In this document: positions 1 through 64,000 of the stretch, in pieces
How the letters are laid out: each line of letters begins with the position of its first letter
Numbering within the stretch: the first letter of the stretch is position 1
Assembly: GCF_039655875.1 (NCBI RefSeq)
Contig: NZ_JBBYXK010000001.1
Coordinates: 124,001 to 188,000, forward strand
DNA from: Emcibacter sp. SYSU 3D8
GTDB taxonomy: Bacteria; Pseudomonadota; Alphaproteobacteria; SMXS01
Length of the DNA stretch: 64,000 nt
Direction: 5' to 3'
Translations under genes and position numbers: made by a program
The notes under the pieces: model-generated
The model's database searches: none
Seen by the model: only the letters and a program-made list of their open reading frames with translations
Told to the model about the DNA's origin: nothing

Positions 1-840
1 AAGACCGGCCACACGCTGATCGACGAACTGGTGATCGAGACCCGCCAGGATTACGTCGCCGAGATATCGAAGCCGGTGAAGGTTATCGACCTGTCGGCCG
101 ATTTCAGGCTGGAGAACGTCGATACCTATGCCGAATGGTATGGCCACGAGCATCTTGCGCCGTCGTTGCAGAAGGTGGCCGTCTATGGCCTGACCGAACT
201 GGCGCGGGAGCAGATCAGGGCGGCGGACCTCGTCGCGTGCCCGGGTTGCTACCCGACCAGTTCGATCCTGCCGCTGGCGCCGCTGCTGGCCGCACGCCAG
301 ATCGAGCCCGGCGACATCGTCATTGACGCCAAGTCCGGCGCGACCGGCGCCGGCAGGTCGCCCAAGGAAGGGACGTTGTTCACCGAAGTCTCGACCGGGA
401 TCCACGCCTATGGCGTCGCCAATCATCGTCATGGCCCGGAGATCGAGCAGGAATTGTCCAAGGCGGCAGGCGAGGATCTGGTCGTGGCCTTCACGCCGCA
501 CCTCGTTCCCATGAACCGCGGCATCCTCGCGACCATCTATGTGAAGATGATGGACGGCGTCACCGCCGAGGACCTGCACGACACGTTGTCGGCGGGCTAC
601 GAAAGCGAGCCCTTCATACGCGTGCTCCCCTTCGGCCAGGTGCCGGCGTCACGCCATGTGCTGGGCTCCAACCATGCCCTGATCGGCGTGGTTGCGGACC
701 GCCGTTCCGGCCGGGCGATCATCGTCTCGACCATCGACAATCTGGTAAAGGGCGCCTCGGGACAGGCGGTGCAGAACATGAACGTGATGTTCGGCCTGGC
801 CGAGTCGACCGGACTTGGCCAGCAGCCCATGTTCCCCTGA
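1..840 (+). CDS. argC: N-acetyl-gamma-glutamyl-phosphate reductase (5' truncated by window edge)
   Basis: ArgC reduces N-acetyl-glutamyl-5-phosphate to the semialdehyde with NADPH, the third step of arginine synthesis, in the cytoplasm. The reading frame is open from the first base, so the N-terminal Rossmann part lies outside the window. What remains is the C-terminal catalytic part. It contains the signature VACPGCYPTS with the catalytic cysteine (codon 247-249), the following GATGAGR loop, and the downstream HRHGPEIEQ stretch typical of the family. The TGA stop shares its A with the ATG of the next gene (ATGA-type overlap), so the carbonic anhydrase and probably murI are translationally linked to it. 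The identification is firm; only the start is unknown. Confidence 0.95.
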   Translation, partial: KTGHTLIDELVIETRQDYVAEISKPVKVIDLSADFRLENVDTYAEWYGHEHLAPSLQKVAVYGLTELAREQIRAADLVACPGCYPTSSILPLAPLLAARQIEPGDIVIDAKSGATGAGRSPKEGTLFTEVSTGIHAYGVANHRHGPEIEQELSKAAGEDLVVAFTPHLVPMNRGILATIYVKMMDGVTAEDLHDTLSAGYESEPFIRVLPFGQVPASRHVLGSNHALIGVVADRRSGRAIIVSTIDNLVKGASGQAVQNMNVMFGLAESTGLGQQPMFP

Positions 841-1358
841 TGGCCGGCCAGATCATTCCCTATCTGGGCATCGTGCCCCGGATCGATCCGACGGTCTTCG
901 TCGCCGACGGCGCACGTATTGTAGGCGACGTCGAGATCGGCGCCGACTGCACGATATGGTTCAATTGCGTCATGCGCGGCGACGTCCACCGCATTCGCAT
1001 GGGGCATTCATCGAACCTGCAGGACAGCTCGGTTGTGCATGTGACCGAAGGACGGTACGGCACGACGATCGGCAATTTCGTGCTGATCGGCCACATGTGC
1101 CTGCTGCATGGCTGCACGATCGAGGATGGCGTCCTGGTCGGCATGGGCAGCACGATCATGGACAATGTGGTGGTCGAGGAGGGCGCCATGATCGGCGCCG
1201 GCTCCCTGGTCACGCCCAACAAGCGCGTGCCGAAAGGCCAGCTGTGGGCGGGCCGTCCCGCTACCTATATGCGGGACCTTAAACCCGAGGAAATCGCTCA
1301 CCACCGCAAGTTGACGCTGGGCTATGTCCAGCGCGGCAAAGAATATATGGGCCGCTGA
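840..1358 (+). CDS. gamma-class carbonic anhydrase family protein
   Basis: This is a 172-residue left-handed beta-helix protein built from hexapeptide repeats, for example IGADCTIWFN and IVGDVEIG. Members are trimeric metal enzymes or homologues (YrdA/PaaY/CaiE type) thought to hydrate CO2. The three histidines expected to bind the metal are present at residues 67 (VVHVTEG), 85 (IGHMCLL) and 90 (LLHGC). It lacks the long N-terminal extension and acidic loop of archaeal Cam, so true carbonic anhydrase activity is not certain. The ATG overlaps the argC stop, and murI follows six bases after the stop, which suggests one transcript. Confidence 0.9.
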   Translation: MAGQIIPYLGIVPRIDPTVFVADGARIVGDVEIGADCTIWFNCVMRGDVHRIRMGHSSNLQDSSVVHVTEGRYGTTIGNFVLIGHMCLLHGCTIEDGVLVGMGSTIMDNVVVEEGAMIGAGSLVTPNKRVPKGQLWAGRPATYMRDLKPEEIAHHRKLTLGYVQRGKEYMGR

Positions 1359-1363
1359 TCCGC

Positions 1364-2215
1364 ATGATCGGTGTTTTCGATTCCGGCTCCGGCGGCCTCA
1401 CGGTGCTTAAAGCGCTGGTCGAGGCGCTGCCGGACGAATCGTTCCTTTATCTCGGCGATCATGCTCGCGCACCCTATGGCGAACGGGACAATGCGGACAT
1501 CGTCGCGTACACCACCGAGGCGGTGGATTTTCTCATGCGCTCGGGCTGCCGGCTTGTGGTCATCGCCTGCAATACGGCGGCGTCAGTGGCGCTGCGCACC
1601 ATCCAGCAGAACTGGCTGCCGGCGCATTATCCCCGGAACCGCGTGCTCGGCGTTCTCGTGCCCATGGTCGAGGCCCTGGCCGGCGTGCCATGGCATCGGG
1701 AGGAACCGCACGAGGACGACGTGCTGCGGTATGCCCGCGTCGTATTGTTCGGCACGACCAAGACCATCGAAAGCCGTGCGTACCTGGAAGAAGTGAACAA
1801 GCGCGCGCCCGGCTGCGCCATTGTCCAGCAGGCGTGCCCCAATCTGGCCGGGATGATCGAGGAAGGCGCGCCTGAGCGCGTTTTGCTGGACGTTATCGAG
1901 ACGTGGGTCGCCGCGGCGCTGGATGGCCACAGGGGATTCGCGCCCGATGCGGCGGTGCTCGGCTGCACGCACTATCCGCTGGTTCGCCACCTGTTCGCCC
2001 GTGGTCTGCCCGAGGGAACGCACATTCTCTCGCAGCCCGATCTGATCGCCGAGGCACTGACCGATTACCTGCGGCGCCGGCCCGACTTCGCCGAACCGGG
2101 GCAGGGTTCCGTGCGCTATCTCACCACCGGCGACCCGGCCCATCTGCGTGGGCTGGCCGTATTCATGACCGTTCTGCATGGGCAGTTCCAGCAGGTCCGG
2201 CTGTCGGATCGCTAG
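1364..2215 (+). CDS. murI: glutamate racemase
   Basis: MurI converts L- to D-glutamate for peptidoglycan synthesis. The 283-residue protein starts with the family motif IGVFDSGSGGLTV and has both catalytic cysteines, Cys69 in ACNTAAS and Cys201 in GCTHYPL. Length is slightly above the usual 260-270 residues, with a small insertion around residues 110-120 (HREEPHEDD). The gene ends convergently against phaC, with a 9-bp hairpin in the 70-bp gap. It sits in one direction with argC and the carbonic anhydrase. Confidence is high because both active-site cysteine motifs are intact. Confidence 0.95.
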   Translation: MIGVFDSGSGGLTVLKALVEALPDESFLYLGDHARAPYGERDNADIVAYTTEAVDFLMRSGCRLVVIACNTAASVALRTIQQNWLPAHYPRNRVLGVLVPMVEALAGVPWHREEPHEDDVLRYARVVLFGTTKTIESRAYLEEVNKRAPGCAIVQQACPNLAGMIEEGAPERVLLDVIETWVAAALDGHRGFAPDAAVLGCTHYPLVRHLFARGLPEGTHILSQPDLIAEALTDYLRRRPDFAEPGQGSVRYLTTGDPAHLRGLAVFMTVLHGQFQQVRLSDR

Positions 2216-2241
2216 CCACCGGCTGGCCCCTGTACCACCGC

Positions 2242-2269
2242 GCGCCGCCACCCGCGGGGATGGCGGCGC
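2242..2269. terminator. hairpin between convergent murI and phaC
   Basis: A 9-bp perfect inverted repeat, GCGCCGCCA / TGGCGGCGC, has a 10-nt loop that is itself self-complementary (CCCGCGGG). It lies between the murI stop (2215) and the phaC stop (2286). There is no T-tract on either side, so it is not a classical intrinsic terminator. It may be a bidirectional termination or mRNA-stability hairpin. Confidence 0.4.
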
Positions 2270-2285
2270 ATGGGAGCATGAAACC

Positions 2286-4088
2286 CTATGCCGCCGGCCG
2301 GGAACTGGTCACATAGCTGCCGGGCGCGTCCTCGATCACGGTCAGTTCGCGATCGCCGGGCACCCGGGCTGGTACTTTCTTGCCGGATTTCTTCGCAACC
2401 CAGGCCTGCCAGTCGGGCCACCAGGAGCCGGGATGCTCCACAGCGCCGGCCATCCACTCTTCCAGCGTCTTCGGGTTCTTGTCGTTGACCCAGTAATTGT
2501 ACTTGTTGGCCGAGGGTGGATTGATCACGCCGGCGATGTGGCCTGAGCCAGCCAGCATGAACTTGGTCGGCCCGGAGAAATGGTTCACGCCCTTGAACAC
2601 TGACTTGTACGGCGCGATGTGATCTTCCTTGCCGGCCTGCATGTAGATCGGCGTCTTGATTTTGGTCAGGTCGATGGGCACGCCGTCCAGCACGATGGCA
2701 CCGGGCGTCACCAGGCTGTTCTCGTGGTACATGCGGTGCAGGTAATAGCTGTGCAGCGCCTGCGGCATACGCGTGGAATCCGAGTTCCAGTACAGCAGGT
2801 CGAAGGGCATCGGATCCTTGCCCATCAGGTAATTGTTCACCACGAACGACCAGATCAGATCGTTGGAGCGCAACATGTTGAAGGTCGTCGCCATGGAACT
2901 GGCGTCGAGATAACCCTTTTCGGCCATCTGCTTGTCGAGAACCTCGAGTTGCTCGTCGTCGATGAAGACCGACAGGTCGCCCGCCTCGGTGAAGTCCACC
3001 TGCGCCGTGAAGAACGTGGCCGAATTGATCCGGTCGTCACCCTTGGCCGCCATATAGGCGAGGGTGCAGGCGAGCAGGGTGCCGCCGATGCAATAGCCGA
3101 TGGCGTTGACCTTGCGTTCCCCGGTCGCCTTTTCGATGGCATCGAGCGCCGCCAGCGGCCCCTCGATCATATAATCCTCGAAGGTCTTCTTGGCGGTTTT
3201 CTCGTCGGGGTTGACCCATGACAGCACGAAAACAGTATGGCCTTCGGACAGCGCCCAGCGAATGAACGAGTTCTTCGGCTGCAGGTCCAGGATGTAATAT
3301 TTGTTGATCCATGGCGGCATGATCATCAGCGGTGTCTTGAGCACGGTCTCGGTGGTCGGCAGATACTGGATCAGCTGGATCACGTCGTTCTGGAACACCA
3401 CCTTGCCCGGAGTCGTGGCCACGTTGCGGCCCACCTCGAAGGCATCGAAGTCGGTCATGGAAATGGCCAGCTGGCCCTTGCCGCGATCCAGGTCCTTCAA
3501 CACGTTCTTCAGGCCGCGGATCAGGTTCTCGCCGCCGGTTTCGAACGTCTCGTGCAGCACGTCGGGATTCGTCAGCACAAAGTTGGTGGGCGACATGGCG
3601 TCGACGAATTGCTTGGAGAAGAACTCCAGCTTTTTCTGGGTCCGCTCGTCCAGCCCGTCGGTGTCGCGGATGGTGTTGGTGAACCAGCGCGACGTGACCA
3701 GGTAGGACTGCTTGATGAAATCGAAAATCTGGTTCTTGGTCCAGTCCTCACCTGCAAAGCGGCGGTCGCCCGGCGCAGGCGAGGCGACGGGTGGCGGTTC
3801 CTGACCGACGGCGCGCAGCGCCATGTTCTGCCACAGCACCATCAAGTCGCGCCACAGCTCGAGCTGGGCCTCGATCACCTTGGTCGGATTGTTCATCCAG
3901 CTGGAGGCCAGCTCAACCCAGGCATCGGACATCTTCACCGGATCGAAACCGGGGACGTCGGACTTTGCCTGTGGCTTGCGGAGAAATTCGGTGAGGAGCT
4001 TCTGATACTCCATCGCGATATGGCCCAGGTTTTCCGCCAGCTCGGGGCTGTAGCCTGCTTGACCGGATCCGTTGTCGCGCGACGTCAT
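2286..4088 (-). CDS. phaC: class I poly(3-hydroxyalkanoate) synthase
   Basis: PhaC polymerises (R)-3-hydroxyacyl-CoA into the storage polyester on granule surfaces. The 600-residue length matches class I synthases. The lipase-like box GYCIGG at residues 331-336 carries the catalytic Cys333. The acid and base of the triad are expected in GKEDHIAP and GSGHIAGV further on. The N-terminal PhaC_N region covers about residues 110-280. I chose the ATG at 4088 rather than the open frame reaching 4211, because GGAGGAACTCC precedes it at ideal spacing and the protein then begins like other PhaCs. No phaA, phaB, phasin or phaR gene lies in the window, so precursor supply is encoded elsewhere. It is divergent from the aminotransferase gene. 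Confidence 0.95.
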   Translation of the reverse strand: MTSRDNGSGQAGYSPELAENLGHIAMEYQKLLTEFLRKPQAKSDVPGFDPVKMSDAWVELASSWMNNPTKVIEAQLELWRDLMVLWQNMALRAVGQEPPPVASPAPGDRRFAGEDWTKNQIFDFIKQSYLVTSRWFTNTIRDTDGLDERTQKKLEFFSKQFVDAMSPTNFVLTNPDVLHETFETGGENLIRGLKNVLKDLDRGKGQLAISMTDFDAFEVGRNVATTPGKVVFQNDVIQLIQYLPTTETVLKTPLMIMPPWINKYYILDLQPKNSFIRWALSEGHTVFVLSWVNPDEKTAKKTFEDYMIEGPLAALDAIEKATGERKVNAIGYCIGGTLLACTLAYMAAKGDDRINSATFFTAQVDFTEAGDLSVFIDDEQLEVLDKQMAEKGYLDASSMATTFNMLRSNDLIWSFVVNNYLMGKDPMPFDLLYWNSDSTRMPQALHSYYLHRMYHENSLVTPGAIVLDGVPIDLTKIKTPIYMQAGKEDHIAPYKSVFKGVNHFSGPTKFMLAGSGHIAGVINPPSANKYNYWVNDKNPKTLEEWMAGAVEHPGSWWPDWQAWVAKKSGKKVPARVPGDRELTVIEDAPGSYVTSSRPAA

Positions 4089-4219
4089 TGGAGTTCCTCC
4101 GTTCCTTGCCCATACCTTACTGAAATGGTGCGGCAGTGAAAAGTAACCCGGAATCAATCGCGTGCACCCGTTATTCCGGCGCATCAGATATGCCCCGGAA
4201 AAGCGCGGCACGATGCGCT

Positions 4220-4247
4220 TTGACTTGATCGGGCACCCTGCTATTAG
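4220..4247 (+). promoter_or_regulatory. candidate sigma-70-type promoter for the aminotransferase-hom operon
   Basis: TTGACT (4220-4225) and TATTAG (4242-4247) are separated by 16 bp, with the predicted start of transcription about 20 bp before the ATG at 4276. It lies in the short divergent gap with phaC. Pattern-based only. Confidence 0.4.
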
Positions 4248-4275
4248 AGTGCTTCCCTAGCGAAAGTAAGGAACC

Positions 4276-5493
4276 ATGTCCTCCGAGTTTCACCGCATCA
4301 AACGCCTGCCTCCCTACGTCTTCGCGGAAGTCAACGCGATGAAGGCAGCCGCGCGAGCTCGTGGCGAGGACGTGATCGACTTCGGTATGGGCAATCCCGA
4401 TCTGCCGACGCCTCAGCACATCGTCGACAAGCTGGTCGAGACGGTCAGGAATCCGCGCACCCACCGGTATTCGCAGTCGCGCGGTGTGCCGGGCCTGCGC
4501 AAGGCATTCGTCAACTATTACGGCCGCCGTTTCGGCGTCGAGCTGAACCAGGAAACCGAGGTGATCGTGACCCTCGGATCGAAGGAAGGCCTGGCCAATC
4601 TGGCGTCGGCGATCAGCGCGCCCGGCGACGTCATCCTGGTGCCGAATCCGTCCTATCCGATTCACGCCTTCGGCTTCATCATCGCCGACGCGGCGATCCG
4701 GCACCTGCCGTTTCCGCTGGAAGGCGATTTTACCGCCAACTTCATGCGGGGCCTCGCCCATGCGGTGAAGCACTCGGTGCCGGCGCCCATGGCCGTCGTG
4801 CTGAACTTCCCGGCCAACCCGACGGCGCGGGTGGTCGATCTGGACTTCTATGCCGAGGTCGTCAATTTCTGCCGCAAGCACAATCTCTACGTGCTGTCGG
4901 ATCTGGCCTATGCCGAGATCTATTTCAACGACGTGCCGCCACCGTCGATCCTGCAGGTGCCGGGTGCGCGGGACGTGGCGGTCGAGTTCACGTCCATGTC
5001 CAAGACCTATTCCATGCCGGGCTGGCGCATCGGCTTCGCCGCCGGCAATGCGCGGCTGATTTCGGCCCTGGCGCGCATCAAGTCGTATCTCGATTATGGC
5101 GCGTTCACACCGATCCAGGTGGCCGCGACTGCCGCGCTCAACGGCCCGCAGGATTGTGTCGAGGAGGCGCGCCAAATCTACAAGCACCGCCGCGACGTCC
5201 TTGTTTCCAGTTTCGCCCAGGCCGGCTGGGACATTCCCAGTCCGGAAGCGACCATGTTTGCCTGGGTGCCGGTACCGGAGCAGTACGCCCATCTGGGGTC
5301 GAACGAGTTCGCCAAGCTGCTGCTGCAGGAGGCGGCCGTCGCCGTCGCGCCCGGCATCGGCTTTGGCGAGTATGGCGACGGGCATGTGCGCATTGCCATC
5401 GTCGAGAACGAGCAGCGTATCCGTCAGGCCGCGCGTGCCGTTCGCAAATTCTTCGGCAGCGGTGTGCAGGAACTGAAGGCGGTGAACGCATGA
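4276..5493 (+). CDS. PLP-dependent class I/II aminotransferase (AlaC / DapL-like)
   Basis: A 405-residue fold-type I aminotransferase. The Schiff-base lysine is Lys243 in SMSKTYSMPGWRIGF, and the substrate/PLP motifs NPSYPIH, NFPANPTA and SDLAYAEI are present. The sequence resembles proteins annotated as glutamate-pyruvate aminotransferase AlaC or LL-diaminopimelate aminotransferase; the closer match in alphaproteobacteria is usually the AlaC type. The last codons overlap the hom start by four bases (ATGA), so the two are translationally coupled. In many alphaproteobacteria this aminotransferase precedes hom, which supports a role in amino acid synthesis linked to aspartate-family metabolism. 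Substrate is not certain from sequence. Confidence 0.85.
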   Translation: MSSEFHRIKRLPPYVFAEVNAMKAAARARGEDVIDFGMGNPDLPTPQHIVDKLVETVRNPRTHRYSQSRGVPGLRKAFVNYYGRRFGVELNQETEVIVTLGSKEGLANLASAISAPGDVILVPNPSYPIHAFGFIIADAAIRHLPFPLEGDFTANFMRGLAHAVKHSVPAPMAVVLNFPANPTARVVDLDFYAEVVNFCRKHNLYVLSDLAYAEIYFNDVPPPSILQVPGARDVAVEFTSMSKTYSMPGWRIGFAAGNARLISALARIKSYLDYGAFTPIQVAATAALNGPQDCVEEARQIYKHRRDVLVSSFAQAGWDIPSPEATMFAWVPVPEQYAHLGSNEFAKLLLQEAAVAVAPGIGFGEYGDGHVRIAIVENEQRIRQAARAVRKFFGSGVQELKAVNA

Positions 5494-6782
5494 GCCGCCC
5501 GCTCCGCGTCGGGGTCGCCGGCCTCGGTACGGTAGGCGGCGGCGTGATCCAGGTGCTGAACCGGCATGCCGCACTGATCGCCCAGCGCTGCGGCAGGGAG
5601 ATCACGGTCACCGCGGTGTCGGCCCGTAACCGTGAACGCGACCGCGGCCTGTCGCTCGAGGATATTTCCTGGCATGACAATCCGGTGGCGCTTGCCGCCG
5701 ATCCGAATGTGGACGTGATCGCGGAACTGATCGGCGGTGCCGACGGCCCCGCCGCAGATCTGGTCGAGGCCGCACTGACGGCTGGAAAGCCGGTCGTGAC
5801 CGCCAACAAGGCGCTCATCGCCAAACATGGCACACGGCTTGCCGGCATTGCCGCCAGCCAGGGCGCGGCCCTGCGATTCGAGGCTGCGGTGGCCGGCGGC
5901 ATTCCCATCATCAAGGCGCTGAGCGAAGGGCTGGCCGGTAACGGCCTGTCGCGCATCTACGGCATCCTGAACGGCACCTGCAATTATATCCTGACCGAGA
6001 TGGAATATACCGGCCGGGCGTTCGAGGATGTGCTGGCCGAGGCGCAGCAGCTGGGTTATGCCGAAGCCGACCCGAGCTTCGACGTGGACGGTATCGATAC
6101 GGCACACAAGCTGGCGATCCTGACCAGTGTCGCGTTCGGGGCTCCGTTGGACTTCGAATCCATATTCGTCGAAGGCATCAGGCATATCACGCCGATGGAT
6201 ATCGAGTTCGCGTCCGAACTCGGTTACCGCATCAAGCTGGTGGGGATCGCGGCGCTGAGCGAAAAGGGTTTGCTGCAGCGCGTCCATCCTAGCCTGGTTC
6301 CCGCCGACAAGGCGATCGCGCAGGTGGACAGCGTGTTCAACGCCGTCGTCGCCGAAGGTGATTTCGTCGGCCAGTCGATCTATCAGGGGCGCGGCGCCGG
6401 CGCCGGCCCGACCGCGTCGGCCGTGGTCGCCGATTTGATCGATATTGCCCGTGGCAATGTTCATCCGGTGCTGATGCCGCCGGTCGACGGGATGCGGGGC
6501 ACGCAAAACCTGGCGATGGATGCACATGAAGGCCGTTATTATGTGCGACTTTCGGTGGCCGATCAGCCGGGCGTGGTGGCCGAGATCGCCGCGGCGCTGC
6601 GAGATGAAGCCGTGTCCATGGAGGAACTGCTGCAGCGTCCCAATGGCTCTGGGCAACCGGTAAGCTTCGTGATGACGACCCATGAGGTGGGCGAAACCAG
6701 TATGCTTCGGGCGCTGGCGCGGATAGAGAAGCTGCCCTTTATCGCGGAAAAGCCGGAAGTTATCCGTATTGAAACATTCTAA
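5490..6782 (+). CDS. hom: homoserine dehydrogenase
   Basis: This enzyme reduces aspartate semialdehyde to homoserine, the branch point to threonine and methionine. The 430-residue protein has an N-terminal NAD(P)-binding motif VGVAGLGTVGGGV, the catalytic-domain signature GILNGTCNYILTEM, the ADPSFDVDGIDTAHKL segment, and a C-terminal ACT domain (from about residue 350, beginning YYVRLSVADQPGVVAEI). The ACT domain is consistent with threonine feedback control known for the family. The start ATG overlaps the preceding stop. glpX follows after a short gap, giving the common aminotransferase-hom-glpX-recJ order. Confidence 0.96.
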   Translation: MSRPLRVGVAGLGTVGGGVIQVLNRHAALIAQRCGREITVTAVSARNRERDRGLSLEDISWHDNPVALAADPNVDVIAELIGGADGPAADLVEAALTAGKPVVTANKALIAKHGTRLAGIAASQGAALRFEAAVAGGIPIIKALSEGLAGNGLSRIYGILNGTCNYILTEMEYTGRAFEDVLAEAQQLGYAEADPSFDVDGIDTAHKLAILTSVAFGAPLDFESIFVEGIRHITPMDIEFASELGYRIKLVGIAALSEKGLLQRVHPSLVPADKAIAQVDSVFNAVVAEGDFVGQSIYQGRGAGAGPTASAVVADLIDIARGNVHPVLMPPVDGMRGTQNLAMDAHEGRYYVRLSVADQPGVVAEIAAALRDEAVSMEELLQRPNGSGQPVSFVMTTHEVGETSMLRALARIEKLPFIAEKPEVIRIETF

Positions 6783-6815
6783 AGCTAAACAGCGGCGTTG
6801 AAGAAGGCAGGGCAA

Positions 6816-7787
6816 GTGAACAAAAAGATGGATATCAAGTCGGCGCTGGACCGCATGCTGGTTCTGGAAATCGTCAGGGTCACGGAAGCTGCCGCCATTG
6901 CCGCCGCGCGCCTCGTTGGCCGGGGTGACGAGAAGGCGGCCGATCAGGCTGCCGTCGATGCCATGCGCACCCAGCTGAACAGTCTCGACATATCCGGGGT
7001 GGTGGTGATCGGCGAAGGCGAGCGCGACCAGGCTCCCATGCTCTATATCGGCGAGGAAGTGGGCCGCGGCGGCCCCAAGGTGGATATTGCGCTGGATCCC
7101 CTGGAAGGCACGACCATCGCGGCCAAGGCCATGCAGAACTCGTTGGCGGTGATCGCCATCGGCGAGGCGGGCACCATGCTGCGCGCGCCCGACGTCTATA
7201 TGGACAAGATCGCCATCGGCGGCGGCTACGCCAGGGATCTGGTCGACTTGGACAAGTCGCCGAAGGAAAATCTCGAGGCGCTCGCCAAGGCCAAGGGCGT
7301 TCCGGTCGGCGAACTGACGGCCTGTATCCTCGACCGGCCGCGGCATGCCGAACTGATCCGCGAAGTGCGCGACGCCGGCGCCCGCATCCACCTGATCGGT
7401 GACGGCGATATCGCCGGTGTCATCGCGACCACCGATCCGAATACCGGCATCGATATCTATATCGGCTCGGGCGGCGCGCCGGAAGGCGTGCTGGCGGCCG
7501 CCGCGCTCCGCAGCATTGGTGGCCAGATTCAGGGGCGGCTGCTGTTCAAGACCGATGACGAGAAGGCCCGTGCAGCCAAGCAGGGCGTGAAGGACCTGAG
7601 CCGCAAGTACTGCCTCGAGGACATGGTCTCGGGCGACGTGATCTTCGCGGCCACCGGGGTGACCGACGGCTCCATGCTGGAAGGCGTCCGCCTGATTCCC
7701 GGCGGCTGCACCACCGAAACCATCGTGATGCGGTCCTGGTCGCAAACTATCCGCACCATCAAGACTCAGCACCGCGGCAAGAGATAA
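6816..7787 (+). CDS. glpX: class II fructose-1,6-bisphosphatase
   Basis: GlpX hydrolyses fructose-1,6-bisphosphate to fructose-6-phosphate in gluconeogenesis (and the Calvin cycle where present). The metal/phosphate motif ALDPLEGT, the upstream VVIGEGERDQAPML segment and the C-terminal GVTDGSMLEGVR region are diagnostic. The start is uncertain. A GTG at 6816 with a purine-rich AAGGCAGGG upstream gives a product of 323 residues. An ATG at 6828 and a TTG at 6798 are alternatives in the same frame. It lies between hom and recJ; the stop at 7787 is one base before the recJ ATG, so the three are almost certainly co-transcribed. Confidence 0.93.
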   Translation: MNKKMDIKSALDRMLVLEIVRVTEAAAIAAARLVGRGDEKAADQAAVDAMRTQLNSLDISGVVVIGEGERDQAPMLYIGEEVGRGGPKVDIALDPLEGTTIAAKAMQNSLAVIAIGEAGTMLRAPDVYMDKIAIGGGYARDLVDLDKSPKENLEALAKAKGVPVGELTACILDRPRHAELIREVRDAGARIHLIGDGDIAGVIATTDPNTGIDIYIGSGGAPEGVLAAAALRSIGGQIQGRLLFKTDDEKARAAKQGVKDLSRKYCLEDMVSGDVIFAATGVTDGSMLEGVRLIPGGCTTETIVMRSWSQTIRTIKTQHRGKR

Positions 7788-7788
7788 G

Positions 7789-9588
7789 ATGGCGGACACC
7801 GACACCGATCAGCCTCCGATCCTCGGTGTCCGGAATTCCCTGACCGGCCAGTCCTGGCACATGGCCGAGGCCGACGAGCGTCTGGTCCAGGCCTGCGCCC
7901 AGCGCCATTCGATTCCCGATGTCGTTGCGCGCGTGCTGCTGGCGCGCGGTGTGGCTGTCGATGACGCCCCCGCTTTCCTCAATCCCACCATCCGCGCGCT
8001 GCTGCCATCATTGCCGGCGCTGCGCGACCTCGATGTGGCGATCGCGCGTCTTGTCCGCGCCATCACCGCCGGCGAGAAAATCGCCGTATTCGGCGACTAC
8101 GACGTGGATGGCGCCACCTCGACGGCGCTGATGCTGCGGTTCCTGCGCGCCGTGGGCGGCGAGGCAGCCTATTACATCCCCGACCGGATCCGCGAAGGCT
8201 ATGGCCCCAATGAAGCGGCCATGCGCCTGCTGAAGGAGCAGGGCGCGGCGGTGGTCGTCACCGTCGATTGCGGCACCACCGCGACTGCACCGCTGGCCGC
8301 GGCCCGGCTGATGGGGCTGGATGTCATCGTGGTCGATCACCACCAGGCCGATGCCGCGCTGCCGCCCTGCACGGCCATGGTCAATCCCAACCGGCAGGAC
8401 GAAGACGAAGTCCTGCGCGCCCAGTTCGGCAATCTGGCGGCCGTGGGCGTGGCGTTCCTGCTGGTCGCTGGTGTCAACAGCGCGCTGGATGCCGCCGGCT
8501 GGTTCAGCGGCAGGCAGCGGCCCAATCCGCTCGACTGGCTCGATCTGGTCGCGCTAGGCACGGTGTGCGACGTGGTGCCGCTGAAGGGCCTGAACCGCGC
8601 CTTCGTATCGCAGGGACTGAAGGTGATGCGCAAGCGCGGCAATGCCGGGATCGCCGCACTGGGTGATGTGGGCGGCATGACCGAGCCGCCCGGGACCTAT
8701 CATGCCGGATTCGTGCTCGGTCCGCGGGTGAACGCGGGCGGGCGCGTCGGTCGCGCGGACCTGGGCACCCGGTTGCTCAATACGGAAGATCCGATTGAGG
8801 CCGGCCGGATCGCGGCCGAACTGAATGGCTTCAACGAAGAGCGCAAGGCCATCGAGCAGGCGGTTCAGGCCGACGCCATCGCCTGCGTTGGCAGCGATTG
8901 CGCGGATTCCATCGTCGTGGTGGCGTCGCACGGCTGGCATCCCGGCGTGATCGGTATCGTTGCGGGCCGATTGAAGGACAAGTATCGCCGCCCGACCTTT
9001 GTCATCGCCATCGATGGCGGCATTGGCAAGGGATCGGGGCGCTCGGTCCCCGGCGTCGATCTGGGCGGTGCCGTGCGCGCGGCGGCCCAGGCTGGCCTGC
9101 TGGAAAACGGCGGCGGCCACAGCATGGCGGCCGGCCTGACCGTTCGAGAGGATCGCATTGACGAGCTGAAGGCATTCTTCAACGCGCATCTGGGCGGCCG
9201 CGCCGGCAACGCGGAAGAAGCCCGCGGCTTGCGCGTCGACGCGCTGCTTACGGTCATGGGCGCCACACCCGGCCTCGTGGAAGTTCTGGAACAGGCCGGA
9301 CCCTATGGTTCGGGTCACCGCGAACCGCGCTTCGTGCTGCCGCAGGCCAGGCTGGTGAAGGCAGACGTGGTCGGTGAGAATCACGTGCGCTGCATCCTGT
9401 CGGGCAGGGACGGCGGCCGGCTGAAGGCCATTGCGTTCCGCGCCATGGAAGGCCCGCTGGGTCCGGGCCTGCTGACGGCGGCGGGCAAGGGCGAGGCGCT
9501 GCACATCGCCGGCCACCTGCGCGCCGACCGCTGGATGGGCCGTCTGGAATGCCAGTTGATGATCGATGACGCCGCCCAGATTTTCTGA
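7789..9588 (+). CDS. recJ: single-stranded-DNA-specific exonuclease RecJ
   Basis: RecJ degrades single-stranded DNA 5' to 3' in recombination and mismatch/base-excision repair. The 599-residue protein carries the DHH-phosphoesterase motifs: FGDYDVDGAT at 101-110 (motif I), TVDCG around 158-162, and the DHH triad at 183-185 in VVDHHQAD. The DHHA1 domain has GGGHSMAAG. The C-terminal OB-like domain begins near residue 480. Length is typical. It begins immediately after glpX and is followed by tRNA-Glu 67 bp downstream. Confidence 0.96.
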   Translation: MADTDTDQPPILGVRNSLTGQSWHMAEADERLVQACAQRHSIPDVVARVLLARGVAVDDAPAFLNPTIRALLPSLPALRDLDVAIARLVRAITAGEKIAVFGDYDVDGATSTALMLRFLRAVGGEAAYYIPDRIREGYGPNEAAMRLLKEQGAAVVVTVDCGTTATAPLAAARLMGLDVIVVDHHQADAALPPCTAMVNPNRQDEDEVLRAQFGNLAAVGVAFLLVAGVNSALDAAGWFSGRQRPNPLDWLDLVALGTVCDVVPLKGLNRAFVSQGLKVMRKRGNAGIAALGDVGGMTEPPGTYHAGFVLGPRVNAGGRVGRADLGTRLLNTEDPIEAGRIAAELNGFNEERKAIEQAVQADAIACVGSDCADSIVVVASHGWHPGVIGIVAGRLKDKYRRPTFVIAIDGGIGKGSGRSVPGVDLGGAVRAAAQAGLLENGGGHSMAAGLTVREDRIDELKAFFNAHLGGRAGNAEEARGLRVDALLTVMGATPGLVEVLEQAGPYGSGHREPRFVLPQARLVKADVVGENHVRCILSGRDGGRLKAIAFRAMEGPLGPGLLTAAGKGEALHIAGHLRADRWMGRLECQLMIDDAAQIF

Positions 9589-9612
9589 TGCGAAACCGAG
9601 GCCTAAACCCCC

Positions 9613-9641
9613 TTGACCCGGTAGGGGCCAGTATGTAGAAA
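9613..9641 (+). promoter_or_regulatory. candidate promoter of tRNA-Glu
   Basis: TTGACC (9613-9618) and TAGAAA (9636-9641) are separated by 17 bp, about 14 bp before the mature tRNA 5' end. This sits between the recJ stop and the tRNA. Consensus match only. Confidence 0.4.
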
Positions 9642-9655
9642 CCGGGCTCCGCGAT

Positions 9656-9730
9656 GATCCCTTCGTCTAGCGGTTAGGACGACGCCCTTTCACGGCGTAA
9701 ACACGGGTTCGATTCCCGTAGGGATCACCA
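9656..9730 (+). tRNA. tRNA-Glu (anticodon TTC)
   Basis: A full cloverleaf can be drawn. The acceptor stem is GATCCCT / AGGGATC, the anticodon stem ACGCC/GGCGT encloses loop CTTTCAC with anticodon TTC at 9689-9691, and the T-arm contains GGTTCGATTCC. CCA is encoded at 9728-9730. The 3' half is a common integration site for tyrosine-recombinase elements, and a possible recombinase remnant lies directly behind it. Confidence 0.97.
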
Positions 9731-9975
9731 AACCACCCCCCAGCATCAGACTTTTTAATGCCCTTACTCGTTCGGGGTAGAGCGGGTCGAATATCAGTTC
9801 CGCGCGAAAGCCAAATCCGTGCTTGGCAGGCCGCATCGGCGCCCAATTCACTGTCGTAGTGCTTGAACACCGTCTCCGTGGTGCTGTGGCCGATTGGTTG
9901 GCGGTGTAGGCGGGATAGACGCAGTTCTTTCACGCCGCTGTGCCGTGGCGGATGCCGCGCCTGCGCCGTCCGCAT
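9731..9975 (-). pseudogene. possible remnant of a tyrosine recombinase (integrase) C-terminus
   Basis: On the minus strand a broken frame contains IGHSTTETVFKHYDSE (about 9840-9895), which resembles the GH-S-T-x-Y box that ends phage-type tyrosine recombinases. The frame has no recognisable catalytic arginine region upstream. Neighbouring fragments of the same strand continue in other frames up to about 10166, as expected for a decayed gene. Its position directly 3' of a tRNA and its orientation fit an integrated element that has been lost. The 3' part of the open frame runs antisense through the tRNA and is meaningless. The assignment rests on one short motif and is tentative. Confidence 0.3.
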
Positions 9976-10368
9976 AGCCCGATGAAGCGCCGCCGTTCAC
10001 CGCCGTGCAACGCCAGGGGCGGCTGTCTGACGGGCGGAAGGCCGAACCGGGGATCAAGTAGCACGTGGCTTTCCGTGTCCTCGCCGGCGACGAAATGGCG
10101 TGCTTCCACGACACCAATGGTCGCGTTGACAGTCACTGGCAGAGAGCAGCCCGACCTTGCGAACAAGGGTTCCGATCACTTGAGGTTGCCGGGGTTCTCC
10201 GCGACTATTGGGCCATCGCCATCTTCATGTGGTATAGACGGCCATCGTCGAGTGCACCCGGCTGCGTTGCATGGGGCCGCCCGATTACTGCGGTGCGCCC
10301 GCACCAGGTGTCATCAAGGCACCGCGCTTCGCGGCAGCTTCGAGCCGCGCCCAGAATCCGAGGGACAC
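9976..10368. other. gene-poor stretch between integrase remnant and small basic protein
   Basis: I see no intact gene here. Overlapping frames exist on both strands, but none has a convincing start, ribosome site or recognisable motif. It probably belongs to the same decayed insertion behind tRNA-Glu. Confidence 0.45.
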
Positions 10369-10527
10369 ATGGTTTCCAAGCCCAACTACAATCATCAGCG
10401 CGCCGAGCGGAACCGCTCCAAGGCACAGAAGAAGCTGGAAAAGCAGCAGCGGCGTGAGGGCGATAACGCTTCCACGAACGATACTGATTCGGGCGCACCG
10501 GACACCGAGCAGGAACCGGCGAATTAA
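10369..10527 (+). CDS. small, highly charged hypothetical protein (52 aa)
   Basis: The frame begins with ATG at 10369 preceded by GAGGGACAC, a good ribosome-binding site at suitable distance. The product is about 52 residues. The N-terminal half is rich in lysine, arginine and glutamine (NRSKAQKKLEKQQRREG) and the C-terminal half is acidic and Thr/Asn-rich. The first residues, SKPNYNHQRAERNR, resemble small conserved proteins of unknown function seen in many proteobacteria. No signal peptide or membrane segment is present. It is probably cytoplasmic and disordered or a single helix, perhaps nucleic-acid associated. Function is unknown. It sits just outside the decayed region and ends toward the minus-strand TerC gene. 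Confidence 0.6.
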   Translation: MVSKPNYNHQRAERNRSKAQKKLEKQQRREGDNASTNDTDSGAPDTEQEPAN

Positions 10528-10638
10528 TAGTCAGCTGCAGGTCGTGATGAAGGTGCGGCAGGGGCAATGGATGACGTTGCCCACGGCCGACCGCGTGGTG
10601 CACGAGACGGCCGGTGCCGAATCATGCACGCGGCGGCG

Positions 10639-11298
10639 CTACAGGCTTCCGTTGACGTGCGGCCAGACTTCGACGGCGCCCCGATAGATCATGTCCAGCG
10701 CCACATAGAGGATCACCAGCAGGCCCACATAGGCGATCCAGCGGTGCTTCTGCAGCAGACGGGCGATGAACGACGCGGCCAGGCCCATCAGGGCGATCGA
10801 CAGGATCAGGCCGAATATCAGGACATAAGGGTGTTCCCGCGCGGCGCCAGCGACGGCGAGCACATTGTCGAGCGACATGGATACGTCGGCGATGACGATC
10901 TGCCAGGCGGCCTGGGCAAAGCTTTTGCGCGGCGCGCCCTTGGCGATCGCGCCGTCATGGTTCAGGTCGGAATCGGTCAGCGCCTCGGCGGCGTTTGTCT
11001 CGTCCTGGGTGGAGATCTGCAGCTCGCGCCACATTTTCCACGACACCCATAGCAGCAGCACGCCGCCAGCGAGCAGCAGGCCGATGATCGCCAGCAGCTT
11101 GGTGGTGAGCAGCGCAAAGATGATGCGGAGCACCGTGGCCGCCAGCACGCCGATCAGGATCGCCTTGGCACGCTGTTGCTTGGGCAGGCCGGCAGCAGCC
11201 AGGCCGATGACGATGGCGTTGTCGCCCGCCAGCACCAGGTCGATCATGATGACCTGGAGGAAGGCAGCGAGGACTTCGGGTGAGAACAGGTCGCTCAT
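10639..11298 (-). CDS. TerC-family (YjbE-type) integral membrane protein
   Basis: A 219-residue polytopic inner-membrane protein with about six or seven hydrophobic segments. Characteristic acidic motifs sit within membrane segments: DLVLAGDNAIVIG near residue 20 and DVSMSLDNVLAVAG near residue 135, the hallmark duplicated Asp-Asn pairs of the TerC family. Members have been linked to tellurite resistance, calcium or manganese export and the co-translational metalation of exported enzymes; which applies here cannot be read from sequence. No ter operon genes are adjacent. A hydrophilic loop of about 35 residues lies in the middle. Confidence 0.88.
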   Translation of the reverse strand: MSDLFSPEVLAAFLQVIMIDLVLAGDNAIVIGLAAAGLPKQQRAKAILIGVLAATVLRIIFALLTTKLLAIIGLLLAGGVLLLWVSWKMWRELQISTQDETNAAEALTDSDLNHDGAIAKGAPRKSFAQAAWQIVIADVSMSLDNVLAVAGAAREHPYVLIFGLILSIALMGLAASFIARLLQKHRWIAYVGLLVILYVALDMIYRGAVEVWPHVNGSL

Positions 11299-11635
11299 GG
11301 CCGAGCCTCGGGGAACCTGCTGGAGCGGGGAGCGGCAGAGTGTGAATAGGGCATGCGCGGACCACTGGCTTGATCCAGTCCGACATCACAGCGACACGCT
11401 GCCAGAGGGGCCCGGCCTGGTGACCTGCAAATTAGTCAACGGTATGCGAAGATTCAACCCCGCCCGTGTCAGGACTGTCACGTCGGGCTCAAATTGCCAG
11501 GAATCCGTCGCAGATGAGGCGAACGCGCAGCGAGAACCAGCGGGAAGCGGGCTTCCGGCTATGGGAATGGCGAGTCGAGGGGAGGCGAGGGTGGTGCCTG
11601 CCCGACCGGCAGGCACCTCATCCCTGATGGCGGTA
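11299..11635. other. intergenic stretch between terC-like gene and mscL
   Basis: No supported gene. It holds the upstream region of the minus-strand TerC gene and a hairpin just downstream of mscL (11593-11617). Frames on both strands here lack recognisable content. Confidence 0.5.
11593..11617 (-). terminator. hairpin downstream of mscL
   Basis: A perfect 10-bp stem, GGTGCCTGCC / GGCAGGCACC, with a 5-nt loop lies about 20 bp past the mscL stop. There is no T-tract after it on the minus strand, so it could act in Rho-dependent termination or mRNA stabilisation rather than as a textbook intrinsic terminator. Confidence 0.45.
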
Positions 11636-12061
11636 CTAGGCTTTCTTCGCGAGCAGATCGCGGATTTCGGTCAGCAGCACTTCTTCCTTGCTGGGTGCGG
11701 GCGGCGCGGCGGGGGCTGCTTCTTCCTTGCGGCGCATGCGGTTCATGGCCTTGATCATCAGGAAGATCGCCCATGCGACGATCAGGAAGTTGATGATCGT
11801 GTTGACGAACACGCCCCAGTTTACGGTGGCGGCACCCGCTTCGGTCGCCGCCTGCAAGGTGTCGTATTCGCCGCCGGACAGATTGATGAAGTAGTTCGAG
11901 AAATCGACTCCGCCGGTCAGGTAACCGGCGACGGGCATGATGACGTCCTTAACCAGCGAGGTGACGATGCCGCCGAACGCCGCGCCGATGACGACACCGA
12001 CCGCGAGATCGATCGCATTGCCCTTGACCGCGAATTCGCGAAACTCTTTGACCATACCCAT
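11636..12061 (-). CDS. mscL: large-conductance mechanosensitive channel
   Basis: MscL is a homopentameric inner-membrane channel that opens under membrane tension during osmotic downshock. The 141-residue protein begins [15 protein letters not shown], followed by TM1 ([17 protein letters not shown]), a periplasmic loop, TM2 ([21 protein letters not shown]) and a charged C-terminal helix with the alanine/proline-rich linker [19 protein letters not shown] chose the ATG at 12061, preceded by GGGAGAG about nine bases upstream, over longer in-frame options. Gene stands alone on the minus strand. Confidence 0.95.
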
Positions 12062-12377
12062 GAAATTGTCTCTCCCAGGATTTCCACAATTCAGTGTTGC
12101 GCAATACTCGGCTAACCGCAATCCGTCATTGGCTGAAGAGGCAGCAACCTATTGTGTGGCGAGGAGGGCTTTGGCGGCGAATCCTCCAACGAGCCTGCGC
12201 TGTAGACCTGATCCTGATGATCCAGATCGTTGGCCGTGATGCGCAAACCATTGCCTTGGACGGTTATTATATGAAGCTGCGGGATTTCGACATGGCGCTC
12301 AACTTCGTCGCCGCGAATGAAGCATGCGCCCCAGAAGGTCGCGGCGCGGTCCAGACGGACCGGCCGCGCGGCCTGCA
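12062..12377. other. intergenic stretch between mscL and the glutathione peroxidase
   Basis: No gene supported. It must contain the mscL promoter on the minus strand. An 89-residue minus frame and a longer plus frame pass through, but neither has a recognisable motif or convincing ribosome-binding site. Confidence 0.5.
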
Positions 12378-12974
12378 TCAATGCTGCGGGAAGCTGGTGG
12401 CCTTGGGCAATGCCTTGGTGAGGGCAGCCTGGAGTTCAGCCGAGTCCGGCGTCACATCGGATTTGAAGGTCCGGACGAAGCGGCCTTCGGAATCGATCAG
12501 AACCTTGTTGAAGTTCCAGCTTGGCACCGCCGTCCGTCCGCCCGCTTCACGCACCCATTTGTAGAACGGATGTGCATTCTTGCCGGTCACCGGATTGCTC
12601 TCGGTCAGCGGGAAGGTGATGCTGTAGTTGGCATCGCAGAACTTCTTGATCTTGGTGTTGTCGTCGTACTCCTGCGCGAAGCTGTCGGACGGCACGCCAA
12701 CCAGCACCAGCCCTTTGTCCTTGTAGGCCTTCCAGACCGCCTCAAGACCCTTGTATTGCGGCGTATAGCCGCAGAACGAGGCGGTATTGACGACCAGCAT
12801 GGCCTTACCCTGATAGGTCTTCAGGGGCATCGGGTCGCCCTCGATGGAGACGAACTCGAAATCGTACGCCGACTGGGCCGTGGCGGCGTTGGCGTCGTTG
12901 ACGGTGAAAGGCACCATCAGCACCCCGATCGCGGCGGTCGCGAGGGCACCCAGGACACGAAGTGGACGGATCAT
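12378..12974 (-). CDS. exported glutathione peroxidase-family protein
   Basis: A 198-residue thioredoxin-fold protein. The peroxidatic cysteine lies in NTASFCGYTPQY, the position of selenocysteine in animal enzymes. The tryptophan/asparagine of the catalytic site is in VPSWNFNKVLID. The N-terminus (MIRPLRVLGALATAAIGVLM...NANA) is a signal peptide, with probable cleavage after the alanine-rich ANA/A stretch, so the enzyme acts in the periplasm. Cys-type bacterial members usually reduce lipid or alkyl peroxides with thioredoxin-like donors. ATG at 12974 has an excellent AAGGAGGA site six bases upstream. It is divergent from the quinone oxidoreductase at 13094. Confidence 0.9.
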   Translation of the reverse strand: MIRPLRVLGALATAAIGVLMVPFTVNDANAATAQSAYDFEFVSIEGDPMPLKTYQGKAMLVVNTASFCGYTPQYKGLEAVWKAYKDKGLVLVGVPSDSFAQEYDDNTKIKKFCDANYSITFPLTESNPVTGKNAHPFYKWVREAGGRTAVPSWNFNKVLIDSEGRFVRTFKSDVTPDSAELQAALTKALPKATSFPQH

Positions 12975-13093
12975 GCAGTTTCCTCCTTGCGCAAGCCCGG
13001 AGCTTAGCCGCTTTTCCACAGGAATTGCATGATTTCGTCTGTGCGCCCTTCATGCGGGCATGTAGGGTCTGGGCTCGAAACAGGGGAATTACC

Positions 13094-14104
13094 ATGAGCG
13101 ATACCATTCCGAACACCATGACCGCTGTCGTTTTCGCCGAGACCGGCGCACCCGACGTCCTGCGCCTGGCAAGCGTGCCCACGCCCGAACCGGGCGAAGG
13201 CGAAGTCCTCATCAAGGTCGAGGCGGCCGCGCTGAACTGGGCGGATACGCTGGAGCGCAACGGGTCCTATCCGGGCTGGTCCGACAAGCCGGATGCGATC
13301 ATGGGGCTGGAGGTTGCGGGCACCATCGCCAAGGTGGGCAGCGGCGCCAATCGGTTCAATGTTGGCGACCCGGTCTGCGCGTTGCTGGCCGGCGGCGGTT
13401 ACGCCCAATATGCGGTCGCACCCTCGCCGCAGGTGCTGCCCTTGCCGCGCGGCTTCAGCATGGCCGAAGGGGCCGCGGTGCCCGAGGCGTTCTGCACGGT
13501 CTGGACCAACATGATCGAACGCGGCCACCTGCGTCCCAGCGACACGGTGCTGATCCATGGCGGCGCGTCGGGCATCGGCACAACGGCGATCCTGGTGGCC
13601 AAGGGTCTGGGCTCGAAAGTCATCGTCACCGCCGGCAGCGACGAGAAATGCGCCAAGTGCGAAGCCATCGGGGCCGACAAGGCGATCAACTACAAGACCC
13701 ACGACTTTTCCGACGAGGTGATGGCCTTCACCAACGGCGAGGGGGTCGATGTCGTCCTGGATATTATTGGCGGAGACTATATCCAGAAGAGCCTGGATCT
13801 GCTGAAGCAGGATGGCCGGCTGGTAAGTGTCGGCATGCTGGGCAGCAACGATGTGAACCTGAAGCTCTCGACCATCCTGATGAAGCGCCTGACCATCGCC
13901 GGTTCGACCTTGCGCACCCGCACGGTGGCCGAGAAGGGCGCGCTGATGGCCGAGTTGAAGCGCTGCATCTGGCCGATGTTCGACTATGGCGGGGTGCGTC
14001 CCGTGGTCGATTCCGTGTTTCCCGCGGAAAAGGCCAACGAGGCACATGCGCGGATGGAAGAGAAGCTGCACACCGGCAAGATCATCATCACCTTCACGCA
14101 CTAG
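13094..14104 (+). CDS. zinc-independent NAD(P)H:quinone oxidoreductase (MDR family, PIG3/QOR-like)
   Basis: A 336-residue medium-chain dehydrogenase/reductase. The N-terminal GroES-like domain has EAAALNWADTLERNG and GLEVAGTIAKVGSG, and the nucleotide-binding domain has IHGGASGIGTTAI. It lacks the catalytic and structural zinc cysteines of alcohol dehydrogenases, placing it in the quinone oxidoreductase branch. The end of the sequence (ANEAHARMEEKLHTGKIII) is typical of the PIG3-type TIGR02824 group. It reduces quinones or enone aldehydes with NADPH. ATG at 13094 follows CAGGGGAATT. A hydrolase gene follows in the same direction after 75 bp. Confidence 0.9.
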   Translation: MSDTIPNTMTAVVFAETGAPDVLRLASVPTPEPGEGEVLIKVEAAALNWADTLERNGSYPGWSDKPDAIMGLEVAGTIAKVGSGANRFNVGDPVCALLAGGGYAQYAVAPSPQVLPLPRGFSMAEGAAVPEAFCTVWTNMIERGHLRPSDTVLIHGGASGIGTTAILVAKGLGSKVIVTAGSDEKCAKCEAIGADKAINYKTHDFSDEVMAFTNGEGVDVVLDIIGGDYIQKSLDLLKQDGRLVSVGMLGSNDVNLKLSTILMKRLTIAGSTLRTRTVAEKGALMAELKRCIWPMFDYGGVRPVVDSVFPAEKANEAHARMEEKLHTGKIIITFTH

Positions 14105-14179
14105 ATACCGTTCGGTAACAAGATGTTGCGCGTGGTTCGCGGAAAGTCTTAGGCTTGCTGTCCAGACAAGGAGGAAGCC

Positions 14180-15145
14180 ATGGATTTTCCCGCAGCGCGC
14201 CTGATCGAGACCAACGGCGTCCAGCTGGCCGTGCACGAGGCAGGACCGAAGGACGGCGTGCCGATTGTGCTGTGCCATGGCTTTCCGGAGCTGGCGTGGT
14301 CCTGGCGGCACCAGATCCCGGTGCTTGCGGCGGCCGGGTACCATGTCATCGCGCCAGACCAGCGCGGCTACGGCGAGAGCAGCAAGCCTGCGGATGTCGT
14401 TGAGTACGACATTCATCACCTCACCGGCGACCTGACCGGCCTGCTCGACCATTTCGGCATCGAGAAGGCAATTTTCTGCGGACACGACTGGGGCGGGCTT
14501 GTGGTTTGGCAGGTACCGCTGCTTCATCCGAGCCGCGTGGCCGGAATCATCGGCGTCGGCGTGCCATTTCTGCCGCGTGGCCCGGTCGATCCCATCGACA
14601 TGTTCCGCAAGGCATTCGGCGACCGGATGTACATCGTCAACTTCCAGGATTCGCACGAGGCCGACGAGGTTTTCGATTCCGATCCCTACCGGGTGTTCGA
14701 CGTGCTGATGCGCAAGAATCCCATCTCTCTCGATGACTTCAAGAAGCTCTCGAATGCCGACCGCGTTCCGGATCTGGTCGCCCGGGTGAAGCAGGGGCCG
14801 TGGGACACGGCGCGCATTGTCGGCGAGGACGAGTTGCGCGTCTTTGCCGATACCTTCAAGCGCAGCGGCTTCACCGGACCGATCAACTGGTACCGCAACT
14901 GGAGCCGGAACTGGGCGACGACGGCGCATTGCCCACAGCAGATCGACGTGCCGGCGCTGTTCGTACGGGCAGGCAACGATCTGGCGACGGCAAGCATTCC
15001 CGATCTGGACAAGGGCATGGCGGCTTGCGTCGCTGATCTGGAATGCCGCGAGATCAAGGACAGCGGGCATTGGACACAACAGGAATATCCGGACGAACTG
15101 AACGGGATTCTGCTCGATTGGCTGAGAAGGCGGTTTCCCGCCTAG
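14180..15145 (+). CDS. alpha/beta hydrolase, epoxide hydrolase-like
   Basis: A 321-residue alpha/beta-hydrolase. The HGFP oxyanion motif is at residues 33-36, the nucleophile elbow GHDWGG has Asp103 (an aspartate, as in epoxide hydrolases and dehalogenases, not serine), and the C-terminal histidine is in DSGHWTQQEYPDE. A cap tyrosine is plausible in INWYRNW. The combination points to epoxide hydrolysis to diols; substrate unknown. ATG at 14180 is preceded by AAGGAGG. The TAG stop shares the CTAG tetranucleotide with the opposite-strand stop of the DUF502 gene. Confidence 0.88.
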   Translation: MDFPAARLIETNGVQLAVHEAGPKDGVPIVLCHGFPELAWSWRHQIPVLAAAGYHVIAPDQRGYGESSKPADVVEYDIHHLTGDLTGLLDHFGIEKAIFCGHDWGGLVVWQVPLLHPSRVAGIIGVGVPFLPRGPVDPIDMFRKAFGDRMYIVNFQDSHEADEVFDSDPYRVFDVLMRKNPISLDDFKKLSNADRVPDLVARVKQGPWDTARIVGEDELRVFADTFKRSGFTGPINWYRNWSRNWATTAHCPQQIDVPALFVRAGNDLATASIPDLDKGMAACVADLECREIKDSGHWTQQEYPDELNGILLDWLRRRFPA

Positions 15146-15852
15146 GGTTCTTTGGTCTCGCCGAGTGCTTCCGCCAGCGAGATGGGCGACCCGCTGCTAT
15201 GGCGGAAATTGATGGTCTCGCGTGAGACAGCGCCGCCGGAAATGATGAAGGTCATGGCCTCGTCGAGGGTCCAGTCGGTGGAGGTGACCCGGTCGAGCGG
15301 CACCAGTTCCAGATAGCCTGACGTCGGCACGGGCGTTGTCGGCACATAGACGGCCGCGATCTTCTCGCCCGTATCCACGTCGGTGAGCGTTCTTGTGACG
15401 ATCCCGACCACTTTCATGTCCTTGTGGGGGAACGAGATGAGCACCACGCGCTGCACGCCGTCGGGTTTTTGCTGCATCGCGGCCAGCAGCTTCTTGCTGG
15501 CGCCATAGATTTTTTCGACCAGCGGAATCCACTGCATGATCCTGTCGAACAACACCAGCAGCCGCGCACCGATGAACTGGCTGGTGGCCCAGCCGATCAG
15601 CATGATGGCAGCCAGGGTCAATACCAGCGCCAGCGCGGTCTGCATGGCGTCACCGGCGAACCAGCCGGCCATGGGGCCAAGATATTCGGTCACCTTGCGC
15701 GCGGCCGGGCGCCCAAGGGCCGAGAGCCGATCCAGGATGAAGGTGAAGATCACCCATGTAATCCAGACCGGGATCAGCGTCAGCACGCCAGTCAGGAACC
15801 AGCCCTGGGCGCGGGTGCCTATCGATTTGAACGGATTGCGAATCTTGGCCAT
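15142..15852 (-). CDS. DUF502 family membrane protein
   Basis: A 236-residue protein with two N-terminal transmembrane segments (GWFLTGVLTLIPVWITWVIF and ALALVLTLAAIMLIGWATSQF) and a C-terminal soluble beta-rich part. The family motif region IPLVEKIYGASKKLL, then VVLISFPHKDMKVVGIVT and VYVPTTPVPTSGYLELVP, is typical of DUF502, a widely conserved but uncharacterised inner-membrane family (related to plant COV proteins). It is convergent with the epoxide hydrolase gene and ends with an acidic tail. Start at 15852. Confidence 0.9.
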   Translation of the reverse strand: MAKIRNPFKSIGTRAQGWFLTGVLTLIPVWITWVIFTFILDRLSALGRPAARKVTEYLGPMAGWFAGDAMQTALALVLTLAAIMLIGWATSQFIGARLLVLFDRIMQWIPLVEKIYGASKKLLAAMQQKPDGVQRVVLISFPHKDMKVVGIVTRTLTDVDTGEKIAAVYVPTTPVPTSGYLELVPLDRVTSTDWTLDEAMTFIISGGAVSRETINFRHSSGSPISLAEALGETKEP

Positions 15853-15952
15853 GGCCGGTGTTTCCCGAGGTCGGTCGCAGACCTATATAGCGCCAGTGGG
15901 CCGTTAAATCGACGGATTGCGGGTGGGGCAGTTTCATGGCGGGAGTGGTTTG

Positions 15953-17050
15953 GTGATTTTGAGAGGGTTTGCACTGGTCTTCGTGCTGGTCGCCGGCATG
16001 GCGAATGCGAGGGCAGCCGAGTTGCCTTTGGACAAGCTCACGCTGCCGGCGGGCTTCGGCATCGCTGTCTGGGCCGAGGTCGACGGCGCCCGCTCCATGA
16101 CAGTCGGTGACGGGTTTGTCGTCGTCGGCACCATGAGCTCGGAGGTCTTTGCCGTGCCGTTCGACAAGCAGACCTTCAAGGCTGGCAAGACGGTCACGGT
16201 CACGAAAAATCTGTCGGTGGCCAATGGAGTCGCCCTGTTGAATGGCGTGCTCTACATCGCCGAGCAGCGCCGGGTGATCCGCTGGGGCAACGCGGCATTC
16301 GACCCGGCAAAGCCCGCACAGCGGCCGGTGACGATCGGCCCGGATCTGCCCGACAAGGCCCATCACGGCTGGCGCTACATGGCGGCCGGCCCCGATGGCG
16401 CACTCTATGTGACGCTCGGTAGTCCGTGCAATGTGTGCATGCCCGAGGGGCTGGAGGGAACCATCATCCGGCTCGATCCCGATACCGGCAAGGCCGAGAA
16501 AATGGCAACCGGTCTGCGTAACTCCGTTGGCGTCGCGTTCCACCCGGTTACCGGGGCGATGTATTTCACGGACAACGGCGCGGACATGATGGGCGACAAC
16601 ACGCCGCCGGAAGAACTGAACGTGCTGAAAGCGAAGGGACAGAACTTCGGGTTTCCGTGGTATGGCGGCGGCAAGGCGCGCACCAGGGATTTCATGCAAC
16701 AGCAACCGCCTGCGGACGCGCAGTTCCCGGTGGCCGAATTCAATGCGCACTCCGCAGCATTGGGGTTCGCGTTCTACACCGGCTCCATGTTTCCGGCGTC
16801 CTACAGAAATCATGCCATCGTGGCGCATCATGGGTCATGGAATCGCACTGTCCCCATCGGCTACCGGCTGATGGACATCCAGATGGACGCCGCAGGCAAG
16901 GTAACCGGCGTGCGCCCCTTCATTACCGGCTGGCTCGACCGGGGGCGTGCGTGGGGCCGGCCTGTGGACGTGAAACTGCTGCCAGATGGCTCTATGCTGG
17001 TGTCCGACGACTATGCCGGCGTCATCTACCGCATCACCTACGGAAAGTAG
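15953..17050 (+). CDS. exported PQQ-type sugar/sorbosone dehydrogenase-like beta-propeller protein
   Basis: A 365-residue protein with an N-terminal signal peptide (about 24 residues ending NARAA) and a six-bladed propeller of the glucose/sorbosone dehydrogenase family. Motifs include GVALLNGVLYIAEQ, HHGWRYMAAGPDGALYVTLG, FHPVTGAMYFTDNGADM and the C-terminal SMLVSDDYAGVIYRITY. Family members oxidise aldoses or related alcohols with PQQ or have unknown activity. No pqq genes are in the window, so cofactor use is not shown. The GTG at 15953 gives a clean signal peptide and follows GGGAG; a TTG at 15917 would only add a hydrophilic leader. Two bases separate it from the next gene. Confidence 0.85.
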   Translation: MILRGFALVFVLVAGMANARAAELPLDKLTLPAGFGIAVWAEVDGARSMTVGDGFVVVGTMSSEVFAVPFDKQTFKAGKTVTVTKNLSVANGVALLNGVLYIAEQRRVIRWGNAAFDPAKPAQRPVTIGPDLPDKAHHGWRYMAAGPDGALYVTLGSPCNVCMPEGLEGTIIRLDPDTGKAEKMATGLRNSVGVAFHPVTGAMYFTDNGADMMGDNTPPEELNVLKAKGQNFGFPWYGGGKARTRDFMQQQPPADAQFPVAEFNAHSAALGFAFYTGSMFPASYRNHAIVAHHGSWNRTVPIGYRLMDIQMDAAGKVTGVRPFITGWLDRGRAWGRPVDVKLLPDGSMLVSDDYAGVIYRITYGK

Positions 17051-17052
17051 CC

Positions 17053-17598
17053 ATGGCCCAGTTCTATCCGCGCCTCGACGACGCGTTGAAGGCGTTCATC
17101 GCCGAGCAGCACCTGTTCTTTGTTGCGTCCGCGCCCGGCGAGGGCAGGGTGAACCTGTCACCCAAGGGCATGGATACCTTTCGGGTGATCGACGACACCA
17201 CGGCCTGCTATCTCGACCTGACCGGCAGCGGCAACGAGACGGCGGCGCATCTGCGCGACAATGGCCGGATTACCGTCATGTGGTGCAGCTTCGGCGGAAC
17301 CGCGCGGATCATGCGGATTTTCGGCAAGGGAAGGGTGGCGAGGCCGGGCTCGGCGGATTTCGAGCGGCTGATCGCCCTGTTCCCGTCCATTCCCGGCACG
17401 CGCCAGATCGTCGTGATAGACATCGACGAAGCGCAAACCTCCTGCGGCTATGGCGTGCCGCAATATGACCTGAACCGGGAGCGTCCGACCCTGGTGAAAT
17501 GGGCGGAGAAGAAAGGTGAAGACGGACTGCGCGACTACCGGGCGCGCAAGAATGTTCGCAGCATCGACGGCCTGCCGACGGGTTTGTTCGATGAGTGA
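17053..17598 (+). CDS. pyridoxamine 5'-phosphate oxidase-family (FMN-binding split barrel) protein
   Basis: A 181-residue cytoplasmic protein. The N-terminal half contains LSPKGMDTFRVIDDTTACYLD and TAAHLRDNGRITVMWCSF, typical of PNPOx-like flavin or F420-binding split barrels. The C-terminal half has IDIDEAQTSCGYGVPQYDL, a signature of a conserved subgroup of unknown substrate. It is not PdxH. It begins two bases after the upstream stop and overlaps the following methyltransferase by eight bases, so the three genes form an operon. Confidence 0.85.
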   Translation: MAQFYPRLDDALKAFIAEQHLFFVASAPGEGRVNLSPKGMDTFRVIDDTTACYLDLTGSGNETAAHLRDNGRITVMWCSFGGTARIMRIFGKGRVARPGSADFERLIALFPSIPGTRQIVVIDIDEAQTSCGYGVPQYDLNRERPTLVKWAEKKGEDGLRDYRARKNVRSIDGLPTGLFDE

Positions 17599-18211
17599 CG
17601 AGCGCCAGACCTGGGAAGCGTCGGCCCGGAACCGGGAGCCGATACTGGCGGTTCTGCGCAAGGTTCTACCGCCCGCCGGCACCGTGCTGGAAATCGCCAG
17701 CGGCACCGGACAGCACGCCGTTCATTTCGCGCCGGCGCTTGCGCCCCGTATATGGCAGCCGAGCGAGCCCGACCCGAAGCTGCGCGCCAGCATTGCCGCC
17801 TGGATTGACGCGGCGCCGTCTGAATGGTTACGGCCGCCGCTGGCGCTGGATGTGATGGAGGAACCCTGGCCGGTTGAAAAGCAGCCGTGCGACCCGGCTC
17901 TGGCGGCCATCGTCAACATCAACATGATTCATATCGCGCCGTGGGCCGCGTGCGTGAGCCTGCTGGCCGCTGCCGGCAGATTGCTGCCGGCGGGAGGCGT
18001 GCTGTTCCTTTATGGCCCCTACAAGGTGGACGGCCAGTGGCGTACGGCCAACGATCCGGCGTTTGACGAAAGCCTCAGGCGGCGCAATCCCGCGTGGGGC
18101 CTGCGTAACCTCGAGGACGTGATCGCCGAGGCTGCCACATCGGCATTGCAGCCGGATCCGGTCATCGATATGCCGGCCGGCAATCTGTCGGTGGTTTTCC
18201 GAAAGCGCTGA
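17591..18211 (+). CDS. DUF938 family SAM-dependent methyltransferase-like protein
   Basis: A 206-residue class I methyltransferase fold. The SAM-binding motif I is VLEIASGTGQHAVHFA, and the acidic loop after strand 2 is WQPSEPDP. The family sequences NINMIHIAPW and LFLYGPYKVDG, followed by DESLRRRNPAWGLRNLEDV, identify DUF938, whose substrate is not established. It starts inside the upstream PNPOx-like gene (8-bp overlap), implying coupled translation. Confidence 0.88.
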   Translation: MSDERQTWEASARNREPILAVLRKVLPPAGTVLEIASGTGQHAVHFAPALAPRIWQPSEPDPKLRASIAAWIDAAPSEWLRPPLALDVMEEPWPVEKQPCDPALAAIVNINMIHIAPWAACVSLLAAAGRLLPAGGVLFLYGPYKVDGQWRTANDPAFDESLRRRNPAWGLRNLEDVIAEAATSALQPDPVIDMPAGNLSVVFRKR

Positions 18212-18219
18212 CAGCGCCG

Positions 18220-18247
18220 TTGACTTGTCTCTGTGCGTCTTTAGAAA
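18220..18247 (+). promoter_or_regulatory. candidate promoter of the biotin carrier gene
   Basis: TTGACT (18220-18225), a 16-bp spacer and TAGAAA (18242-18247) lie 31 bp upstream of the ATG at 18278. The layout resembles the promoter proposed for tRNA-Glu. Pattern evidence only. Confidence 0.35.
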
Positions 18248-18277
18248 AGACGTGGGGAAGAACACAGGGAGAGCTTC

Positions 18278-18499
18278 ATGGCGCAGATCAGGGTCGAGTC
18301 CGAAATCCCGGGCAAGGTGGTTTCGATCGAAGCGAATCCGGGGGACGACGTCGCCGAGGACGATGCCATCCTGATCCTGGAATCCATGAAAATGGAAATC
18401 CCTGTGGCCGCGCCGACGAGCGGGAAAATCGTCGAGATCCTGGTTGCGGTAGGCGATACCATATCCGAAGGCGACGAGGTCGCCATCATCGACGGATAG
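18278..18499 (+). CDS. stand-alone biotin/lipoyl attachment domain protein
   Basis: A 73-residue single-domain protein with the biotinylation motif ESMKME; Lys38 is the expected biotinyl-lysine. The glycine/proline turn elements PGKVVSIEANPGD and PTSGKIVEI complete the flattened beta-barrel. It lacks the proline-rich linker of AccB. Similar short proteins serve as carrier subunits for acyl-CoA, urea or 2-oxoacid carboxylases, but no carboxylase subunit is adjacent. Its 3' end overlaps the opposite-strand SUMF1-fold gene by 14 bp. Confidence 0.9.
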   Translation: MAQIRVESEIPGKVVSIEANPGDDVAEDDAILILESMKMEIPVAAPTSGKIVEILVAVGDTISEGDEVAIIDG

Positions 18500-19637
18500 G
18501 TAGGCTGGTGTCCGGGGCGACGTCCCGGGCGACACGGAATCCCTGGTCGCTGCGTCTTTCAGATGACGGCATCTTCAGCCGGCGTGCGGTATGCATGTTC
18601 GGAGGCGGGTCGAACCAGCCGCCGCCGCGACTGGCCACTGCGCCGCAATCGCCGGTGTCCCGGGCCGATCCATCGCCAGGCGCGCCGCTGTAGGTGGCGT
18701 TCCAGCAATCGGCGGTGATCTCGCGCGCATTGCCCATCATGTCATGCAGCGCGAACGTGTTCGCCCTGAGCTTTCCGACAGGCGCGGTGAACACGTGCCC
18801 CTCGTCGCAGGCGAAGAACAGATCGAGCGCGCGGCCCTTGAACTGGCCCAGGAGGCTGGCGTCCGCCGCATTGGCGTAGGCGCAGGCTGCGGTTTGGTCG
18901 CCGCCCCAGAGATACGCGCCTGTGTTCCCGGCACGCGCCGCGTATTCCCACTCGCTTTCCGTGGGCAGGCGGTAGCGGACGCCGGCCTTTGCCGAAAGCC
19001 ATTCCGTGTAGGCCCGGGCGTCCTGCAGGCTGACGCAGACGACCGGGTGGTCGTCGTCCTGAAAAAATCCCGGGTCGCGCCAGTTTCGGGCACGATCCAG
19101 CACCCAGGACGTGCCATCGAATATCGTGCATCCCACCACCTGGTAGCCGGTGGCCTGCACGAATAGCGCAAACTGACCCCGGGTAACTTCGGTTCGCTGC
19201 AGGGCAAAGCGAGAGGGGATGGTCACGCCGTGGGCCGGCATTTCGGACTCCATGACCGGCAACGCGGCGTTCCCGGCGGACGTCTGGTCAAGCCGCGAGC
19301 CCATGATGAAGCTGCCGCCTGGCACGATCACCATCGGCGGGCAGCCGGCGCAATCCCGGACCAGGCTGACGCCATCATCCAGGTCCGCGAGTGGCGGTGG
19401 ATTATCCGCCGGTTCGGATGAGGGTGGTGCGGCAAGGATGGCTGCCTGTTCGGGCTCGCTCCCGGGCCCGAAAATGGCTACCGACCAGTAGGCGATGATC
19501 AGACCGGCAACGACGATCAGCGCCATCAGCGCCGCCAGCTTGACGGCAGTTTCGAGGCGCTTCTCGGGGGTCCGCATGCGGTAATAATAGACACGGCCCG
19601 TGCTGCCTGACTGTGGCGGCTTCTTCCGGCGCCACAT
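18486..19637 (-). CDS. membrane-anchored SUMF1/FGE-fold protein (downstream copy)
   Basis: A 383-residue protein. A basic N-terminus and one transmembrane helix (about residues 33-54) place the rest in the periplasm. A CAGCPPMVIVPGG segment then leads into a formylglycine-generating-enzyme (SUMF1) domain with TEVTRGQFALFV, YRLPTESEWEYAARAG, MGNAREITADCWN and the final DQGFRVARD. The cysteine pair that does oxidation in true FGE is absent from the terminal RGGGW region, so it is probably a non-catalytic or otherwise specialised SUMF1-fold protein. It starts two bases after the stop of a paralogue of the same layout, and the two are presumably co-transcribed. No sulfatase gene is nearby. Confidence 0.85.
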   Translation of the reverse strand: MWRRKKPPQSGSTGRVYYYRMRTPEKRLETAVKLAALMALIVVAGLIIAYWSVAIFGPGSEPEQAAILAAPPSSEPADNPPPLADLDDGVSLVRDCAGCPPMVIVPGGSFIMGSRLDQTSAGNAALPVMESEMPAHGVTIPSRFALQRTEVTRGQFALFVQATGYQVVGCTIFDGTSWVLDRARNWRDPGFFQDDDHPVVCVSLQDARAYTEWLSAKAGVRYRLPTESEWEYAARAGNTGAYLWGGDQTAACAYANAADASLLGQFKGRALDLFFACDEGHVFTAPVGKLRANTFALHDMMGNAREITADCWNATYSGAPGDGSARDTGDCGAVASRGGGWFDPPPNMHTARRLKMPSSERRSDQGFRVARDVAPDTSLPIRR

Positions 19638-19639
19638 GG

Positions 19640-20734
19640 TCAGTTCACCGTGACCGGCAAGTCCTTTGCCACGCGGAAGCCCTGGTCAGCGCGGCGCAGC
19701 GACCGGTCCGCACGAAACCGCCGGGCAGGGCGAATATTGGAGGGGGCGTCGTACCAGCCGCCACCTCGCAACACGGCGGTGTCGCTAGCGCCCGAGCGCT
19801 GCGCTTTCGTGCCGATGCCCTTTCCCCAATAATTCGGGTTCCAGCAATCAGCGACGACCTCCCGCACGTTGCCGTACACGTCGAACAGGCCGAAGCCGTT
19901 GGCCTGGTAGTGGGCCACCGGCGCGGTGAACGCGTAGCCGGTTTCGCAGGGAAAAAACATGAGTGCGGTTTTGCGGCTGAAACGCGCCGCGTGACTGCGG
20001 TCGGCAACCTTGCCGTGGGCGCAGGCAAGGGCGGGTATCTCGCCCCAGGGCTTTCCGTTCGCGGCACCGGCACGTGCCGCGTATTCCCATTCGGTCTCGG
20101 TTGGCAGGCGGTATCGCTTGCTCGTCTTGCGCGTCAGCCAGGCCGTATACGCCTCGGCGTCCTCGTAATTGACGCAGACCACCGGGTGCTGGTCGTCCTG
20201 TGAAAAGCCTGGGTCGCGCCAGCTCTTGGTGCGGTCGATTATCCACGACCTACCGTCGTTGACCATGCATCCCAGCGACTGATGATTGGTCTCGGCCACG
20301 AAGACGGCGAACTGGCCGCGGGTAACCTCAGTCTGCCCCAGGGCGATGGGATCGCGCACGGTCACGCCGTGAAGGGGTTGTTCCGCCTGCCGCTGCATGG
20401 CGGGGACGTTGTCGGCATCCGCCTCCTCGGCATGCACCCCCATCAGGAACATGCCCGGCGGGATGGTGACCATGATGGGACAATTCGGGCAATCGGCCAT
20501 GGCAGCCGCTTCCTGCGGTCCCTTGGCCGCCGCCGCAGGGCCGGCGTGCGTTTTACCGGCTGCGTCGGCAGCAGGCTCCTGTGCATTTTCCGTTGCCTTG
20601 ATCAGGAAGAGGAAGATGGCCGCGATGACGCCGAGCATGACGACAACAGCCAGAACACCGCTGACGATAGCGGCGAGCCGGCCTTCGGTGCCAACGGCCT
20701 CATAGCGGCCACGCGGTGTGACTGGATCTCTCAC
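19640..20734 (-). CDS. membrane-anchored SUMF1/FGE-fold protein (upstream copy)
   Basis: A 364-residue paralogue of the following gene. It has a single N-terminal transmembrane helix at about residues 22-45, an alanine-rich linker and a CPNCPIMVTIPPG segment. The SUMF1 domain carries TEVTRGQFAVFVAE, YRLPTETEWEYAARAG, YGNVREVVADCWNPNYWG, a C-terminal RGGGWYDAPSNIRPARRFR and DQGFRVAKDL. As in its partner, the FGE catalytic cysteines are missing at the RGG region. The start is a GTG at 20734. The conserved CxxCP just before the domain occurs in both copies and may form a disulfide. Function unknown; candidates are cell-envelope structural or signalling roles. Confidence 0.85.
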   Translation of the reverse strand: MRDPVTPRGRYEAVGTEGRLAAIVSGVLAVVVMLGVIAAIFLFLIKATENAQEPAADAAGKTHAGPAAAAKGPQEAAAMADCPNCPIMVTIPPGMFLMGVHAEEADADNVPAMQRQAEQPLHGVTVRDPIALGQTEVTRGQFAVFVAETNHQSLGCMVNDGRSWIIDRTKSWRDPGFSQDDQHPVVCVNYEDAEAYTAWLTRKTSKRYRLPTETEWEYAARAGAANGKPWGEIPALACAHGKVADRSHAARFSRKTALMFFPCETGYAFTAPVAHYQANGFGLFDVYGNVREVVADCWNPNYWGKGIGTKAQRSGASDTAVLRGGGWYDAPSNIRPARRFRADRSLRRADQGFRVAKDLPVTVN

Positions 20735-20798
20735 GGCCGCGAGTCTATCGGAAAACCAGCGATATGAAACTGCCCGTCGAAGTCGCTCGGCGCGGGGG

Positions 20799-21221
20799 TC
20801 ATTCAGGCCAGTATAATTTGAACACGCCGCTCATGGTGGCCACCGGCACCCCGTTGGAGGTGATCTTGCCATGGACGAACGCCAGGTTGCCACCCATCCG
20901 GTCGATCGTCCCCGAACCTTCGACCCAATTGCCGAGCTTGGCCGTGCCGAGGAAGTCTGTGGTCAGGCTGACGGTGGACACCGCTTGCAGCGACGTATCT
21001 GCCGTGACGAGGGTGAAACTGAGCGTGACGTCGGCGAGGGTGGCAAGCACGCCGCCATGAGCCATGGCGCGCAGGTTCATGTGCTTTTCCTCGAGCGGCA
21101 GACCCACAATGGCCTGGCCGTCGCGCAGCGCCTCGTAGAAGGGACCCAGGAACCCAAGATAGGCGCTGCGAAAACGCAGTGGCGTGAAGCCTGGGGGGAT
21201 TTCGATCAAGGTGTCTGACAT
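20799..21221 (-). CDS. PaaI-like hotdog-fold thioesterase
   Basis: A 140-residue hotdog protein. The helix motif MAHGGVLATLADVTLSF contains the HGG-x-x-x-x-x-x-D arrangement of PaaI/YbgC-like acyl-CoA thioesterases, followed by STVSLTTDFLG and a C-terminal VATMSGVFKLYW strand. It would hydrolyse an acyl- or aryl-CoA in the cytoplasm; substrate not deducible. It lies on the same strand as the SUMF1-fold pair, 64 bp before the upstream copy, and could share its transcript. Confidence 0.88.
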   Translation of the reverse strand: MSDTLIEIPPGFTPLRFRSAYLGFLGPFYEALRDGQAIVGLPLEEKHMNLRAMAHGGVLATLADVTLSFTLVTADTSLQAVSTVSLTTDFLGTAKLGNWVEGSGTIDRMGGNLAFVHGKITSNGVPVATMSGVFKLYWPE

Positions 21222-21300
21222 GCGGCCTATCCGTCCAGGGAGGGATAGCCTTGATAGACGGGATTCGGCGGCGGTGAAACGCGAAACAACGCGCCGGAAT

Positions 21301-21327
21301 CAAAACGGCCGGCATCAAGCCGGCCGT
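21301..21327 (-). terminator. intrinsic terminator of the 137-aa exported protein gene
   Basis: A perfect 9-bp stem, ACGGCCGGC / GCCGGCCGT, with a 5-nt loop is followed on the minus strand by TTTTGATT. It lies 20 bp past the stop at 21348, as expected for an intrinsic terminator. Confidence 0.75.
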
Positions 21328-21347
21328 CCGATAGGCTGATTCCAGGA

Positions 21348-21761
21348 TTAGTAGTCGTAGGCGTCGTCGACCGGGTGCTCGCTGCCCTTGACGATGTAGG
21401 CGCGGCCGCTGGAATCGTAACACATGGTCGCGGCCATCTTGACGGTGTAGCCCTCGACGTCCTCCAGCCGGTTAACCACGCTGCAGGGCCGCTGCGGCGC
21501 GTAATAGGCCGGCGCTGGCGGCGCGTAGGCCACAGGACGTCCGTAATAGCGATCGTCGCGGTCATTGGCAGCGGAGGCGATCAGTGCGCCGGCGGCAAGT
21601 CCGCCGACAAGGGCAAACGGCCAGGCGCTGCCTCCATGGCCATGATGCCCATGATATCCACCATGATGCCACCCGCGCGCTATCGCCTGTGACGGCACGA
21701 CTGCGGTGGCAAGTACAGCGGCACTCGCCGCGGCGATCGTAAGCTTCTTCAGGTTTACCAT
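21348..21761 (-). CDS. small exported protein with glycine/histidine-rich region
   Basis: A 137-residue protein with a clear signal peptide (VNLKKLTIAAASAAVLATAV, cleavage probably after AIA). A His/Gly-rich tract HHGGYHGHHGHGG follows, then a short hydrophobic segment (FALVGGLAAGALIASAA) and a Pro/Tyr-rich linker. The C-terminal domain has two cysteines and the motif CYDSSGRAYIV. The same C-terminal motif (CYNPYGVAYIV) ends the next exported gene upstream on this strand. ATG at 21761 has GGGAGAG upstream. The histidine tract may bind metal; function unknown. It has its own terminator, so it may be a single-gene transcript. Confidence 0.8.
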   Translation of the reverse strand: MVNLKKLTIAAASAAVLATAVVPSQAIARGWHHGGYHGHHGHGGSAWPFALVGGLAAGALIASAANDRDDRYYGRPVAYAPPAPAYYAPQRPCSVVNRLEDVEGYTVKMAATMCYDSSGRAYIVKGSEHPVDDAYDY

Positions 21762-21887
21762 GGCACTCTCCCGCCAATCACATGTTCGATGCTGCAATTA
21801 TCCGGCACGTGGATGAACGCTTGCTGAATGTAGAAGATAACCCTGCCGTGCGTGTGAGCAAGTGGTTCGTGATTGCGGCCCGAATGC

Positions 21888-21917
21888 GAAAAGACCGCCG
21901 CGGTGTTGCGGCGGTCT
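21888..21917 (-). terminator. intrinsic terminator of the arginine-rich exported protein gene
   Basis: A perfect 10-bp stem, AGACCGCCGC / GCGGCGGTCT, with a 6-nt loop is followed on the minus strand by TTTTCGC. It starts about 29 bp after the TAA at 21946. Confidence 0.75.
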
Positions 21918-21945
21918 CTCGGACCGGCGGAGGCCGGCGCGTGCC

Positions 21946-22758
21946 TTAGTAGTAGTTCAGCGGGTAGTAGTGGTTGTCGACGATGTAGGCGACACCGTAG
22001 GGGTTGTAGCACTGGATGCCGCCAACCAGGGCCGGGCGGCCATCCCAAGCCCAATAGCGGGTGACGGGGACGCAGCCGCGGTCGTTCCAGTAGGAATGAC
22101 GGTAGCCGCTCCAGATGGGGCCGTAATACGGGCGCCACGAGTTCCAGTGCTGGCGGTTGTTCCAGAAATAATTCCGGTCGCGCCATGAGCGGCTGTAGTC
22201 GTAGCGGTTGTTGGCGCGATAGCTGTGCCCGTAATGCGGCCGGGTGTTACGGCTGTTGTAGGACCGGCGGTCACCGTGCCGGTTGTGACGGCTGTGCCAG
22301 TTGTCATTGCGATAGCGGTTGGTGCTCACATGCCGGTCGTTGCCGCGCCGGTTGTCCGAGCGATAGTCTCGGCTGGCGCTATAGGCATTCCGGCTGGAAC
22401 TGTAGTTTCGATTGGATCTGTATGCCTTCCGGTCGGATCTCGCCTCCCGGCTGGCGGTATGGGCGCTGCGGCTGGACCGTGCGTCCCGGGTGGCCTTGTG
22501 GGTGTTCCGGCGCGCGTTGTGATCCCGATTGCCTCGGTATTCACGGTTGCCGCCGTAGGAGCGCTTGTGGTTGCTGCCACGATATTTTTCGGTGCCGCGA
22601 TGGGCGCTGCCGGCGCGAACATCGTCGCCACGATTACCCTTGTTCTGGGAATAGTGGCGTCCGTCACCGCGCTCCGCCGACGCTTCCGTCGTGACGCTGA
22701 AAGTCGCGACGATGGCGGAAAATGCCGCAATCATCGGAATTTTCGTAAGCCTGTTCAT
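21946..22758 (-). CDS. exported low-complexity Arg/Asn/Tyr/Ser-rich protein
   Basis: A 270-residue protein. The signal peptide (MNRLTKIPMIAAFSAIVATFSVTTEASA) is followed by about 190 residues made mostly of Arg, Ser, Asn, Tyr, His, Asp and Gly. Within it a unit of about 17 residues recurs: SSRSAHTASREARSDRK, then SSRNAYSASRDYRSDNR, with a looser copy before them. The last 60 residues are Trp/Tyr-rich and end with CYNPYGVAYIV and a Tyr-rich tail, matching the C-terminus of the neighbouring 137-residue exported protein. The ATG at 22758 is preceded by GGAGAGAAAG. The predicted product is strongly basic and disordered. Function unknown; envelope or matrix association is only a guess. Confidence 0.75.
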   Translation of the reverse strand: MNRLTKIPMIAAFSAIVATFSVTTEASAERGDGRHYSQNKGNRGDDVRAGSAHRGTEKYRGSNHKRSYGGNREYRGNRDHNARRNTHKATRDARSSRSAHTASREARSDRKAYRSNRNYSSSRNAYSASRDYRSDNRRGNDRHVSTNRYRNDNWHSRHNRHGDRRSYNSRNTRPHYGHSYRANNRYDYSRSWRDRNYFWNNRQHWNSWRPYYGPIWSGYRHSYWNDRGCVPVTRYWAWDGRPALVGGIQCYNPYGVAYIVDNHYYPLNYY

Positions 22759-22884
22759 CGTGCTTTCTCTCCAATGTTTGACTCGACGAGTTTGGTCATC
22801 GTCAAGCAATACTATGGCTTTTTGAGTCTGTACGGTTGATGAACAAATTACAACTGTAGTATCCAAATGCTAATCTTGGGGAAA

Positions 22885-23964
22885 CTATTCGATACCCCGA
22901 AATTGCAGTCGGCGATCGAAAGACACGGACTTGATCAGGGCGAACACCGTCATGCCCGCTGCGAGTCCAAGCTGCGCACCCGCATGTCGGGTGATCCGGG
23001 CGCGGATCGTCTGCTGTCCTGCCAGCGAGAGACGAAGATCAAGGTGCGATTCGTCCAGTACGGCCAGCTCTTCGATGGTTCCGCTCAGCACGTTCTGCAC
23101 GCTAACGCCCTGGGGCGCCTCCAGCGCGATGGCGACGTCGTGGGCGTCGATGAACAGCCGGACCTTGCCGCCGGAAACACTGGCGCGGGGCAGGAACAGC
23201 GGGCCGGCGGCGGTCGCGAAGCGACACAACCCGTCCACATCGCCTTTGGTGGGCGTCGCCTCGATCACCGAACCGTCCGGCACCAGATGGCGCAGTCTGG
23301 CATCGCCCGCCGCCAGAATCGACTGGAGTGGGCCGGCGGCGCGTACCTCGCCCTGTTCCATCAGCACCACCGTATCCGCCAGCCTGATGATCTCCGGCCA
23401 ATTATGGGTGATGTAAAGGATGGGCAGCGAAAGCGTGTCGCGCAGCGTTTCGATGAACGGCAACAGTTCGGCGCGGCGCGCAGCATCGAGGCCGGCGAGC
23501 GGTTCGTCCATGATCAGCAACGATGGCCCGGACAGCAGCGCCCGGCCAATGGCGACGCGCTGGCGTTCGCCGCCGGAAAGTCCGGCGGGGCGACGCTCGA
23601 GCAGGGGGGCGATACCAAGGATTTCTGTCACCTGGCCAAGCGCGAGATTCCCCCTCCGGCGCGAAAAAGTCAGGTTCTGGCGCACGGAAAGGTGCGGAAA
23701 TAGCAATGCATCCTGCAGCACGTATCCGATCCGCCTGTCGGCGACCGGGACATTGACCCGGCCTGCGGCATCAAACAGGGTCTGGCCGCGCACCTCGATA
23801 CGGCCGCGTTCGGGCCGCACGAGGCCGGCGACTGCGCTCGCAACGGTGGATTTCCCGGCGCCCGACGGGCCCGTCAGCGCCGTGATGCCCGGGCCGGCGG
23901 CAAACGTCGCCGACAACGAAAATTTGCCCCGGCGCAGGCCGATATCTATGGCGATTTCGCTCAT
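22885..23964 (-). CDS. modC: molybdate ABC transporter ATP-binding protein
   Basis: A 359-residue ABC ATPase. It has Walker A GPSGAGKST (32-40), signature LSGGERQRV, Walker B LLIMDEP, and an H-loop in LYITHNWPE. The C-terminal extension (from about 290) is a MOP/TOBE-type oxyanion-binding domain, as in ModC. The ATG overlaps the modB stop (ATGA), giving tight coupling. The gene continues unusually close to the start of the exported protein upstream region. No modA or modE gene is visible on either side, so the periplasmic binding protein must be encoded elsewhere or the oxyanion specificity differs (tungstate, sulfate). Confidence 0.9.
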   Translation of the reverse strand: MSEIAIDIGLRRGKFSLSATFAAGPGITALTGPSGAGKSTVASAVAGLVRPERGRIEVRGQTLFDAAGRVNVPVADRRIGYVLQDALLFPHLSVRQNLTFSRRRGNLALGQVTEILGIAPLLERRPAGLSGGERQRVAIGRALLSGPSLLIMDEPLAGLDAARRAELLPFIETLRDTLSLPILYITHNWPEIIRLADTVVLMEQGEVRAAGPLQSILAAGDARLRHLVPDGSVIEATPTKGDVDGLCRFATAAGPLFLPRASVSGGKVRLFIDAHDVAIALEAPQGVSVQNVLSGTIEELAVLDESHLDLRLSLAGQQTIRARITRHAGAQLGLAAGMTVFALIKSVSFDRRLQFRGIE

Positions 23965-24659
23965 CCGATGCCCGTGACCATCCGCGTCACCCGCCGCGCC
24001 ATCAACTCCGAGAGCCCCAGCGCCAGGAAGGCCAGCACCACCGACAGCACAACCAGCCGCAGCGCATTGGCTTCGCCTCCCGGCATGTTGAGGGTGGTGT
24101 AAAGCGCCAGCGGCAGGGTACGGCTGACGCCCGGAATGTTGGACGCGAAGGTAATGGTTGCGCCGAATTCCCCGAGGCAGCGCGCGAAGCCTAGGGCGAT
24201 GCCGGCGATGATGCCGGGCAGGGTGAGCGGCAACGTCACGCTCATCATCACCCGCGCGTGCGAGGCGCCCAGGGTGCGGGCGACGGATTCGAGCCGGACA
24301 TCGACCGCCTCGATCGACAGCCGGATGGCGCGGACCATCAGCGGAAAGGCCATCACGCCCGATGCGACGGCAGCCGCGATCCAGGTGAAGGCGATGACGA
24401 TGCCGAATGTTTCGTCCAGCCATGCGCCAACGATGCCGCGGCGTCCGAGAGTCACCAGCAGCAGGTAGCCGATCACCACGGGCGGTACCACCAGCGGCAA
24501 GTGCACCAGTGCGTTGACCACCGACTTGCCGGGGAAGTCCTTGCGGGCCAGCAGCCAGGCGATGGCGATGGCGAAGGGCAGGCTGCACGCCACCGCCGCC
24601 ACCGCTACCTTCAGCGACAGCAACAGGGCCTCGGTCTCGAACGGGGTCAGCAGCGGCAT
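23961..24659 (-). CDS. modB: molybdate ABC transporter permease
   Basis: A 232-residue inner-membrane permease with five or six transmembrane segments. The ABC-coupling EAA loop, VARTLGASHARVMMSVTLPLTLPGIIAG, is of the ModB type, and the GFARCLGEFGATITF segment is characteristic of molybdate permeases. The stop overlaps the modC start. It begins 48 bp after the hisI stop, in the same direction, but without a modA gene. Confidence 0.9.
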   Translation of the reverse strand: MPLLTPFETEALLLSLKVAVAAVACSLPFAIAIAWLLARKDFPGKSVVNALVHLPLVVPPVVIGYLLLVTLGRRGIVGAWLDETFGIVIAFTWIAAAVASGVMAFPLMVRAIRLSIEAVDVRLESVARTLGASHARVMMSVTLPLTLPGIIAGIALGFARCLGEFGATITFASNIPGVSRTLPLALYTTLNMPGGEANALRLVVLSVVLAFLALGLSELMARRVTRMVTGIG

Positions 24660-24707
24660 GGCGCGAGCGTACTGATTCGAGTGTCCTCCGTCACTGCCGC
24701 CGGCAGC

Positions 24708-25109
24708 TCATCCGCCGTAGAGCGTATCCGGCGACACGAGCACCGGCTCGGTCTCGGCGACGCCGCCTGGCCGCACGGCCCGGAAAAAGCAGCTTCGCCG
24801 TCCGGTGTGGCAGGCGACGCCGGTCTGGTCGACCAGCAGCAGCAGGGTGTCACCGTCGCAATCAATGCGCAAATCCACCAGCTTCTGGATCTGGCCCGAG
24901 CTCTCGCCCTTGTGCCAGAGGTTGCCGCGCGAGCGGGACCAGTAATGGACCTCGCCGCTGTCGAGCGTGGCGCGCAACGCCTGCTCGTTCATCCACGCCA
25001 TCATCAGCACTTCGCCGGTGTCGTGCTGCTGGGCGATGGCCGGCACCAGCCCCTTGTCGTCGAATTTCACCAGCGCAAGCGCGTCGTCCTGGACGGCGGT
25101 CATCGTCAT
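24708..25109 (-). CDS. hisI: phosphoribosyl-AMP cyclohydrolase
   Basis: HisI opens the adenine ring of phosphoribosyl-AMP in histidine synthesis. The 133-residue single-domain protein has WSRSRGNLWHKGE, the metal-binding aspartate motif RIDCDGDTLLLL and the cysteines of the zinc site in ACHTGRRSCFF. It is not fused to HisE. Start ATG at 25109 follows GGAAAGGC. The gene is divergent from a Zur-type Fur regulator with a 15-bp palindrome between them. HisI is itself a zinc enzyme, and zinc-responsive hisI copies are known in some bacteria. All zinc ligands are present here, so it is not an obvious zinc-free replacement. Confidence 0.93.
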   Translation of the reverse strand: MTMTAVQDDALALVKFDDKGLVPAIAQQHDTGEVLMMAWMNEQALRATLDSGEVHYWSRSRGNLWHKGESSGQIQKLVDLRIDCDGDTLLLLVDQTGVACHTGRRSCFFRAVRPGGVAETEPVLVSPDTLYGG

Positions 25110-25153
25110 GCCTTTCCGCGGCTTCTCTCGATTGAACGGCGCCTTATGTAGTA

Positions 25154-25168
25154 TGATACACTGTATCA
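25154..25168. promoter_or_regulatory. palindrome between hisI and zur-like gene (candidate Zur operator)
   Basis: The sequence TGATAC-ACT-GTATCA is a perfect 6-3-6 inverted repeat, 24 bp before the regulator ATG (25193) and 45 bp from the divergent hisI start. A -10-like TATGAT (25152-25157) overlaps it. Its position suits autoregulation and control of hisI. It does not match the best known alphaproteobacterial Zur box closely, so the assignment is inferred from location and symmetry. Confidence 0.45.
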
Positions 25169-25192
25169 GGCCACACAGGATTAAGGAGCCCG

Positions 25193-25678
25193 ATGACGGA
25201 CGCCGCCCTGCATATCCATCCGACGGGTCACGATCATAGCGCCTGCGTCGATGATGCACTGGAAACCGCCGAGTCTTTGTGCGTCGAGCGCGGCGCCCGC
25301 CTGACGCCGCTGCGCCGCCGCGTGCTCGAGCTGGTGTGGTCGTCGCATCGTCCGGTCGGCGCCTACGACATCCTTGGAAAGCTTGGCGACGGCGCGCGCA
25401 AGCCGGCGCCGCCCACGGTCTACCGGGCATTGGATTTTCTGATCGAGAACGGTCTGGTCCACCGGATCGAGAGCATGAACGCCTATCTGGGCTGCATCCA
25501 TCCCAAGGAATTCCACACTGGACAGTTCCTGATCTGCCGGGAATGCGGCAACGTGACGGAAATGGATGATGACGAGGTGCGCCAGACACTGCGCCGGAAA
25601 GCCGCTGCCAAAGGATTCGACGCGCGCAGCCAGACCGTTGAACTCGTTGGTTTCTGTGCTAATTGTAAAGCAGGTTAG
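25193..25678 (+). CDS. zur: Fur-family transcriptional regulator, Zur-like
   Basis: A 161-residue Fur-family protein. The N-terminal winged helix contains GARLTPLRRRVLELVWSS and PPTVYRALDFLIENGLVHR (recognition helix). The dimerisation domain has the CxxC pair ICRECGN and a second pair FCANCKAG at the end, the structural zinc site. The regulatory site residues include the HPKEFH cluster. A His-rich leader (LHIHPTGHDH) precedes the domain, which is common in Zur proteins. The ATG follows AAGGAG. Two genes for exported proteins follow closely, and hisI is divergent. Zur is preferred over Fur because of the cysteine pattern and sequence style; no zinc transporter genes are adjacent. Confidence 0.85.
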   Translation: MTDAALHIHPTGHDHSACVDDALETAESLCVERGARLTPLRRRVLELVWSSHRPVGAYDILGKLGDGARKPAPPTVYRALDFLIENGLVHRIESMNAYLGCIHPKEFHTGQFLICRECGNVTEMDDDEVRQTLRRKAAAKGFDARSQTVELVGFCANCKAG

Positions 25679-25687
25679 GAGATCGCC

Positions 25688-26065
25688 ATGAATAAGCTGA
25701 TCGCTGCTACGATCATTGCCCTGCTGCCGATGGGCGCCGCCGGCGCGTTCCAGGTGATCACACCGGGACAGATGCAGGATGCGGGCATGGGCTTCACCCA
25801 GAGCAATTCGTTCAATCAACAGGTGGACCCACAGAGCGATCCAAACTTCCGGGTCCAGTTCAGCGGCGGGTCGGGGGCGTTCGGCGGCGCCGGCGACAAT
25901 CGCCTGGGCTACAATCGCTGGGGCCGCATGGACGGCGGTGGACGCTATCTCGGCGACAGCGACAGCAACTTCAAGTCCTGTTCGGAGTATTCCGACAGCA
26001 ACACCGCCATGCTCGACAACATGACACGCGGCGGCAACAACTATCCCTGCCAGCGTTTCCGGTAA
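25688..26065 (+). CDS. small exported hypothetical protein
   Basis: A 125-residue protein with a short signal peptide (MNKLIAATIIALLPMGAAGA). The mature part is rich in Gly, Asn, Asp and Ser, with FSGGSGAFGGAGDNRLGYN in the middle. Two cysteines (SCSEYSD and YPCQRFR) near the C-terminus may form a disulfide. No known domain recognised. It begins nine bases after the zur-like stop and eight bases before the next gene, so it is probably part of a zur operon, but a zinc role is only inferred from context. Confidence 0.7.
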   Translation: MNKLIAATIIALLPMGAAGAFQVITPGQMQDAGMGFTQSNSFNQQVDPQSDPNFRVQFSGGSGAFGGAGDNRLGYNRWGRMDGGGRYLGDSDSNFKSCSEYSDSNTAMLDNMTRGGNNYPCQRFR

Positions 26066-26072
26066 GCCGGAC

Positions 26073-27035
26073 ATGAGCGCGCTTCGTACCCGGCTGCACG
26101 TCATGCTGCTGGGAGCCGGTTTGCTGCTGGCCGCGGCACAGCCTCTGGCGGCGGAAGAAGCATCGACAGGATCGCTGGGACACGCGGTCGAGTTGCTGGA
26201 GCAGGGCGAACTGGCAGATGCCGAGGCGGCGTTCCTGAAGGCGCTTGCCGGCGATCTGGGCACACAGGACCGCGCAGCGGCGCTGATCTACCTGGCGCGG
26301 ATCCAGCTTGGCGATGGCCGGTTCGACGAGGCCGACGCCACCGCCGTGCAGGTCATCTCCGAACTGTCCAAGGTTACTGAATCCCGCGACCAGGCCATGC
26401 TGCTGGCGCTGATGATCCGCTTCGAGGCGGCCAAGGGCCTGGGCAACGACTCCAGGGCCAACGAAATGGCCGAGGAGGCTGCGAAGGTCTCTGCCCGCCT
26501 CGACAGCATGGCGTGGTCGCAGGACAGGGTGCCAGGAGGTCTTGTCCACAAGGCGTCCGGGGCGGTCCTTCCCGAGACCGTTGCCGGGCTCGCCGAGTCG
26601 GGGAAGGAAACCTATGACGCCCTGGGGCTGGACGCGTCGGTGACCTATGCGGTCGACGACGCCCGGGCCAAGCCATCGGACACGCCGTCATTCGTCACGG
26701 CGCATCTGACGATGAACCAGGGCCGCAGCATCGACGAGCAGTTCAAGCTGTCGCGGCAGGAAATCCTCGACCAGTTTCCCGATGCCCGCGAGATCACCGC
26801 CGGTCCGATAGCGGTGGTTCAGGGCCCGCGCCGGATGCAAGGCACCATGGGCGTGTTCTCGGTACGTGCGAACGGGGAGCAGGCCTTTGCCACGCTGCAT
26901 GTCTTCCGCATGCAGCCCGATGTCCTGGTGAGGTTCACGGCAGCCTATCCGGCATCCAATGCCGAAACCATGCGCGGGCGGGTGGCGGCGCTGATGCAGA
27001 ACATGGTGTGGCCGCAAGGGGCGACCATCCGATAG
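26073..27035 (+). CDS. exported protein with TPR-like N-terminal half
   Basis: A 320-residue protein with a signal peptide (about 27 residues, ending QPLAA). Residues 35-140 form alanine-rich helical hairpins with TPR-like spacing (LGHAVELLEQGELADAEAAFLKAL, AALIYLARIQLGDGRFDEADA). The C-terminal half is mixed alpha/beta with TMGVFSVRANGEQAFATLHVF and ends in MVWPQGATIR. I recognise no named family. The eight-base gap to the preceding exported protein suggests co-transcription. Likely periplasmic; function unknown. It is convergent with the GNAT gene, nine bases away. Confidence 0.7.
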   Translation: MSALRTRLHVMLLGAGLLLAAAQPLAAEEASTGSLGHAVELLEQGELADAEAAFLKALAGDLGTQDRAAALIYLARIQLGDGRFDEADATAVQVISELSKVTESRDQAMLLALMIRFEAAKGLGNDSRANEMAEEAAKVSARLDSMAWSQDRVPGGLVHKASGAVLPETVAGLAESGKETYDALGLDASVTYAVDDARAKPSDTPSFVTAHLTMNQGRSIDEQFKLSRQEILDQFPDAREITAGPIAVVQGPRRMQGTMGVFSVRANGEQAFATLHVFRMQPDVLVRFTAAYPASNAETMRGRVAALMQNMVWPQGATIR

Positions 27036-27044
27036 CAGCAGATG

Positions 27045-27500
27045 CTACAGCTGCTTTTCCATGAACAGGCAGTTGTCGGCGTCGGCATAGTCGCCGAACG
27101 GTCCGCGTGACTTGTAGCCGCGTGAGCGGTACAGGCTGATTGCCGCGCTCTGGCGCTCGCCGGTCTCGAGCCGGACGACCGGGATGTTCGTTTTCTCGGC
27201 ATAGTCCTCGATCGTGTCCAGGATCAGTGCGCCGATGTTCCTGCGGCGCGAGTCCACGACCACATACATGCGCTTGATCTCGGCCCATCCGTCGTGGCGG
27301 GTCAGCGCGCCGCAGCCGATTGCTCTCCCATTCTCGCGCACCACCCAGAACAGCGTGTCCGGTTGGCTCAGTTCGGCAATGGTCGGCAGGCGGTTGCGCC
27401 CGTCGGGATAATTGTTGATGTACAGCGCCCGCGCCTCTTCGAACATGGTCTTCACGTCGGGCTGATCGGGGCTTTCGATGGCGATGGTCGGTTCTGTCAT
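27045..27500 (-). CDS. GNAT-family N-acetyltransferase
   Basis: A 151-residue acetyltransferase. The acetyl-CoA binding motif A is MYVVVDSRRRNIGALILDTIEDYA (RRxxIG version), preceded by the strand AIGCGALTRH, and followed by VVRLETGERQSAAISLYRSRGY, the typical motif B. The substrate cannot be identified. It overlaps the upstream cystathionine beta-lyase gene by four bases (ATGA), so it is the last member of the cysK-sseA-metC cluster. Confidence 0.88.
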   Translation of the reverse strand: MTEPTIAIESPDQPDVKTMFEEARALYINNYPDGRNRLPTIAELSQPDTLFWVVRENGRAIGCGALTRHDGWAEIKRMYVVVDSRRRNIGALILDTIEDYAEKTNIPVVRLETGERQSAAISLYRSRGYKSRGPFGDYADADNCLFMEKQL

Positions 27501-28660
27501 AGCGCCGCGTTGAACCTTTCAAGGCCTGCTTCCAGATCCGCGATAAGATCGTCCGGATCTTCGAGGCCGGCATGGAAGCGAATAAGGGGGCCGGTCCAGG
27601 TCGTCGCCGTCCTGACGCCCGACGGATTTGACGGTAGCACCAGGCTTTCGAACCCGCCATAGGAGAAGCCGATCCCAAAGTGCCGATAGCCGTCCAGCAT
27701 GGCCGAAATGGCTGCATCGCTGCCGTGCTTCAGGACGATGGAGAAGAGGCTTGACGTGCCGGTGAAGTCGCGGCGCCAGATATCGTGGCCCGGGCAATCG
27801 GGCAGGGCCGGATGCAACACGCGGTCGACTTCCGGCCGCTGTTTCAGCCAGTTGGCCAGTCTGAGCGCCGTCGCCCCGCCTTGCTTCATGCGCGGCTCCA
27901 GGGTCCGAAGGCCCCGCAGTGCCAGATAGCAATCGTCCGGGGATGCGGCGTGGCCATGGAGATAGCCGCCCCGTTGCAACCGGGCCAAATTTGCCTGATT
28001 GGCGACCGCCGCGCCCAGCATGGCGTCCGAATGGCCCACCACATATTTGGTCAGCGAGTGAATCGCCACGTCGGCGCCCAGGTCCAGGACCCGCAAATTG
28101 AGCGGTGAGGCGCAGGTATTGTCGTTGAGCACGACCGCGCCGGCGGCATGGGCCGCCGCGGCGATGGCGGGAATGTCCTGGATCTCGAAGGTCAGCGAGC
28201 CCGGGGATTCGGTGAACACGATCGTCGTGTTGGGGCGCATCAATCCGGCGATGGCGCCGCCGAGCAGCGGGTCGTAATAGGTGGTCTCTATGCCCAGGCC
28301 CTTCAGCACGTTGTCGCAAAAGGCCCGTGTCGGCTCGTAGACACTGTCGGTCATCAGCAGGTGATCGCCGGTCTTGACGAAAGCCAGGATCGACGCGGTG
28401 ATGGCGGCAAGCCCCGAACCGTAAAGCACGCAGCCTGCGCCGCCCTCCAGATCGGTAATGGCGTCGGCCAGCGCCCATTGTGTCGGCGTGCCGCGCCGGC
28501 CGTAATACAGCACCTGGGCATTGCGCCGGGCCACGGCCTGCCGCAGTTCGGCGACGGTCGGGAACACGATCGTGGAGGCGTGATAGACCGGCACATTGAT
28601 CATGCCGGGCGCGTATTTGCCACCGCGGCCGCTCTGGACGATCCGCGTGGGCTTCTTCAT
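27497..28660 (-). CDS. metC: cystathionine beta-lyase (Cys/Met metabolism PLP enzyme)
   Basis: A 387-residue fold-type I PLP enzyme of the Cys/Met metabolism family. The Schiff-base lysine is in IHSLTKYVVGHSDAMLG. The sequences NVPVYHASTIVFPTVAEL, LYYGRRGTPTQWAL and FTESPGSLTFEIQD are typical of MetC, which splits cystathionine to homocysteine, pyruvate and ammonia. I start at the ATG at 28660 (MKKPTRIVQSGRGGKY); the open frame runs further upstream into sseA. One base separates it from the sseA stop. It overlaps the following GNAT start. Confidence 0.9.
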   Translation of the reverse strand: MKKPTRIVQSGRGGKYAPGMINVPVYHASTIVFPTVAELRQAVARRNAQVLYYGRRGTPTQWALADAITDLEGGAGCVLYGSGLAAITASILAFVKTGDHLLMTDSVYEPTRAFCDNVLKGLGIETTYYDPLLGGAIAGLMRPNTTIVFTESPGSLTFEIQDIPAIAAAAHAAGAVVLNDNTCASPLNLRVLDLGADVAIHSLTKYVVGHSDAMLGAAVANQANLARLQRGGYLHGHAASPDDCYLALRGLRTLEPRMKQGGATALRLANWLKQRPEVDRVLHPALPDCPGHDIWRRDFTGTSSLFSIVLKHGSDAAISAMLDGYRHFGIGFSYGGFESLVLPSNPSGVRTATTWTGPLIRFHAGLEDPDDLIADLEAGLERFNAAL

Positions 28661-28661
28661 C

Positions 28662-29507
28662 TCAGCTTTCGACGGGAAGGTCGGTCCGGCTGCCCCATTC
28701 GGACCACGAGCCGTCATAGAGCGAAACGCGGCGGTGGCCCAGCATGTGCAGGCCCAGCGCCAGGATGGCGGCGGTGATGCCCGACCCGCAGGTGGTCACG
28801 ATGCCCTTGTTGAGGTCGACGCCGGCCTCGATGAATACCCTGCGCAGGTCGTCGCGCCCCAGCATTGTGCCGTCATCGTTCAACAGGGTGCGGTAGTGGA
28901 CATTTCGGCTTCCGGGGATGTGGCCGCTGCGGATACCGGGACGCGGCTCGGGTTCCTGGGCGCTGAAGCGCGAGGGACTGCGAGCATCGAGTACCTGCTC
29001 ATGGCCATCCCGGAGGTGGGCCATGATCTGGTCGGCCTCGCGCACCATGGTGCGGTTGATGCGGGCGGTGAAATGGCGCTCGCGCGACATCTCCGGCAGA
29101 TCGGCCAGGGGCTTGCCTTCGGCTTTCCACTTCGGCAGGCCGCCGTCGAGCACCGATACATCCTCGTGGCCGAACACGCGGAACATCCACCAGACCCGGG
29201 CGGCGCTGAAGAGGCCCGAGCCGTCATAGACCACGATGCGGTTGCCGTCGCCCAGGCCGAGCCTGCGCATGCGGCTCGCGAACTTCTCCGGCGGCGGCAG
29301 CATGTGCGGCAGCGGATTGTCCAGGTCGCAGACCTCATCGATATCGAAGAATACCCCGCCGGGTATGTGTTCGGCAGCGTATTCGGCGCGCGGATTGCGG
29401 TTCTGGTCGGGCATGTACCAGCTGGCATCGACGATGCGCAGATCCGGCTGCTCCAGATGCTCCAGAAGCCAGTCCGTGGACACCAGTGGATCGATGGCGG
29501 CAGTCAT
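28662..29507 (-). CDS. sseA: 3-mercaptopyruvate sulfurtransferase
   Basis: A 281-residue two-domain rhodanese. The C-terminal domain bears the active-site loop TTCGSGITAAIL, where CGSGIT is the mercaptopyruvate sulfurtransferase type rather than the CRKGVT of thiosulfate sulfurtransferases. The N-terminal domain is inactive, with the usual PGGVFFDIDEVCD and VVYDGSGLFSAARVWW. It transfers sulfur from 3-mercaptopyruvate to cyanide or thiols. Its start codon directly abuts the cysK stop, with no gap, consistent with one operon for cysteine and sulfur handling. Confidence 0.93.
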   Translation of the reverse strand: MTAAIDPLVSTDWLLEHLEQPDLRIVDASWYMPDQNRNPRAEYAAEHIPGGVFFDIDEVCDLDNPLPHMLPPPEKFASRMRRLGLGDGNRIVVYDGSGLFSAARVWWMFRVFGHEDVSVLDGGLPKWKAEGKPLADLPEMSRERHFTARINRTMVREADQIMAHLRDGHEQVLDARSPSRFSAQEPEPRPGIRSGHIPGSRNVHYRTLLNDDGTMLGRDDLRRVFIEAGVDLNKGIVTTCGSGITAAILALGLHMLGHRRVSLYDGSWSEWGSRTDLPVES

Positions 29508-30512
29508 CTAGGCCTCCAGCCAATGGGGCACGGGCAGGCCCTTGTCATGCAGGAATGCGGGATTGAACAGCTTGCTCTGGTAGCGGGTGCCGTAATCGCA
29601 AAGCACGGTGACGATGGTGTGGCCCGGCCCCAGTTCCTTCGCCAGGCGGACGGCGCCGGCGACGTTGATGCCGGTCGATCCGCCGAGGCACAATCCCTCG
29701 AATTCGAGCAGGTCGAAGATCAGCGGCAGCGCTTCCGCATCGGGAATCCGGTACGGAAAATCAATGGGGGCATCCTCCAGGTTCGCGGTGATGCGGCCCT
29801 GGCCGATGCCTTCGGTGATCGAGGTGCCTTCGGACTTCAGCGCGCCGTGGGCATAATATTCAAACAATGCCGCACCTTCGGGATCGGCCAGGCCGATCTT
29901 GATGTTGCTCTTGCGTTCCTTGAGGAACATGCCGATGCCGGCCAGCGTGCCGCCGGTGCCGACGGCGCAGATGAATCCATCGATCTTGCCGTCGGTCTGC
30001 TCCCAGATCTCGGGACCCGTCGTCTCGTAATGGGCGCGGCGATTGGCCTGATTGTCGAACTGGTTGGCCCAGATGGCGCCATTGGGATTGGCGCGGGCGA
30101 TCTCCTCGGCCAACCGGCCCGACAGCTTCACGTAATTGTTGGGATCCTTGTACGGCACCGCAGGTACCGGACGAAGATCGGCGCCGCAAAGCCGCAGCAT
30201 GTCCATCTTTTCCTGGCTCTGGGTGTCGGGGATCACGATGACGGACTTGTAGCCGCGGGAATTGCCCACCAGCGCCAGCCCGATGCCGGTATTGCCGGCG
30301 GTGCCCTCGACGATGACGCCGCCGGGGCGCAGCAGTCCCCTTTCCTCGGCGTCCTTGATGATTCCCCAGGCCGCGCGATCCTTGACCGAGCCGCCCGGGT
30401 TGAGAAACTCGGCCTTGCCCAGAATCTCACAGCCGGTCGCGTCGGAGACGCGGTTCAGGCGGATCAGGGGCGTATTGCCGATGGTATCGACGAAGTCTTT
30501 GCGGACGGTCAT
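29508..30512 (-). CDS. cysK: cysteine synthase (O-acetylserine sulfhydrylase) family
   Basis: A 334-residue fold-type II PLP enzyme making cysteine from O-acetylserine and sulfide. The PLP lysine is in NPGGSVKDRAA, the phosphate/substrate loop is EGTAGNTGIGLA, and the glycine-rich loop is AVGTGGTLAGIG. The extra 20-30 C-terminal residues (TRYQSKLFNPAFLHDKG) resemble a cysteine synthase A subgroup common in alphaproteobacteria. Start ATG at 30512; the TAG stop abuts the sseA ATG. First gene of the cysK-sseA-metC-GNAT unit. Confidence 0.92.
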   Translation of the reverse strand: MTVRKDFVDTIGNTPLIRLNRVSDATGCEILGKAEFLNPGGSVKDRAAWGIIKDAEERGLLRPGGVIVEGTAGNTGIGLALVGNSRGYKSVIVIPDTQSQEKMDMLRLCGADLRPVPAVPYKDPNNYVKLSGRLAEEIARANPNGAIWANQFDNQANRRAHYETTGPEIWEQTDGKIDGFICAVGTGGTLAGIGMFLKERKSNIKIGLADPEGAALFEYYAHGALKSEGTSITEGIGQGRITANLEDAPIDFPYRIPDAEALPLIFDLLEFEGLCLGGSTGINVAGAVRLAKELGPGHTIVTVLCDYGTRYQSKLFNPAFLHDKGLPVPHWLEA

Positions 30513-30569
30513 CTCTGCGGCCGGTTCAGTGGGCAGGAAGGGACAACTTAGAGACTGGCTCCGAGCCGT

Positions 30570-31001
30570 TCAAGCATCCGCATGCGCCGTCATGGATTGA
30601 CCGGCGCCGGGGCCGAGCGGCTGGTCGTAGCTGAACTCGACCACGTTGCCGTCCGGGGCGCGGATCCCGCAATAATAGCCGACCGGATAGGCCTCGTCGC
30701 GCGGCGGCCACGCCAGCAGGCCCTCGGCCTCGGCGCGCGCGGCGATCGCATCCACCGCCTTGCGGCTTTCCATGGCGAATCCCAGGTGGCTGAAGTCTCC
30801 TTCCGCCTGCTGATGGGGCTTGCCGCCCGAGATCATGACGATGACGAACTGGTGTTCCTTGCCGGGTTCCGCCATCCACACCACGCGGCCATGGTCGTCG
30901 GCGCGGTCGTGGCTGATATGGAGGCCGCAATAGTCGCGGTAGAAGGCGATCGACGCGTCGAGGTCTTCGCAATGCAGGGCGATATGGGTTAATGAAGGCA
31001 T
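30570..31001 (-). CDS. VOC-family (glyoxalase/dioxygenase-fold) protein
   Basis: A 143-residue vicinal-oxygen-chelate protein. Two beta-alpha-beta-beta-beta modules are visible, with potential metal ligands in [27 protein letters not shown] and the final glutamate in [14 protein letters not shown]. The pattern His...His...Glu suggests a metal-dependent enzyme of the glyoxalase I/bleomycin-resistance/dioxygenase group, substrate unknown. It is 57 bp upstream of cysK on the same strand and divergent from queF (15 bp apart). Confidence 0.85.
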
Positions 31002-31016
31002 TCGAAAGGTCTCCCC

Positions 31017-31481
31017 ATGTCTGAAGACTCATATACGCCGCTCGAACAACTTGGCCACCAGACCGCCCTTCCGAAATCGCCCGACGAGGCGGTGCTCGAG
31101 GTGGTGCCCAATCCGCACCAGGACGCCGCCTATCTGATTCGTTTCACGGCGCCTGAGTTCACGTCGCTGTGCCCGGTGACGGGGCAGCCCGATTTCGCGC
31201 ATCTGGTGATCGACTACGTGCCGGGCGCTGTCATCGTCGAATCGAAATCGCTGAAGCTGTTTCTTTCCAGTTTCCGCAATCACGGCGCGTTTCACGAAGC
31301 CTGCACGGTGGCCATTGCCCGCCGGATCGTCGAGGCGACCGAACCCAAATGGCTGCGCATTGGCGGCTACTGGTATCCGCGCGGCGGCATTCCCATCGAC
31401 GTCTTCTACCAGACCGGCGCCGCGCCCGAAGGTGTCTGGATTCCTGACCAGGGTGTGCCGACTTACCGGGGCCGAGGCTAG
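31017..31481 (+). CDS. queF: NADPH-dependent 7-cyano-7-deazaguanine reductase
   Basis: QueF reduces the nitrile of preQ0 to the amine preQ1 in queuosine synthesis. The 154-residue length is the short unimodular type. The catalytic cysteine Cys52 and the general acid Asp59 lie in [11 protein letters not shown], and the diagnostic QueF motif is [20 protein letters not shown]. It is convergent with queE and queC, so the pathway is split over two transcripts. queD is not in the window. Confidence 0.95.
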
Positions 31482-31542
31482 GTTTTACGCCTTTCAGCAG
31501 ATTGACGGCCCTCCTGCAGCCTGGATGACGGTGTCACCGGGC

Positions 31543-32181
31543 TTATGGAATGCCGATCATCTTGTGGGTTTGCAGCGACAGGCGCCATTGCGGGTGCGCC
31601 AGGCAATAGGCCGTGGCCGCTTCGGTGTTTTGCTCGCGTGACGGTCCGTCCATCGGCTGCAGGTAGAAGTGCCGGAAGGCGAGGGACGCGAAGCGTTCCG
31701 GCAGGGCGGCTTCCTGCGGGAACACCAGCTTCAGTTCATGGCCACTGGTCTGCTTCAGCGGTGCGCTCGCCTTGGGGCTGACACAGATCCAGTCCAGGCC
31801 GGCCGGCGCTTCGATGGTGCCGTTGGTCTCTACCGCGATCTCGAATCCGGCGGCATGGAAGGCGTCGATCAGTGGCGCGTCCAGCTGGAGCAAGGGCTCG
31901 CCCCCAGTGCAGACAACCAGCATGCCCGTGGACGAGACACCTTCGGGCAATCGGGCCGCCGCCGCGTGCGCCAGGTCGACAGGTGCCGCGAACTTGCCGC
32001 CGCCGGGTCCGTCGGTGCCGATGAAATCGGTATCGCAGAACGTGCAGACCGCATCGGCCCGGTCCTGCTCGCGCCCGGTCCACAGATTGCAGCCGGCGAA
32101 GCGGCAGAACACCGCCGGGCGGCCCGCATTCGCGCCTTCCCCTTGCAGCGTGTAGAACAGCTCCTTGACGGCATAGGTCAT
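31543..32181 (-). CDS. queE: 7-carboxy-7-deazaguanine synthase (radical SAM)
   Basis: A 212-residue radical SAM enzyme that contracts 6-carboxytetrahydropterin to 7-carboxy-7-deazaguanine. The N-terminus [20 protein letters not shown] and the cluster cysteines in FAGCNLWTG and CTFCDTDF form the extended CX14CX2C cluster loop of Que[14 protein letters not shown] is the SAM-binding GGE motif. Start ATG at 32181 overlaps the queC stop by four bases. The C-terminal VSPKAS segment matches the family. Confidence 0.93.
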
Positions 32182-32885
32182 GGTTGGCTGCTTGCGGATG
32201 CGTAGCGCGTCGGGTCGGGAATGCCGGCTTCGGTAAAGCCCTTCTTGCGCAGGCTGCACGAATCGCACTGGCCGCATGCGCCCCCGTCAGGCGCGGGATC
32301 GTAGCAGCTGACCGTCATGGCGTAATTGAGGCCGAGCGCGGTGCCGGCGGTGATGATCTCGGCCTTGTGCATATCCATCAGCGGGGTGTGTATGCGCAGC
32401 GGCCGCTTGCCCTCGACACCGGCGCGCGTCGCCAGGTTCGCCGTGTGCTGATAGGATTCGATGAAGGCTGGCCTGCAGTCGGGATAGCCGCTGTAATCAA
32501 GGGCGTTGACGCCGATGAAGATGTCATTGGAGCCGCGCACTTCGGCCAATGCAAGGGCATAGGACAGAAAAATGGTGTTGCGCGCCGGCACGTAGGTGAT
32601 CGGGATTCCATCACTCATTTCGGCGGTGCTGCGGCCCTTGGGCACGGCAATATCGTCGGTCAGGGCCGAACCACCGAACTGGCGCAGGTCGATGTCGATG
32701 ATGAGGTGTTCGGCGGCATCGGCCCATGCCGCCACGCGGCGCGCCGCCTCCAGTTCCACGGCATGGCGCTGGCCATAGCGGAACGAGATCGCATGGCAGA
32801 TATAGCCCTCCGCCTTGGCCATGGCCAGGCAGGTCGCGGAATCAAGTCCGCCGCTCAGCAGGATCACCGCATGTATCTCGTTCAT
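32178..32885 (-). CDS. queC: 7-cyano-7-deazaguanine synthase
   Basis: A 235-residue ATP-dependent enzyme that converts 7-carboxy-7-deazaguanine and ammonia to preQ0. The PP-loop SGGLDS is at residues 11-16. The zinc cysteines are CYDP, followed by [14 protein letters not shown] near the C-terminus. [14 protein letters not shown] and [14 protein letters not shown] are typical QueC blocks. ATG at 32885 is preferred to the longer open frame reaching 32930. Translationally coupled to queE by an ATGA overlap. Confidence 0.94.
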
Positions 32886-33048
32886 GCCTCGTAGATAGCG
32901 CCATCGGGGGGGCGCAGACAATCCAAACAAGATGAATGCCGGCTAAACGGCGGATTAATGCCGTGTTCAGGGGCGCGGACTTACAACCGGATCTTAACCG
33001 GCGCAGAAAATTTCATCGACCTGCCGCCGTGAAACAAGGACGAAAGCA

Positions 33049-33402
33049 ATGAAGCAGAGGACCAACATTATCCCGAAGTTCGCCGCTGCAATCTTGACCG
33101 TTGGCATCGTGACGGGGCTGTTCATCGGCCTCAACAGTGCCAATGCCAGCCCGTCGGCGTCGATCAGTTTCGCCAATTTCGGCTCGATCAAGGACTGGAA
33201 GGCGGAATCCAGCCGCTCGATGGTCATCACGACCACGTCGGGCGACAAGTACCGCGCGACGTTCCTGAACAACTGCCACTCGCTGCCGTTCAGCGACACC
33301 GTCGGGTTCGTAACCTCGCCGGGCGGCTCGTTCGACAAGTTCGGCGCCGTGCTGGTGCGCGATCAGAAGTGCACAATCAGGAGTCTCGAGCGGATCGGCT
33401 AA
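33049..33402 (+). CDS. small exported protein resembling DUF6491
   Basis: A 117-residue protein with a signal peptide or N-terminal anchor (MKQRTNIIPKF...NSANA). The mature domain contains a conserved-looking sequence: IKDWKAESSRSMVITTTSGDKY, a central NNCHSL, and a second cysteine in VRDQKCTI, arranged as in the DUF6491 family (a strand-rich periplasmic domain with a likely disulfide). A strong terminator lies directly behind it. No partner gene. Function unknown. Confidence 0.65.
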   Translation: MKQRTNIIPKFAAAILTVGIVTGLFIGLNSANASPSASISFANFGSIKDWKAESSRSMVITTTSGDKYRATFLNNCHSLPFSDTVGFVTSPGGSFDKFGAVLVRDQKCTIRSLERIG

Positions 33403-33434
33403 TCCCCCCAGCCGGCTTTTCGGACCCTGTGCGA

Positions 33435-33466
33435 GGGCCGCTCCGAAAGGAGCGGCCCTTTTGTTT
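33435..33466 (+). terminator. strong intrinsic terminator after the DUF6491-like gene
   Basis: A perfect 10-bp stem, GGGCCGCTCC / GGAGCGGCCC, has a GAAA tetraloop and is followed directly by TTTTGTTT. It lies 33 bp past the stop of the plus-strand gene; the minus-strand Rieske oxygenase ends at 33485 and may use the same hairpin. Confidence 0.9.
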
Positions 33467-33484
33467 GCCGGGACGTGGCTGCTG

Positions 33485-34867
33485 TCAGGTGTTCGCGTAA
33501 CGCTCCATATAAGTGTCGAGCGTCTGGTGGAAGTGACGGATGCGCTGTTCCTGATAGGAGGCAAGCGTCACCCCCGGCTTGAATGAGGCCTTCAGTCCGT
33601 CATGGATGGCAGCCATGTTGGTCGTGTCCTGGTCGAGCACGAAACCCAGCCCTCCCAGGGCCTCGACGCTGTCCCACTTGGTGTTGATGTCCAGCATGAT
33701 CATGGGCATGGGCGCCGGCTTGGGCTGGTCCTTGGGGTGGCGCATGATGTAGCCCACCTCCATCAAGGTTTCCTCGTGGCTGTCGTTCCAGGGTCGGAAC
33801 CGGTACCACATATTCGGGCCGAAGCCGCCCCACAGCATGAAGTTGGGGAACACCACGTAGTACCAGCCATCGACCAGTTCGGCGTCCGAGAGTTCGGGGA
33901 TCTTGTAGCCGAGCTGCGCCTCGGTCTGCTCGCGCTTCAGGTCGGCAGTCTTGGTCCGGGCGGTCTCGCCTTCCTTCAGGACGATCTTGTCGCCATCGTC
34001 CCATTTGCGGCCCATCCATTCGTCGAGCACATCCTGTTCGGTGACCTGGTCGACCACATAGGAGCTGGGCACCGCGAATGCGGCCATCATCCGGTTGACA
34101 TGGGGCTTGCCGTCCCACACGTCGTACTGGCAGCCAAAATCGTCGACGCTGCCGAGAATCTGCGGATGGGTGTCGAGCGAATGGAACGCTTCCATGAAGG
34201 CTTCCTGGATGATCTTCCAGTTGCCCTTCAGCACCTTGCCCGCGTGGACACCCAGATAGGACTGGTCCCAGGCATAGGGCTCGTAGTGGCGCCAGATCGG
34301 GTCGAGAAACTGCTCCAGCGGCATGGGGTCGGCATCCGGATTGATGAATACCCAGCCCGCGAACGTGCCCACATGCACCTCGGGCAGATGGAATTCATCC
34401 TTCTGGACCTGCGGGAAATCCCACTCGCACGGCACATGAGCGATGTCGCCCTCCAGCGTCCAGGTAAAGCCGTGGAACGGACAGCGGAACTTGTCCACAT
34501 GGCCGGATTCGAGCCGCAGCTTGCGGCCGCGGTGCAGGCAAGCGTTGGGATAGGCCTTGATGCTGCCGTCTTCGGTGCGAACGATCAGATAGGAGCGGGT
34601 GCCGATATCGTAGACATGGAAGTCGCCAGGATCAGGAATGTGCTCCTCGCGGCACGCCGCCTGCCAGACATGATCCCAGATCTTCTTTTCCTGCTCGTAC
34701 CAGGTCCGATCGATATAGCGGCGCTTGTCGACGTCGTCCGTGCCGAGATCGGTGTTCCCCACCTCGCGCAGGCTGCGCGCGGGTTCGTGCCGGTCCTTGT
34801 CGAGGTATTCCTGATAGGTGGTGTGCGGCAAAACCTGCGCCGGTACCTTCTGCAGATCGTATCCCAT
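33485..34867 (-). CDS. Rieske non-heme iron oxygenase alpha subunit
   Basis: A 460-residue aromatic-ring-hydroxylating-type oxygenase. The Rieske centre ligands are Cys110 and His112 (NACLHRG) and Cys129 and His132 (CPFHG). The mononuclear iron site is expected at His229 and His234 in EAFHSLDTHPQ, with an aspartate in the C-terminal AAIHDGLKAS. The family hydroxylates or demethylates aromatic, sterol or betaine-type substrates. No beta subunit, ferredoxin or reductase is adjacent; a Rieske ferredoxin lies 19 kb away beside a P450. Divergent from the two-component pair; a palindrome lies between them. Confidence 0.9.
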   Translation of the reverse strand: MGYDLQKVPAQVLPHTTYQEYLDKDRHEPARSLREVGNTDLGTDDVDKRRYIDRTWYEQEKKIWDHVWQAACREEHIPDPGDFHVYDIGTRSYLIVRTEDGSIKAYPNACLHRGRKLRLESGHVDKFRCPFHGFTWTLEGDIAHVPCEWDFPQVQKDEFHLPEVHVGTFAGWVFINPDADPMPLEQFLDPIWRHYEPYAWDQSYLGVHAGKVLKGNWKIIQEAFMEAFHSLDTHPQILGSVDDFGCQYDVWDGKPHVNRMMAAFAVPSSYVVDQVTEQDVLDEWMGRKWDDGDKIVLKEGETARTKTADLKREQTEAQLGYKIPELSDAELVDGWYYVVFPNFMLWGGFGPNMWYRFRPWNDSHEETLMEVGYIMRHPKDQPKPAPMPMIMLDINTKWDSVEALGGLGFVLDQDTTNMAAIHDGLKASFKPGVTLASYQEQRIRHFHQTLDTYMERYANT

Positions 34868-35043
34868 CAGCTGTCTCCCGTCATTTCTGTCAGACGACTT
34901 TCCTGCGGACCGGTCAGAATTGCAAGGCGCGGGATGCGGCCATGCCGGTCAAGGCCGGTGCCCGGCCCGGAGCAAATGGGCGGTGACGTGCCTGCATTCC
35001 TTGGCGGGTCAAGTATTCATCAAATATCAAACATATGGTAACC

Positions 35044-35059
35044 TCTGACAAGGGTCAGA
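35044..35059. promoter_or_regulatory. palindrome between Rieske oxygenase and response regulator genes
   Basis: TCTGAC-AAGG-GTCAGA is a perfect 6-4-6 inverted repeat located 79 bp before the response-regulator start and about 177 bp before the oxygenase start. It could be a binding site for either gene's control. Inferred from symmetry and location only. Confidence 0.35.
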
Positions 35060-35137
35060 AGTCATATTGCAACCATTGAGAATGTTAAGACAAATGACTA
35101 TCTGTACCGCGAGAGGATTCAGGGGATTTGGCAGCCG

Positions 35138-35815
35138 ATGAAAATACTCGTAGTTGAAGACGATATCGATACGCTGACCTATGTGGCCCGCGGTCTGGGG
35201 CAACTTGGCCACACCGTCGACAAGGTGGATACGGGGGGCGAGGGCCTGCACATGGCCACCAACTCTCCCTATGACGTGATCGTGCTGGACCGGATGCTGC
35301 CCGAACTGGATGGCGTCACGATCCTGAAGAACATCAGGATCGCCGGCGTGAAGACCCCGGTGCTGTTTCTCACGGCGCTCGATGGCGTGAACGAACGGGT
35401 GGAGGGCCTGGATGCCGGCGCCGACGATTATCTGGTCAAGCCGTTCGCCTTTTCTGAACTGGCGGCCCGCGTGCATGCGCTGGGGCGCCGTCCGGTGCTG
35501 GCCAAGGTCGAGCCGGTTCTGAAGGTCGGCGACCTGGAGATGGATCTGCGCCGCCGCCAGGTAAGGCGTGCCGGCCGCGTGGTGGAACTGCAACCGCAGG
35601 AATTCAAGCTGCTGGAATACATGATGCGCAATGCCGGCGACGTGGTGACTCGCACCATGCTGCTCGAACACGTCTGGGATTTTCACTTCGACCCGAAGAC
35701 GAAGATCATCGAGACGCATATGAGCCGGCTCCGGTCCAAGATCGACCGGGATGCCGACACGCCGCTGATTCACACGGTGCGAGGCGCGGGCTACAGCATT
35801 CATGCGCCGGATTGA
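35138..35815 (+). CDS. OmpR/PhoB-family response regulator
   Basis: A 225-residue DNA-binding response regulator. The receiver domain has acidic residues near 7-9 (VVEDD), the phospho-acceptor Asp51 in VLDRML, and the conserved lysine in DDYLVKPF. The C-terminal winged helix has ELQPQEFKLLEYMMRNAGDVVTR and THMSRLRSKID...TVRGAGY. It pairs with the histidine kinase whose start it overlaps by 14 bp. The signal is unknown. Confidence 0.93.
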   Translation: MKILVVEDDIDTLTYVARGLGQLGHTVDKVDTGGEGLHMATNSPYDVIVLDRMLPELDGVTILKNIRIAGVKTPVLFLTALDGVNERVEGLDAGADDYLVKPFAFSELAARVHALGRRPVLAKVEPVLKVGDLEMDLRRRQVRRAGRVVELQPQEFKLLEYMMRNAGDVVTRTMLLEHVWDFHFDPKTKIIETHMSRLRSKIDRDADTPLIHTVRGAGYSIHAPD

Positions 35816-37223
35816 TGCCTTCCGCTCAACCGGCGTCCGGTTCACGCTGCTCTATGTCGCGCTCTATCTGCTCTCCACCATCATCCTGCTGGCCACCCTT
35901 TATCTGATCGAGGTCCGCACTCTCGATCAGGACGTCAGGGAGCAGGTCGATGCGCGCATTGAGGAACTGGAGGACGCTTACCGGTTCGGCGGCATCGGCC
36001 AGGTGATCGACGATATCGAGATCAAGGGCCGGTCTCACGTCAAGCTGCGCACGTTCTATCGGCTTACGGACGGGCAGGGCAATGTACTGGCGGGCAGTCT
36101 GCTTGACGTGCCGAACAGCGTTGGCGACCACAACATGAGTGTCGTGGTCAACACACAGGGGGTGAACGAACAGATCGAAATCGTCGCCCGCACCGTTACC
36201 GTTCCCAATGGCGCCATCCTGACCGTGGGCGTCGAGCCGGTCTGGCGCGAGGCCATCAACAGCCTGTTCACACGCGCCGCGCTGGGCACGCTGGCCGGGG
36301 CCGTGCTGCTGGGCGGCGGTATCGGTGCCCTGATGACCCGCCGCTTCCTGAGCCGCATCAATGACATCACTTCGACGGTCATCGACATAATGGGCGGCCA
36401 GCTCGACAGCCGCGTGGATGCCCGCGGTACCCATGACGAACTGGACCGTCTTGCCGCCAGCCTTAACGCCATGCTGGACCGCATCGATTTTCTGGTGACC
36501 GAGACCCGCGAGGTGACCAATAACGTCGCCCATGATCTCCGTACGCCGCTCAGCCGGCTCAGCCGCAGGCTGGAAGAAGCACGGGACGCCGGCACGGACA
36601 CGATCGAAGGCGCCCAGGCGCTCGATCTGGCGATCGAGGAAAGTGCCGGCATCCTGGAAACCTTCAATGCCATCCTCAGCATCGCGCAGGTTGAAGGGGC
36701 CATGTCGGCCAAGACGTTTTCCCCGGTGGCGCTCTCCGACATGCTCGGGACGCTCAGCGAGGCCTATGGTCCGCTGGCGGAGGAGGAGGGACGGCGATTC
36801 GAAACCGATATCCCACCCGGTATCGAGGTGCGCGGGGACCGTGCGCTGATCCTTCAGATGCTGTCGAATCTGATCGAAAACGCGATGAAACACACGCCCG
36901 AGGGCACCCCGGTCCGTTTGCGGCTCGAGCGGACTGGCGGCCGGTTGCGCATCACGATCGAGGATCGCGGTATCGGTATTCCGGCCGAGTCCCGGGACCG
37001 GGTGTTCGACCGTTTCGTCCGGCTCGAGGCAAGCCGCACCACGCCGGGCAACGGATTGGGGCTGAGCCTGGTCGCCGCCATCGCCAAGCTGCATAACATC
37101 CGGCTCACGCTGGAAGATGCCGGTCCCGGCCTGCGCGTAGTGCTGACCTTCCCTAAAGCAGCCCCAGATCAAGCTGAGGCGTTGGTGAAGGCGCCTCGTC
37201 CTGTTCAAGATTCGACAGCGTAA
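35802..37223 (+). CDS. membrane sensor histidine kinase
   Basis: A 473-residue kinase. Transmembrane helices lie around residues 13-38 and 158-180, enclosing a periplasmic sensor domain of about 115 residues with no named fold recognised. HAMP follows at about 180-230. The phospho-acceptor is His244 in NNVAHDLRTPLSRL. The ATPase domain has LIENAMKHTPEG, DRGIGIP and GNGLGLSLVAAIAKLH. It starts 14 bp inside the response regulator gene. Its last 71 bp overlap the 3' end of dinB on the opposite strand; the canonical kinase fold ends at VVLTFP, so the overlap is mostly a dispensable tail. Confidence 0.93.
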   Translation: MRRIDAFRSTGVRFTLLYVALYLLSTIILLATLYLIEVRTLDQDVREQVDARIEELEDAYRFGGIGQVIDDIEIKGRSHVKLRTFYRLTDGQGNVLAGSLLDVPNSVGDHNMSVVVNTQGVNEQIEIVARTVTVPNGAILTVGVEPVWREAINSLFTRAALGTLAGAVLLGGGIGALMTRRFLSRINDITSTVIDIMGGQLDSRVDARGTHDELDRLAASLNAMLDRIDFLVTETREVTNNVAHDLRTPLSRLSRRLEEARDAGTDTIEGAQALDLAIEESAGILETFNAILSIAQVEGAMSAKTFSPVALSDMLGTLSEAYGPLAEEEGRRFETDIPPGIEVRGDRALILQMLSNLIENAMKHTPEGTPVRLRLERTGGRLRITIEDRGIGIPAESRDRVFDRFVRLEASRTTPGNGLGLSLVAAIAKLHNIRLTLEDAGPGLRVVLTFPKAAPDQAEALVKAPRPVQDSTA

Positions 37224-38235
37224 CGCCCAGCAGCCGGACCCGCTTGGGCAGCGGATAGGTGCCGCGCACCAGGGAAATGGCCGTCTGTTCAAGCTGGGCG
37301 CGTGCCGTGATCGGATACGCGAGCGAGCGGCTGCGGGTGATGATCTGGAAGTCCGCGAACTTGATCTTGACCGTGACCGTCCGGCCGGTGAAACCGCCTG
37401 TCTGGCAATGGCTCCAGACATCGTCGAGCATGGCGATGACGCCATCCTCGATTTCGGCCGGATCGCCGAGATCGTCGAAGAACGTGGTTTCCGAACCCAC
37501 CGATTTGCGCTGGCGGTTCGGCTTTACCGATCGTTGGTCCTCGCCGCGCGAGATCGCGTAATACCAGGCCCCCGATTTGCCGAAATGCCGCTGCAGCACA
37601 TCCAGGGGCAGGGCGCGGAGATCGGCGCCGGTGAATATCCCCAGCTTGTTCATCTTCTCGGCGGTTGCCGGGCCGACGCCGTGGAATTTTCCCACTTTCA
37701 GTTCACCGACGAAGGCTTCGCCCACATCGGGCGTGATGACGAACTGGCCGTTGGGTTTGCGGTAGTCGGAGGCGATCTTGGCCAGGAACTTGTTGTAGGA
37801 CACGCCGGCCGAGGCTGTGAGGCCGGTTTCCTCGAAAATCTGCGCGCGGATTTCACGGGCAATAAGGGTCGCCGACGGATTGTCCTTCAGATTCTCGGTG
37901 ACGTCCAGATAGGCCTCGTCGAGCGACAGCGGCTCGATCAGCGGCGTGTACCGGGCGAATATCTCCCTGATTTGCCGCGAGACCTGCTTGTAGACGTCGA
38001 ATCGGGGCTTCACGAACACCAGTTCCGGGCATTTCCGTGCCGCCGTCACCGACGGCATGGCCGAGCGCACGCCGAAGGCTCGCGCCTCGTAACTGGCCGC
38101 CGCCACCACGCCGCGCTTGCTGGGGCCGCCGACGGCAACGGGCTTGCCCCGGAGATCGGGATCATCGCGCTGCTCCACCGACGCATAGAAGGCGTCCATG
38201 TCGATATGGATGATCTTGCGGATCGGGGCGGTCAT
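37153..38235 (-). CDS. dinB: DNA polymerase IV (Y-family)
   Basis: A 360-residue translesion polymerase. The active-site motif HIDMDAFYASVEQRDDP is at the N-terminus, and the catalytic acidic pair is in EPLSLDEAYLDVTE. The helix-hairpin-helix segment GVGPATAEKMNKLGI and the little-finger domain follow. Length and motifs are typical. It overlaps the histidine kinase tail by 71 bp. No LexA-like site was sought in detail upstream. Confidence 0.94.
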   Translation of the reverse strand: MTAPIRKIIHIDMDAFYASVEQRDDPDLRGKPVAVGGPSKRGVVAAASYEARAFGVRSAMPSVTAARKCPELVFVKPRFDVYKQVSRQIREIFARYTPLIEPLSLDEAYLDVTENLKDNPSATLIAREIRAQIFEETGLTASAGVSYNKFLAKIASDYRKPNGQFVITPDVGEAFVGELKVGKFHGVGPATAEKMNKLGIFTGADLRALPLDVLQRHFGKSGAWYYAISRGEDQRSVKPNRQRKSVGSETTFFDDLGDPAEIEDGVIAMLDDVWSHCQTGGFTGRTVTVKIKFADFQIITRSRSLAYPITARAQLEQTAISLVRGTYPLPKRVRLLGVTLSNLEQDEAPSPTPQLDLGLL

Positions 38236-38397
38236 GGACGGCTTGAGATCGCTGCGGAACGGGAACCAAATAAGAACAGTTCGCCGGAAAAATCAAGCCA
38301 ACGCTCGCGCCGCCTGCCGCTCGATCATGGTCAACGCTGCGCTCTGGCGCTCGACCAACCGACATTCGGGTTTGGGTCCTATTGTGCAAGTCATTGA

Positions 38398-38475
38398 AAA
38401 ATCTGAATTCGACCGGCGTGGCATCAAAATAAGAAATAAAAAACAGAAATATTAGTAATAATATCCAAATATAGG
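38398..38475. promoter_or_regulatory. AT-rich intergenic tract upstream of the MucR-type gene
   Basis: The stretch from about 38398 to 38475 is strikingly AT-rich for this GC-rich window, with runs of A and TA steps (AATATTAGTAATAATATCC). MucR/Ros regulators are known to bind AT-rich DNA with TA steps and to regulate their own genes, so this is a plausible autoregulatory region, also reachable by dinB on the other side. Confidence 0.4.
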
Positions 38476-38529
38476 TGGATTACGCGCAGTAATATGTGCG
38501 AGGGTCGAGCATTCAACCCTAGGAGTGAC

Positions 38530-38946
38530 ATGCCCGACCATAACGAAATAGATCATCTGGAACTGCTTGCTCTGACGTCCGAGATCGTCACCTCGCATGT
38601 GATCAAGAATGCCGTGTCCGCCGCCGACCTGCCGCGTCTGGTCGAGGTCGTGTTCGCGACGCTCAATCGCCTGGGCGGCACGCCGGACGAGGCGCCTGCC
38701 GACGAACTGAAGCCCGCGGTCAATCCGCGCCGTTCGGTGACGCCGGATTACATCGTGTGCCTGGAAGACGGAAAGAAGCTGAAGATGCTCAAGCGGCATC
38801 TTCGGACGTCGTTCAATCTGAGTCCCGAGCAATACCGTCAGCGCTGGAACCTGCCGGCCGACTATCCCATGGTGGCGCCGAACTATGCCGCCCGGCGGCG
38901 GGAGCTGGCCATGAAGATCGGCTTGGGACGCAAGTCCACGGCCTGA
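38530..38946 (+). CDS. MucR/Ros-family transcriptional regulator
   Basis: A 138-residue MucR/Ros homologue. The conserved C-terminal block runs from DYIVCLEDGKKLKMLKRHL through SPEQYRQRWNLPADYPMV and APNYAARRRELAMKIGLG. In typical Ros proteins the zinc finger is Cys-x2-Cys...His-x4-His. Here the second cysteine is Asp (CLED), and the second histidine is replaced in KRHLRTSF (Ser at the usual His position), so zinc coordination, if any, is altered. Such variants are known among alphaproteobacterial paralogues. It likely silences or activates AT-rich promoters, in line with the AT-rich upstream tract. ATG at 38530 follows AGGAGTGAC. Confidence 0.9.
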   Translation: MPDHNEIDHLELLALTSEIVTSHVIKNAVSAADLPRLVEVVFATLNRLGGTPDEAPADELKPAVNPRRSVTPDYIVCLEDGKKLKMLKRHLRTSFNLSPEQYRQRWNLPADYPMVAPNYAARRRELAMKIGLGRKSTA

Positions 38947-38992
38947 TCGAGCCGCAGCCACAAGGCCGGTCTGCGCCAAGGTAAAAGAAAAA

Positions 38993-39022
38993 GGGTCAGC
39001 CTCGCGGCTGACCCTTCTCTTA
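38993..39022 (+). terminator. intrinsic terminator of the MucR-type gene
   Basis: A perfect 9-bp stem, GGGTCAGCC / GGCTGACCC, with a TCGC loop is followed by TTCTCTTATT. An A-rich run precedes it (AAAAGAAAAA), so it may also terminate the tRNA-Asn transcript from the other strand. Confidence 0.85.
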
Positions 39023-39023
39023 T

Positions 39024-39099
39024 TGGCTCCCCGGGTCGGACTCGAACCAACGACCTAGCGATTAACAGTCGCGTGCTCTACCAGCTGAGCTACCGGGGA
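39024..39099 (-). tRNA. tRNA-Asn (anticodon GTT)
   Basis: The minus strand folds to a complete cloverleaf: acceptor TCCCCGG, D-arm AGCTCAGCTGGTAGAGC, anticodon loop within GACTGTTAATCGC (GTT), variable loop, T-arm TTGGTTCGAGTCC, and encoded CCA at 39024-39026. Length 76 nt. Confidence 0.97.
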
Positions 39100-39210
39100 C
39101 CAGTGATCCGCTCCGGGGTGGTGCCCGGCGCGGCGTGTGTTTAGCAAAGCCACACCGGCTTGCAAAGCGTGTTTTGCCTTTTGCCGGCAATTAACCCGTC
39201 GAGTGGGTTT

Positions 39211-39284
39211 TGGAGGCGACGGCCGGAATCGAACCGGCGTACACGGATTTGCAGTCCGCTGCGTAACCACTCCGCCACGTCGCC
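39211..39284 (-). tRNA. tRNA-Cys (anticodon GCA)
   Basis: The minus strand gives acceptor GGCGACG, D-arm GGCGGAGTGGTTACGC, anticodon loop in GGACTGCAAATCC (GCA), T-arm CGGTTCGATTCCG and encoded CCA at 39211-39213. Length 74 nt. About 110 bp upstream of tRNA-Asn on the same strand, possibly one transcript. Confidence 0.97.
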
Positions 39285-39434
39285 GCCAGTGGTGCTGGCG
39301 GGGTCTATAGCAGAGCAGGGCAGGCCCGACAATCGTGTGATTGTCAGCCCCGGCCGCCAGCGATATAAATCCCGCGAAACAGACGATGCAGCGGTGCGTC
39401 ATTCCGCGCCGCATCCATTGAGCAGGATACGCCG

Positions 39435-40088
39435 ATGACCGACTTCGCAGCCGCGCGCAAGCAGATGGTCGATTCCCAGTTGTTGCCCAACAAGGTGACC
39501 GACGCCCGCCTAGTCGAGGCGATGGGGACGGTGCCGCGGGAGGCGTTCCTTCCTCCATCGCTGCGCGGCGTGGCGTATATGGATGAAGATGCTCCGGTTG
39601 CGCCGGGCCGCTATGTGATTGCGCCCATGGTGTTTGCCCGCCTGCTTCAGGCCGCCGCGGTGCGCGACACCGACGTGGTGCTCGATGTGGGCTGCGCCGC
39701 GGGATATTCGGCCGCCATCCTGGCGAATCTCGCTGGCGTCGTCGTCGCTCTCGAGGAAGATGAGGCGCTGGCCGCCCAGGCGACGGCAAACCTTGCCGCC
39801 AACGGCGTCGATAACGCGGCTGTCGTCACCGTGCCGCTGGCCGGTGGTTACGCGGCGCAGGCACCTTACGATGTCATCGTGCTGGAAGGGTCGGTCGACG
39901 AGGTTCCCGCCGCGTTGCTTGATCAACTCAACGAGGGTGGACGCCTGGTCGCGGTGCTAGCCGGGCGGGGAATCGGCAAGGCAACCCTTTCTTCCCGCAA
40001 GGGCGGCGTCATCGGCCATCGTCAATTGTTCGACGCCGGCCTGCCGCCGTTGCCCGGGTTCGCCCGCGAAGCCGGTTTTGTGTTTTAG
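39435..40088 (+). CDS. pcm: protein-L-isoaspartate O-methyltransferase family protein
   Basis: A 217-residue methyltransferase. The N-terminal FAAARKQMVDSQLLPNKV and VPREAFLPPSLRGVAYMDED are Pcm-like; motif I is LDVGCAAGYSAAILA. This short form is common in alphaproteobacteria directly before a tolC-like gene. It would repair isoaspartyl residues with SAM, although some members of this subgroup may have other substrates. The TolC-family gene begins a short distance downstream. Confidence 0.85.
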   Translation: MTDFAAARKQMVDSQLLPNKVTDARLVEAMGTVPREAFLPPSLRGVAYMDEDAPVAPGRYVIAPMVFARLLQAAAVRDTDVVLDVGCAAGYSAAILANLAGVVVALEEDEALAAQATANLAANGVDNAAVVTVPLAGGYAAQAPYDVIVLEGSVDEVPAALLDQLNEGGRLVAVLAGRGIGKATLSSRKGGVIGHRQLFDAGLPPLPGFAREAGFVF

Positions 40089-40163
40089 AGAGGCCCAAGG
40101 CCTCGTATGGTATCGCGCAGCCCTGCGCACGAACCGGCGCAGGCCAGTGAGGAGTGGGGTCAT

Positions 40164-41531
40164 TTGACGACGGGTAGATTGACGAAGCGGCTCGCCATCG
40201 GCGTTGCCGCCATCGCGCTGGGCGCGGTGCCCGCGCAGGCCGAAACGCTGAGGGAAGCGCTGGCCACGGCCTACCAGAACAATCCGATTCTCGAAGCGCA
40301 GCGGGCCGGGGTGAGGGCCGAAGACGAGAACGTCTCCCAAGCGCTTTCCGGCTATCGTCCGGCAATCACCGGACAGGCGAATATCACCAAGGAGCGAAGC
40401 CGGAATTTCTTCTCGCCGACAGGCGGCAAGCAGACATTGACGCCGATCACCGCGGCGGTCTCGCTGGAACAGCCGATTTTCCGCAGTTTCCGAACCTTCA
40501 ATGCAGTGAAGGAGTCGAAGACTCGGGTCGAAGCAGCGCGCAGCGACCTCGTCTCCACCGAGCAGGATGTGCTGCTGATCACCGTTGCCGCCTATATGGA
40601 TGTGCTGCGCGATCAGGCCGTGCTCGAGCTTCGCCGCAACAACGTCCAGGTGCTGGACCGCCAGCTGGGGGCATCGCGCGACAGGTTCGAGGTCGGCGAG
40701 ATTACCCGCACCGACGTCGCGCAGTCCGAGGCGCGCATGTCCGGTTCCATTTCCAGCCGTACTGCGGCCGAGGCGGATCTGACCGCAAGCCGCACGGCGT
40801 ACGAACGCATCGTCGGCAATGCACCGGGCACGCTGGAGCAACCGGAGCCGATGGGCGCGATGCCGACATCCGAGGCCAATGCGATCCAGATCGCGCTGGC
40901 CGAAAATCCGGAACTGAAGGCTGCCCGGCTCGAGGAAGAAGCGGCCCGGCAGGCGATCAGCACCGCGAAGTCCGAATTGGGGCCCGAGGTCAGCCTGGTG
41001 GCGCAATACCAGTACCAGGAGGATCAGTTCGTCCAGGGATTCTCGTCCGGCACCCAGAGCATCATGGCGCGGGCGACCGTGCCGATCTACGCGGCGGGCG
41101 TCACCAGTTCGCGGATCCGCCAGGCCAAGCAGATCAATTCCCAGCGCCGCATGCAGGCGATCGAAACCGAGCGCGAGATTCGGGAAGCGGTCAGCAATGC
41201 CTGGGAGAGGCTGCGCGCGGCGAGGGCCATCATCGAGTCCAGCAAGTCGCAGGTCGAGGCCAACAAGATCGCCCTCGAAGGGGTGAGGCAGGAGCAGGAA
41301 GTGGGCTCGCGCACCACGCTCGATGTTCTGGATGCCGAACAGGAGGCACTCGACGCCGAGGTGGAACTGGTGCGTGCCCAGCGCGAGGAATATGTGGCGT
41401 CATTCCAGCTTCTTTCCGCCTTGGGAAGGGCAACGGCCGAGTCTCTGAACCTGCCCGTCGAGCGCTACGACCCGGAACAATATTACGACCATGCCACCGG
41501 AAGCTGGTTTGGCTGGGGCACCGGCGACTAA
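40164..41531 (+). CDS. TolC-family outer-membrane efflux/type I secretion protein
   Basis: An outer-membrane channel of the TolC family, about 455 residues from the start I choose. The two OEP repeats are visible: one from ETLREALATAYQNNP and one from AIQIALAENPELKAARLE, each with long coiled-coil segments. The end YDHATGSWFGWGTGD follows the second repeat. I start at a TTG at 40164, which has AGGAGTGGGG upstream and gives a normal 26-residue signal peptide ending VPAQA; an in-frame ATG at 40107 would add 19 hydrophilic residues. Partner inner-membrane components are not nearby. The pcm-tolC-popZ-valS order is conserved in related bacteria. Confidence 0.9.
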   Translation: MTTGRLTKRLAIGVAAIALGAVPAQAETLREALATAYQNNPILEAQRAGVRAEDENVSQALSGYRPAITGQANITKERSRNFFSPTGGKQTLTPITAAVSLEQPIFRSFRTFNAVKESKTRVEAARSDLVSTEQDVLLITVAAYMDVLRDQAVLELRRNNVQVLDRQLGASRDRFEVGEITRTDVAQSEARMSGSISSRTAAEADLTASRTAYERIVGNAPGTLEQPEPMGAMPTSEANAIQIALAENPELKAARLEEEAARQAISTAKSELGPEVSLVAQYQYQEDQFVQGFSSGTQSIMARATVPIYAAGVTSSRIRQAKQINSQRRMQAIETEREIREAVSNAWERLRAARAIIESSKSQVEANKIALEGVRQEQEVGSRTTLDVLDAEQEALDAEVELVRAQREEYVASFQLLSALGRATAESLNLPVERYDPEQYYDHATGSWFGWGTGD

Positions 41532-41688
41532 CGCTGCCTCAGTTCATCGTAAACCTGCGGATAGTTCACTAAAGGCTGGCAAACACGGCCATTTGAATGT
41601 TTTCCGTGTCAGCGGCGAGCAACCCGGCGTATAGTGATGACGGTCGGCTGGGCATCCGCCGCAACATCAGTCGTCCACGAGATCGGTC

Positions 41689-42558
41689 ATGAGCAAAGCT
41701 GACAACAGGCCCGCTGAAGAAATGTCGATGGAAGACATCCTCGCGTCCATTCGCAAGATGATCGCGCAGGATCAGGACGGCATGGATTCCACCCGTGCCG
41801 ACCGCAACGCCGGCGTATCGTCCGAAGGGCGCCAGGCCGATGACGAGGTGCTGGACCTCGTGGATGAATTGCCGGAGGACAGTATCAGCGTGAACGAGGA
41901 GACGGTGCTGTCCGACGTGACGCCGCCCTGGGACGCGCCGCCCGAAGCAGGGATCGCCGATCTGGACGGCGATCAGCCCGAGGAACTGCTGGATCTTGAT
42001 GCCGAATTCGCCATCGAGGACGATGCGCCGCCGCCAGCCGACACCGCCGATGTGCCCCATCCGCCAGAACAGCCGGCGGTGGCGCCGGTCGATACCTCGC
42101 CGCTGGATCAGGAGCCGATCATGGCCGGACTGAGATTCGCGTCGCAGGTGGTCGAGCACGAGAATGGCGAACCCTATGCCCAGGACGTCACCCGGTTTGC
42201 GGACACGCCGCCGCCTGCAACGGGGCAGGCATTTGATGAGCCTGACACCGGCATCGAGTCGACCACTGCCGCATCGGAGAGTTTGACCGACGGCATGGCC
42301 CACGAACCGCATGAAGAGGTTGCATCCATGGACGCTCCGAACGAACGGATCCTGTCACCCGAAGCCGCCATCAAGACCAGCGCAGCGTTCGACCAGTTCG
42401 CCCAGACGCTGATTTCAGGCTACGAAGGCGACTCCAATACGCTTGAAGGCGTGGTGCGCGCCATGCTGAAACCGATGCTGAAGGAATGGCTCGACGCCAA
42501 CCTGCCGCGACTCGTCGAGGACATCGTTCAGGCTGAAATCCGTCGGCTCGCACGCTGA
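41689..42558 (+). CDS. PopZ-like (DUF2497) polar-organising protein
   Basis: A 289-residue acidic, disordered protein with the two terminal modules of PopZ homologues. The N-terminal helix is MSMEDILASIRKMIAQDQ, and the C-terminal oligomerisation helices are AAFDQFAQTLISGYEGDS and VRAMLKPMLKEWLDANLPR. The centre (about residues 35-225) is Pro/Asp/Glu-rich. In Caulobacter, PopZ forms the polar matrix that anchors the chromosome. The gene position between tolC and valS is the expected conserved context. Confidence 0.88.
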   Translation: MSKADNRPAEEMSMEDILASIRKMIAQDQDGMDSTRADRNAGVSSEGRQADDEVLDLVDELPEDSISVNEETVLSDVTPPWDAPPEAGIADLDGDQPEELLDLDAEFAIEDDAPPPADTADVPHPPEQPAVAPVDTSPLDQEPIMAGLRFASQVVEHENGEPYAQDVTRFADTPPPATGQAFDEPDTGIESTTAASESLTDGMAHEPHEEVASMDAPNERILSPEAAIKTSAAFDQFAQTLISGYEGDSNTLEGVVRAMLKPMLKEWLDANLPRLVEDIVQAEIRRLAR

Positions 42559-42630
42559 CTGCTGGAGTCGCGGGCGGTTTCCCGGTAAAACCCCCGCCGA
42601 ATCCGAGATCAGTCGAGAAGCGTGCCCGCG

Positions 42631-45288
42631 ATGCTGGATAAAGTCTTTCGACCCGCCGAGGTTGAACCCGAAATTTACAACGACTGGGAAACGTCGGGGG
42701 CGTTTGCCGCTGGCCGGCGACCGGACGCAAAGCCGTACACCATTGTCATTCCGCCGCCGAACGTCACCGGCAGCCTGCATATGGGGCACGCGCTCAACAA
42801 CACCCTGCAGGACGTGCTGGTGCGGTTCGAGCGCATGCGTGGCCGCGACGTGCTGTGGCAGCCCGGCACCGATCATGCCGGGATCGCCACCCAGATGGTG
42901 GTCGAGCGCCAGCTTGCCGAGCAGGGCAATATCGGCCGCCAGGACATGGGCCGCGACGAATTCCTGAAGCGGGTCTGGTCCTGGAAGGAAGAATCCGGCG
43001 GCACCATCATCAACCAGCTTCGCCGCCTGGGCGCCAGCTGCGACTGGTCGCGCGAGCGTTTCACCATGGACGAAGGCCTCAGCGAGGCGGTCCAGAAGGT
43101 GTTCGTCGACTGGTACCGCGCCGGCCTGATCTACAAGGACAAGCGGCTGGTCAACTGGGATCCGAAGCTGTTGACGGCCATTTCCGACCTCGAGGTCGAG
43201 CTTCGCGAGATCAAGGGCCATCTCTGGCATTTCCGCTATCCCATCGCCGGCGAGCCGGGGCGTTTCATCGTCGTCGCGACCACGCGGCCCGAGACCATGC
43301 TGGGCGATACCGCCGTTGCGGTGCATCCGGACGATGAGCGTTACCGGGACCTGATCGGCAAGATGGTCGAGCTGCCGCTGACCGGCCGCCAGATTCCCAT
43401 CGTCGCCGACAATTACGCCGATCCGGAAACCGGTTCGGGCGCGGTCAAGATCACGCCGGCCCACGACTTCAACGATTTCGAGGTCGGTCGCCGCCACGCC
43501 CTGCCCATGATCAACATTCTGGATGCGTCGGCGCACCTCAATGAAAACGTGCCAGAGGCCTATCGCGGCATGGAGCGGTTCAAGGCCCGAGCCCGGGTGA
43601 TCGAAGACCTGGACGCGCTCGGCCTGCTGGAGAAGATCGACGATCACCTGCATTCGGTGCCGCACGGCGACCGCAGCGGCGTGGTCATCGAGCCGTGGCT
43701 GACCGACCAGTGGTACGTGGACGCGGCCACCCTGGCCAAGCCGGCGATCGAGGCTGTCGAACGCAGCCAGACTGTGTTCGTGCCGCGCAACTGGGAAAAA
43801 ACCTATTTCGAGTGGCTGCGCAATATCCAGCCCTGGTGCATCTCGCGCCAGCTCTGGTGGGGACATCAGATTCCGGCCTGGTACGGCCCGGACAACAAGG
43901 TGTTCGTGGCGCTCACCGAGGAGGAGGCGGCCGCCGAGGCGCGCATCCATTACGGCAAGGACGAGACGCTGACGCGTGACGAGGACGTGCTCGACACCTG
44001 GTTCTCGTCGCAGCTCTGGCCGTTCTCCACGCTGGGCTGGCCCGAACAGACGCCCGAGCTGAAGCGCCATTACCAGACCGACGTGCTGGTCACCGGCTTC
44101 GACATCATCTTCTTCTGGGTCGCCCGGATGATGATGTCGGGCATCTACTTCATGGAAGAAGTGCCGTTTCACACGGTCTACATCCATGCGCTGGTCCGCG
44201 ATGAGAAGGGCCAGAAGATGTCGAAGTCGAAAGGCAACGTCATCGATCCACTCCAGCTCATCGACGAATATGGCGCCGATGCGCTGCGCTTCACCCTCAC
44301 GGCGATGGCCGCGCAGGGCAGGGACATCAAGCTGTCGAAGCAGCGGGTCGAGGGCTACCGGAACTTCGGCACCAAGTTGTGGAACGCCTACCGCTATTGC
44401 GGCCTGAATGACGCGCTGAACACCTCGGGATTCGACCCGGCAACCAGCCGGCAACCGGTCAACCGCTGGCTGGCGGGCAAGGTCATGGCGACCACCGCCA
44501 CCGTGACGGAGGCGCTGGAGGCCTACAAGTTCAACGAGGCGGCGAACGCGCTCTACCAGTTCGTCTGGGGCGACTTCTGCGACTGGTACCTCGAATTCAC
44601 CAAACCGCTGCTGGGCGGCGGCGACGAGACGGTGAAGGCCGAGACCCGCGGCACGACGGCGTGGGCCATGGAGCAGATCCTGCGCCTCTTGCATCCGTTC
44701 ATGCCATTCATCACCGAATATCTGTGGCGCCAGACCCATGACGATCTGCTGATCCTGGCGGACTGGCCCCTGCCGCGCACCGACCTTGCCGATGCTGCCT
44801 CGGGCCGCGAGATCGAAGCCGTGATCGACCTGATCACCCGTGTCCGCACTGTCCGCACCGAAATGAACGTGCCGCCCGGCGCGAAGATCGCCGTTGCCGT
44901 CCAGCAATCGGAAACCGGCGCGTTCGCCGCCCTGACCGACCAGTCCGAGGTACTGCAGCCGGTCATCACCCGGCTGGCGCGCATCGACAGGGTCGAGACC
45001 GTCGAATCGTTTCCGCGCGGCACCGTGCAGATTCCGGTGGGCGAGGCGACGCTGGGCCTGCTGCTCGCGGACGTCATCGACTTCGACGCCGAGAAAGCGC
45101 GTCTCCGCAAGGAGATCGAGAAAGCGAACAAGGAGATGGCGAGTCTGGATGGCCGGCTCAACAACCCCGGATTCGTGGCCAAGGCGCCAGAGGCCGTGGT
45201 CGAGGAGCAGCGCGAGCGTCGCGAGGAAATGGTTCAACTCGTGGCGACGCTGAACGAGGCCATCGTCCGACTCGACGCGCTGGTCTAG
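42631..45288 (+). CDS. valS: valyl-tRNA synthetase
   Basis: An 885-residue class I synthetase charging tRNA-Val. The HIGH-type motif is SLHMGHAL, and the KMSKS-type motif is KMSKSKGN. The editing domain lies between, with TTRPETMLGDTAVAVHPDD. The anticodon-binding region and a C-terminal coiled coil (EKARLRKEIEKANKEMASL) are typical of ValS. I use the ATG at 42631 (MLDKVFRPAEVEP); a GTG at 42622 with GAGAAG upstream is an alternative. Confidence 0.97.
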   Translation: MLDKVFRPAEVEPEIYNDWETSGAFAAGRRPDAKPYTIVIPPPNVTGSLHMGHALNNTLQDVLVRFERMRGRDVLWQPGTDHAGIATQMVVERQLAEQGNIGRQDMGRDEFLKRVWSWKEESGGTIINQLRRLGASCDWSRERFTMDEGLSEAVQKVFVDWYRAGLIYKDKRLVNWDPKLLTAISDLEVELREIKGHLWHFRYPIAGEPGRFIVVATTRPETMLGDTAVAVHPDDERYRDLIGKMVELPLTGRQIPIVADNYADPETGSGAVKITPAHDFNDFEVGRRHALPMINILDASAHLNENVPEAYRGMERFKARARVIEDLDALGLLEKIDDHLHSVPHGDRSGVVIEPWLTDQWYVDAATLAKPAIEAVERSQTVFVPRNWEKTYFEWLRNIQPWCISRQLWWGHQIPAWYGPDNKVFVALTEEEAAAEARIHYGKDETLTRDEDVLDTWFSSQLWPFSTLGWPEQTPELKRHYQTDVLVTGFDIIFFWVARMMMSGIYFMEEVPFHTVYIHALVRDEKGQKMSKSKGNVIDPLQLIDEYGADALRFTLTAMAAQGRDIKLSKQRVEGYRNFGTKLWNAYRYCGLNDALNTSGFDPATSRQPVNRWLAGKVMATTATVTEALEAYKFNEAANALYQFVWGDFCDWYLEFTKPLLGGGDETVKAETRGTTAWAMEQILRLLHPFMPFITEYLWRQTHDDLLILADWPLPRTDLADAASGREIEAVIDLITRVRTVRTEMNVPPGAKIAVAVQQSETGAFAALTDQSEVLQPVITRLARIDRVETVESFPRGTVQIPVGEATLGLLLADVIDFDAEKARLRKEIEKANKEMASLDGRLNNPGFVAKAPEAVVEEQRERREEMVQLVATLNEAIVRLDALV

Positions 45289-45353
45289 CGGTTCACCCAA
45301 CGTCTCCCTCACGTGCTAGGCTGTCGCCATCTTAGGCCCGGCGGGAGAACCAC

Positions 45354-47078
45354 ATGGACGCGCACCGTTTTGACAAATCCAGATTGCCCAGCCGGCATGT
45401 GACGGAAGGCCCGACGCGGGCGCCGCACCGGTCCTACTATTACGCCATGGGTCTGACCGACGAGCAGATCCATCAGCCGCTTGTGGGTGTGTGCACCACC
45501 TGGAACGAATCCGCGCCCTGCAATACCGCGCTGATGCGCCAGGCCAAGGTTGCGAAAGACGGCGTCTGGTCGGCGGGCGGCACGCCCCGCGAATTCACCA
45601 CCATCACCGTCACCGATGGCATCGCCATGGGCCATGCGGGCATGTATTCGTCACTGCCCAGCCGCGATCTGATCGCGGATTCGGTCGAGTTGTCCATGCG
45701 CGGGCACTGCTATGACGCGCTGGTCGGCTTCGCCGGCTGCGACAAGTCGCTGCCCGGCCTGATGATGGCCATGGTCCGGCTGAACGTGCCGTCCGTGTTC
45801 ATGTATGGCGGCTCCATTCTTCCGGGGCGGTTCCACGGCCGCGACGTCACCGTTGTCGATGTGTTCGAGGCCGTCGGCCAGTTCTCGGCCGGCAACATGG
45901 ACGAAGAGGAATTGTTCAAGCTGGAATGCGTGGCCTGCCCGTCGGAGGGCTCGTGCGGCGGCCAGTTTACCGCCAACACCATGGCCTGCGTGTCCGAGGC
46001 GATCGGCCTGGCGCTGCCCGGGTCGGCCGGCGCACCGGCGCCTTACGAATCCCGCGACCAGTTCGCCTATGACAGCGGCGTGGCGGTCATGGAACTGATT
46101 GCGCGCAATATCCGGCCGCGCGACATCGTGACCCACAAGTCGCTGGAGAACGCCGCCGTCGTCGTCGCGGCGACCGGCGGGTCGACCAATGGCGGCCTGC
46201 ACCTGCCGGCCATCGCCCACGAGGCGGGCATCGAGTTCACGCTGCAGGACGTGGCCGAGATCTTCAAGCGCACGCCCTATCTGGCCGACATGAAGCCCGG
46301 CGGGAAATACGTGGCCAAGGACATGTGGGAAGCGGGCGGCATCCAGATGCTGCTGCGGACCCTGCTGGATGGCGGCTATATCCACGGCGACTGCATGACG
46401 GTTACCGGCAAGACCATCGCCGAAAATCTGGCCGGCGTGCGCTGGAACGACGAGCAGGACGTCATGCGGCCCTATACCAATCCGATCACGCCCACCGGCG
46501 GCGTGGTGGGGCTGACCGGCAACCTGGCCCCCGAGGGAGCGATCGTGAAGGTCGCCGGCACGCAGAACCTGAAGTTCACCGGGCGCGCCCGCTGCTTCGA
46601 TGGTGAGGAAGCCGCGTTCGAGGCGGTGCAGGCCGGCGCCTATGGCGAGGGCGATGTCATCGTGATCCGTTATGAAGGTCCGAAGGGTGGACCGGGAATG
46701 CGCGAGATGTTGTCGACCACGGCGGCCATCGTCGGTCAGGACATGGGCTCCAAGGTCGCGCTGATTACCGACGGCAGGTTCTCTGGCGGCACGCGCGGCC
46801 TGTGCATCGGCCATGTCGGGCCTGAGGCGGCGCTGGGCGGGCCAATCGGCCTGCTGCGGGATGGCGACGTCATTCACATCGACGCCGAAGCGGGCACGCT
46901 TGAAGTGGATGTTGATGCGGCAGAAATGGAGGCTCGCCGCAAGGCATGGACGCCTCGGGCCAACCAGTACCAGTCGGGCGCACTGTGGAAATATGCCCAG
47001 CTCGTCGGCCCGGCGTGGAAGGGAGCGGTGACCCATCCCGGGGGCGCGGCCGAGACCCACGTCTACGCGGATATCTGA
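45354..47078 (+). CDS. ilvD: dihydroxy-acid dehydratase
   Basis: A 574-residue IlvD/Edd family enzyme, which makes 2-oxoisovalerate and 3-methyl-2-oxovalerate in branched-chain amino acid synthesis. The Fe-S cluster cysteines occur in SAPCNTALM, FAGCDKSLPG and CPSEGSCGGQFTANTM. The C-terminal GRFSGGTRGLCIGHVGPEA is the conserved active-site region. Start ATG at 45354 follows GGGAGAAC. The gene stands alone, with other ilv genes not in the window. Confidence 0.95.
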   Translation: MDAHRFDKSRLPSRHVTEGPTRAPHRSYYYAMGLTDEQIHQPLVGVCTTWNESAPCNTALMRQAKVAKDGVWSAGGTPREFTTITVTDGIAMGHAGMYSSLPSRDLIADSVELSMRGHCYDALVGFAGCDKSLPGLMMAMVRLNVPSVFMYGGSILPGRFHGRDVTVVDVFEAVGQFSAGNMDEEELFKLECVACPSEGSCGGQFTANTMACVSEAIGLALPGSAGAPAPYESRDQFAYDSGVAVMELIARNIRPRDIVTHKSLENAAVVVAATGGSTNGGLHLPAIAHEAGIEFTLQDVAEIFKRTPYLADMKPGGKYVAKDMWEAGGIQMLLRTLLDGGYIHGDCMTVTGKTIAENLAGVRWNDEQDVMRPYTNPITPTGGVVGLTGNLAPEGAIVKVAGTQNLKFTGRARCFDGEEAAFEAVQAGAYGEGDVIVIRYEGPKGGPGMREMLSTTAAIVGQDMGSKVALITDGRFSGGTRGLCIGHVGPEAALGGPIGLLRDGDVIHIDAEAGTLEVDVDAAEMEARRKAWTPRANQYQSGALWKYAQLVGPAWKGAVTHPGGAAETHVYADI

Positions 47079-47130
47079 GGCCCGGGCTGCGTGATAGACT
47101 TCCCTCGCGGCGCATCAGGAGGGGAATGAC

Positions 47131-48048
47131 ATGGGCAGGACTCACGTCTTCACGTCATGGGCCGGCCGGGCGCTGTGCGTCCTCGGGCTGGCCATGGCTT
47201 TGCCGGTGTTCGCCGCCACCATCCCGATCGTTCCCGGCACCAGCATGGCCATGGATCCGCCGGAGGGCCAATGCCGCATCGAGCCGTCGGCAAGCCAGTT
47301 CGACGCAGGCTACTTCGCGACCATGCAGCAGATGTATGCGGGGTCCAACAACCTGCTGGCGCTTTTCATAGAATGCGACGTCCTTGCCAGCGTGAGGCAA
47401 GGCATGGCCCAGCCAATCACACGCTGGACCATCGTGCTGCTGCCGCTATCCAACGGCCAGGTGATACCCGCGACCGGTTACACCCGCGCACAGGTCATCG
47501 AGGAGATGAGCAAGGTGGCGGCGGGCGCCGACCTGCAGGGGGTTCTCGACGGCCAGAAAGACTCCATCGAGCAGCGGGTCGGTCAGGTTCTGCAGCAGGA
47601 CACTTTCCAGATGGGCCAGGTCAGGAGCCTTGGCCTGCTGGCAAGGGATGATGCCGCGCTCTATTCCGGGTTGCACCTGTCCCAGGGCATGACGGGCCAA
47701 ATGCAGAACGTCGCCTGCGTCATCGGCATGACCGTGATCAGCAACCATATCGTAACCGTGAATGCCTATCAGCCCTTCGAAGGCGCCGAAACCTACACCG
47801 ACATGGTCGAGGACATGCAGGATGCCATGGCCGACCTGGTGAGCATGAACGGCGGCCATCCATCTCCACCAGCCCTGCCGGCGGCCGGCGATATCCCTCC
47901 CATGGTGCCAGCCATGGGCATGGACGCGTCGGATGGCGGAGGCGGCGGGAACATGCTGATGATGATCGTCCTGGGCGCCGGTGTCGTGCTCGCGGGTGGT
48001 CTGGTGGGCTTCTTCCTGACCCGGCGCAAGCCGGGAGACGATACCTAG
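47131..48048 (+). CDS. exported protein with C-terminal membrane anchor, function unknown
   Basis: A 305-residue protein. A signal peptide (about 30 residues, ending VFAAT) starts it. The soluble middle has VLLPLSNGQVIPATGYTRAQVIEEM and GMTVISNHIVTVNAYQPFEGAETYTDMV. A Pro-rich linker leads to a glycine run (SDGGGGGN), a single hydrophobic helix (MLMMIVLGAGVVLAGGLVGFFL) and a basic tail TRRK. It is therefore a single-pass membrane protein with its main domain in the periplasm. I recognise no family. Its TAG stop shares CTAG with the opposite-strand ABC permease stop. Confidence 0.75.
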   Translation: MGRTHVFTSWAGRALCVLGLAMALPVFAATIPIVPGTSMAMDPPEGQCRIEPSASQFDAGYFATMQQMYAGSNNLLALFIECDVLASVRQGMAQPITRWTIVLLPLSNGQVIPATGYTRAQVIEEMSKVAAGADLQGVLDGQKDSIEQRVGQVLQQDTFQMGQVRSLGLLARDDAALYSGLHLSQGMTGQMQNVACVIGMTVISNHIVTVNAYQPFEGAETYTDMVEDMQDAMADLVSMNGGHPSPPALPAAGDIPPMVPAMGMDASDGGGGGNMLMMIVLGAGVVLAGGLVGFFLTRRKPGDDT

Positions 48049-48815
48049 CGGCCGCGCAGCCGCCTCAGGATGGACCGCTCCGCCATGCGCAGCGCGGCGT
48101 GCAGCAGCGCACCCATGATCGCCAGCACGATCACCGCGGCAAAGGTGCGGGCGGTCTGCAGGCGATTGCTGGATTCCAGGATGCGCCACGCGAGACCCTG
48201 GGCACCACCGGATCCGGCGACGAATTCGGCGACCACCGCGCCGATGACCGCCAGGCCGCCCGCCACCTTGTGACCCTCCAGCACGAACGGAATCGATGAC
48301 GGGATGCGCAGCCGCCACAGGCGTTGCCAGCGCCCCGCGCCATACAGGTCGAACAGCCGCTCCAGGTCAGGATCGGTAGCCTTCAATCCGGTCAGGGCGC
48401 CGGAGAAGATGGGGAAGAACGCCACGATCACGGCCAGGGCGACGATGGCGCGTTCTGGATGGGCAAGGCCGGCCCAGATGACCACTTGCGGCGCGATGGC
48501 GATCACCGGCGTTACCTGCAACGCCACGGCGAGCGGCTGCACCGCTTTTTCGAGCGTCTGGTTGAGTGCGACGACAAGGGCCGTACCGCAGGCCAGGATG
48601 CTCGCCGTCACCAGCGCCTTGAGGGCCATCGACAGCGTGTTCCAGGCGGACGAGATCAGCACCGGCGCGCCATCGATCGCGGCTGCGGCAATTTCTGACG
48701 GCGGCGGCAGGAAGTAGCTGGGGATCGCCAATATCCGGCAGGCTGCCTCCCAGCCCGCCAGCAGGACGGCGATCAGCACCAGCGGCGCGGCGACGTCCAG
48801 GGCAGCCCGGTTCAT
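48045..48815 (-). CDS. ABC transporter permease (nitrate/sulfonate/taurine-type)
   Basis: A 256-residue SsuC/TauC-like permease with five or six transmembrane helices. The coupling EAA loop is DLYGAGRWQRLWRLRIPSSIPFVLEG. It belongs to a three-gene importer with the ATPase and binding protein in one operon (4-bp overlap with the ATPase gene). Solute may be a sulfonate, aromatic or pyrimidine-like compound; it is not determined. Confidence 0.9.
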   Translation of the reverse strand: MNRAALDVAAPLVLIAVLLAGWEAACRILAIPSYFLPPPSEIAAAAIDGAPVLISSAWNTLSMALKALVTASILACGTALVVALNQTLEKAVQPLAVALQVTPVIAIAPQVVIWAGLAHPERAIVALAVIVAFFPIFSGALTGLKATDPDLERLFDLYGAGRWQRLWRLRIPSSIPFVLEGHKVAGGLAVIGAVVAEFVAGSGGAQGLAWRILESSNRLQTARTFAAVIVLAIMGALLHAALRMAERSILRRLRGR

Positions 48816-49558
48816 GCTTCACGGCCCATGCTGGCCGCGAGATCGCGGGAGATGGCTTCCACGGCCGAGCGGAACTCTGTCGTGGTCCGGAAATGCGCCG
48901 GCCTTGGGAAAACCGGGTCGGTTTGCGTGACACTGAAGGTGCGCCCCGGCGAGGCGCTCATCACCACGACCCTCGAGGCCATGTACACCGCTTCCTCGAC
49001 ATTGTGGGTGACGAAGATGACGGCAGGCCGGGTCTCGGCCCACAGGCGATGAATGTCCGCGGCCAGATCGCGCCGCGTGATCTCGTCGAGGGCCGCGAAG
49101 GGCTCGTCGAGCAGCAGCAATCGGGGTTCCGTCACCAGCGCGCGCGCCAGCGATACGCGCATGGCCATGCCGCCGGAAAGTTGCGCCGGCTTGGCGGCCA
49201 GTGCGCCGGAAAGTCCCACGCGCGCCAGCGCATCCGCTGCCTGCCGTCGCGCACTTGCCTTGTCTGCACCTTCGAGGTCGAGCGGCAGGGCGGCATTGGC
49301 CAGCGCGGTCGCCCACGGCATGAGGGTAGGGGACTGGAACACCAGTGAGGTTTCGCCCCGGCCCGGCGCCCTGGTGACCGTGCCGCGGCTTGGCGGCTCC
49401 AGGCCGGCCAGCAACCGGAGCGCGGTACTTTTGCCGCAGCCCGACGGCCCGACCAGTGCGACGATCTCGCCTTCCGCGACCGCCAGGTCGAACGGGCCGA
49501 GCGCCTTGCCCCGGTCCGGATATTCGACCTCGACGGCGGCGAGGGAGGCGGTCTCCAT
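48812..49558 (-). CDS. ABC transporter ATP-binding protein (nitrate/sulfonate/taurine-type)
   Basis: A 248-residue ATPase with Walker A GPSGCGKST, signature LSGGMAMRVSLARAL, Walker B LLLLDEPFAALD and H-loop FVTHNVEEAVY. Sequence style is SsuB/TauB/ThiZ-like. It overlaps both neighbours by one to four bases, so the order substrate-binding protein, ATPase, permease is a coupled operon. Confidence 0.92.
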   Translation of the reverse strand: METASLAAVEVEYPDRGKALGPFDLAVAEGEIVALVGPSGCGKSTALRLLAGLEPPSRGTVTRAPGRGETSLVFQSPTLMPWATALANAALPLDLEGADKASARRQAADALARVGLSGALAAKPAQLSGGMAMRVSLARALVTEPRLLLLDEPFAALDEITRRDLAADIHRLWAETRPAVIFVTHNVEEAVYMASRVVVMSASPGRTFSVTQTDPVFPRPAHFRTTTEFRSAVEAISRDLAASMGREA

Positions 49559-50568
49559 CAGGGCGCGGCGGGCTTAAGGAATTCGAGGGTGTAGGCGTTC
49601 CTGTAGTCCAGGTCGCTGGGATACACGCCTTGCGCGGTGGCGATACTGAAGAACTCGGCCCAGCGTGCGTCGGTCATGGCGCCGATACCGCCGCTCACGG
49701 CGTCACCAGACTCGACGATCCCATAGGATTTCATTTTCTCGCGGGCCTGCGCCAGCAATTCGGGTGTTGCCTCCGGATTGTCTTGCAGGATCAGCGCGTC
49801 ACCGGGCGCGGGATCGCCATTGAGGTAACTCTGCCAACCGGCAGCCGAGCCTTCGACGAAGGCACGGACGGCTTCGGGATTCCTGGCGATCAGTGCGTCG
49901 GGGGCCAGCACCATGGCCGCGTAGCCGGGATAGCCCTCGTCCGCCAGCAGGAACACCTCCGGCGCGAAGCCGGCCTGTTTCTCGATGGTATAGGGCTCGC
50001 TCGTCACATAGCCCTGCTGGATAGCGGTCTCGTCGGCGATGAACGGCGCGGGATTGAAGGTGTATTTGCGGACCATGTCGTCGGTGAATCCGTACTTGGC
50101 CTTCAGCCACACCCAGAACGCGGTGACCGACGCATCGCCCAGCAGGATCGGGCGCCCCTTCATGTCCGCGATGGAGGCGATGCCCTGGCCCGGATGGGCG
50201 ATCAGCACCTGAGGATCCTTCTGCATGAAGGCCGCGACGGCCTTCACCGGGACCTCCTCGGCGGCCAGGTTCATGACGATGAAACTGTTCGAGCCCATAC
50301 CCAGGTCGACCGCGCCGGACGCGAGCAATTGCGGCACGTTCACCGCCGGGCCGCCCTGCATGATGCTGACGTCGATTCCGCGCTTTTCGTATTCACCGGT
50401 CGCCAGCGCCTGGTAGAAGCCGCCCTGTTCGGCCTGCGCGCGCCAGTCCGTGGCGAAGCTGATGTGAATCCTGGAACCTTCGGTCGCCTGTCCTGCGGTC
50501 TGGTCGTCCGAACACGCGGCGGCGATCAGACTCAGCCATGCCATCGCCAGAAAACGCAATCCATTCAA
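49558..50568 (-). CDS. ABC transporter substrate-binding protein (NMT1/THI5/SsuA-like), probable lipoprotein
   Basis: About 336 residues. The N-terminus LNGLRFLAMAWLSLIAAACS looks like a lipoprotein signal with a cysteine after IAAA. The mature part has FATDWRAQAEQGGFYQALATGEY and KRGIDVSIMQGGPAVNVPQLLASG, the classic NMT1/THI5 fold. I favour a TTG start at 50568, preceded by GGGAGACATCAG; an upstream ATG at 50613 in the same frame would disturb the signal. Ligand unknown; thiamine-pyrimidine, sulfonate or aromatic carboxylate transport are all possible. First gene of the importer operon. Confidence 0.87.
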   Translation of the reverse strand: MNGLRFLAMAWLSLIAAACSDDQTAGQATEGSRIHISFATDWRAQAEQGGFYQALATGEYEKRGIDVSIMQGGPAVNVPQLLASGAVDLGMGSNSFIVMNLAAEEVPVKAVAAFMQKDPQVLIAHPGQGIASIADMKGRPILLGDASVTAFWVWLKAKYGFTDDMVRKYTFNPAPFIADETAIQQGYVTSEPYTIEKQAGFAPEVFLLADEGYPGYAAMVLAPDALIARNPEAVRAFVEGSAAGWQSYLNGDPAPGDALILQDNPEATPELLAQAREKMKSYGIVESGDAVSGGIGAMTDARWAEFFSIATAQGVYPSDLDYRNAYTLEFLKPAAP

Positions 50569-50635
50569 CTGATGTCTCCCATTTGCCTGGGCCAGATTAA
50601 GCGAGGGAGACAAAGCCGCAAGCGGAGAAACGGCT

Positions 50636-51406
50636 TCAGATGTCCAGTTCGCACCACACCGGCGTGTGGTCCGATGGCTTTTCCCGGCCGCGCGGGGCGC
50701 GGTCGACGTCCGCCGAAGTCAGCCGGTCCGCGGCCTGGGGTGACAGCAGAAGGTGATCGATTCGCAGGCCGTGATCCTTCTCCCATGCGCCCGCCTGGTA
50801 ATCCCAGTAGGAATAAAGCGGCCCCTGATGGAATGCCCGGATGGCGTCCGTGTAGCCCAGATTCATCAGTTGCCGGAAGCGGTTGCGGCTTTGCGGCAGG
50901 CACAGCGCGTCGCCTGCGAACGCGCCGGGGCTCCAGACATCCTCGTCGGCCGGGCAGATATTGTAGTCGCCCCCCAGCACCAGCGGTTCCTCCCATGTCA
51001 GCAACTCGCGGGCGTGCGCCACGAGCCGGTCCATCCAGGCCAGTTTGTAGTCGTATTTCTCGCCGGGTGCGGGATTGCCGTTGGGCAGGTAGATGCAGCC
51101 CACGCGCACGCCGCCGGTGAACGCTTCCAGATAGCGCGCCTGGACGTCCGAGCCGTCATTGCCGGGCAGGCCCATTGCGACATCCTCCAGCCGGTGCTTC
51201 GACAGGATGGCGACGCCGTTGTAGGTCTTTTGGCCGTGGGTGACGATGTTGTAGCCAAGATCGGCGATTTCCATCGAGGGAAAGCCCTCGTCGACCACCT
51301 TGATCTCCTGCAGCATGGCCACGTCCGGGCTGGATTCCTTGAGCCATTCCAGCAGGCGCGGCAGGCGCGCCTTCACCGAATTCACATTCCAGGTGGCAAT
51401 CTTCAT
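50636..51406 (-). CDS. xthA: exodeoxyribonuclease III / AP endonuclease
   Basis: A 256-residue Exo III family enzyme of base-excision repair. The hallmark N-terminus MKIATWNVNSVKARL, the metal ligand glutamate in LQEIKVVD, GGDYNICP (Asp-x-Asn), and the terminal RIDHLLLS and KPSDHTPVW (catalytic Asp-His) are all present. The ATG at 51406 has GAGGGAAG upstream; another ATG lies one codon earlier. The gene is oriented with the ABC importer but independent in function. Confidence 0.94.
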   Translation of the reverse strand: MKIATWNVNSVKARLPRLLEWLKESSPDVAMLQEIKVVDEGFPSMEIADLGYNIVTHGQKTYNGVAILSKHRLEDVAMGLPGNDGSDVQARYLEAFTGGVRVGCIYLPNGNPAPGEKYDYKLAWMDRLVAHARELLTWEEPLVLGGDYNICPADEDVWSPGAFAGDALCLPQSRNRFRQLMNLGYTDAIRAFHQGPLYSYWDYQAGAWEKDHGLRIDHLLLSPQAADRLTSADVDRAPRGREKPSDHTPVWCELDI

Positions 51407-51453
51407 CATCTTCCCTCGCATCGACGAGGGCGCATGTTAGCAGACCGGACGGC

Positions 51454-52351
51454 TCAGCCCAGCCCCAGATGCGGGCCGACGGCCGTCAGCGAGCCGGGAG
51501 AGACCGGCGTAAGCTGGACCCGGTCGAAGCCGAGGTCTTCCAGATCGAGCAGCGCCTGCGCCACGTTTTCGGGCTGACCGACAAAACGCGAAAAAGAAGT
51601 TGCCGCCCAGCGCCGTCTCCATGCCGCGCACCCTAGGGTCGTCGCCGGCGGCGATCATGATATAGGTGCCGATGGGCACGTCCTCGCGCACCGCGCGGGC
51701 CCTGGCAACAGCCTCGCGGACTTCGTGCTCGGTGATGCTGGCATAGGCCGCCATGTCGAGCGCGCCGCCGCGCAGCGCCCGGCCACTCGCCGTGATCTCC
51801 AGCCGGTCAACCAGCGGCGTGATTTCGCGCAGCGCCCGCGGCCCGCTGGCCGAGCCGATCAGGTCGGGCGGCGGATCCATCACACAGGCCATCCGCGGGT
51901 CGGTGATGTCGATGTTGTAATACTCGCCCTTGAAGCGGCAGGTGCCGGTGCGCAGCAGGTCGCGCACGATCACCAGCGCCTCGCGGTACATGCTGACGCG
52001 GGTCGGGCCATCAGGAAACACGCGCCCCGTGGCGGTCATTTCCTGGCACATCCAGCCGGCACCCAAACCCGGTTCGAACCGGCCGCCCGACAACCAGTTG
52101 AGTGTCAGGCTGGCCTGGGCGAACTCTACCGGCGAACGGAACAGGTTGTTGGCGAAGGAGGACGTCAGACGGATGCGAGTTGTCGCGGCGGCCATGGCCG
52201 ACAGCACCACGAATACGTGTGGATAGACGGTCTGGCCTACCCATAGATGATCGCTGGCGCAGATGCCGTGCCAGCCTTCGGCCTCGCGCTCGCGCGCCCA
52301 GTCGGCGGGGTTGCCGGCGAGCGGCATGGGAAGGTTGGCAAAGAATTCCAT
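51454..52351 (-). CDS. LLM-class flavin-dependent oxidoreductase with a C-terminal frameshift
   Basis: A luciferase-like (F420/FMN-dependent) monooxygenase of about 298 residues if corrected. The N-terminal part (MEFFANLPMPLAGNPADWAREREAEGW, SDHLWVGQTVYPHVF) and GLGAGWMCQEMTATGRVF are typical. Near residue 250 the frame runs through five Ts on the minus strand (51591-51595) and then reads nonsense (ARKRGAGAARSGRP) to a stop at 51437. Removing one base restores FVGQPENVAQALLDLEDLGF and a stop at 51454, the expected family ending. It is either a sequencing error in the homopolymer or a genuine recent inactivation. It lies just downstream of the P450 gene on the same strand, nine bases away, suggesting one oxidative pathway. 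Confidence 0.85.
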
Positions 52352-52360
52352 GACGTGCCC

Positions 52361-53569
52361 TCAGGCTGGGTGCAGATGCACGGGCAGACGTTCGATGCAC
52401 CGCACCAGAGCGTTGGGAGAGCGTTCCATGGGACCGGTCAGTTCGATGGTCTTCACCCGGTCGCACAGGCCGTTGATGAATACGCCGATCATCAGCCGCG
52501 CCAGATGGGCGCCCAGGCATTTGTGAATGCCCTCGGTGAAGCTGAGATGGTCCGCGTCGCCGACGCCGCGGGGGAACCGGTCCAGGCGGAATTCGCCGGG
52601 GTTTTCATAGTGACTCGGGTCATGGTTGCCGGACGCGTAGAGCAGGAGGACCTTGACGTCGGACGGGATCACCGTGCCATTGAGGTCATATTCCGACAGC
52701 GTGTTACGGAACAGGCCCTGCACCGGTGACAGGTAGCGTAGCAGTTCCTCGGTGGCGGCAGGCACCAGGCGGCGATCGGCCCGGATGGTCTCGAAGATAT
52801 CTGGTTGTTCCGCCAGGAAACCGGCCACGGCGGACAGAAACTGGGCCGTGGTCTCGTTGCCCCCGACGGCAAGCAGAGCCAGCATCTGCGCGGTCTCATC
52901 ATGAGTCAGTTCGTAGCCATCCGGCGTCGGTGTGAACAACGCATCGCTCAGGGTACGCAGCTGGCCGGGGCAGAAAGCGCCGGCATCGCGTGCCGCCTCC
53001 TGCTGCAGCGCCATGGCGTCGAAATAGCGGCCGAAGCAGGCGAGCGTCTTGACGGGTTCGTCGGAAAAATCGCCTGCCATCACCAGCGAAGCTGCCGTGG
53101 CGCCGTCATTGACGAACTTGATGTCGGTCGGGGGAATGCCCATCCACTCGCCGACCAGCCGGGCGAGGAACGGCATGGAAATTTTCTGCGCCAGGTTGGC
53201 GCCGGGCACGTCGATGATTTCGTCCAGCAACTCATTCAGAAGAGCTTCGGCGCGCATCTTGTGCTGGCCCACCGATGCGCGCGAGAAGTGCTGCAGCATC
53301 TGTCGGCGCAGCGTTGTGTGGTGCGGCCGGTCGATTCCGGTCAGGCCGAGCCCCGACTTGTTCCGGCTATAGCCGACGCCCTCGTCATTCGAGAACACCT
53401 TGTCGTCCCGCACCACCTCGGCGATGTCCGCATAGCGGCTGATCGCCCAGATGCCCTCGCTTTCCACGTGATGAACCGGCGAATGCTCGCGCAGCCAGAC
53501 ATAGGCAGGATAGGGGTCATCGATCAGTTCGGGCAGATGCGGTGTGTAGTGGTACCAGTTCATGGTCAT
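52361..53569 (-). CDS. cytochrome P450
   Basis: A 402-residue bacterial P450. The heme-cysteine motif is FTEGIHKCLG (Cys351), the I-helix is AVGGNETTAQF, and the ExxR is in EELLR (275-278). It resembles CYP families that hydroxylate sterols, terpenoids, acids or alkanes; the exact family cannot be assigned. The ATG at 53569 follows GGAGTGGAGCA. It is divergent from a TetR regulator and a Rieske ferredoxin, with an operator palindrome over both promoters, so inducible control by its substrate is plausible. The flavin monooxygenase follows it on the same strand. Confidence 0.92.
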   Translation of the reverse strand: MTMNWYHYTPHLPELIDDPYPAYVWLREHSPVHHVESEGIWAISRYADIAEVVRDDKVFSNDEGVGYSRNKSGLGLTGIDRPHHTTLRRQMLQHFSRASVGQHKMRAEALLNELLDEIIDVPGANLAQKISMPFLARLVGEWMGIPPTDIKFVNDGATAASLVMAGDFSDEPVKTLACFGRYFDAMALQQEAARDAGAFCPGQLRTLSDALFTPTPDGYELTHDETAQMLALLAVGGNETTAQFLSAVAGFLAEQPDIFETIRADRRLVPAATEELLRYLSPVQGLFRNTLSEYDLNGTVIPSDVKVLLLYASGNHDPSHYENPGEFRLDRFPRGVGDADHLSFTEGIHKCLGAHLARLMIGVFINGLCDRVKTIELTGPMERSPNALVRCIERLPVHLHPA

Positions 53570-53589
53570 TGCTCCACTCCCAGAGTCCG

Positions 53590-53618
53590 TTGACACCTTT
53601 TATTTGAGTTAGTAATAA
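53590..53618 (+). promoter_or_regulatory. promoter of the tetR-Rieske ferredoxin operon
   Basis: TTGACA (53590-53595) and TAATAA (53613-53618) are separated by 17 bp, a near-consensus sigma-70 promoter and the best-scoring one I noticed by eye in the window. The -10 element lies inside the GTTAGT-AATA-ACTAAC palindrome. Confidence 0.7.
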
Positions 53619-53625
53619 CTAACAA
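53597..53625 (-). promoter_or_regulatory. candidate divergent promoter of the P450 gene
   Basis: On the minus strand TTGTTA (53620-53625) and TAAAAG (53597-53602) are separated by 17 bp. The palindrome fills the spacer and touches the -35 element, so one bound repressor would block both directions. Confidence 0.5.
53608..53623. promoter_or_regulatory. palindromic TetR-family operator candidate
   Basis: GTTAGT-AATA-ACTAAC is a perfect 6-4-6 inverted repeat between the P450 and TetR genes. It overlaps the -10 of the rightward promoter and the spacer of the leftward one. The adjacent TetR regulator is the natural candidate to bind it. Confidence 0.65.
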
Positions 53626-53633
53626 GCATTGGA

Positions 53634-54254
53634 ATGATCATGACCAGAATTATCGAACCGGTATCGCGCGGCGTCGGCACCCGGCATCGAATTATCGCCG
53701 AGGCGAGCCAACTGATCGCAGAACGCGGCTATCGTGAAACCACGATGAAAGCGGTGGGCGAGCGCGTTGGGGTGACCGAACCAGCGGTCTATCGCCACTT
53801 CGAGAGCAAGGCGCAGCTGCTCGTCACTGTTTTCACCGAGGCGGTGGCACAGTCGCCGCTGTCGCGGCATGACGCGCGCGGCGCCGTCGAGACCCTTCCG
53901 GAATCAGCCGCGCTTCTGACGGCGGCGGATTTCCACATGCTGCGACGGCTGATCGGCGAAATGTACTCGGCGGCAGCCATCGATCCGGACGTGGCCGCGT
54001 TGGCCCGCAATTTCGTGACCGGAGCCGCCGAGCGGCTGAAGCAGGGCCTCGCGGACAGCATCGCCCATGGCGAGCTGCCAGCGGGCATGAACCCCCTCTA
54101 CATGCAAAGCTTTATCCATATCTTCATGGCAGGGCTGGCTCATCACGAGGCACTTGCAGGTGATCTAGTTGGCGACCCGGGCTGGGCGCTTTTCGTGGCC
54201 AACGCCGTCCGTCACCTGCTGCGTATGGATGAGGGGGATCGTTCGGGTGAGTAG
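53634..54254 (+). CDS. TetR-family transcriptional regulator
   Basis: A 206-residue TetR repressor. The DNA-binding helix-turn-helix is in ERGYRETTMKAVGERVGVTEPAVYRHFESKAQLL. The C-terminal ligand-binding half has no named family. A second start codon six bases further (MTRIIEP) is possible given the short leader. It controls, by position, the P450 and its own operon with the ferredoxin, whose start overlaps its stop by eight bases. Ligand unknown. Confidence 0.92.
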   Translation: MIMTRIIEPVSRGVGTRHRIIAEASQLIAERGYRETTMKAVGERVGVTEPAVYRHFESKAQLLVTVFTEAVAQSPLSRHDARGAVETLPESAALLTAADFHMLRRLIGEMYSAAAIDPDVAALARNFVTGAAERLKQGLADSIAHGELPAGMNPLYMQSFIHIFMAGLAHHEALAGDLVGDPGWALFVANAVRHLLRMDEGDRSGE

Positions 54255-54561
54255 CTGGATCTGGGCCGCCAGACTCGACGATCTGACCGAGGACCGGGTC
54301 AATATGGTCACGGTCGGCAGCCGGACCCTGGCGCTCTACCTGATCGACAGCAAGGTGCACGCGACCAGCGGCCATTGCCCGCATGAGGGGCAATGCCTGG
54401 ACAGCGGATTTGTCGAGCAGGGGACGGTGGAATGCGCGCTGCATTATGCGGTATTCGACATTGGTACCGGTGCCCTAATATCGGGCCCTACAACCGGATC
54501 GTTGCCTGTCTATCCTGTCCGAGTCGATGGAGATGACGTGTTCGTCTGCGTGGTTCCGTAG
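54247..54561 (+). CDS. Rieske-type [2Fe-2S] ferredoxin
   Basis: A 104-residue soluble Rieske protein starting with GTG. Cluster ligands are Cys44 and His46 (GHCPHEG) and Cys63 and His66 (ECALHYAVF). It resembles the ferredoxin component of Rieske oxygenases (BphF/NdoA type) rather than the adrenodoxin-type ferredoxins that usually serve P450s. It is in one operon with the TetR gene and divergent from the P450, so it is the likely electron donor to the P450 or the flavin enzyme; the reductase is not here. Confidence 0.88.
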   Translation: MSSWIWAARLDDLTEDRVNMVTVGSRTLALYLIDSKVHATSGHCPHEGQCLDSGFVEQGTVECALHYAVFDIGTGALISGPTTGSLPVYPVRVDGDDVFVCVVP

Positions 54562-54562
54562 A

Positions 54563-54847
54563 TTATGCCTGCGCCATTTCGGAGTGGACAACCCCGGCGT
54601 CGCGGCGAGGCTCGTCAACCAATTGGCCGGGCAGACGCCTGACAACGTAATGGCGCTGGTCGGTAAAAGGGCCGGTGATCGAATAGGGACGGGTCATTCG
54701 CCAATGTTCGGCATATTGGCGTGCGGCCGCGGCACTGTCGGCGGCGACGATCATGCGGCGAAAGGGCGTCAGGTCACCAACCCGCGCGGTGCGGGGCTCG
54801 ATCAGCCAATGAGAGATTGCGGCGGCGAAATTTTCCCCGGTGCTCAT
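54563..54847 (-). CDS. hypothetical protein (94 aa)
   Basis: A short frame opposite the end of the ferredoxin gene, with GGGAAG upstream of the ATG at 54847. The product is cytoplasmic in character, with DLTPFRRMIVAADSAAAARQY and a proline-rich middle (SITGPFTDQRHYVV). No family recognised. The protein-like composition and the tight convergence with the ferredoxin support it, but conservation is not shown. Confidence 0.45.
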   Translation of the reverse strand: MSTGENFAAAISHWLIEPRTARVGDLTPFRRMIVAADSAAAARQYAEHWRMTRPYSITGPFTDQRHYVVRRLPGQLVDEPRRDAGVVHSEMAQA

Positions 54848-55052
54848 GATAGTCTTCCCGTAATTGACGTGATACGCCGAGTGAAAATGCGGCGAGGCTT
54901 CGATAACCAGCGAGGCGCCGGTTCGTTCCCCGTCGAGTGTCTTTATGAATGGGAAAATTGGCGCAGTTATGGCGCCGGGACGGTCAATGAGACCGTCACA
55001 AAAACTTCAAACGCGGCAAGGTGATAGGGCCCGGAGGTAAACGGGGCTAGTT

Positions 55053-55388
55053 TCAGATCGAGAACGAACTGCCGCAACCGCAGGACGACGTGGCGTTCGG
55101 GTTGACGATCTGGAAACTCGAGCCGATCACGTCCTCGACAAAGTCGATGGCGGCGCCGGCCAGGTAGAGCTGGGACATGGCATCGATCAGCACCACGGCA
55201 CCGTCCTTCTCGATGATGAGGTCGTCGTCCTGCCGGGCGTCGTCGAAGGTGAAGTCATACCGAAAGCCCGAGCAGCCGCCGCCATTGACGGCGACTCGCA
55301 ATGCCGTGTCACCGCCGTCGTCCTTGATCAGGGCGGCGATGCGCCGGGCGGCGCTTTCCGTGACGGATACCAGTTGCGACTCGCTCAT
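55053..55388 (-). CDS. erpA: iron-sulfur cluster insertion protein (HesB/IscA/ErpA family)
   Basis: A 111-residue A-type carrier that delivers Fe-S clusters to target enzymes. The three conserved cysteines are Cys39 (GGGCSGFRY) and Cys103/Cys105 (SCGCGSSF). The style (VSVTESAARRIAALI, acidic stretch DDARQDDDL) is ErpA-like. It stands alone and is divergent from dgt. Many Fe-S users are in the window (ilvD, queE, Rieske proteins). Confidence 0.9.
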   Translation of the reverse strand: MSESQLVSVTESAARRIAALIKDDGGDTALRVAVNGGGCSGFRYDFTFDDARQDDDLIIEKDGAVVLIDAMSQLYLAGAAIDFVEDVIGSSFQIVNPNATSSCGCGSSFSI

Positions 55389-55466
55389 CTTGTCCCTTAG
55401 AACGTCTCTAACTCGCTGTGTGCCTAATGTAGGCGCACTTGGCCGGTTGTCAATCGGAGCCCGTTT

Positions 55467-56654
55467 TTGGATCGGATCGTAAAGCCCTACGGCGACATGG
55501 CCCCCTTCGCGTCACGGCCCGAAGACTCGCGGGGCCGGTTGTACCCCGAAGAAGAAAGCCGATTCCGCACCGTATTCCAGCGCGACCGCGACCGCATCAT
55601 CCATTCCAAGGCCTTCCGGCGGCTGAAACACAAGACCCAGGTCTTCGTCTATCACGAGGGCGATTACTACCGCACCCGCTTGACCCACAGCCTTGAAGTG
55701 TCGCAGATCGCCCGCTCGATCAGCCGGTTCCTCGGGCTGAACGAGGATCTCGCCGAGGCGCTGGCACTGGCGCATGACTTCGGACATCCGCCGTTCGGCC
55801 ATTCCGGCGAAGATGGGCTGGCGGCGGTCATGAAGCCCTATGGCGGCTTCAACCACAACATCCACTCGCTGCGTCTGCTGACCTCCATCGAGCAGCGCTA
55901 TGCCGAGTTCGACGGTCTCAACCTGACCTGGGAGACGCTGGAGGGCATCGCCAAGCACAATGGCCCACTATGCCGGAAGGGCGAGGAGGCCTTTCTCGAC
56001 CCGCTTCTCCAGGACTATCTCGGCAGGCACGATCTCGAGATCCATACCTTTGCCAGCGCCGAAGCGCAGGTGGCGGCCCTGGCCGACGATATCGCCTACA
56101 ACAATCATGACATCGACGATGGCCTGCGTGCCGGTCTGTTCGCGCTGGGCGACCTCAGCGACCTGCCGCTGGTCGGCCCGGTTTTGGCGGGCCTGCGCCA
56201 GCATTATCCGGGCCTGGACGGCTCGAGGCTGAAGCACGAGATGGTCCGGCGGATGATCGACCTGATGGTGAGCGACCTGATGCGCGAATCCTGCCGGCGT
56301 ATTGACGAGGCACGGGTAGACACGGCGCAGCAGGTCCGAGAACTCGGCGCGCCGGTCATCGCGTTCTCCGAAGAAATGAAGGCCTGCGAGAAGGTCTTGC
56401 GGGCCTTTCTGATGGAGCACATGTACCGGCATCCGCACGTTGCGGCCGAGGCCAAGCGCGCCAAGCATGTTGTGGGCGACCTGTTTCACCGGTATATGGC
56501 GGAGCCCAGTGAGTTACCGGCGGAACATGAAGCGGCGGTGATGGGCCACAGCGCCGAGACCGGCGCACGGGCCGTCGCCGATTTCATCGCCGGCATGACC
56601 GATCGCTTCGCGCTGATGGAACACGAACGTCTATTCGGAACGGCCCGCGCATGA
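55467..56654 (+). CDS. dgt: deoxyguanosinetriphosphate triphosphohydrolase-like protein
   Basis: A 395-residue HD-domain hydrolase acting on dNTPs. The HD motifs are in [16 protein letters not shown] and [16 protein letters not shown], followed by [17 protein letters not shown]. The start is a TTG at 55467 ([15 protein letters not shown]) with GGAG upstream. The last codons overlap the argS start. This dgt-argS arrangement is common in alphaproteobacteria. Confidence 0.93.
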
Positions 56655-58405
56655 ACATTTTCGAAACCTTCCGCGAACGGATCGCCGCCCGCATTGACGC
56701 GCTGGCCGCCGAAGGCAAGCTGCCCGCCGGCCTCGATACATCGCGCATCGCCACCGAACCGCCGCGCGATGCTTCCCATGGTGACATGGCGAGCAATGCG
56801 GCCATGGTGCTTGCCCGCGACGCCGGCATGAAGCCACGCGACCTCGCGGATCTGATCGTCGCCGGATTCGCGGACGACGCAGATGTCACGGCAAGCGAGA
56901 TCGCCGGGCCGGGGTTCATCAATTTCAGGGTGAGAAATGAGTTATATCACTCTGTAATTGAACATATTCTCGAGAACGGAACCTCCTATGGCGATGGCCG
57001 CGCCGGCGGCGGCGAGAAGGTGAATGTCGAATACGTCTCGGCCAATCCCACCGGCCCCATGCATGTGGGGCACTGCCGCGGCGCCGTGTTCGGCGATGCG
57101 CTCTGCTCGTTGCTGGACAAGGCCGGTTACGAGGTCACCCGCGAATACTACATCAATGACGCGGGCGCCCAGGTAGACGTTTTGGCGCGTTCCGCATTTC
57201 TGCGGTACCGCGAGGCGCTTGGCGAAGACATCGGCGACATCCCCGAAGGTCTCTATCCGGGCGATTATCTGGTTCCCGTCGGGCAGGCCCTGGCCAAGCA
57301 ACACGGAGACCGCTGGCTGAACCAGGCGGAGAGCGAATGGCTGCCGTCGGTGCGTGACGCGGCCATCGACGCCATGATGGCGATGATCCGCAATGATCTG
57401 GCCGCCCTTGGCATCCGTTTCGATGTTTTCACGTCCGAACGGGCGCTGGTCGAGAAGGGCCAGGTCGAGAACGTGCTGGAGGACCTGTCGTCGCGGCAGC
57501 TGGTCTATACCGGCGTGCTGGAGCCGCCCAAGGGCAAGTTGCCCGACGATTGGGAGGAGCGGCCCCAGACCCTGTTCCGCGCCACCGAGTTCGGCGACGA
57601 TGTGGACCGGCCGCTGAAGAAGTCGGACGGTTCCTGGACCTATTTCGCCAGCGACATCGCCAACCACAAGGACAAGTTCGACCGGGGCTTTCGCCAGATG
57701 ATCGATGTCTGGGGCGCCGATCACGGCGGTTACGTCAAGCGGATGAAGGCGGCGGTTACAGCGGTCACCGGCGGCGCCGGCGAACTCGACGTGCGGCTGT
57801 GCCAGTTGGTCCGATTGACCCGGAATGGCGAGCCGGTAAAGATGTCCAAGCGCTCCGGCAGCTTCGTGACCCTTGCGGAAGTGGTCGACGAGGTGGGCAA
57901 GGACGTGGTCCGCTTCATCATGCTGACCCGCAAGAACGATGCCCCGCTGGACTTCGATTTTGCCAAGGTCGTGGAACAGTCGCGCGACAATCCGGTGTTC
58001 TACGTCCAGTACGCGCACGCCCGAATCTGCTCGGTATACCGGATGGCGGCGTCGTCGATGCCGGACCTGGATCTTGCCGGCGATGCGCTGCGCCGGGCCG
58101 ACCTGTCCGCGCTTTCGGACGAGGCGGAACTGGCGCTGATGAAGGTGCTCGCCGATTGGCCGCGGGCGGTCGAGGCGGCGGCGCTGGCGCACGAGCCGCA
58201 CCGGATTGCGTTTTATCTTTATGACCTTGCCGCTTCCTTCCATAGTTATTGGAACAGGGGCAACGAGGATCCGGCACTGCGCTTCATCCAGGCAGACAAT
58301 CCCTCGCTGACGACAGCCCGGCTGGCGCTGGTTCAGGCCGTGGCGCTGACGATCGCGTCCGGGCTCGGTGTGCTCGGCGTGACACCCGCGGAGGAGATGC
58401 GATAG
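56651..58405 (+). CDS. argS: arginyl-tRNA synthetase
   Basis: A 584-residue class I synthetase charging tRNA-Arg. The HIGH-type motif is in [13 protein letters not shown], and the KMSKS-type motif is [10 protein letters not shown]. The N-terminal additional domain (residues 1-100) and the C-terminal DALR anticodon-binding domain are present. The ATG overlaps the dgt stop; the TAG stop overlaps the following SPOR gene start (GTG at 58405). Confidence 0.97.
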
Positions 58406-59292
58406 TGCCATATCGGCCCGACGGCGACTTCCTGCAGGACGATGAGTCGCGCTGGGACGTTGAGCCCGAGGTGACCGAAGGCGGCGCCTGGTGGAAATGG
58501 GCCGTCGCGGTGCTCAGCCTGGCGCTTTTCGTTGGCGTGGTCTGGTATGCCTATTCGGGCGGCCGCTCCGGGCCAAGCGGACCGGTCCGCACGGTCGAGG
58601 CCGATCCTGTGCCCTACAAGACCAAGCCGGAAAATCCCGGCGGCGAGATCATTCCAGACCAGGACAAGCTGGTGTTCAACGAGGCCGTGGGCCGGACCAT
58701 GGAGACCGAGGAGTTTCTGGGCGATGGCCCTGAAGTCCCGCAGTCCAGGCCCGAACCCGTCGCTGTCCGCAAATTCGTACCGCCGCCGCCCAGGCCGAGC
58801 GCCCCGGCCACTGCGGCTGCACCGGCAGCGGATCAGGCGCCTGCCACCGCCGTGCAGCAGGCGGGCCAGGCAGCTTCGCCGGATGGTGAGACGACAGCAC
58901 CCGCCGCCAAGGCGGATGGTACGTCCCCGGCGCCGGTGCCCGTGCAGCAGCCGGACTCTTCTCAGGCTCAGGCCGCATTGCCTGCAGCGACCGACGCCGC
59001 ACCGGTGGTGCCGCAGATCGTCGAGGCCAAACCCGCGGGCGCCAAGTCGCCGGTGGTACAGCTCGGCGCCTATGGCACAGAGCAGGGCGCCATGGACTCC
59101 TGGGCGCAGGTCCAGCGCAAGCAGGGCTCTATCGTCGACGGACTGATCCCGCAAGTGATCAAGTTCAATGCCCCCGGCAAAGGCGATCTCTATCGGCTGG
59201 TGATCGGTCCCTTTGCCGACCGCGGTGCCGCCACGGACGTTTGCGGCCAACTCAAGGACCAGGGACGGGATTGCATCGTCAATGCCAATTGA
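58405..59292 (+). CDS. SPOR-domain membrane protein
   Basis: A 295-residue protein. A short cytoplasmic N-terminus, one transmembrane helix (WKWAVAVLSLALFVGVVWYAY) and a long Pro/Ala/Gln-rich periplasmic linker lead to a C-terminal SPOR domain (about residues 215-295, VVQLGAYGTEQGAMDSWAQV...LYRLVIGPFADRGAA). SPOR domains bind denuded peptidoglycan at division sites. GTG start at 58405 follows GGAGGAGATG. The overlap with argS and with nagZ places it in a conserved argS-spor-nagZ-scpA operon. Confidence 0.9.
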   Translation: MPYRPDGDFLQDDESRWDVEPEVTEGGAWWKWAVAVLSLALFVGVVWYAYSGGRSGPSGPVRTVEADPVPYKTKPENPGGEIIPDQDKLVFNEAVGRTMETEEFLGDGPEVPQSRPEPVAVRKFVPPPPRPSAPATAAAPAADQAPATAVQQAGQAASPDGETTAPAAKADGTSPAPVPVQQPDSSQAQAALPAATDAAPVVPQIVEAKPAGAKSPVVQLGAYGTEQGAMDSWAQVQRKQGSIVDGLIPQVIKFNAPGKGDLYRLVIGPFADRGAATDVCGQLKDQGRDCIVNAN

Positions 59293-60313
59293 TCCTACGC
59301 TCTGCCCCGCCATTTTCGGCGTTTCCGGAACCTCGCTGACGGACCGCGAGCGGGTCTTCTTCGAGAAGGTCAAGCCGTTCGGGTTTATCCTGTTTGCCCG
59401 CAACATTGCCGACCCGGACCAGGTGCGGGCGCTTGTCGACTCGCTTCGGCCCCTGGCGGCAGTCCAGCCGTGCCCGGTACTGATCGATCAGGAAGGGGGA
59501 AGAGTGGCACGCCTGCGCCCGCCCCACTGGCCGGCCTATCCGCGCGGCGCCGTGTTCGGCAAGCTGTTCGATGTCGATCCGGATAACGCCCGCCGCGCCC
59601 TCTACCTCAATTCTCGCCTGATCGCGGCGGACTTGCACGATCTGGGAATCAACATCGACTGCCTGCCGGTGCTGGACATTCCGGCGCGGGGCGGTCACGA
59701 GGTCATCGGCGACCGGGCCTACGCACGGAGCGCCTCCACGGTCGCGGCATTGGGGCGCGAGGCGTGCGCGGGCCTGATCGACGGCGGTGTGCTGCCGGTG
59801 ATCAAGCACATTCCCGGACACGGCAGGGCGTCGGCCGACACCCATATCGAACTGCCGGTTGTCGCCACGAAGGCAGCAACCTTGCGGCGAACCGATTTTG
59901 CACCGTTCAAGGCACTGCGCGATGCGCCATTCGCCATGACCGCCCACGTAATCTATGCCGATCTGGACCCACACTACCCGGCCACCACGTCGCGCGCGGT
60001 GATCGATCGGATCATCCGCAAGACCATCGGCTTCGATGGCGTCCTGATGTCCGACGACCTGAACATGCAGGCGCTCAGCGGCACGCTGGCCGAACGGGCC
60101 TTCGCTTCGCAACAGGCCGGCTGCGACCTGGCGCTGCACTGCAATGGCGATTACGACGACATGGTTGCCGTCGCCGGAGGTCTGGAGCGCGCCTCACCGG
60201 CGACCTTGCGGCGGTTGAAGAGGGCGATGGGCTTTCTGGCGCCTCCCAGGCCGTTCGACCGGGATGCGGGTGTGCGCGAGAGAGACGCTCTGCTCGCCCG
60301 GGCCGAAACATGA
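59282..60313 (+). CDS. nagZ: beta-N-acetylhexosaminidase
   Basis: A 343-residue family 3 glycosidase that removes N-acetylglucosamine from muropeptides in peptidoglycan recycling. The catalytic histidine loop is KHIPGHGRASADTHIELP. The nucleophile aspartate is in GVLMSDDLNMQA, and the early LIDQEGGRVARLRPPHWP is diagnostic. The ATG overlaps the SPOR gene end by 11 bases. The product links this operon to cell-wall metabolism. Confidence 0.93.
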   Translation: MPIDPTLCPAIFGVSGTSLTDRERVFFEKVKPFGFILFARNIADPDQVRALVDSLRPLAAVQPCPVLIDQEGGRVARLRPPHWPAYPRGAVFGKLFDVDPDNARRALYLNSRLIAADLHDLGINIDCLPVLDIPARGGHEVIGDRAYARSASTVAALGREACAGLIDGGVLPVIKHIPGHGRASADTHIELPVVATKAATLRRTDFAPFKALRDAPFAMTAHVIYADLDPHYPATTSRAVIDRIIRKTIGFDGVLMSDDLNMQALSGTLAERAFASQQAGCDLALHCNGDYDDMVAVAGGLERASPATLRRLKRAMGFLAPPRPFDRDAGVRERDALLARAET

Positions 60314-60987
60314 ATGAAACCCTCTATCTGATCTCGGCCGCCATTATCCCCGTAGTGCTGGCGATCACCGTGCACGAGGTCGCGCACGGCTTCGTCGCCC
60401 GGCAGCACGGCGACGATACCGCCGCGCGGGCAGGGCGGCTTACGCTCAATCCGCTGCGCCATGTGGACCCTTTCGGCACCGTCCTGCTGCCGGGAATACT
60501 GCTGCTCACCGGCTTGCCGCCTTTCGGCTTCGCCAAGCCGGTGCCGGTGAATTTCATGAACCTCGAAAATCCCAAGCGCGACATGGTGTGGGTGGCGGCG
60601 GCCGGGCCGGCCGTGAACCTTTTCATGGCCATTGGCTGGGCGATCCTGTCGAATCTGGGGGCCTACATGTCCGGCGACCTCCAGATCTGGTTCGCCGACA
60701 TGGCGCAGATCGGCATCGCGGCCAATGTGGTGCTCATGGTGTTCAACATGATCCCGTTGCCGCCGCTGGACGGGGGACGGGTGGCGGTGGGGTTGCTGCC
60801 TCATGCACTGGCCAGGCCGCTGGCGCAGACGGAAAGATATGGCCTGCTCATCATCTTCGGCCTGCTCCTCGTGCCGTCGCTGATCAATGCCGCGTTCGGC
60901 ACCAATTGGCACCCGGTGTGGGCAATCATCCAACCGGTGGTGAAATTCCTGTATACTGCGATCGACAAGATGTTCCTGTTCGTCTGA
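60310..60987 (+). CDS. M50-family (site-2 protease-like) membrane peptidase
   Basis: A 225-residue intramembrane zinc protease. The HExxH motif is HEVAH (His22, Glu23, His26), and the third ligand motif is PLPPLDGGR near residue 156. About six transmembrane helices. It is the short, PDZ-less type whose substrates are mostly unknown. The ATG overlaps the nagZ stop, and scpA begins eight bases after the stop. Confidence 0.9.
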   Translation: MNETLYLISAAIIPVVLAITVHEVAHGFVARQHGDDTAARAGRLTLNPLRHVDPFGTVLLPGILLLTGLPPFGFAKPVPVNFMNLENPKRDMVWVAAAGPAVNLFMAIGWAILSNLGAYMSGDLQIWFADMAQIGIAANVVLMVFNMIPLPPLDGGRVAVGLLPHALARPLAQTERYGLLIIFGLLLVPSLINAAFGTNWHPVWAIIQPVVKFLYTAIDKMFLFV

Positions 60988-60994
60988 GGCATGA

Positions 60995-61795
60995 ATGAGC
61001 GACCCTTCGGGCAGCGTCATTTCCTTCGAGGAGCCGTCCCGTCCGGTGGTGGATCAGTTCGTGCTGAACATCGACGGATGGGAAGGGCCGCTCGACGTGC
61101 TGCTGATGCTGGCCCGAAGCCAGAAGGTGGACCTGGCAGCCATCTCGATCCTGCAACTTGCCGAACAATATCTGCAGTTCATCGCCGCCGCGCACCGGAT
61201 CCGGCTGGAACTTGCCGCCGACTACCTGGTGATGGCGGCATGGCTTGCTTACCTGAAATCTCGCCTGCTCCTGCCCGAGGAAGCGTCCGGCGACGAACCC
61301 ACCGGCGAGGATCTGGCGGCGCAGCTGGCGTTTCGCCTGCGCCGTCTCGAGGCCATGCGGGGACGCGCCTCGGTGCTGATGTCGCGCCACCGGGTGGGCC
61401 GGGATGTCTTCCTGCGCGGCATGCCCGAAGGTATCAGGGTGATCCGCAAGTCGGCCTATATCGCCGACCTCTATGGACTGTTGCGGGCCTATGCGGCGCT
61501 GAAGGCGCGCGGCGAGAACAGTGATTACCAGGTGCGCCGCCGGCCGGTGTTCACCATGGAAGAGGCGTTGCGGCGGCTGGAGCGGCTGGTGGGGTTCGTT
61601 CCCGACTGGACCAGTCTGAGGCAGTTCCTGCCAGCCGGTGAGAGCGATCCGGCGCTGTCCAGATCCGCGCTCGCCTCGACCTTCGCGGCCGCGCTGGAAT
61701 ACACCAGGCAAGGAAAGCTGGAATTGCACCAGACCGAGACCTTCGGTCCCTTGATGATAAGGTCGCGGGTCAGGGCAGCGGGACAGGATGAATGA
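60995..61795 (+). CDS. scpA: segregation and condensation protein A
   Basis: A 266-residue kleisin that joins Smc and ScpB in chromosome condensation. The N-terminal LNIDGWEGPLDVLLMLARSQKVDLAAISI and VMAAWLAYLKSRLLLP blocks are diagnostic, and the C-terminal winged helix ends near LELHQTETFGPL. The start ATG at 60995 (MSDPSGSVISFEEPSRP) is preferred to an out-of-frame ATG four bases earlier. It overlaps scpB by four bases. Confidence 0.93.
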   Translation: MSDPSGSVISFEEPSRPVVDQFVLNIDGWEGPLDVLLMLARSQKVDLAAISILQLAEQYLQFIAAAHRIRLELAADYLVMAAWLAYLKSRLLLPEEASGDEPTGEDLAAQLAFRLRRLEAMRGRASVLMSRHRVGRDVFLRGMPEGIRVIRKSAYIADLYGLLRAYAALKARGENSDYQVRRRPVFTMEEALRRLERLVGFVPDWTSLRQFLPAGESDPALSRSALASTFAAALEYTRQGKLELHQTETFGPLMIRSRVRAAGQDE

Positions 61796-62424
61796 CGGAG
61801 CACCTGGAACATCTGCGCATGGTCGAGGCGCTCCTGTTTGCGGCCGCCGAACCGCTTGACGAGGAAAGCATCGTCCAGCGGCTGCCAGGACATCCCGACG
61901 TCGGTCCGCTGCTGGCCGAGTTGCAGGAAACCTATGCAAGGCGCGGCGTCAATCTGGTGCGGCGCGCCAACAAGTGGATGTTCCAGACAGCGGCCGACCT
62001 CGCCTTTCTGCTGCAACAGGAAGTGCAAGAGGAACGCCGGCTGTCACGGGCGGCCCAGGAAACCCTGGCGATCATCGCCTACCATCAGCCCGTCACCCGC
62101 GCCGAGATCGAGGATGTGCGCGGCGTGTCCGTCAGCAAGGGCACCATCGACCTGCTGATGGAAATCGGCTGGGTGCGGATCATGGGCAGGCGCCAGACAC
62201 CGGGCAAGCCGGTGACCTATGGCGTGTCCAAGGCGTTTCTGGTCGAATTCGGACTGGAGTCGGCCAGGGATTTGCCGGGGATCGACGAACTCAAGGCCGC
62301 CGGCCTGCTGGATGCCGAGCCGCCGGACGCCTTTCGCCTGCTGCCCGTCGACGGTGAGGAGGAAGACACCGAGGCCGACGTGCCGCTGCCGTTCGATGAT
62401 CCGGTGGAAGCCGGCCGGCCCTGA
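61792..62424 (+). CDS. scpB: segregation and condensation protein B
   Basis: A 210-residue ScpB. The two winged helices are visible: EHLRMVEALLFAAAEPLDEESIV and SRAAQETLAIIAYHQPVTRAEIEDVRGVSVSKGTI. The second ends in GRRQTPGKPVTYGVSKAFLVEFGLES. It dimerises with ScpA and Smc. The ATG overlaps the scpA stop. An acidic tail follows. Confidence 0.93.
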   Translation: MTEHLEHLRMVEALLFAAAEPLDEESIVQRLPGHPDVGPLLAELQETYARRGVNLVRRANKWMFQTAADLAFLLQQEVQEERRLSRAAQETLAIIAYHQPVTRAEIEDVRGVSVSKGTIDLLMEIGWVRIMGRRQTPGKPVTYGVSKAFLVEFGLESARDLPGIDELKAAGLLDAEPPDAFRLLPVDGEEEDTEADVPLPFDDPVEAGRP

Positions 62425-62514
62425 AGGGTTCATCTTGTGCTGGCGTCCGTTCAGGCCTATTTGTCTGGCAATTGGCGCATGGACGCCGCCGTTTCTCAGC
62501 AACCGGAGTAGAGC

Positions 62515-62757
62515 GTGTTCAATCTGGGCTGGACAGAAATCCTCATCATCGTCGTGATCGTGGTCCTGCTTTTCGGGCGGGGCAAGATCTCGGGTGTCAT
62601 GGGCGACGTGGCCAAGGGGATCAAGAGTTTCCGCAAGGGCATGGCCGAGGACGACGATCCGCCGCCGGCCGCCGATGCGCAGGGCACCCGTCAGCTTGAC
62701 CAGGACGCCTCGCTGACCGACGTGACGCCGCGCAAGGACGACGCGGCCAAAACTTGA
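62515..62757 (+). CDS. tatA: Sec-independent protein translocase TatA
   Basis: An 80-residue TatA subunit of the twin-arginine pore. The N-terminal membrane helix ([23 protein letters not shown]) and the amphipathic helix with [16 protein letters not shown] are typical. GTG start at 62515. First of tatABC; 90 bp after scpB. Confidence 0.94.
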
Positions 62758-62777
62758 ACCAGCCGCAAGCGTAATCC

Positions 62778-63245
62778 ATGTTTGACGTCGGCCTTCCCGA
62801 ACTTCTGGTGATTGTGATCGTCGCGCTGGTGATCGTGGGGCCGAAGGATTTGCCGCGCGTGGTGCGCGGCTTCGCCCGGACCATCGCCCGGATGCGGCGC
62901 ATGGTCGACGAGTTCATGGGGACGGTGAACGATTACGTCCGTGAATCCGAGCTTCAGGAATTGCGCGACGCGGTCGAAAAGACGCGCCGCGCCATGAAGG
63001 GGCAGGGCAATTTCGACGATCTGCTTGATCCCGTGGGCACGAACAAGCCCGTGGTCGTCAATGATCCCAAGGTGGCACCCGAAACGCCGGAGCTGGCCGC
63101 GCCCGACACGGCGGCAGATGCCGCGCCCGCGCCGGTTCCTGCCAGTCCCGGGATTCCCGGCTCCGAGCGTCCAGGCGATGCCTCCGGCACGGAAACCGCG
63201 TCATCCGAACCTGCGCCCAAACCCGAAGGGCAGGGAACGCCGTGA
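62778..63245 (+). CDS. tatB: Sec-independent protein translocase TatB
   Basis: A 155-residue TatB. The N-terminal FDVGLPELLVIVIVALVIVGPKDLPRVVRG contains the conserved Glu in the membrane helix, and the amphipathic helix follows. The C-terminal part is a Pro/Ala/Glu-rich disordered tail. Stop overlaps the tatC start (GTGA). Confidence 0.93.
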   Translation: MFDVGLPELLVIVIVALVIVGPKDLPRVVRGFARTIARMRRMVDEFMGTVNDYVRESELQELRDAVEKTRRAMKGQGNFDDLLDPVGTNKPVVVNDPKVAPETPELAAPDTAADAAPAPVPASPGIPGSERPGDASGTETASSEPAPKPEGQGTP

Positions 63246-64000
63246 CCGAGGAAACAGGCATCGGCGAAGAGGACGAGCTGGAGGGGTCGCGGGCGCCGCT
63301 CATCGAGCACCTGATCGAGCTACGCAAGCGCCTGATCTATTCGGTGATCGGATTCGTGGTGGTGTTCGGCATCTGCCTGTATTTCGCCATGGACATCTAT
63401 GAGTTCCTCGTGCGGCCGCTGTCGGACGCCTTGCATGACCAGCCGGGCCGGAGGCTGATCTATACCGGCCTGACGGAGGCGATGCTGGTTCAGATCAAGG
63501 TGGCGTTCTTCGCGGCCATCATGTTGTCGTTCCCGCTTGTCGCCATCCAGGTATGGGCGTTCGTCGCGCCCGGCCTCTACAAGAATGAACGCCGCGCCTT
63601 CCTGCCATTCCTGGCCGCCACGCCGGTCCTGTTCGCGGTGGGTGCGGCCATGGCCTATTACGTCGTGTTTCCCTTGGCCTGGAGCTTTTTCCTCAGCTTC
63701 CAGACGCCGGGCGCCGAAGCCGGCGGATTGCCGATCGAGTTCGAGGGCAAGGTCAACGAGTACCTGGACCTGTCGATGAAGCTGATCTTCTCGTTCGGCG
63801 TCATGTTCCTGATGCCGGTGGCGCTGACCCTGTTGGGCCATGTCGGCATCATCAATTCGGCCTGGCTGCGGGACAAACGCAAATATGCCATCATCCTGAT
63901 CTTTGTCGTTGCCTCCATTCTGACCCCGCCCGACATTTTCAGCCAATGCTCGCTGGCGCTGCCGGTCTGCCTTCTCTACGAGGCATCGATCTTCATGGTG
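63242..64000 (+). CDS. tatC: Sec-independent protein translocase TatC (3' truncated by window edge)
   Basis: TatC forms the receptor complex with TatB for twin-arginine signals. The visible 253 residues begin at a GTG (VTEETGIGEEDEL) and contain PLIEHLIELRKRLIYSVIG, FFAAIMLSFPLVAIQVWAFVAPGLY and the conserved KLIFSFGVMFLMPVALTLL. Most of the six membrane helices are present; the window ends inside the last part. Together with tatA and tatB it forms a complete Tat operon. Confidence 0.95.
   Translation, partial: MTEETGIGEEDELEGSRAPLIEHLIELRKRLIYSVIGFVVVFGICLYFAMDIYEFLVRPLSDALHDQPGRRLIYTGLTEAMLVQIKVAFFAAIMLSFPLVAIQVWAFVAPGLYKNERRAFLPFLAATPVLFAVGAAMAYYVVFPLAWSFFLSFQTPGAEAGGLPIEFEGKVNEYLDLSMKLIFSFGVMFLMPVALTLLGHVGIINSAWLRDKRKYAIILIFVVASILTPPDIFSQCSLALPVCLLYEASIFMV

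Follow-up and report, generated by a model that had tools for sequence, protein, structure and literature searches.

The window, a stretch of 64,000 nucleotides from Emcibacter sp. SYSU 3D8, contains a cytochrome P450 gene that is divergent from an operon encoding a TetR-family regulator and a Rieske-type ferredoxin, and a perfect palindrome that is predicted to be the operator of this regulator lies between them. On balance, and with modest confidence, we regard these genes as an inducible P450 module of the CamR/P450cam type with a recruited Rieske ferredoxin of the dioxygenase, or Rieske oxygenase (RO), type. In this module, a TetR dimer would bind the palindrome and repress both divergent operons, viz. 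the P450 with a luciferase-like (LLM) flavin monooxygenase leftward and tetR with the Rieske ferredoxin rightward, and the repressor would be released by the substrate, a small hydrophobic compound, or by one of its metabolites. The P450 would then hydroxylate the substrate, while the co-induced ferredoxin of RO origin may pass electrons to it from a reductase encoded elsewhere in the genome (C5:344-1555 on contig C5); the LLM protein probably takes part in this route as well, possibly as an oxygenase that depends on FMNH2 and acts on a product.

Genes of the module

The P450 gene (52361..53569, minus strand) encodes a protein of 402 aa if translation begins at the ATG at 53569, or of 400 aa if it begins at the one at 53563. 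Its translation matched the Pfam p450 profile (PF00067; 1.6e-24) and it contains the motifs FTEGIHKCLG, GGNETT and EELLR, which we take to be the Cys-containing heme loop, the I-helix segment with its Thr, and the ExxR motif, respectively. An orthologue with 92% identity (dN/dS 0.062) is present in the related genome G004, and this record and an Amycolatopsis P450 (28%) were the only matches when the protein was compared with the genome contigs. All 609 plasmid P450 records showed <60% identity to it, the best value among the best 15 of these 609 being 32.3%, and apart from orthologues no relative with >35% identity was seen in the searches made. The LLM gene (51437..52351, minus strand; Bac_luciferase 1.7e-28) lies 9 bp downstream of the P450. 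Over residues 1-257, its product is 92% identical to the G004 counterpart, and its 3' end is frameshifted near 51590 relative to G004 by one additional base in an A/T run, which reflects either a genuine mutation or an error in the assembly.

On the plus strand, the regulator (53634..54254; 206 aa) contains a TetR_N domain (PF00440; 1.6e-16), its orthologue in G004 is 83% identical (dN/dS 0.089), and a search of plasmids with it at 1e-12 gave no match. The ferredoxin (54247..54561; 104 aa) matched the Rieske profile (4.8e-16) and carries the motif CPHEGQCLDSGFVEQGTVECALH, which conforms to the CxH-x(15-19)-CxxH pattern of Rieske-type [2Fe-2S] ferredoxins of about 100 aa with no other domains. 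The protein is acidic (13 D+E vs 5 K+R), and it is 68% identical in G004, compared to 92% for the P450, with a dN/dS of 0.168; all three proteins, the P450, TetR, and ferredoxin, are under purifying selection. The GTG start of the ferredoxin overlaps the tetR stop codon, and the two frames overlap both in this genome (G000) and in G004. The P450 and tetR genes are separated by a gap of 64 bp (measured from the ATG at 53569), well within the 200 bp in which a divergent neighbor is as a rule the target of a TetR-family regulator (PMC3511530). The divergence of the P450 from a tetR-Rieske ferredoxin operon, which had been proposed from the sequence-only reading, is confirmed.

The predicted shared operator and candidate promoters

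The palindrome GTTAGT-AATA-ACTAAC at 53608..53623, also noted in the sequence-only reading, was verified as perfect. Allowing up to one mismatch, it has a single match in the 4,066,951 bases of this 4.07-Mb genome, where a reversed control pattern has five, and among 96 related genomes it was found in two, each time at the P450/tetR junction. The palindrome forms part of a 22-bp footprint, TTGAGTTAGTAATAACTAACAA (53604..53625), that is identical in G004 at 22 of 22 bp, while the flanks around it have diverged between the two genomes. Due to its uniqueness in the genome, its identity in G004, and its occurrence in 2 of 96 genomes, both times at this junction, the palindrome is more than a chance feature. 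Additionally, two further TetR homologues, located at a locus unrelated to the P450, have GTTAGC-N4-GCTAAC upstream of themselves. A site of the form GTTAGY-N4-RCTAAC, in which the Y/R degeneracy was chosen after the sites had been seen, is thus found close upstream of all four TetR homologues detected at E<=1e-10 in 13 genomes (two loci, two genomes each), and the palindromic operator has travelled with the regulator in 4/4 cases. Across the 215 loci and the window, which together span 1.36 Mb including overlaps, no site was found beyond these four distinct ones, against an expectation of about 0.09 per Mb. Binding of TetR to the predicted operator is well supported by these comparisons, in view of the uniqueness of the palindrome, its occurrence only at the junction, its conservation in G004, and the related sites at other TetR homologues. 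At the level of sequence comparison, the pairing of TetR with its operator, the identity and layout of the genes, and the conservation of the operator can be regarded as established; electron transfer from the ferredoxin to the P450 is a plausible candidate function suggested by their genetic linkage.

The palindrome had earlier been described as overlapping a near-consensus rightward promoter at its -10 element and a leftward one at its spacer. The overlap with both candidates is upheld, and the -35 element of the rightward tetR-ferredoxin promoter (TTGACA; 53590..53595, plus strand) is perfect and is also present in G004, where its distance from the palindrome differs by 2 bp. However, the description of these promoters as near consensus was overstated. 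The rightward -10 candidate (TAATAA, 53613-53618), which lies inside the palindrome at a spacing of 17 bp, agrees with TATAAT at only 3/6 positions when scored by hand, and the leftward P450 candidate (53597..53625, minus strand), consisting of TTGTTA (53625-53620), a 17-bp spacer and TAAAAG (53602-53597), agrees at 8/12. The palindrome overlaps the -35 element of this leftward candidate and extends into its spacer. In a promoter scan with a 9-of-12 threshold, neither candidate was listed and no site was found at the operator, its two sites being located elsewhere.

The sharing of an operon and of overlapping frames by tetR and the ferredoxin would also suit a role of the ferredoxin as a redox co-sensor for TetR, as suggested for the ferredoxin ThnA3 in the regulation of tetralin dioxygenase; a regulatory role of a ferredoxin from an RO system is on record (PMC4814904). 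We consider this very improbable, as the other locus with two TetR homologues has an operator of the same kind but lacks a Rieske gene in the 13-14 kb read around these homologues, and nothing pointing to a physical link between TetR and the ferredoxin was found.

Distribution and history of the cassette

The P450, TetR, and ferredoxin genes are jointly present in G000 and G004, jointly broken or missing in G001, and absent from G002 and G006, although any deletion of a contiguous stretch would remove them together. Across the genus, the content of the xth-erpA interval varies: G003, G007, and G008 have none of the cassette genes, G002 has orf94 alone, and G006 has the LLM gene alone. Comparison of the neighborhoods of homologues, by which the P450-Rieske linkage was to be judged, gave a divided result. 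The linkage is intact in two cases and survives as a decayed remnant in a third, all of them inside the genus, but no P450 adjoined the Rieske gene at the other 39 of the 42 Rieske loci examined (loci could be examined for 42 of 56 distinct matched Rieske places).

The dS values of the P450, tetR, ferredoxin, and orf94 (0.78-1.33) exceed those of the LLM and flanking genes (0.37-0.63), which indicates that the cassette has its own history. Both this difference and the variability of the interval fit the possibility that the neighborhood is a matter of chance, i.e., that a rearrangement hotspot between xth and erpA left an unrelated ferredoxin gene without a specific partner behind tetR. Such an origin seems improbable to us, since the frame of the ferredoxin overlaps that of tetR and purifying selection acts on it (dN/dS 0.168) in two lineages, G000 and G004, which a three-gene tree does not join. 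An estimate assuming about 4000 genes gives a chance of about 7% that one of two Rieske ferredoxins is separated by no more than two genes' distance from any of 37 P450s.

A divergent TetR / P450-LLM cluster paralogous to the module is present in 6 of 7 members of the genus, including G000 itself (on contig C3); none was found in G001 at E<=1e-40. Like the module in the window, it has a divergent TetR and a P450 followed by an LLM gene (50-53% identical), but its tetR is not followed by a Rieske ferredoxin, its P450 is only 26-28% identical, and it lacks a GTTAGY-N4-RCTAAC site. With the operator conserved in G004 and recurring at homologous TetRs elsewhere, and with the LLM-P450 pairing recurring in this cluster, the earlier proposal of a compact inducible oxidation module under TetR control is supported.

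Electron donors and known systems

The genomic setting is one of about 37 P450 genes (38 PF00067 profile matches, two of them in one frame), 57 Rieske matches, and a single putidaredoxin-reductase-type gene, C5:344-1555, which is the only Reductase_C match found. In a survey of 36 of the 37 P450s, those recovered by gene calling, the ferredoxin-P450 linkage in the window was the second tightest; the other P450-adjacent ferredoxin is a Cys-rich protein of 67 aa. No ferredoxin gene lies within 5.5 kb of 33 of these 36 P450s, and hence such linkage is not the usual electron route for P450s here. Ferredoxin motif matches seen only in six-frame translation, beside five P450s, have no gene model and were left out. 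A PF00111 profile search of the genome gave 10 matches but missed an adrenodoxin-type ferredoxin recovered by gene calling (C5:1636-1950, adjoining the C5 reductase); ferredoxin counts by this profile are thus incomplete, and motif scans of gene models were used instead.

This C5 ferredoxin could be an alternative donor to the P450. Accordingly, the regulatory unit may be real while the partners of its Rieske ferredoxin are one or more Rieske oxygenases from other parts of the genome; the P450 would then be fed by the adrenodoxin-type ferredoxin and the reductase on C5, and co-induction would only tie two steps of one pathway together. Of the Rieske matches, 53 are in open frames of at least 306 aa and only two are of ferredoxin size (<140 aa), the second of which sits in a cluster of Rieske oxygenases. 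The closest solved structure to the window ferredoxin is the naphthalene dioxygenase ferredoxin (2qpz; 4.8e-17), and it resembles the naphthalene, biphenyl, and toluene dioxygenase ferredoxins in size and Rieske motif, these being its best structural matches. Its nearest plasmid relatives are likewise RO ferredoxins, and in the five plasmid neighborhoods examined (of 210 records) an oxygenase-type Rieske gene was present in each and no P450 was seen. Despite these similarities, we consider service to a distant oxygenase unlikely, though deserving of attention. No RO alpha subunit lies within 5.5 kb of the P450, the nearest Rieske-oxygenase-sized gene being about 19 kb away, and unlike the ferredoxins of three-component systems, which are linked to an alpha subunit and usually to a reductase, the window ferredoxin has no adjacent oxygenase or reductase genes and has a P450 as its neighbor. 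Operon and operator tie it to the P450 in both intact genomes, and in G001 the two genes are broken together. It also passes none of the curated NCBIfam models for RO ferredoxins (best 73.5 bits, cut-off 150).

For the module of the CamR/P450cam type that we favor, there is a partial parallel in the camDCAB operon of Pseudomonas putida, a P450 operon including a ferredoxin, which is controlled by the autoregulated TetR-family repressor CamR (PMC4592980, PMC6352141). Both share TetR-family control of a P450 with a ferredoxin, and the camphor route also employs flavin-dependent two-component oxygenases, the diketocamphane monooxygenases. In the window, however, the ferredoxin is of the Rieske type and is placed in the operon of the repressor, and no reductase gene joins the P450 and ferredoxin under the one TetR. 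The layout at camR is divergent. In sequence, the predicted operator does not resemble the CamO given in PMC4592980.

A P450 that works with a Rieske ferredoxin has already been published, and the idea thus has a precedent. In Streptomyces peucetius, the Rieske-type Cys2His2 [2Fe-2S] ferredoxin SpFdx4 together with SpFdR3 supports the P450 DoxA in vitro, yielding 88% DHD and 8% DNR from DOD (PMC12979805, section 7). The chain proposed here is similar in combining a bacterial P450, a Rieske-type ferredoxin, and a putidaredoxin-reductase-type reductase, but it is proposed from genetic linkage and involves another organism and P450; SpFdx4 comes from the suf cluster, and section 7 of PMC12979805 does not describe it as linked to a P450 or a TetR. 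Rieske proteins have potentials of +100 to +400 mV (PMC6237146). Such values are too high for P450 reduction and they count against our reading. Those of RO ferredoxins are reportedly lower, according to the title of a study of BphF. The more specific proposal, that a lineage-specific P450 took over an RO-type Rieske ferredoxin for use as a dedicated donor, whose gene sits in the operon of the repressor so that donor and oxygenase would rise together, is in our estimation evenly balanced. Such a donor would make the module a P450-Rieske electron chain under regulation and with genetic linkage, for which empty, partial, intact, and decayed states are all found in one genus.

In weighing the favored reading, we counted against it the faster divergence of the ferredoxin than of the P450, the weak -10 elements, the 39 of 42 unlinked loci, and the chance estimate; the operator data, short gap, tetR/ferredoxin overlap, purifying selection, joint presence and loss, absence of a nearby RO alpha subunit, SpFdx4-DoxA precedent, and acidic ferredoxin were counted for it. 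If correct, it would imply that P450s and Rieske oxygenases can swap electron carriers in nature. Together with DoxA-SpFdx4, it would be a reason to look for native partners of P450s outside the adrenodoxin-type and [3Fe-4S] ferredoxins as well. With its four natural sites, the pair of TetR and operator is also a candidate biosensor.

Gene arrangement and the predicted operator

In the genome of Emcibacter sp. SYSU 3D8 (G000; 17 contigs, the window being C1:124001-188000), the P450 gene (52361-53569, leftward), whose catalytic motifs are intact, is followed 9 bp beyond by the gene for a luciferase-like flavin monooxygenase (LLM; 51437-52351, leftward). It is divergent from tetR (53634-54254, rightward) and the gene for a 104 aa Rieske ferredoxin (54247-54561, rightward), in which both Cys-His pairs are present. 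The GTG start of the latter overlaps the tetR stop, and the layout is as described in the sequence-only reading. The adjoining orf94 (54563-54847, leftward; 94 aa) has no Pfam or NCBIfam match, and among the models listed (for the LLM, the best 25 of 26) a curated NCBIfam cut-off was passed by none of the P450, LLM and ferredoxin proteins. Relative to the related genome G004, the LLM gene has a single additional base within an A/T tract near 51590 and its last ~50 residues are scrambled, which reflects either a frameshift mutation or an assembly error.

The sequence GTTAGT-AATA-ACTAAC in the P450-tetR gap (53608-53623) was confirmed to be a perfect palindrome. Allowing up to one mismatch, it is the sole site in the G000 genome, the reversed control pattern giving five sites. 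Exact copies were found in two of 96 genomes, namely at the P450-tetR junction of G000 and that of G004, where a stretch of 22 bp, TTGAGTTAGTAATAACTAACAA, is identical, whereas the remaining intergenic DNA contains substitutions and gaps. Four TetR homologues were detected at E ≤ 1e-10 in 13 genomes, viz. those of G000, G004, G006 (53%) and G003 (48%), and a VGVTEPAVYRHF stretch is identical in all of them. In G006 and G003 the gene is present at a different locus, divergent from that for a protein of at least 900 aa, presumably resembling a PEP-synthase/phosphotransferase relative, and the 13-14 kb examined around it contain neither a P450 nor a Rieske gene. Both of these tetR homologues are preceded by the sequence GTTAGC-AGTA-GCTAAC (6708-6723 in the G006 locus L214 and 6975-6990 in the G003 locus L215). 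A scan with GTTAGYNNNNRCTAAC of 1,358,823 bases including overlaps (the window plus 215 loci) identified exactly four sites, all upstream of the TetR homologues; the chance expectation is ~0.09 per Mb at GC 0.64, for a degeneracy that was set only after the sites had been seen. As orthology of the two loci in G003 and G006 is probable, these sites represent two independent loci. The site is absent from the paralogous P450 clusters, whose TetRs show ~35% identity over 53-71 aa. Based upon these comparisons, the TetR protein very probably binds the palindrome as its operator. It is highly probable that the TetR switch is real, and the module is best read as a CamR-type, inducible P450 unit.

The promoters overlapping this site are weaker than stated in the sequence-only reading, in which the rightward one was called near-consensus. 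The rightward -35 (TTGACA, 53590-53595) is indeed perfect, but no good -10 is present at 16-18 bp spacing, the leftward candidate has 8 of 12 matches (counted by hand), and neither was listed by a promoter scan at a 9-of-12 threshold.

History of the cassette within the genus

The xth-erpA interval (window 51421-55053) varies within the genus, its cassette being full, partial, decayed or lacking. In G004 it is intact (identities: LLM 92% over residues 1-257, P450 92%, TetR 83%, Rieske ferredoxin 68%, orf94 73%). The record holding this module (L021; CALQFM020000016.1) carries the title Candidatus Kuenenia stuttgartiensis even though G004 falls within the window's genus, and this title looks mislabelled. 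In G001 (L041, C22, 7400-7800), two deletions have occurred: TetR is gone, ~residues 58-104 (the C-terminal half) of the ferredoxin are left, and the P450 remnant (residues 27-151, with an internal stop) is joined in frame to a start-less LLM. The site contains orf94 alone in G002 and the LLM alone in G006, and in G003, G007 and G008 xth adjoins erpA with zero cassette genes, one unrelated gene lying between them in G007. For G005 (78% complete), neither a P450 or ferredoxin orthologue nor the cassette site was found. Retention of orf94 is seen in G000, G001, G002 and G004 (73-76% identity).

In a three-gene tree, G000 and G004 were apart, G001 and G002 branched closer to G004 (supports 0.88-0.995), and G003 took the outermost position, though weakly supported (0.51). 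The most economical interpretation is a single gain within the genus and three or more losses, each removing P450, TetR and ferredoxin jointly; because a contiguous deletion gives the same pattern, joint loss is weak evidence of function. The dN/dS values between G000 and G004 were 0.062 for P450, 0.089 for TetR, 0.168 for the ferredoxin and 0.081 for LLM residues 1-245, and dS was higher for P450, tetR, ferredoxin and orf94 (0.78-1.33) than for the LLM and five flanking genes (0.37-0.63).

The ferredoxin and the electron supply of the P450

Ferredoxin searches covered 41 relatives (13 matching at 1e-10) and, from the class, 385 genomes (38 matching at 1e-14), giving 56 distinct places, for 42 of which loci extending at most 1.5 kb to either side were available (three shortened by contig ends). 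By a profile built from G000's own P450s, a P450 was detected beside the ferredoxin in three of these 42 loci (G000, G004 and the G001 remnant). Among these loci, the linkage did not extend outside the genus. In 96 genomes, no P450 of >35% identity was found besides the G004 orthologue and G001 remnant, and among the matches listed the best identity of a plasmid P450 was 32.3%. Of 210 plasmid records with ferredoxin matches, the neighbourhoods of five were examined: in three an annotated Rieske oxygenase (RO) gene and an FAD-dependent oxidoreductase adjoin the ferredoxin, and in the two unannotated ones a Rieske motif was present in a large frame and P450 was not seen. These searches indicate that the ferredoxin is of RO stock and that its P450 link, as far as seen, is peculiar to the window's genus.

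The G000 genome contains 37 P450 genes (38 matches) and 57 Rieske matches, 53 of the latter in open frames of at least 306 aa and two ferredoxin-sized. Its one Reductase_C match lies in a reductase (403 aa) whose gene precedes that of an adrenodoxin-type ferredoxin (104 aa; type by motif). Such an oxygenase load with one Reductase_C match is unusual for 4.07 Mb. When 36 P450s were surveyed for ferredoxin genes within 5.5 kb, the window P450 had the Rieske ferredoxin gene 678 bp away, a second had a touching gene for a 67-aa Cys-rich ferredoxin, and a third had the genome's other Rieske ferredoxin at 4.2 kb, near Rieske oxygenases; no ferredoxin gene model was found within this distance of the remaining 33. 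An RO-sized gene is present within 5.5 kb of 10 of the 36, the window P450 not being among them. The chance of such a P450-ferredoxin adjacency somewhere in the genome is ~7% by our estimate (~4000 genes assumed).

In view of this inventory, the window P450 could draw on either the Rieske or the adrenodoxin-type ferredoxin. Linkage and co-regulation favour the former, and, on the basis of linkage, the Rieske ferredoxin as donor is the best single reading. There is one precedent: in PMC12979805, the Rieske-type SpFdx4, termed the natural partner of DoxA, together with SpFdR3 supports conversion via DoxA of DOD to 88% DHD and 8% DNR. Beyond this, neither a further Rieske-type ferredoxin partnering a P450 nor a P450 that shares a TetR operator with a Rieske ferredoxin was found described in the open-licence literature searched, which was covered mostly at the level of listings. 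The potentials quoted for Rieske proteins, +100 to +400 mV (PMC6237146), count against a Rieske ferredoxin as P450 donor; BphF is cited, in a reference title, as a low-potential Rieske-type ferredoxin.

The LLM and a paralogous P450-LLM cluster

Six of seven genus members possess a paralogous cluster in which a tetR gene is divergent from a P450-LLM pair, the LLM being 50-53% identical, and the P450-LLM pairing is therefore recurrent, which supports the earlier suggestion that the flavin monooxygenase belongs to the same route as the P450. On the CAM plasmid, P450cam and flavin-dependent diketocamphane monooxygenases are described as working in one pathway (PMC6352141), and by analogy we propose that the window module may include an LLM step. 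The paralogous clusters are conserved in L057 (G000:C3:313001-333000), L054, L055, L056, L058 and L059; they look catabolic, and in five of the six loci with sufficient contig the P450-LLM pair is followed by a gene for a 653-aa oxidoreductase-like protein and a small gene.
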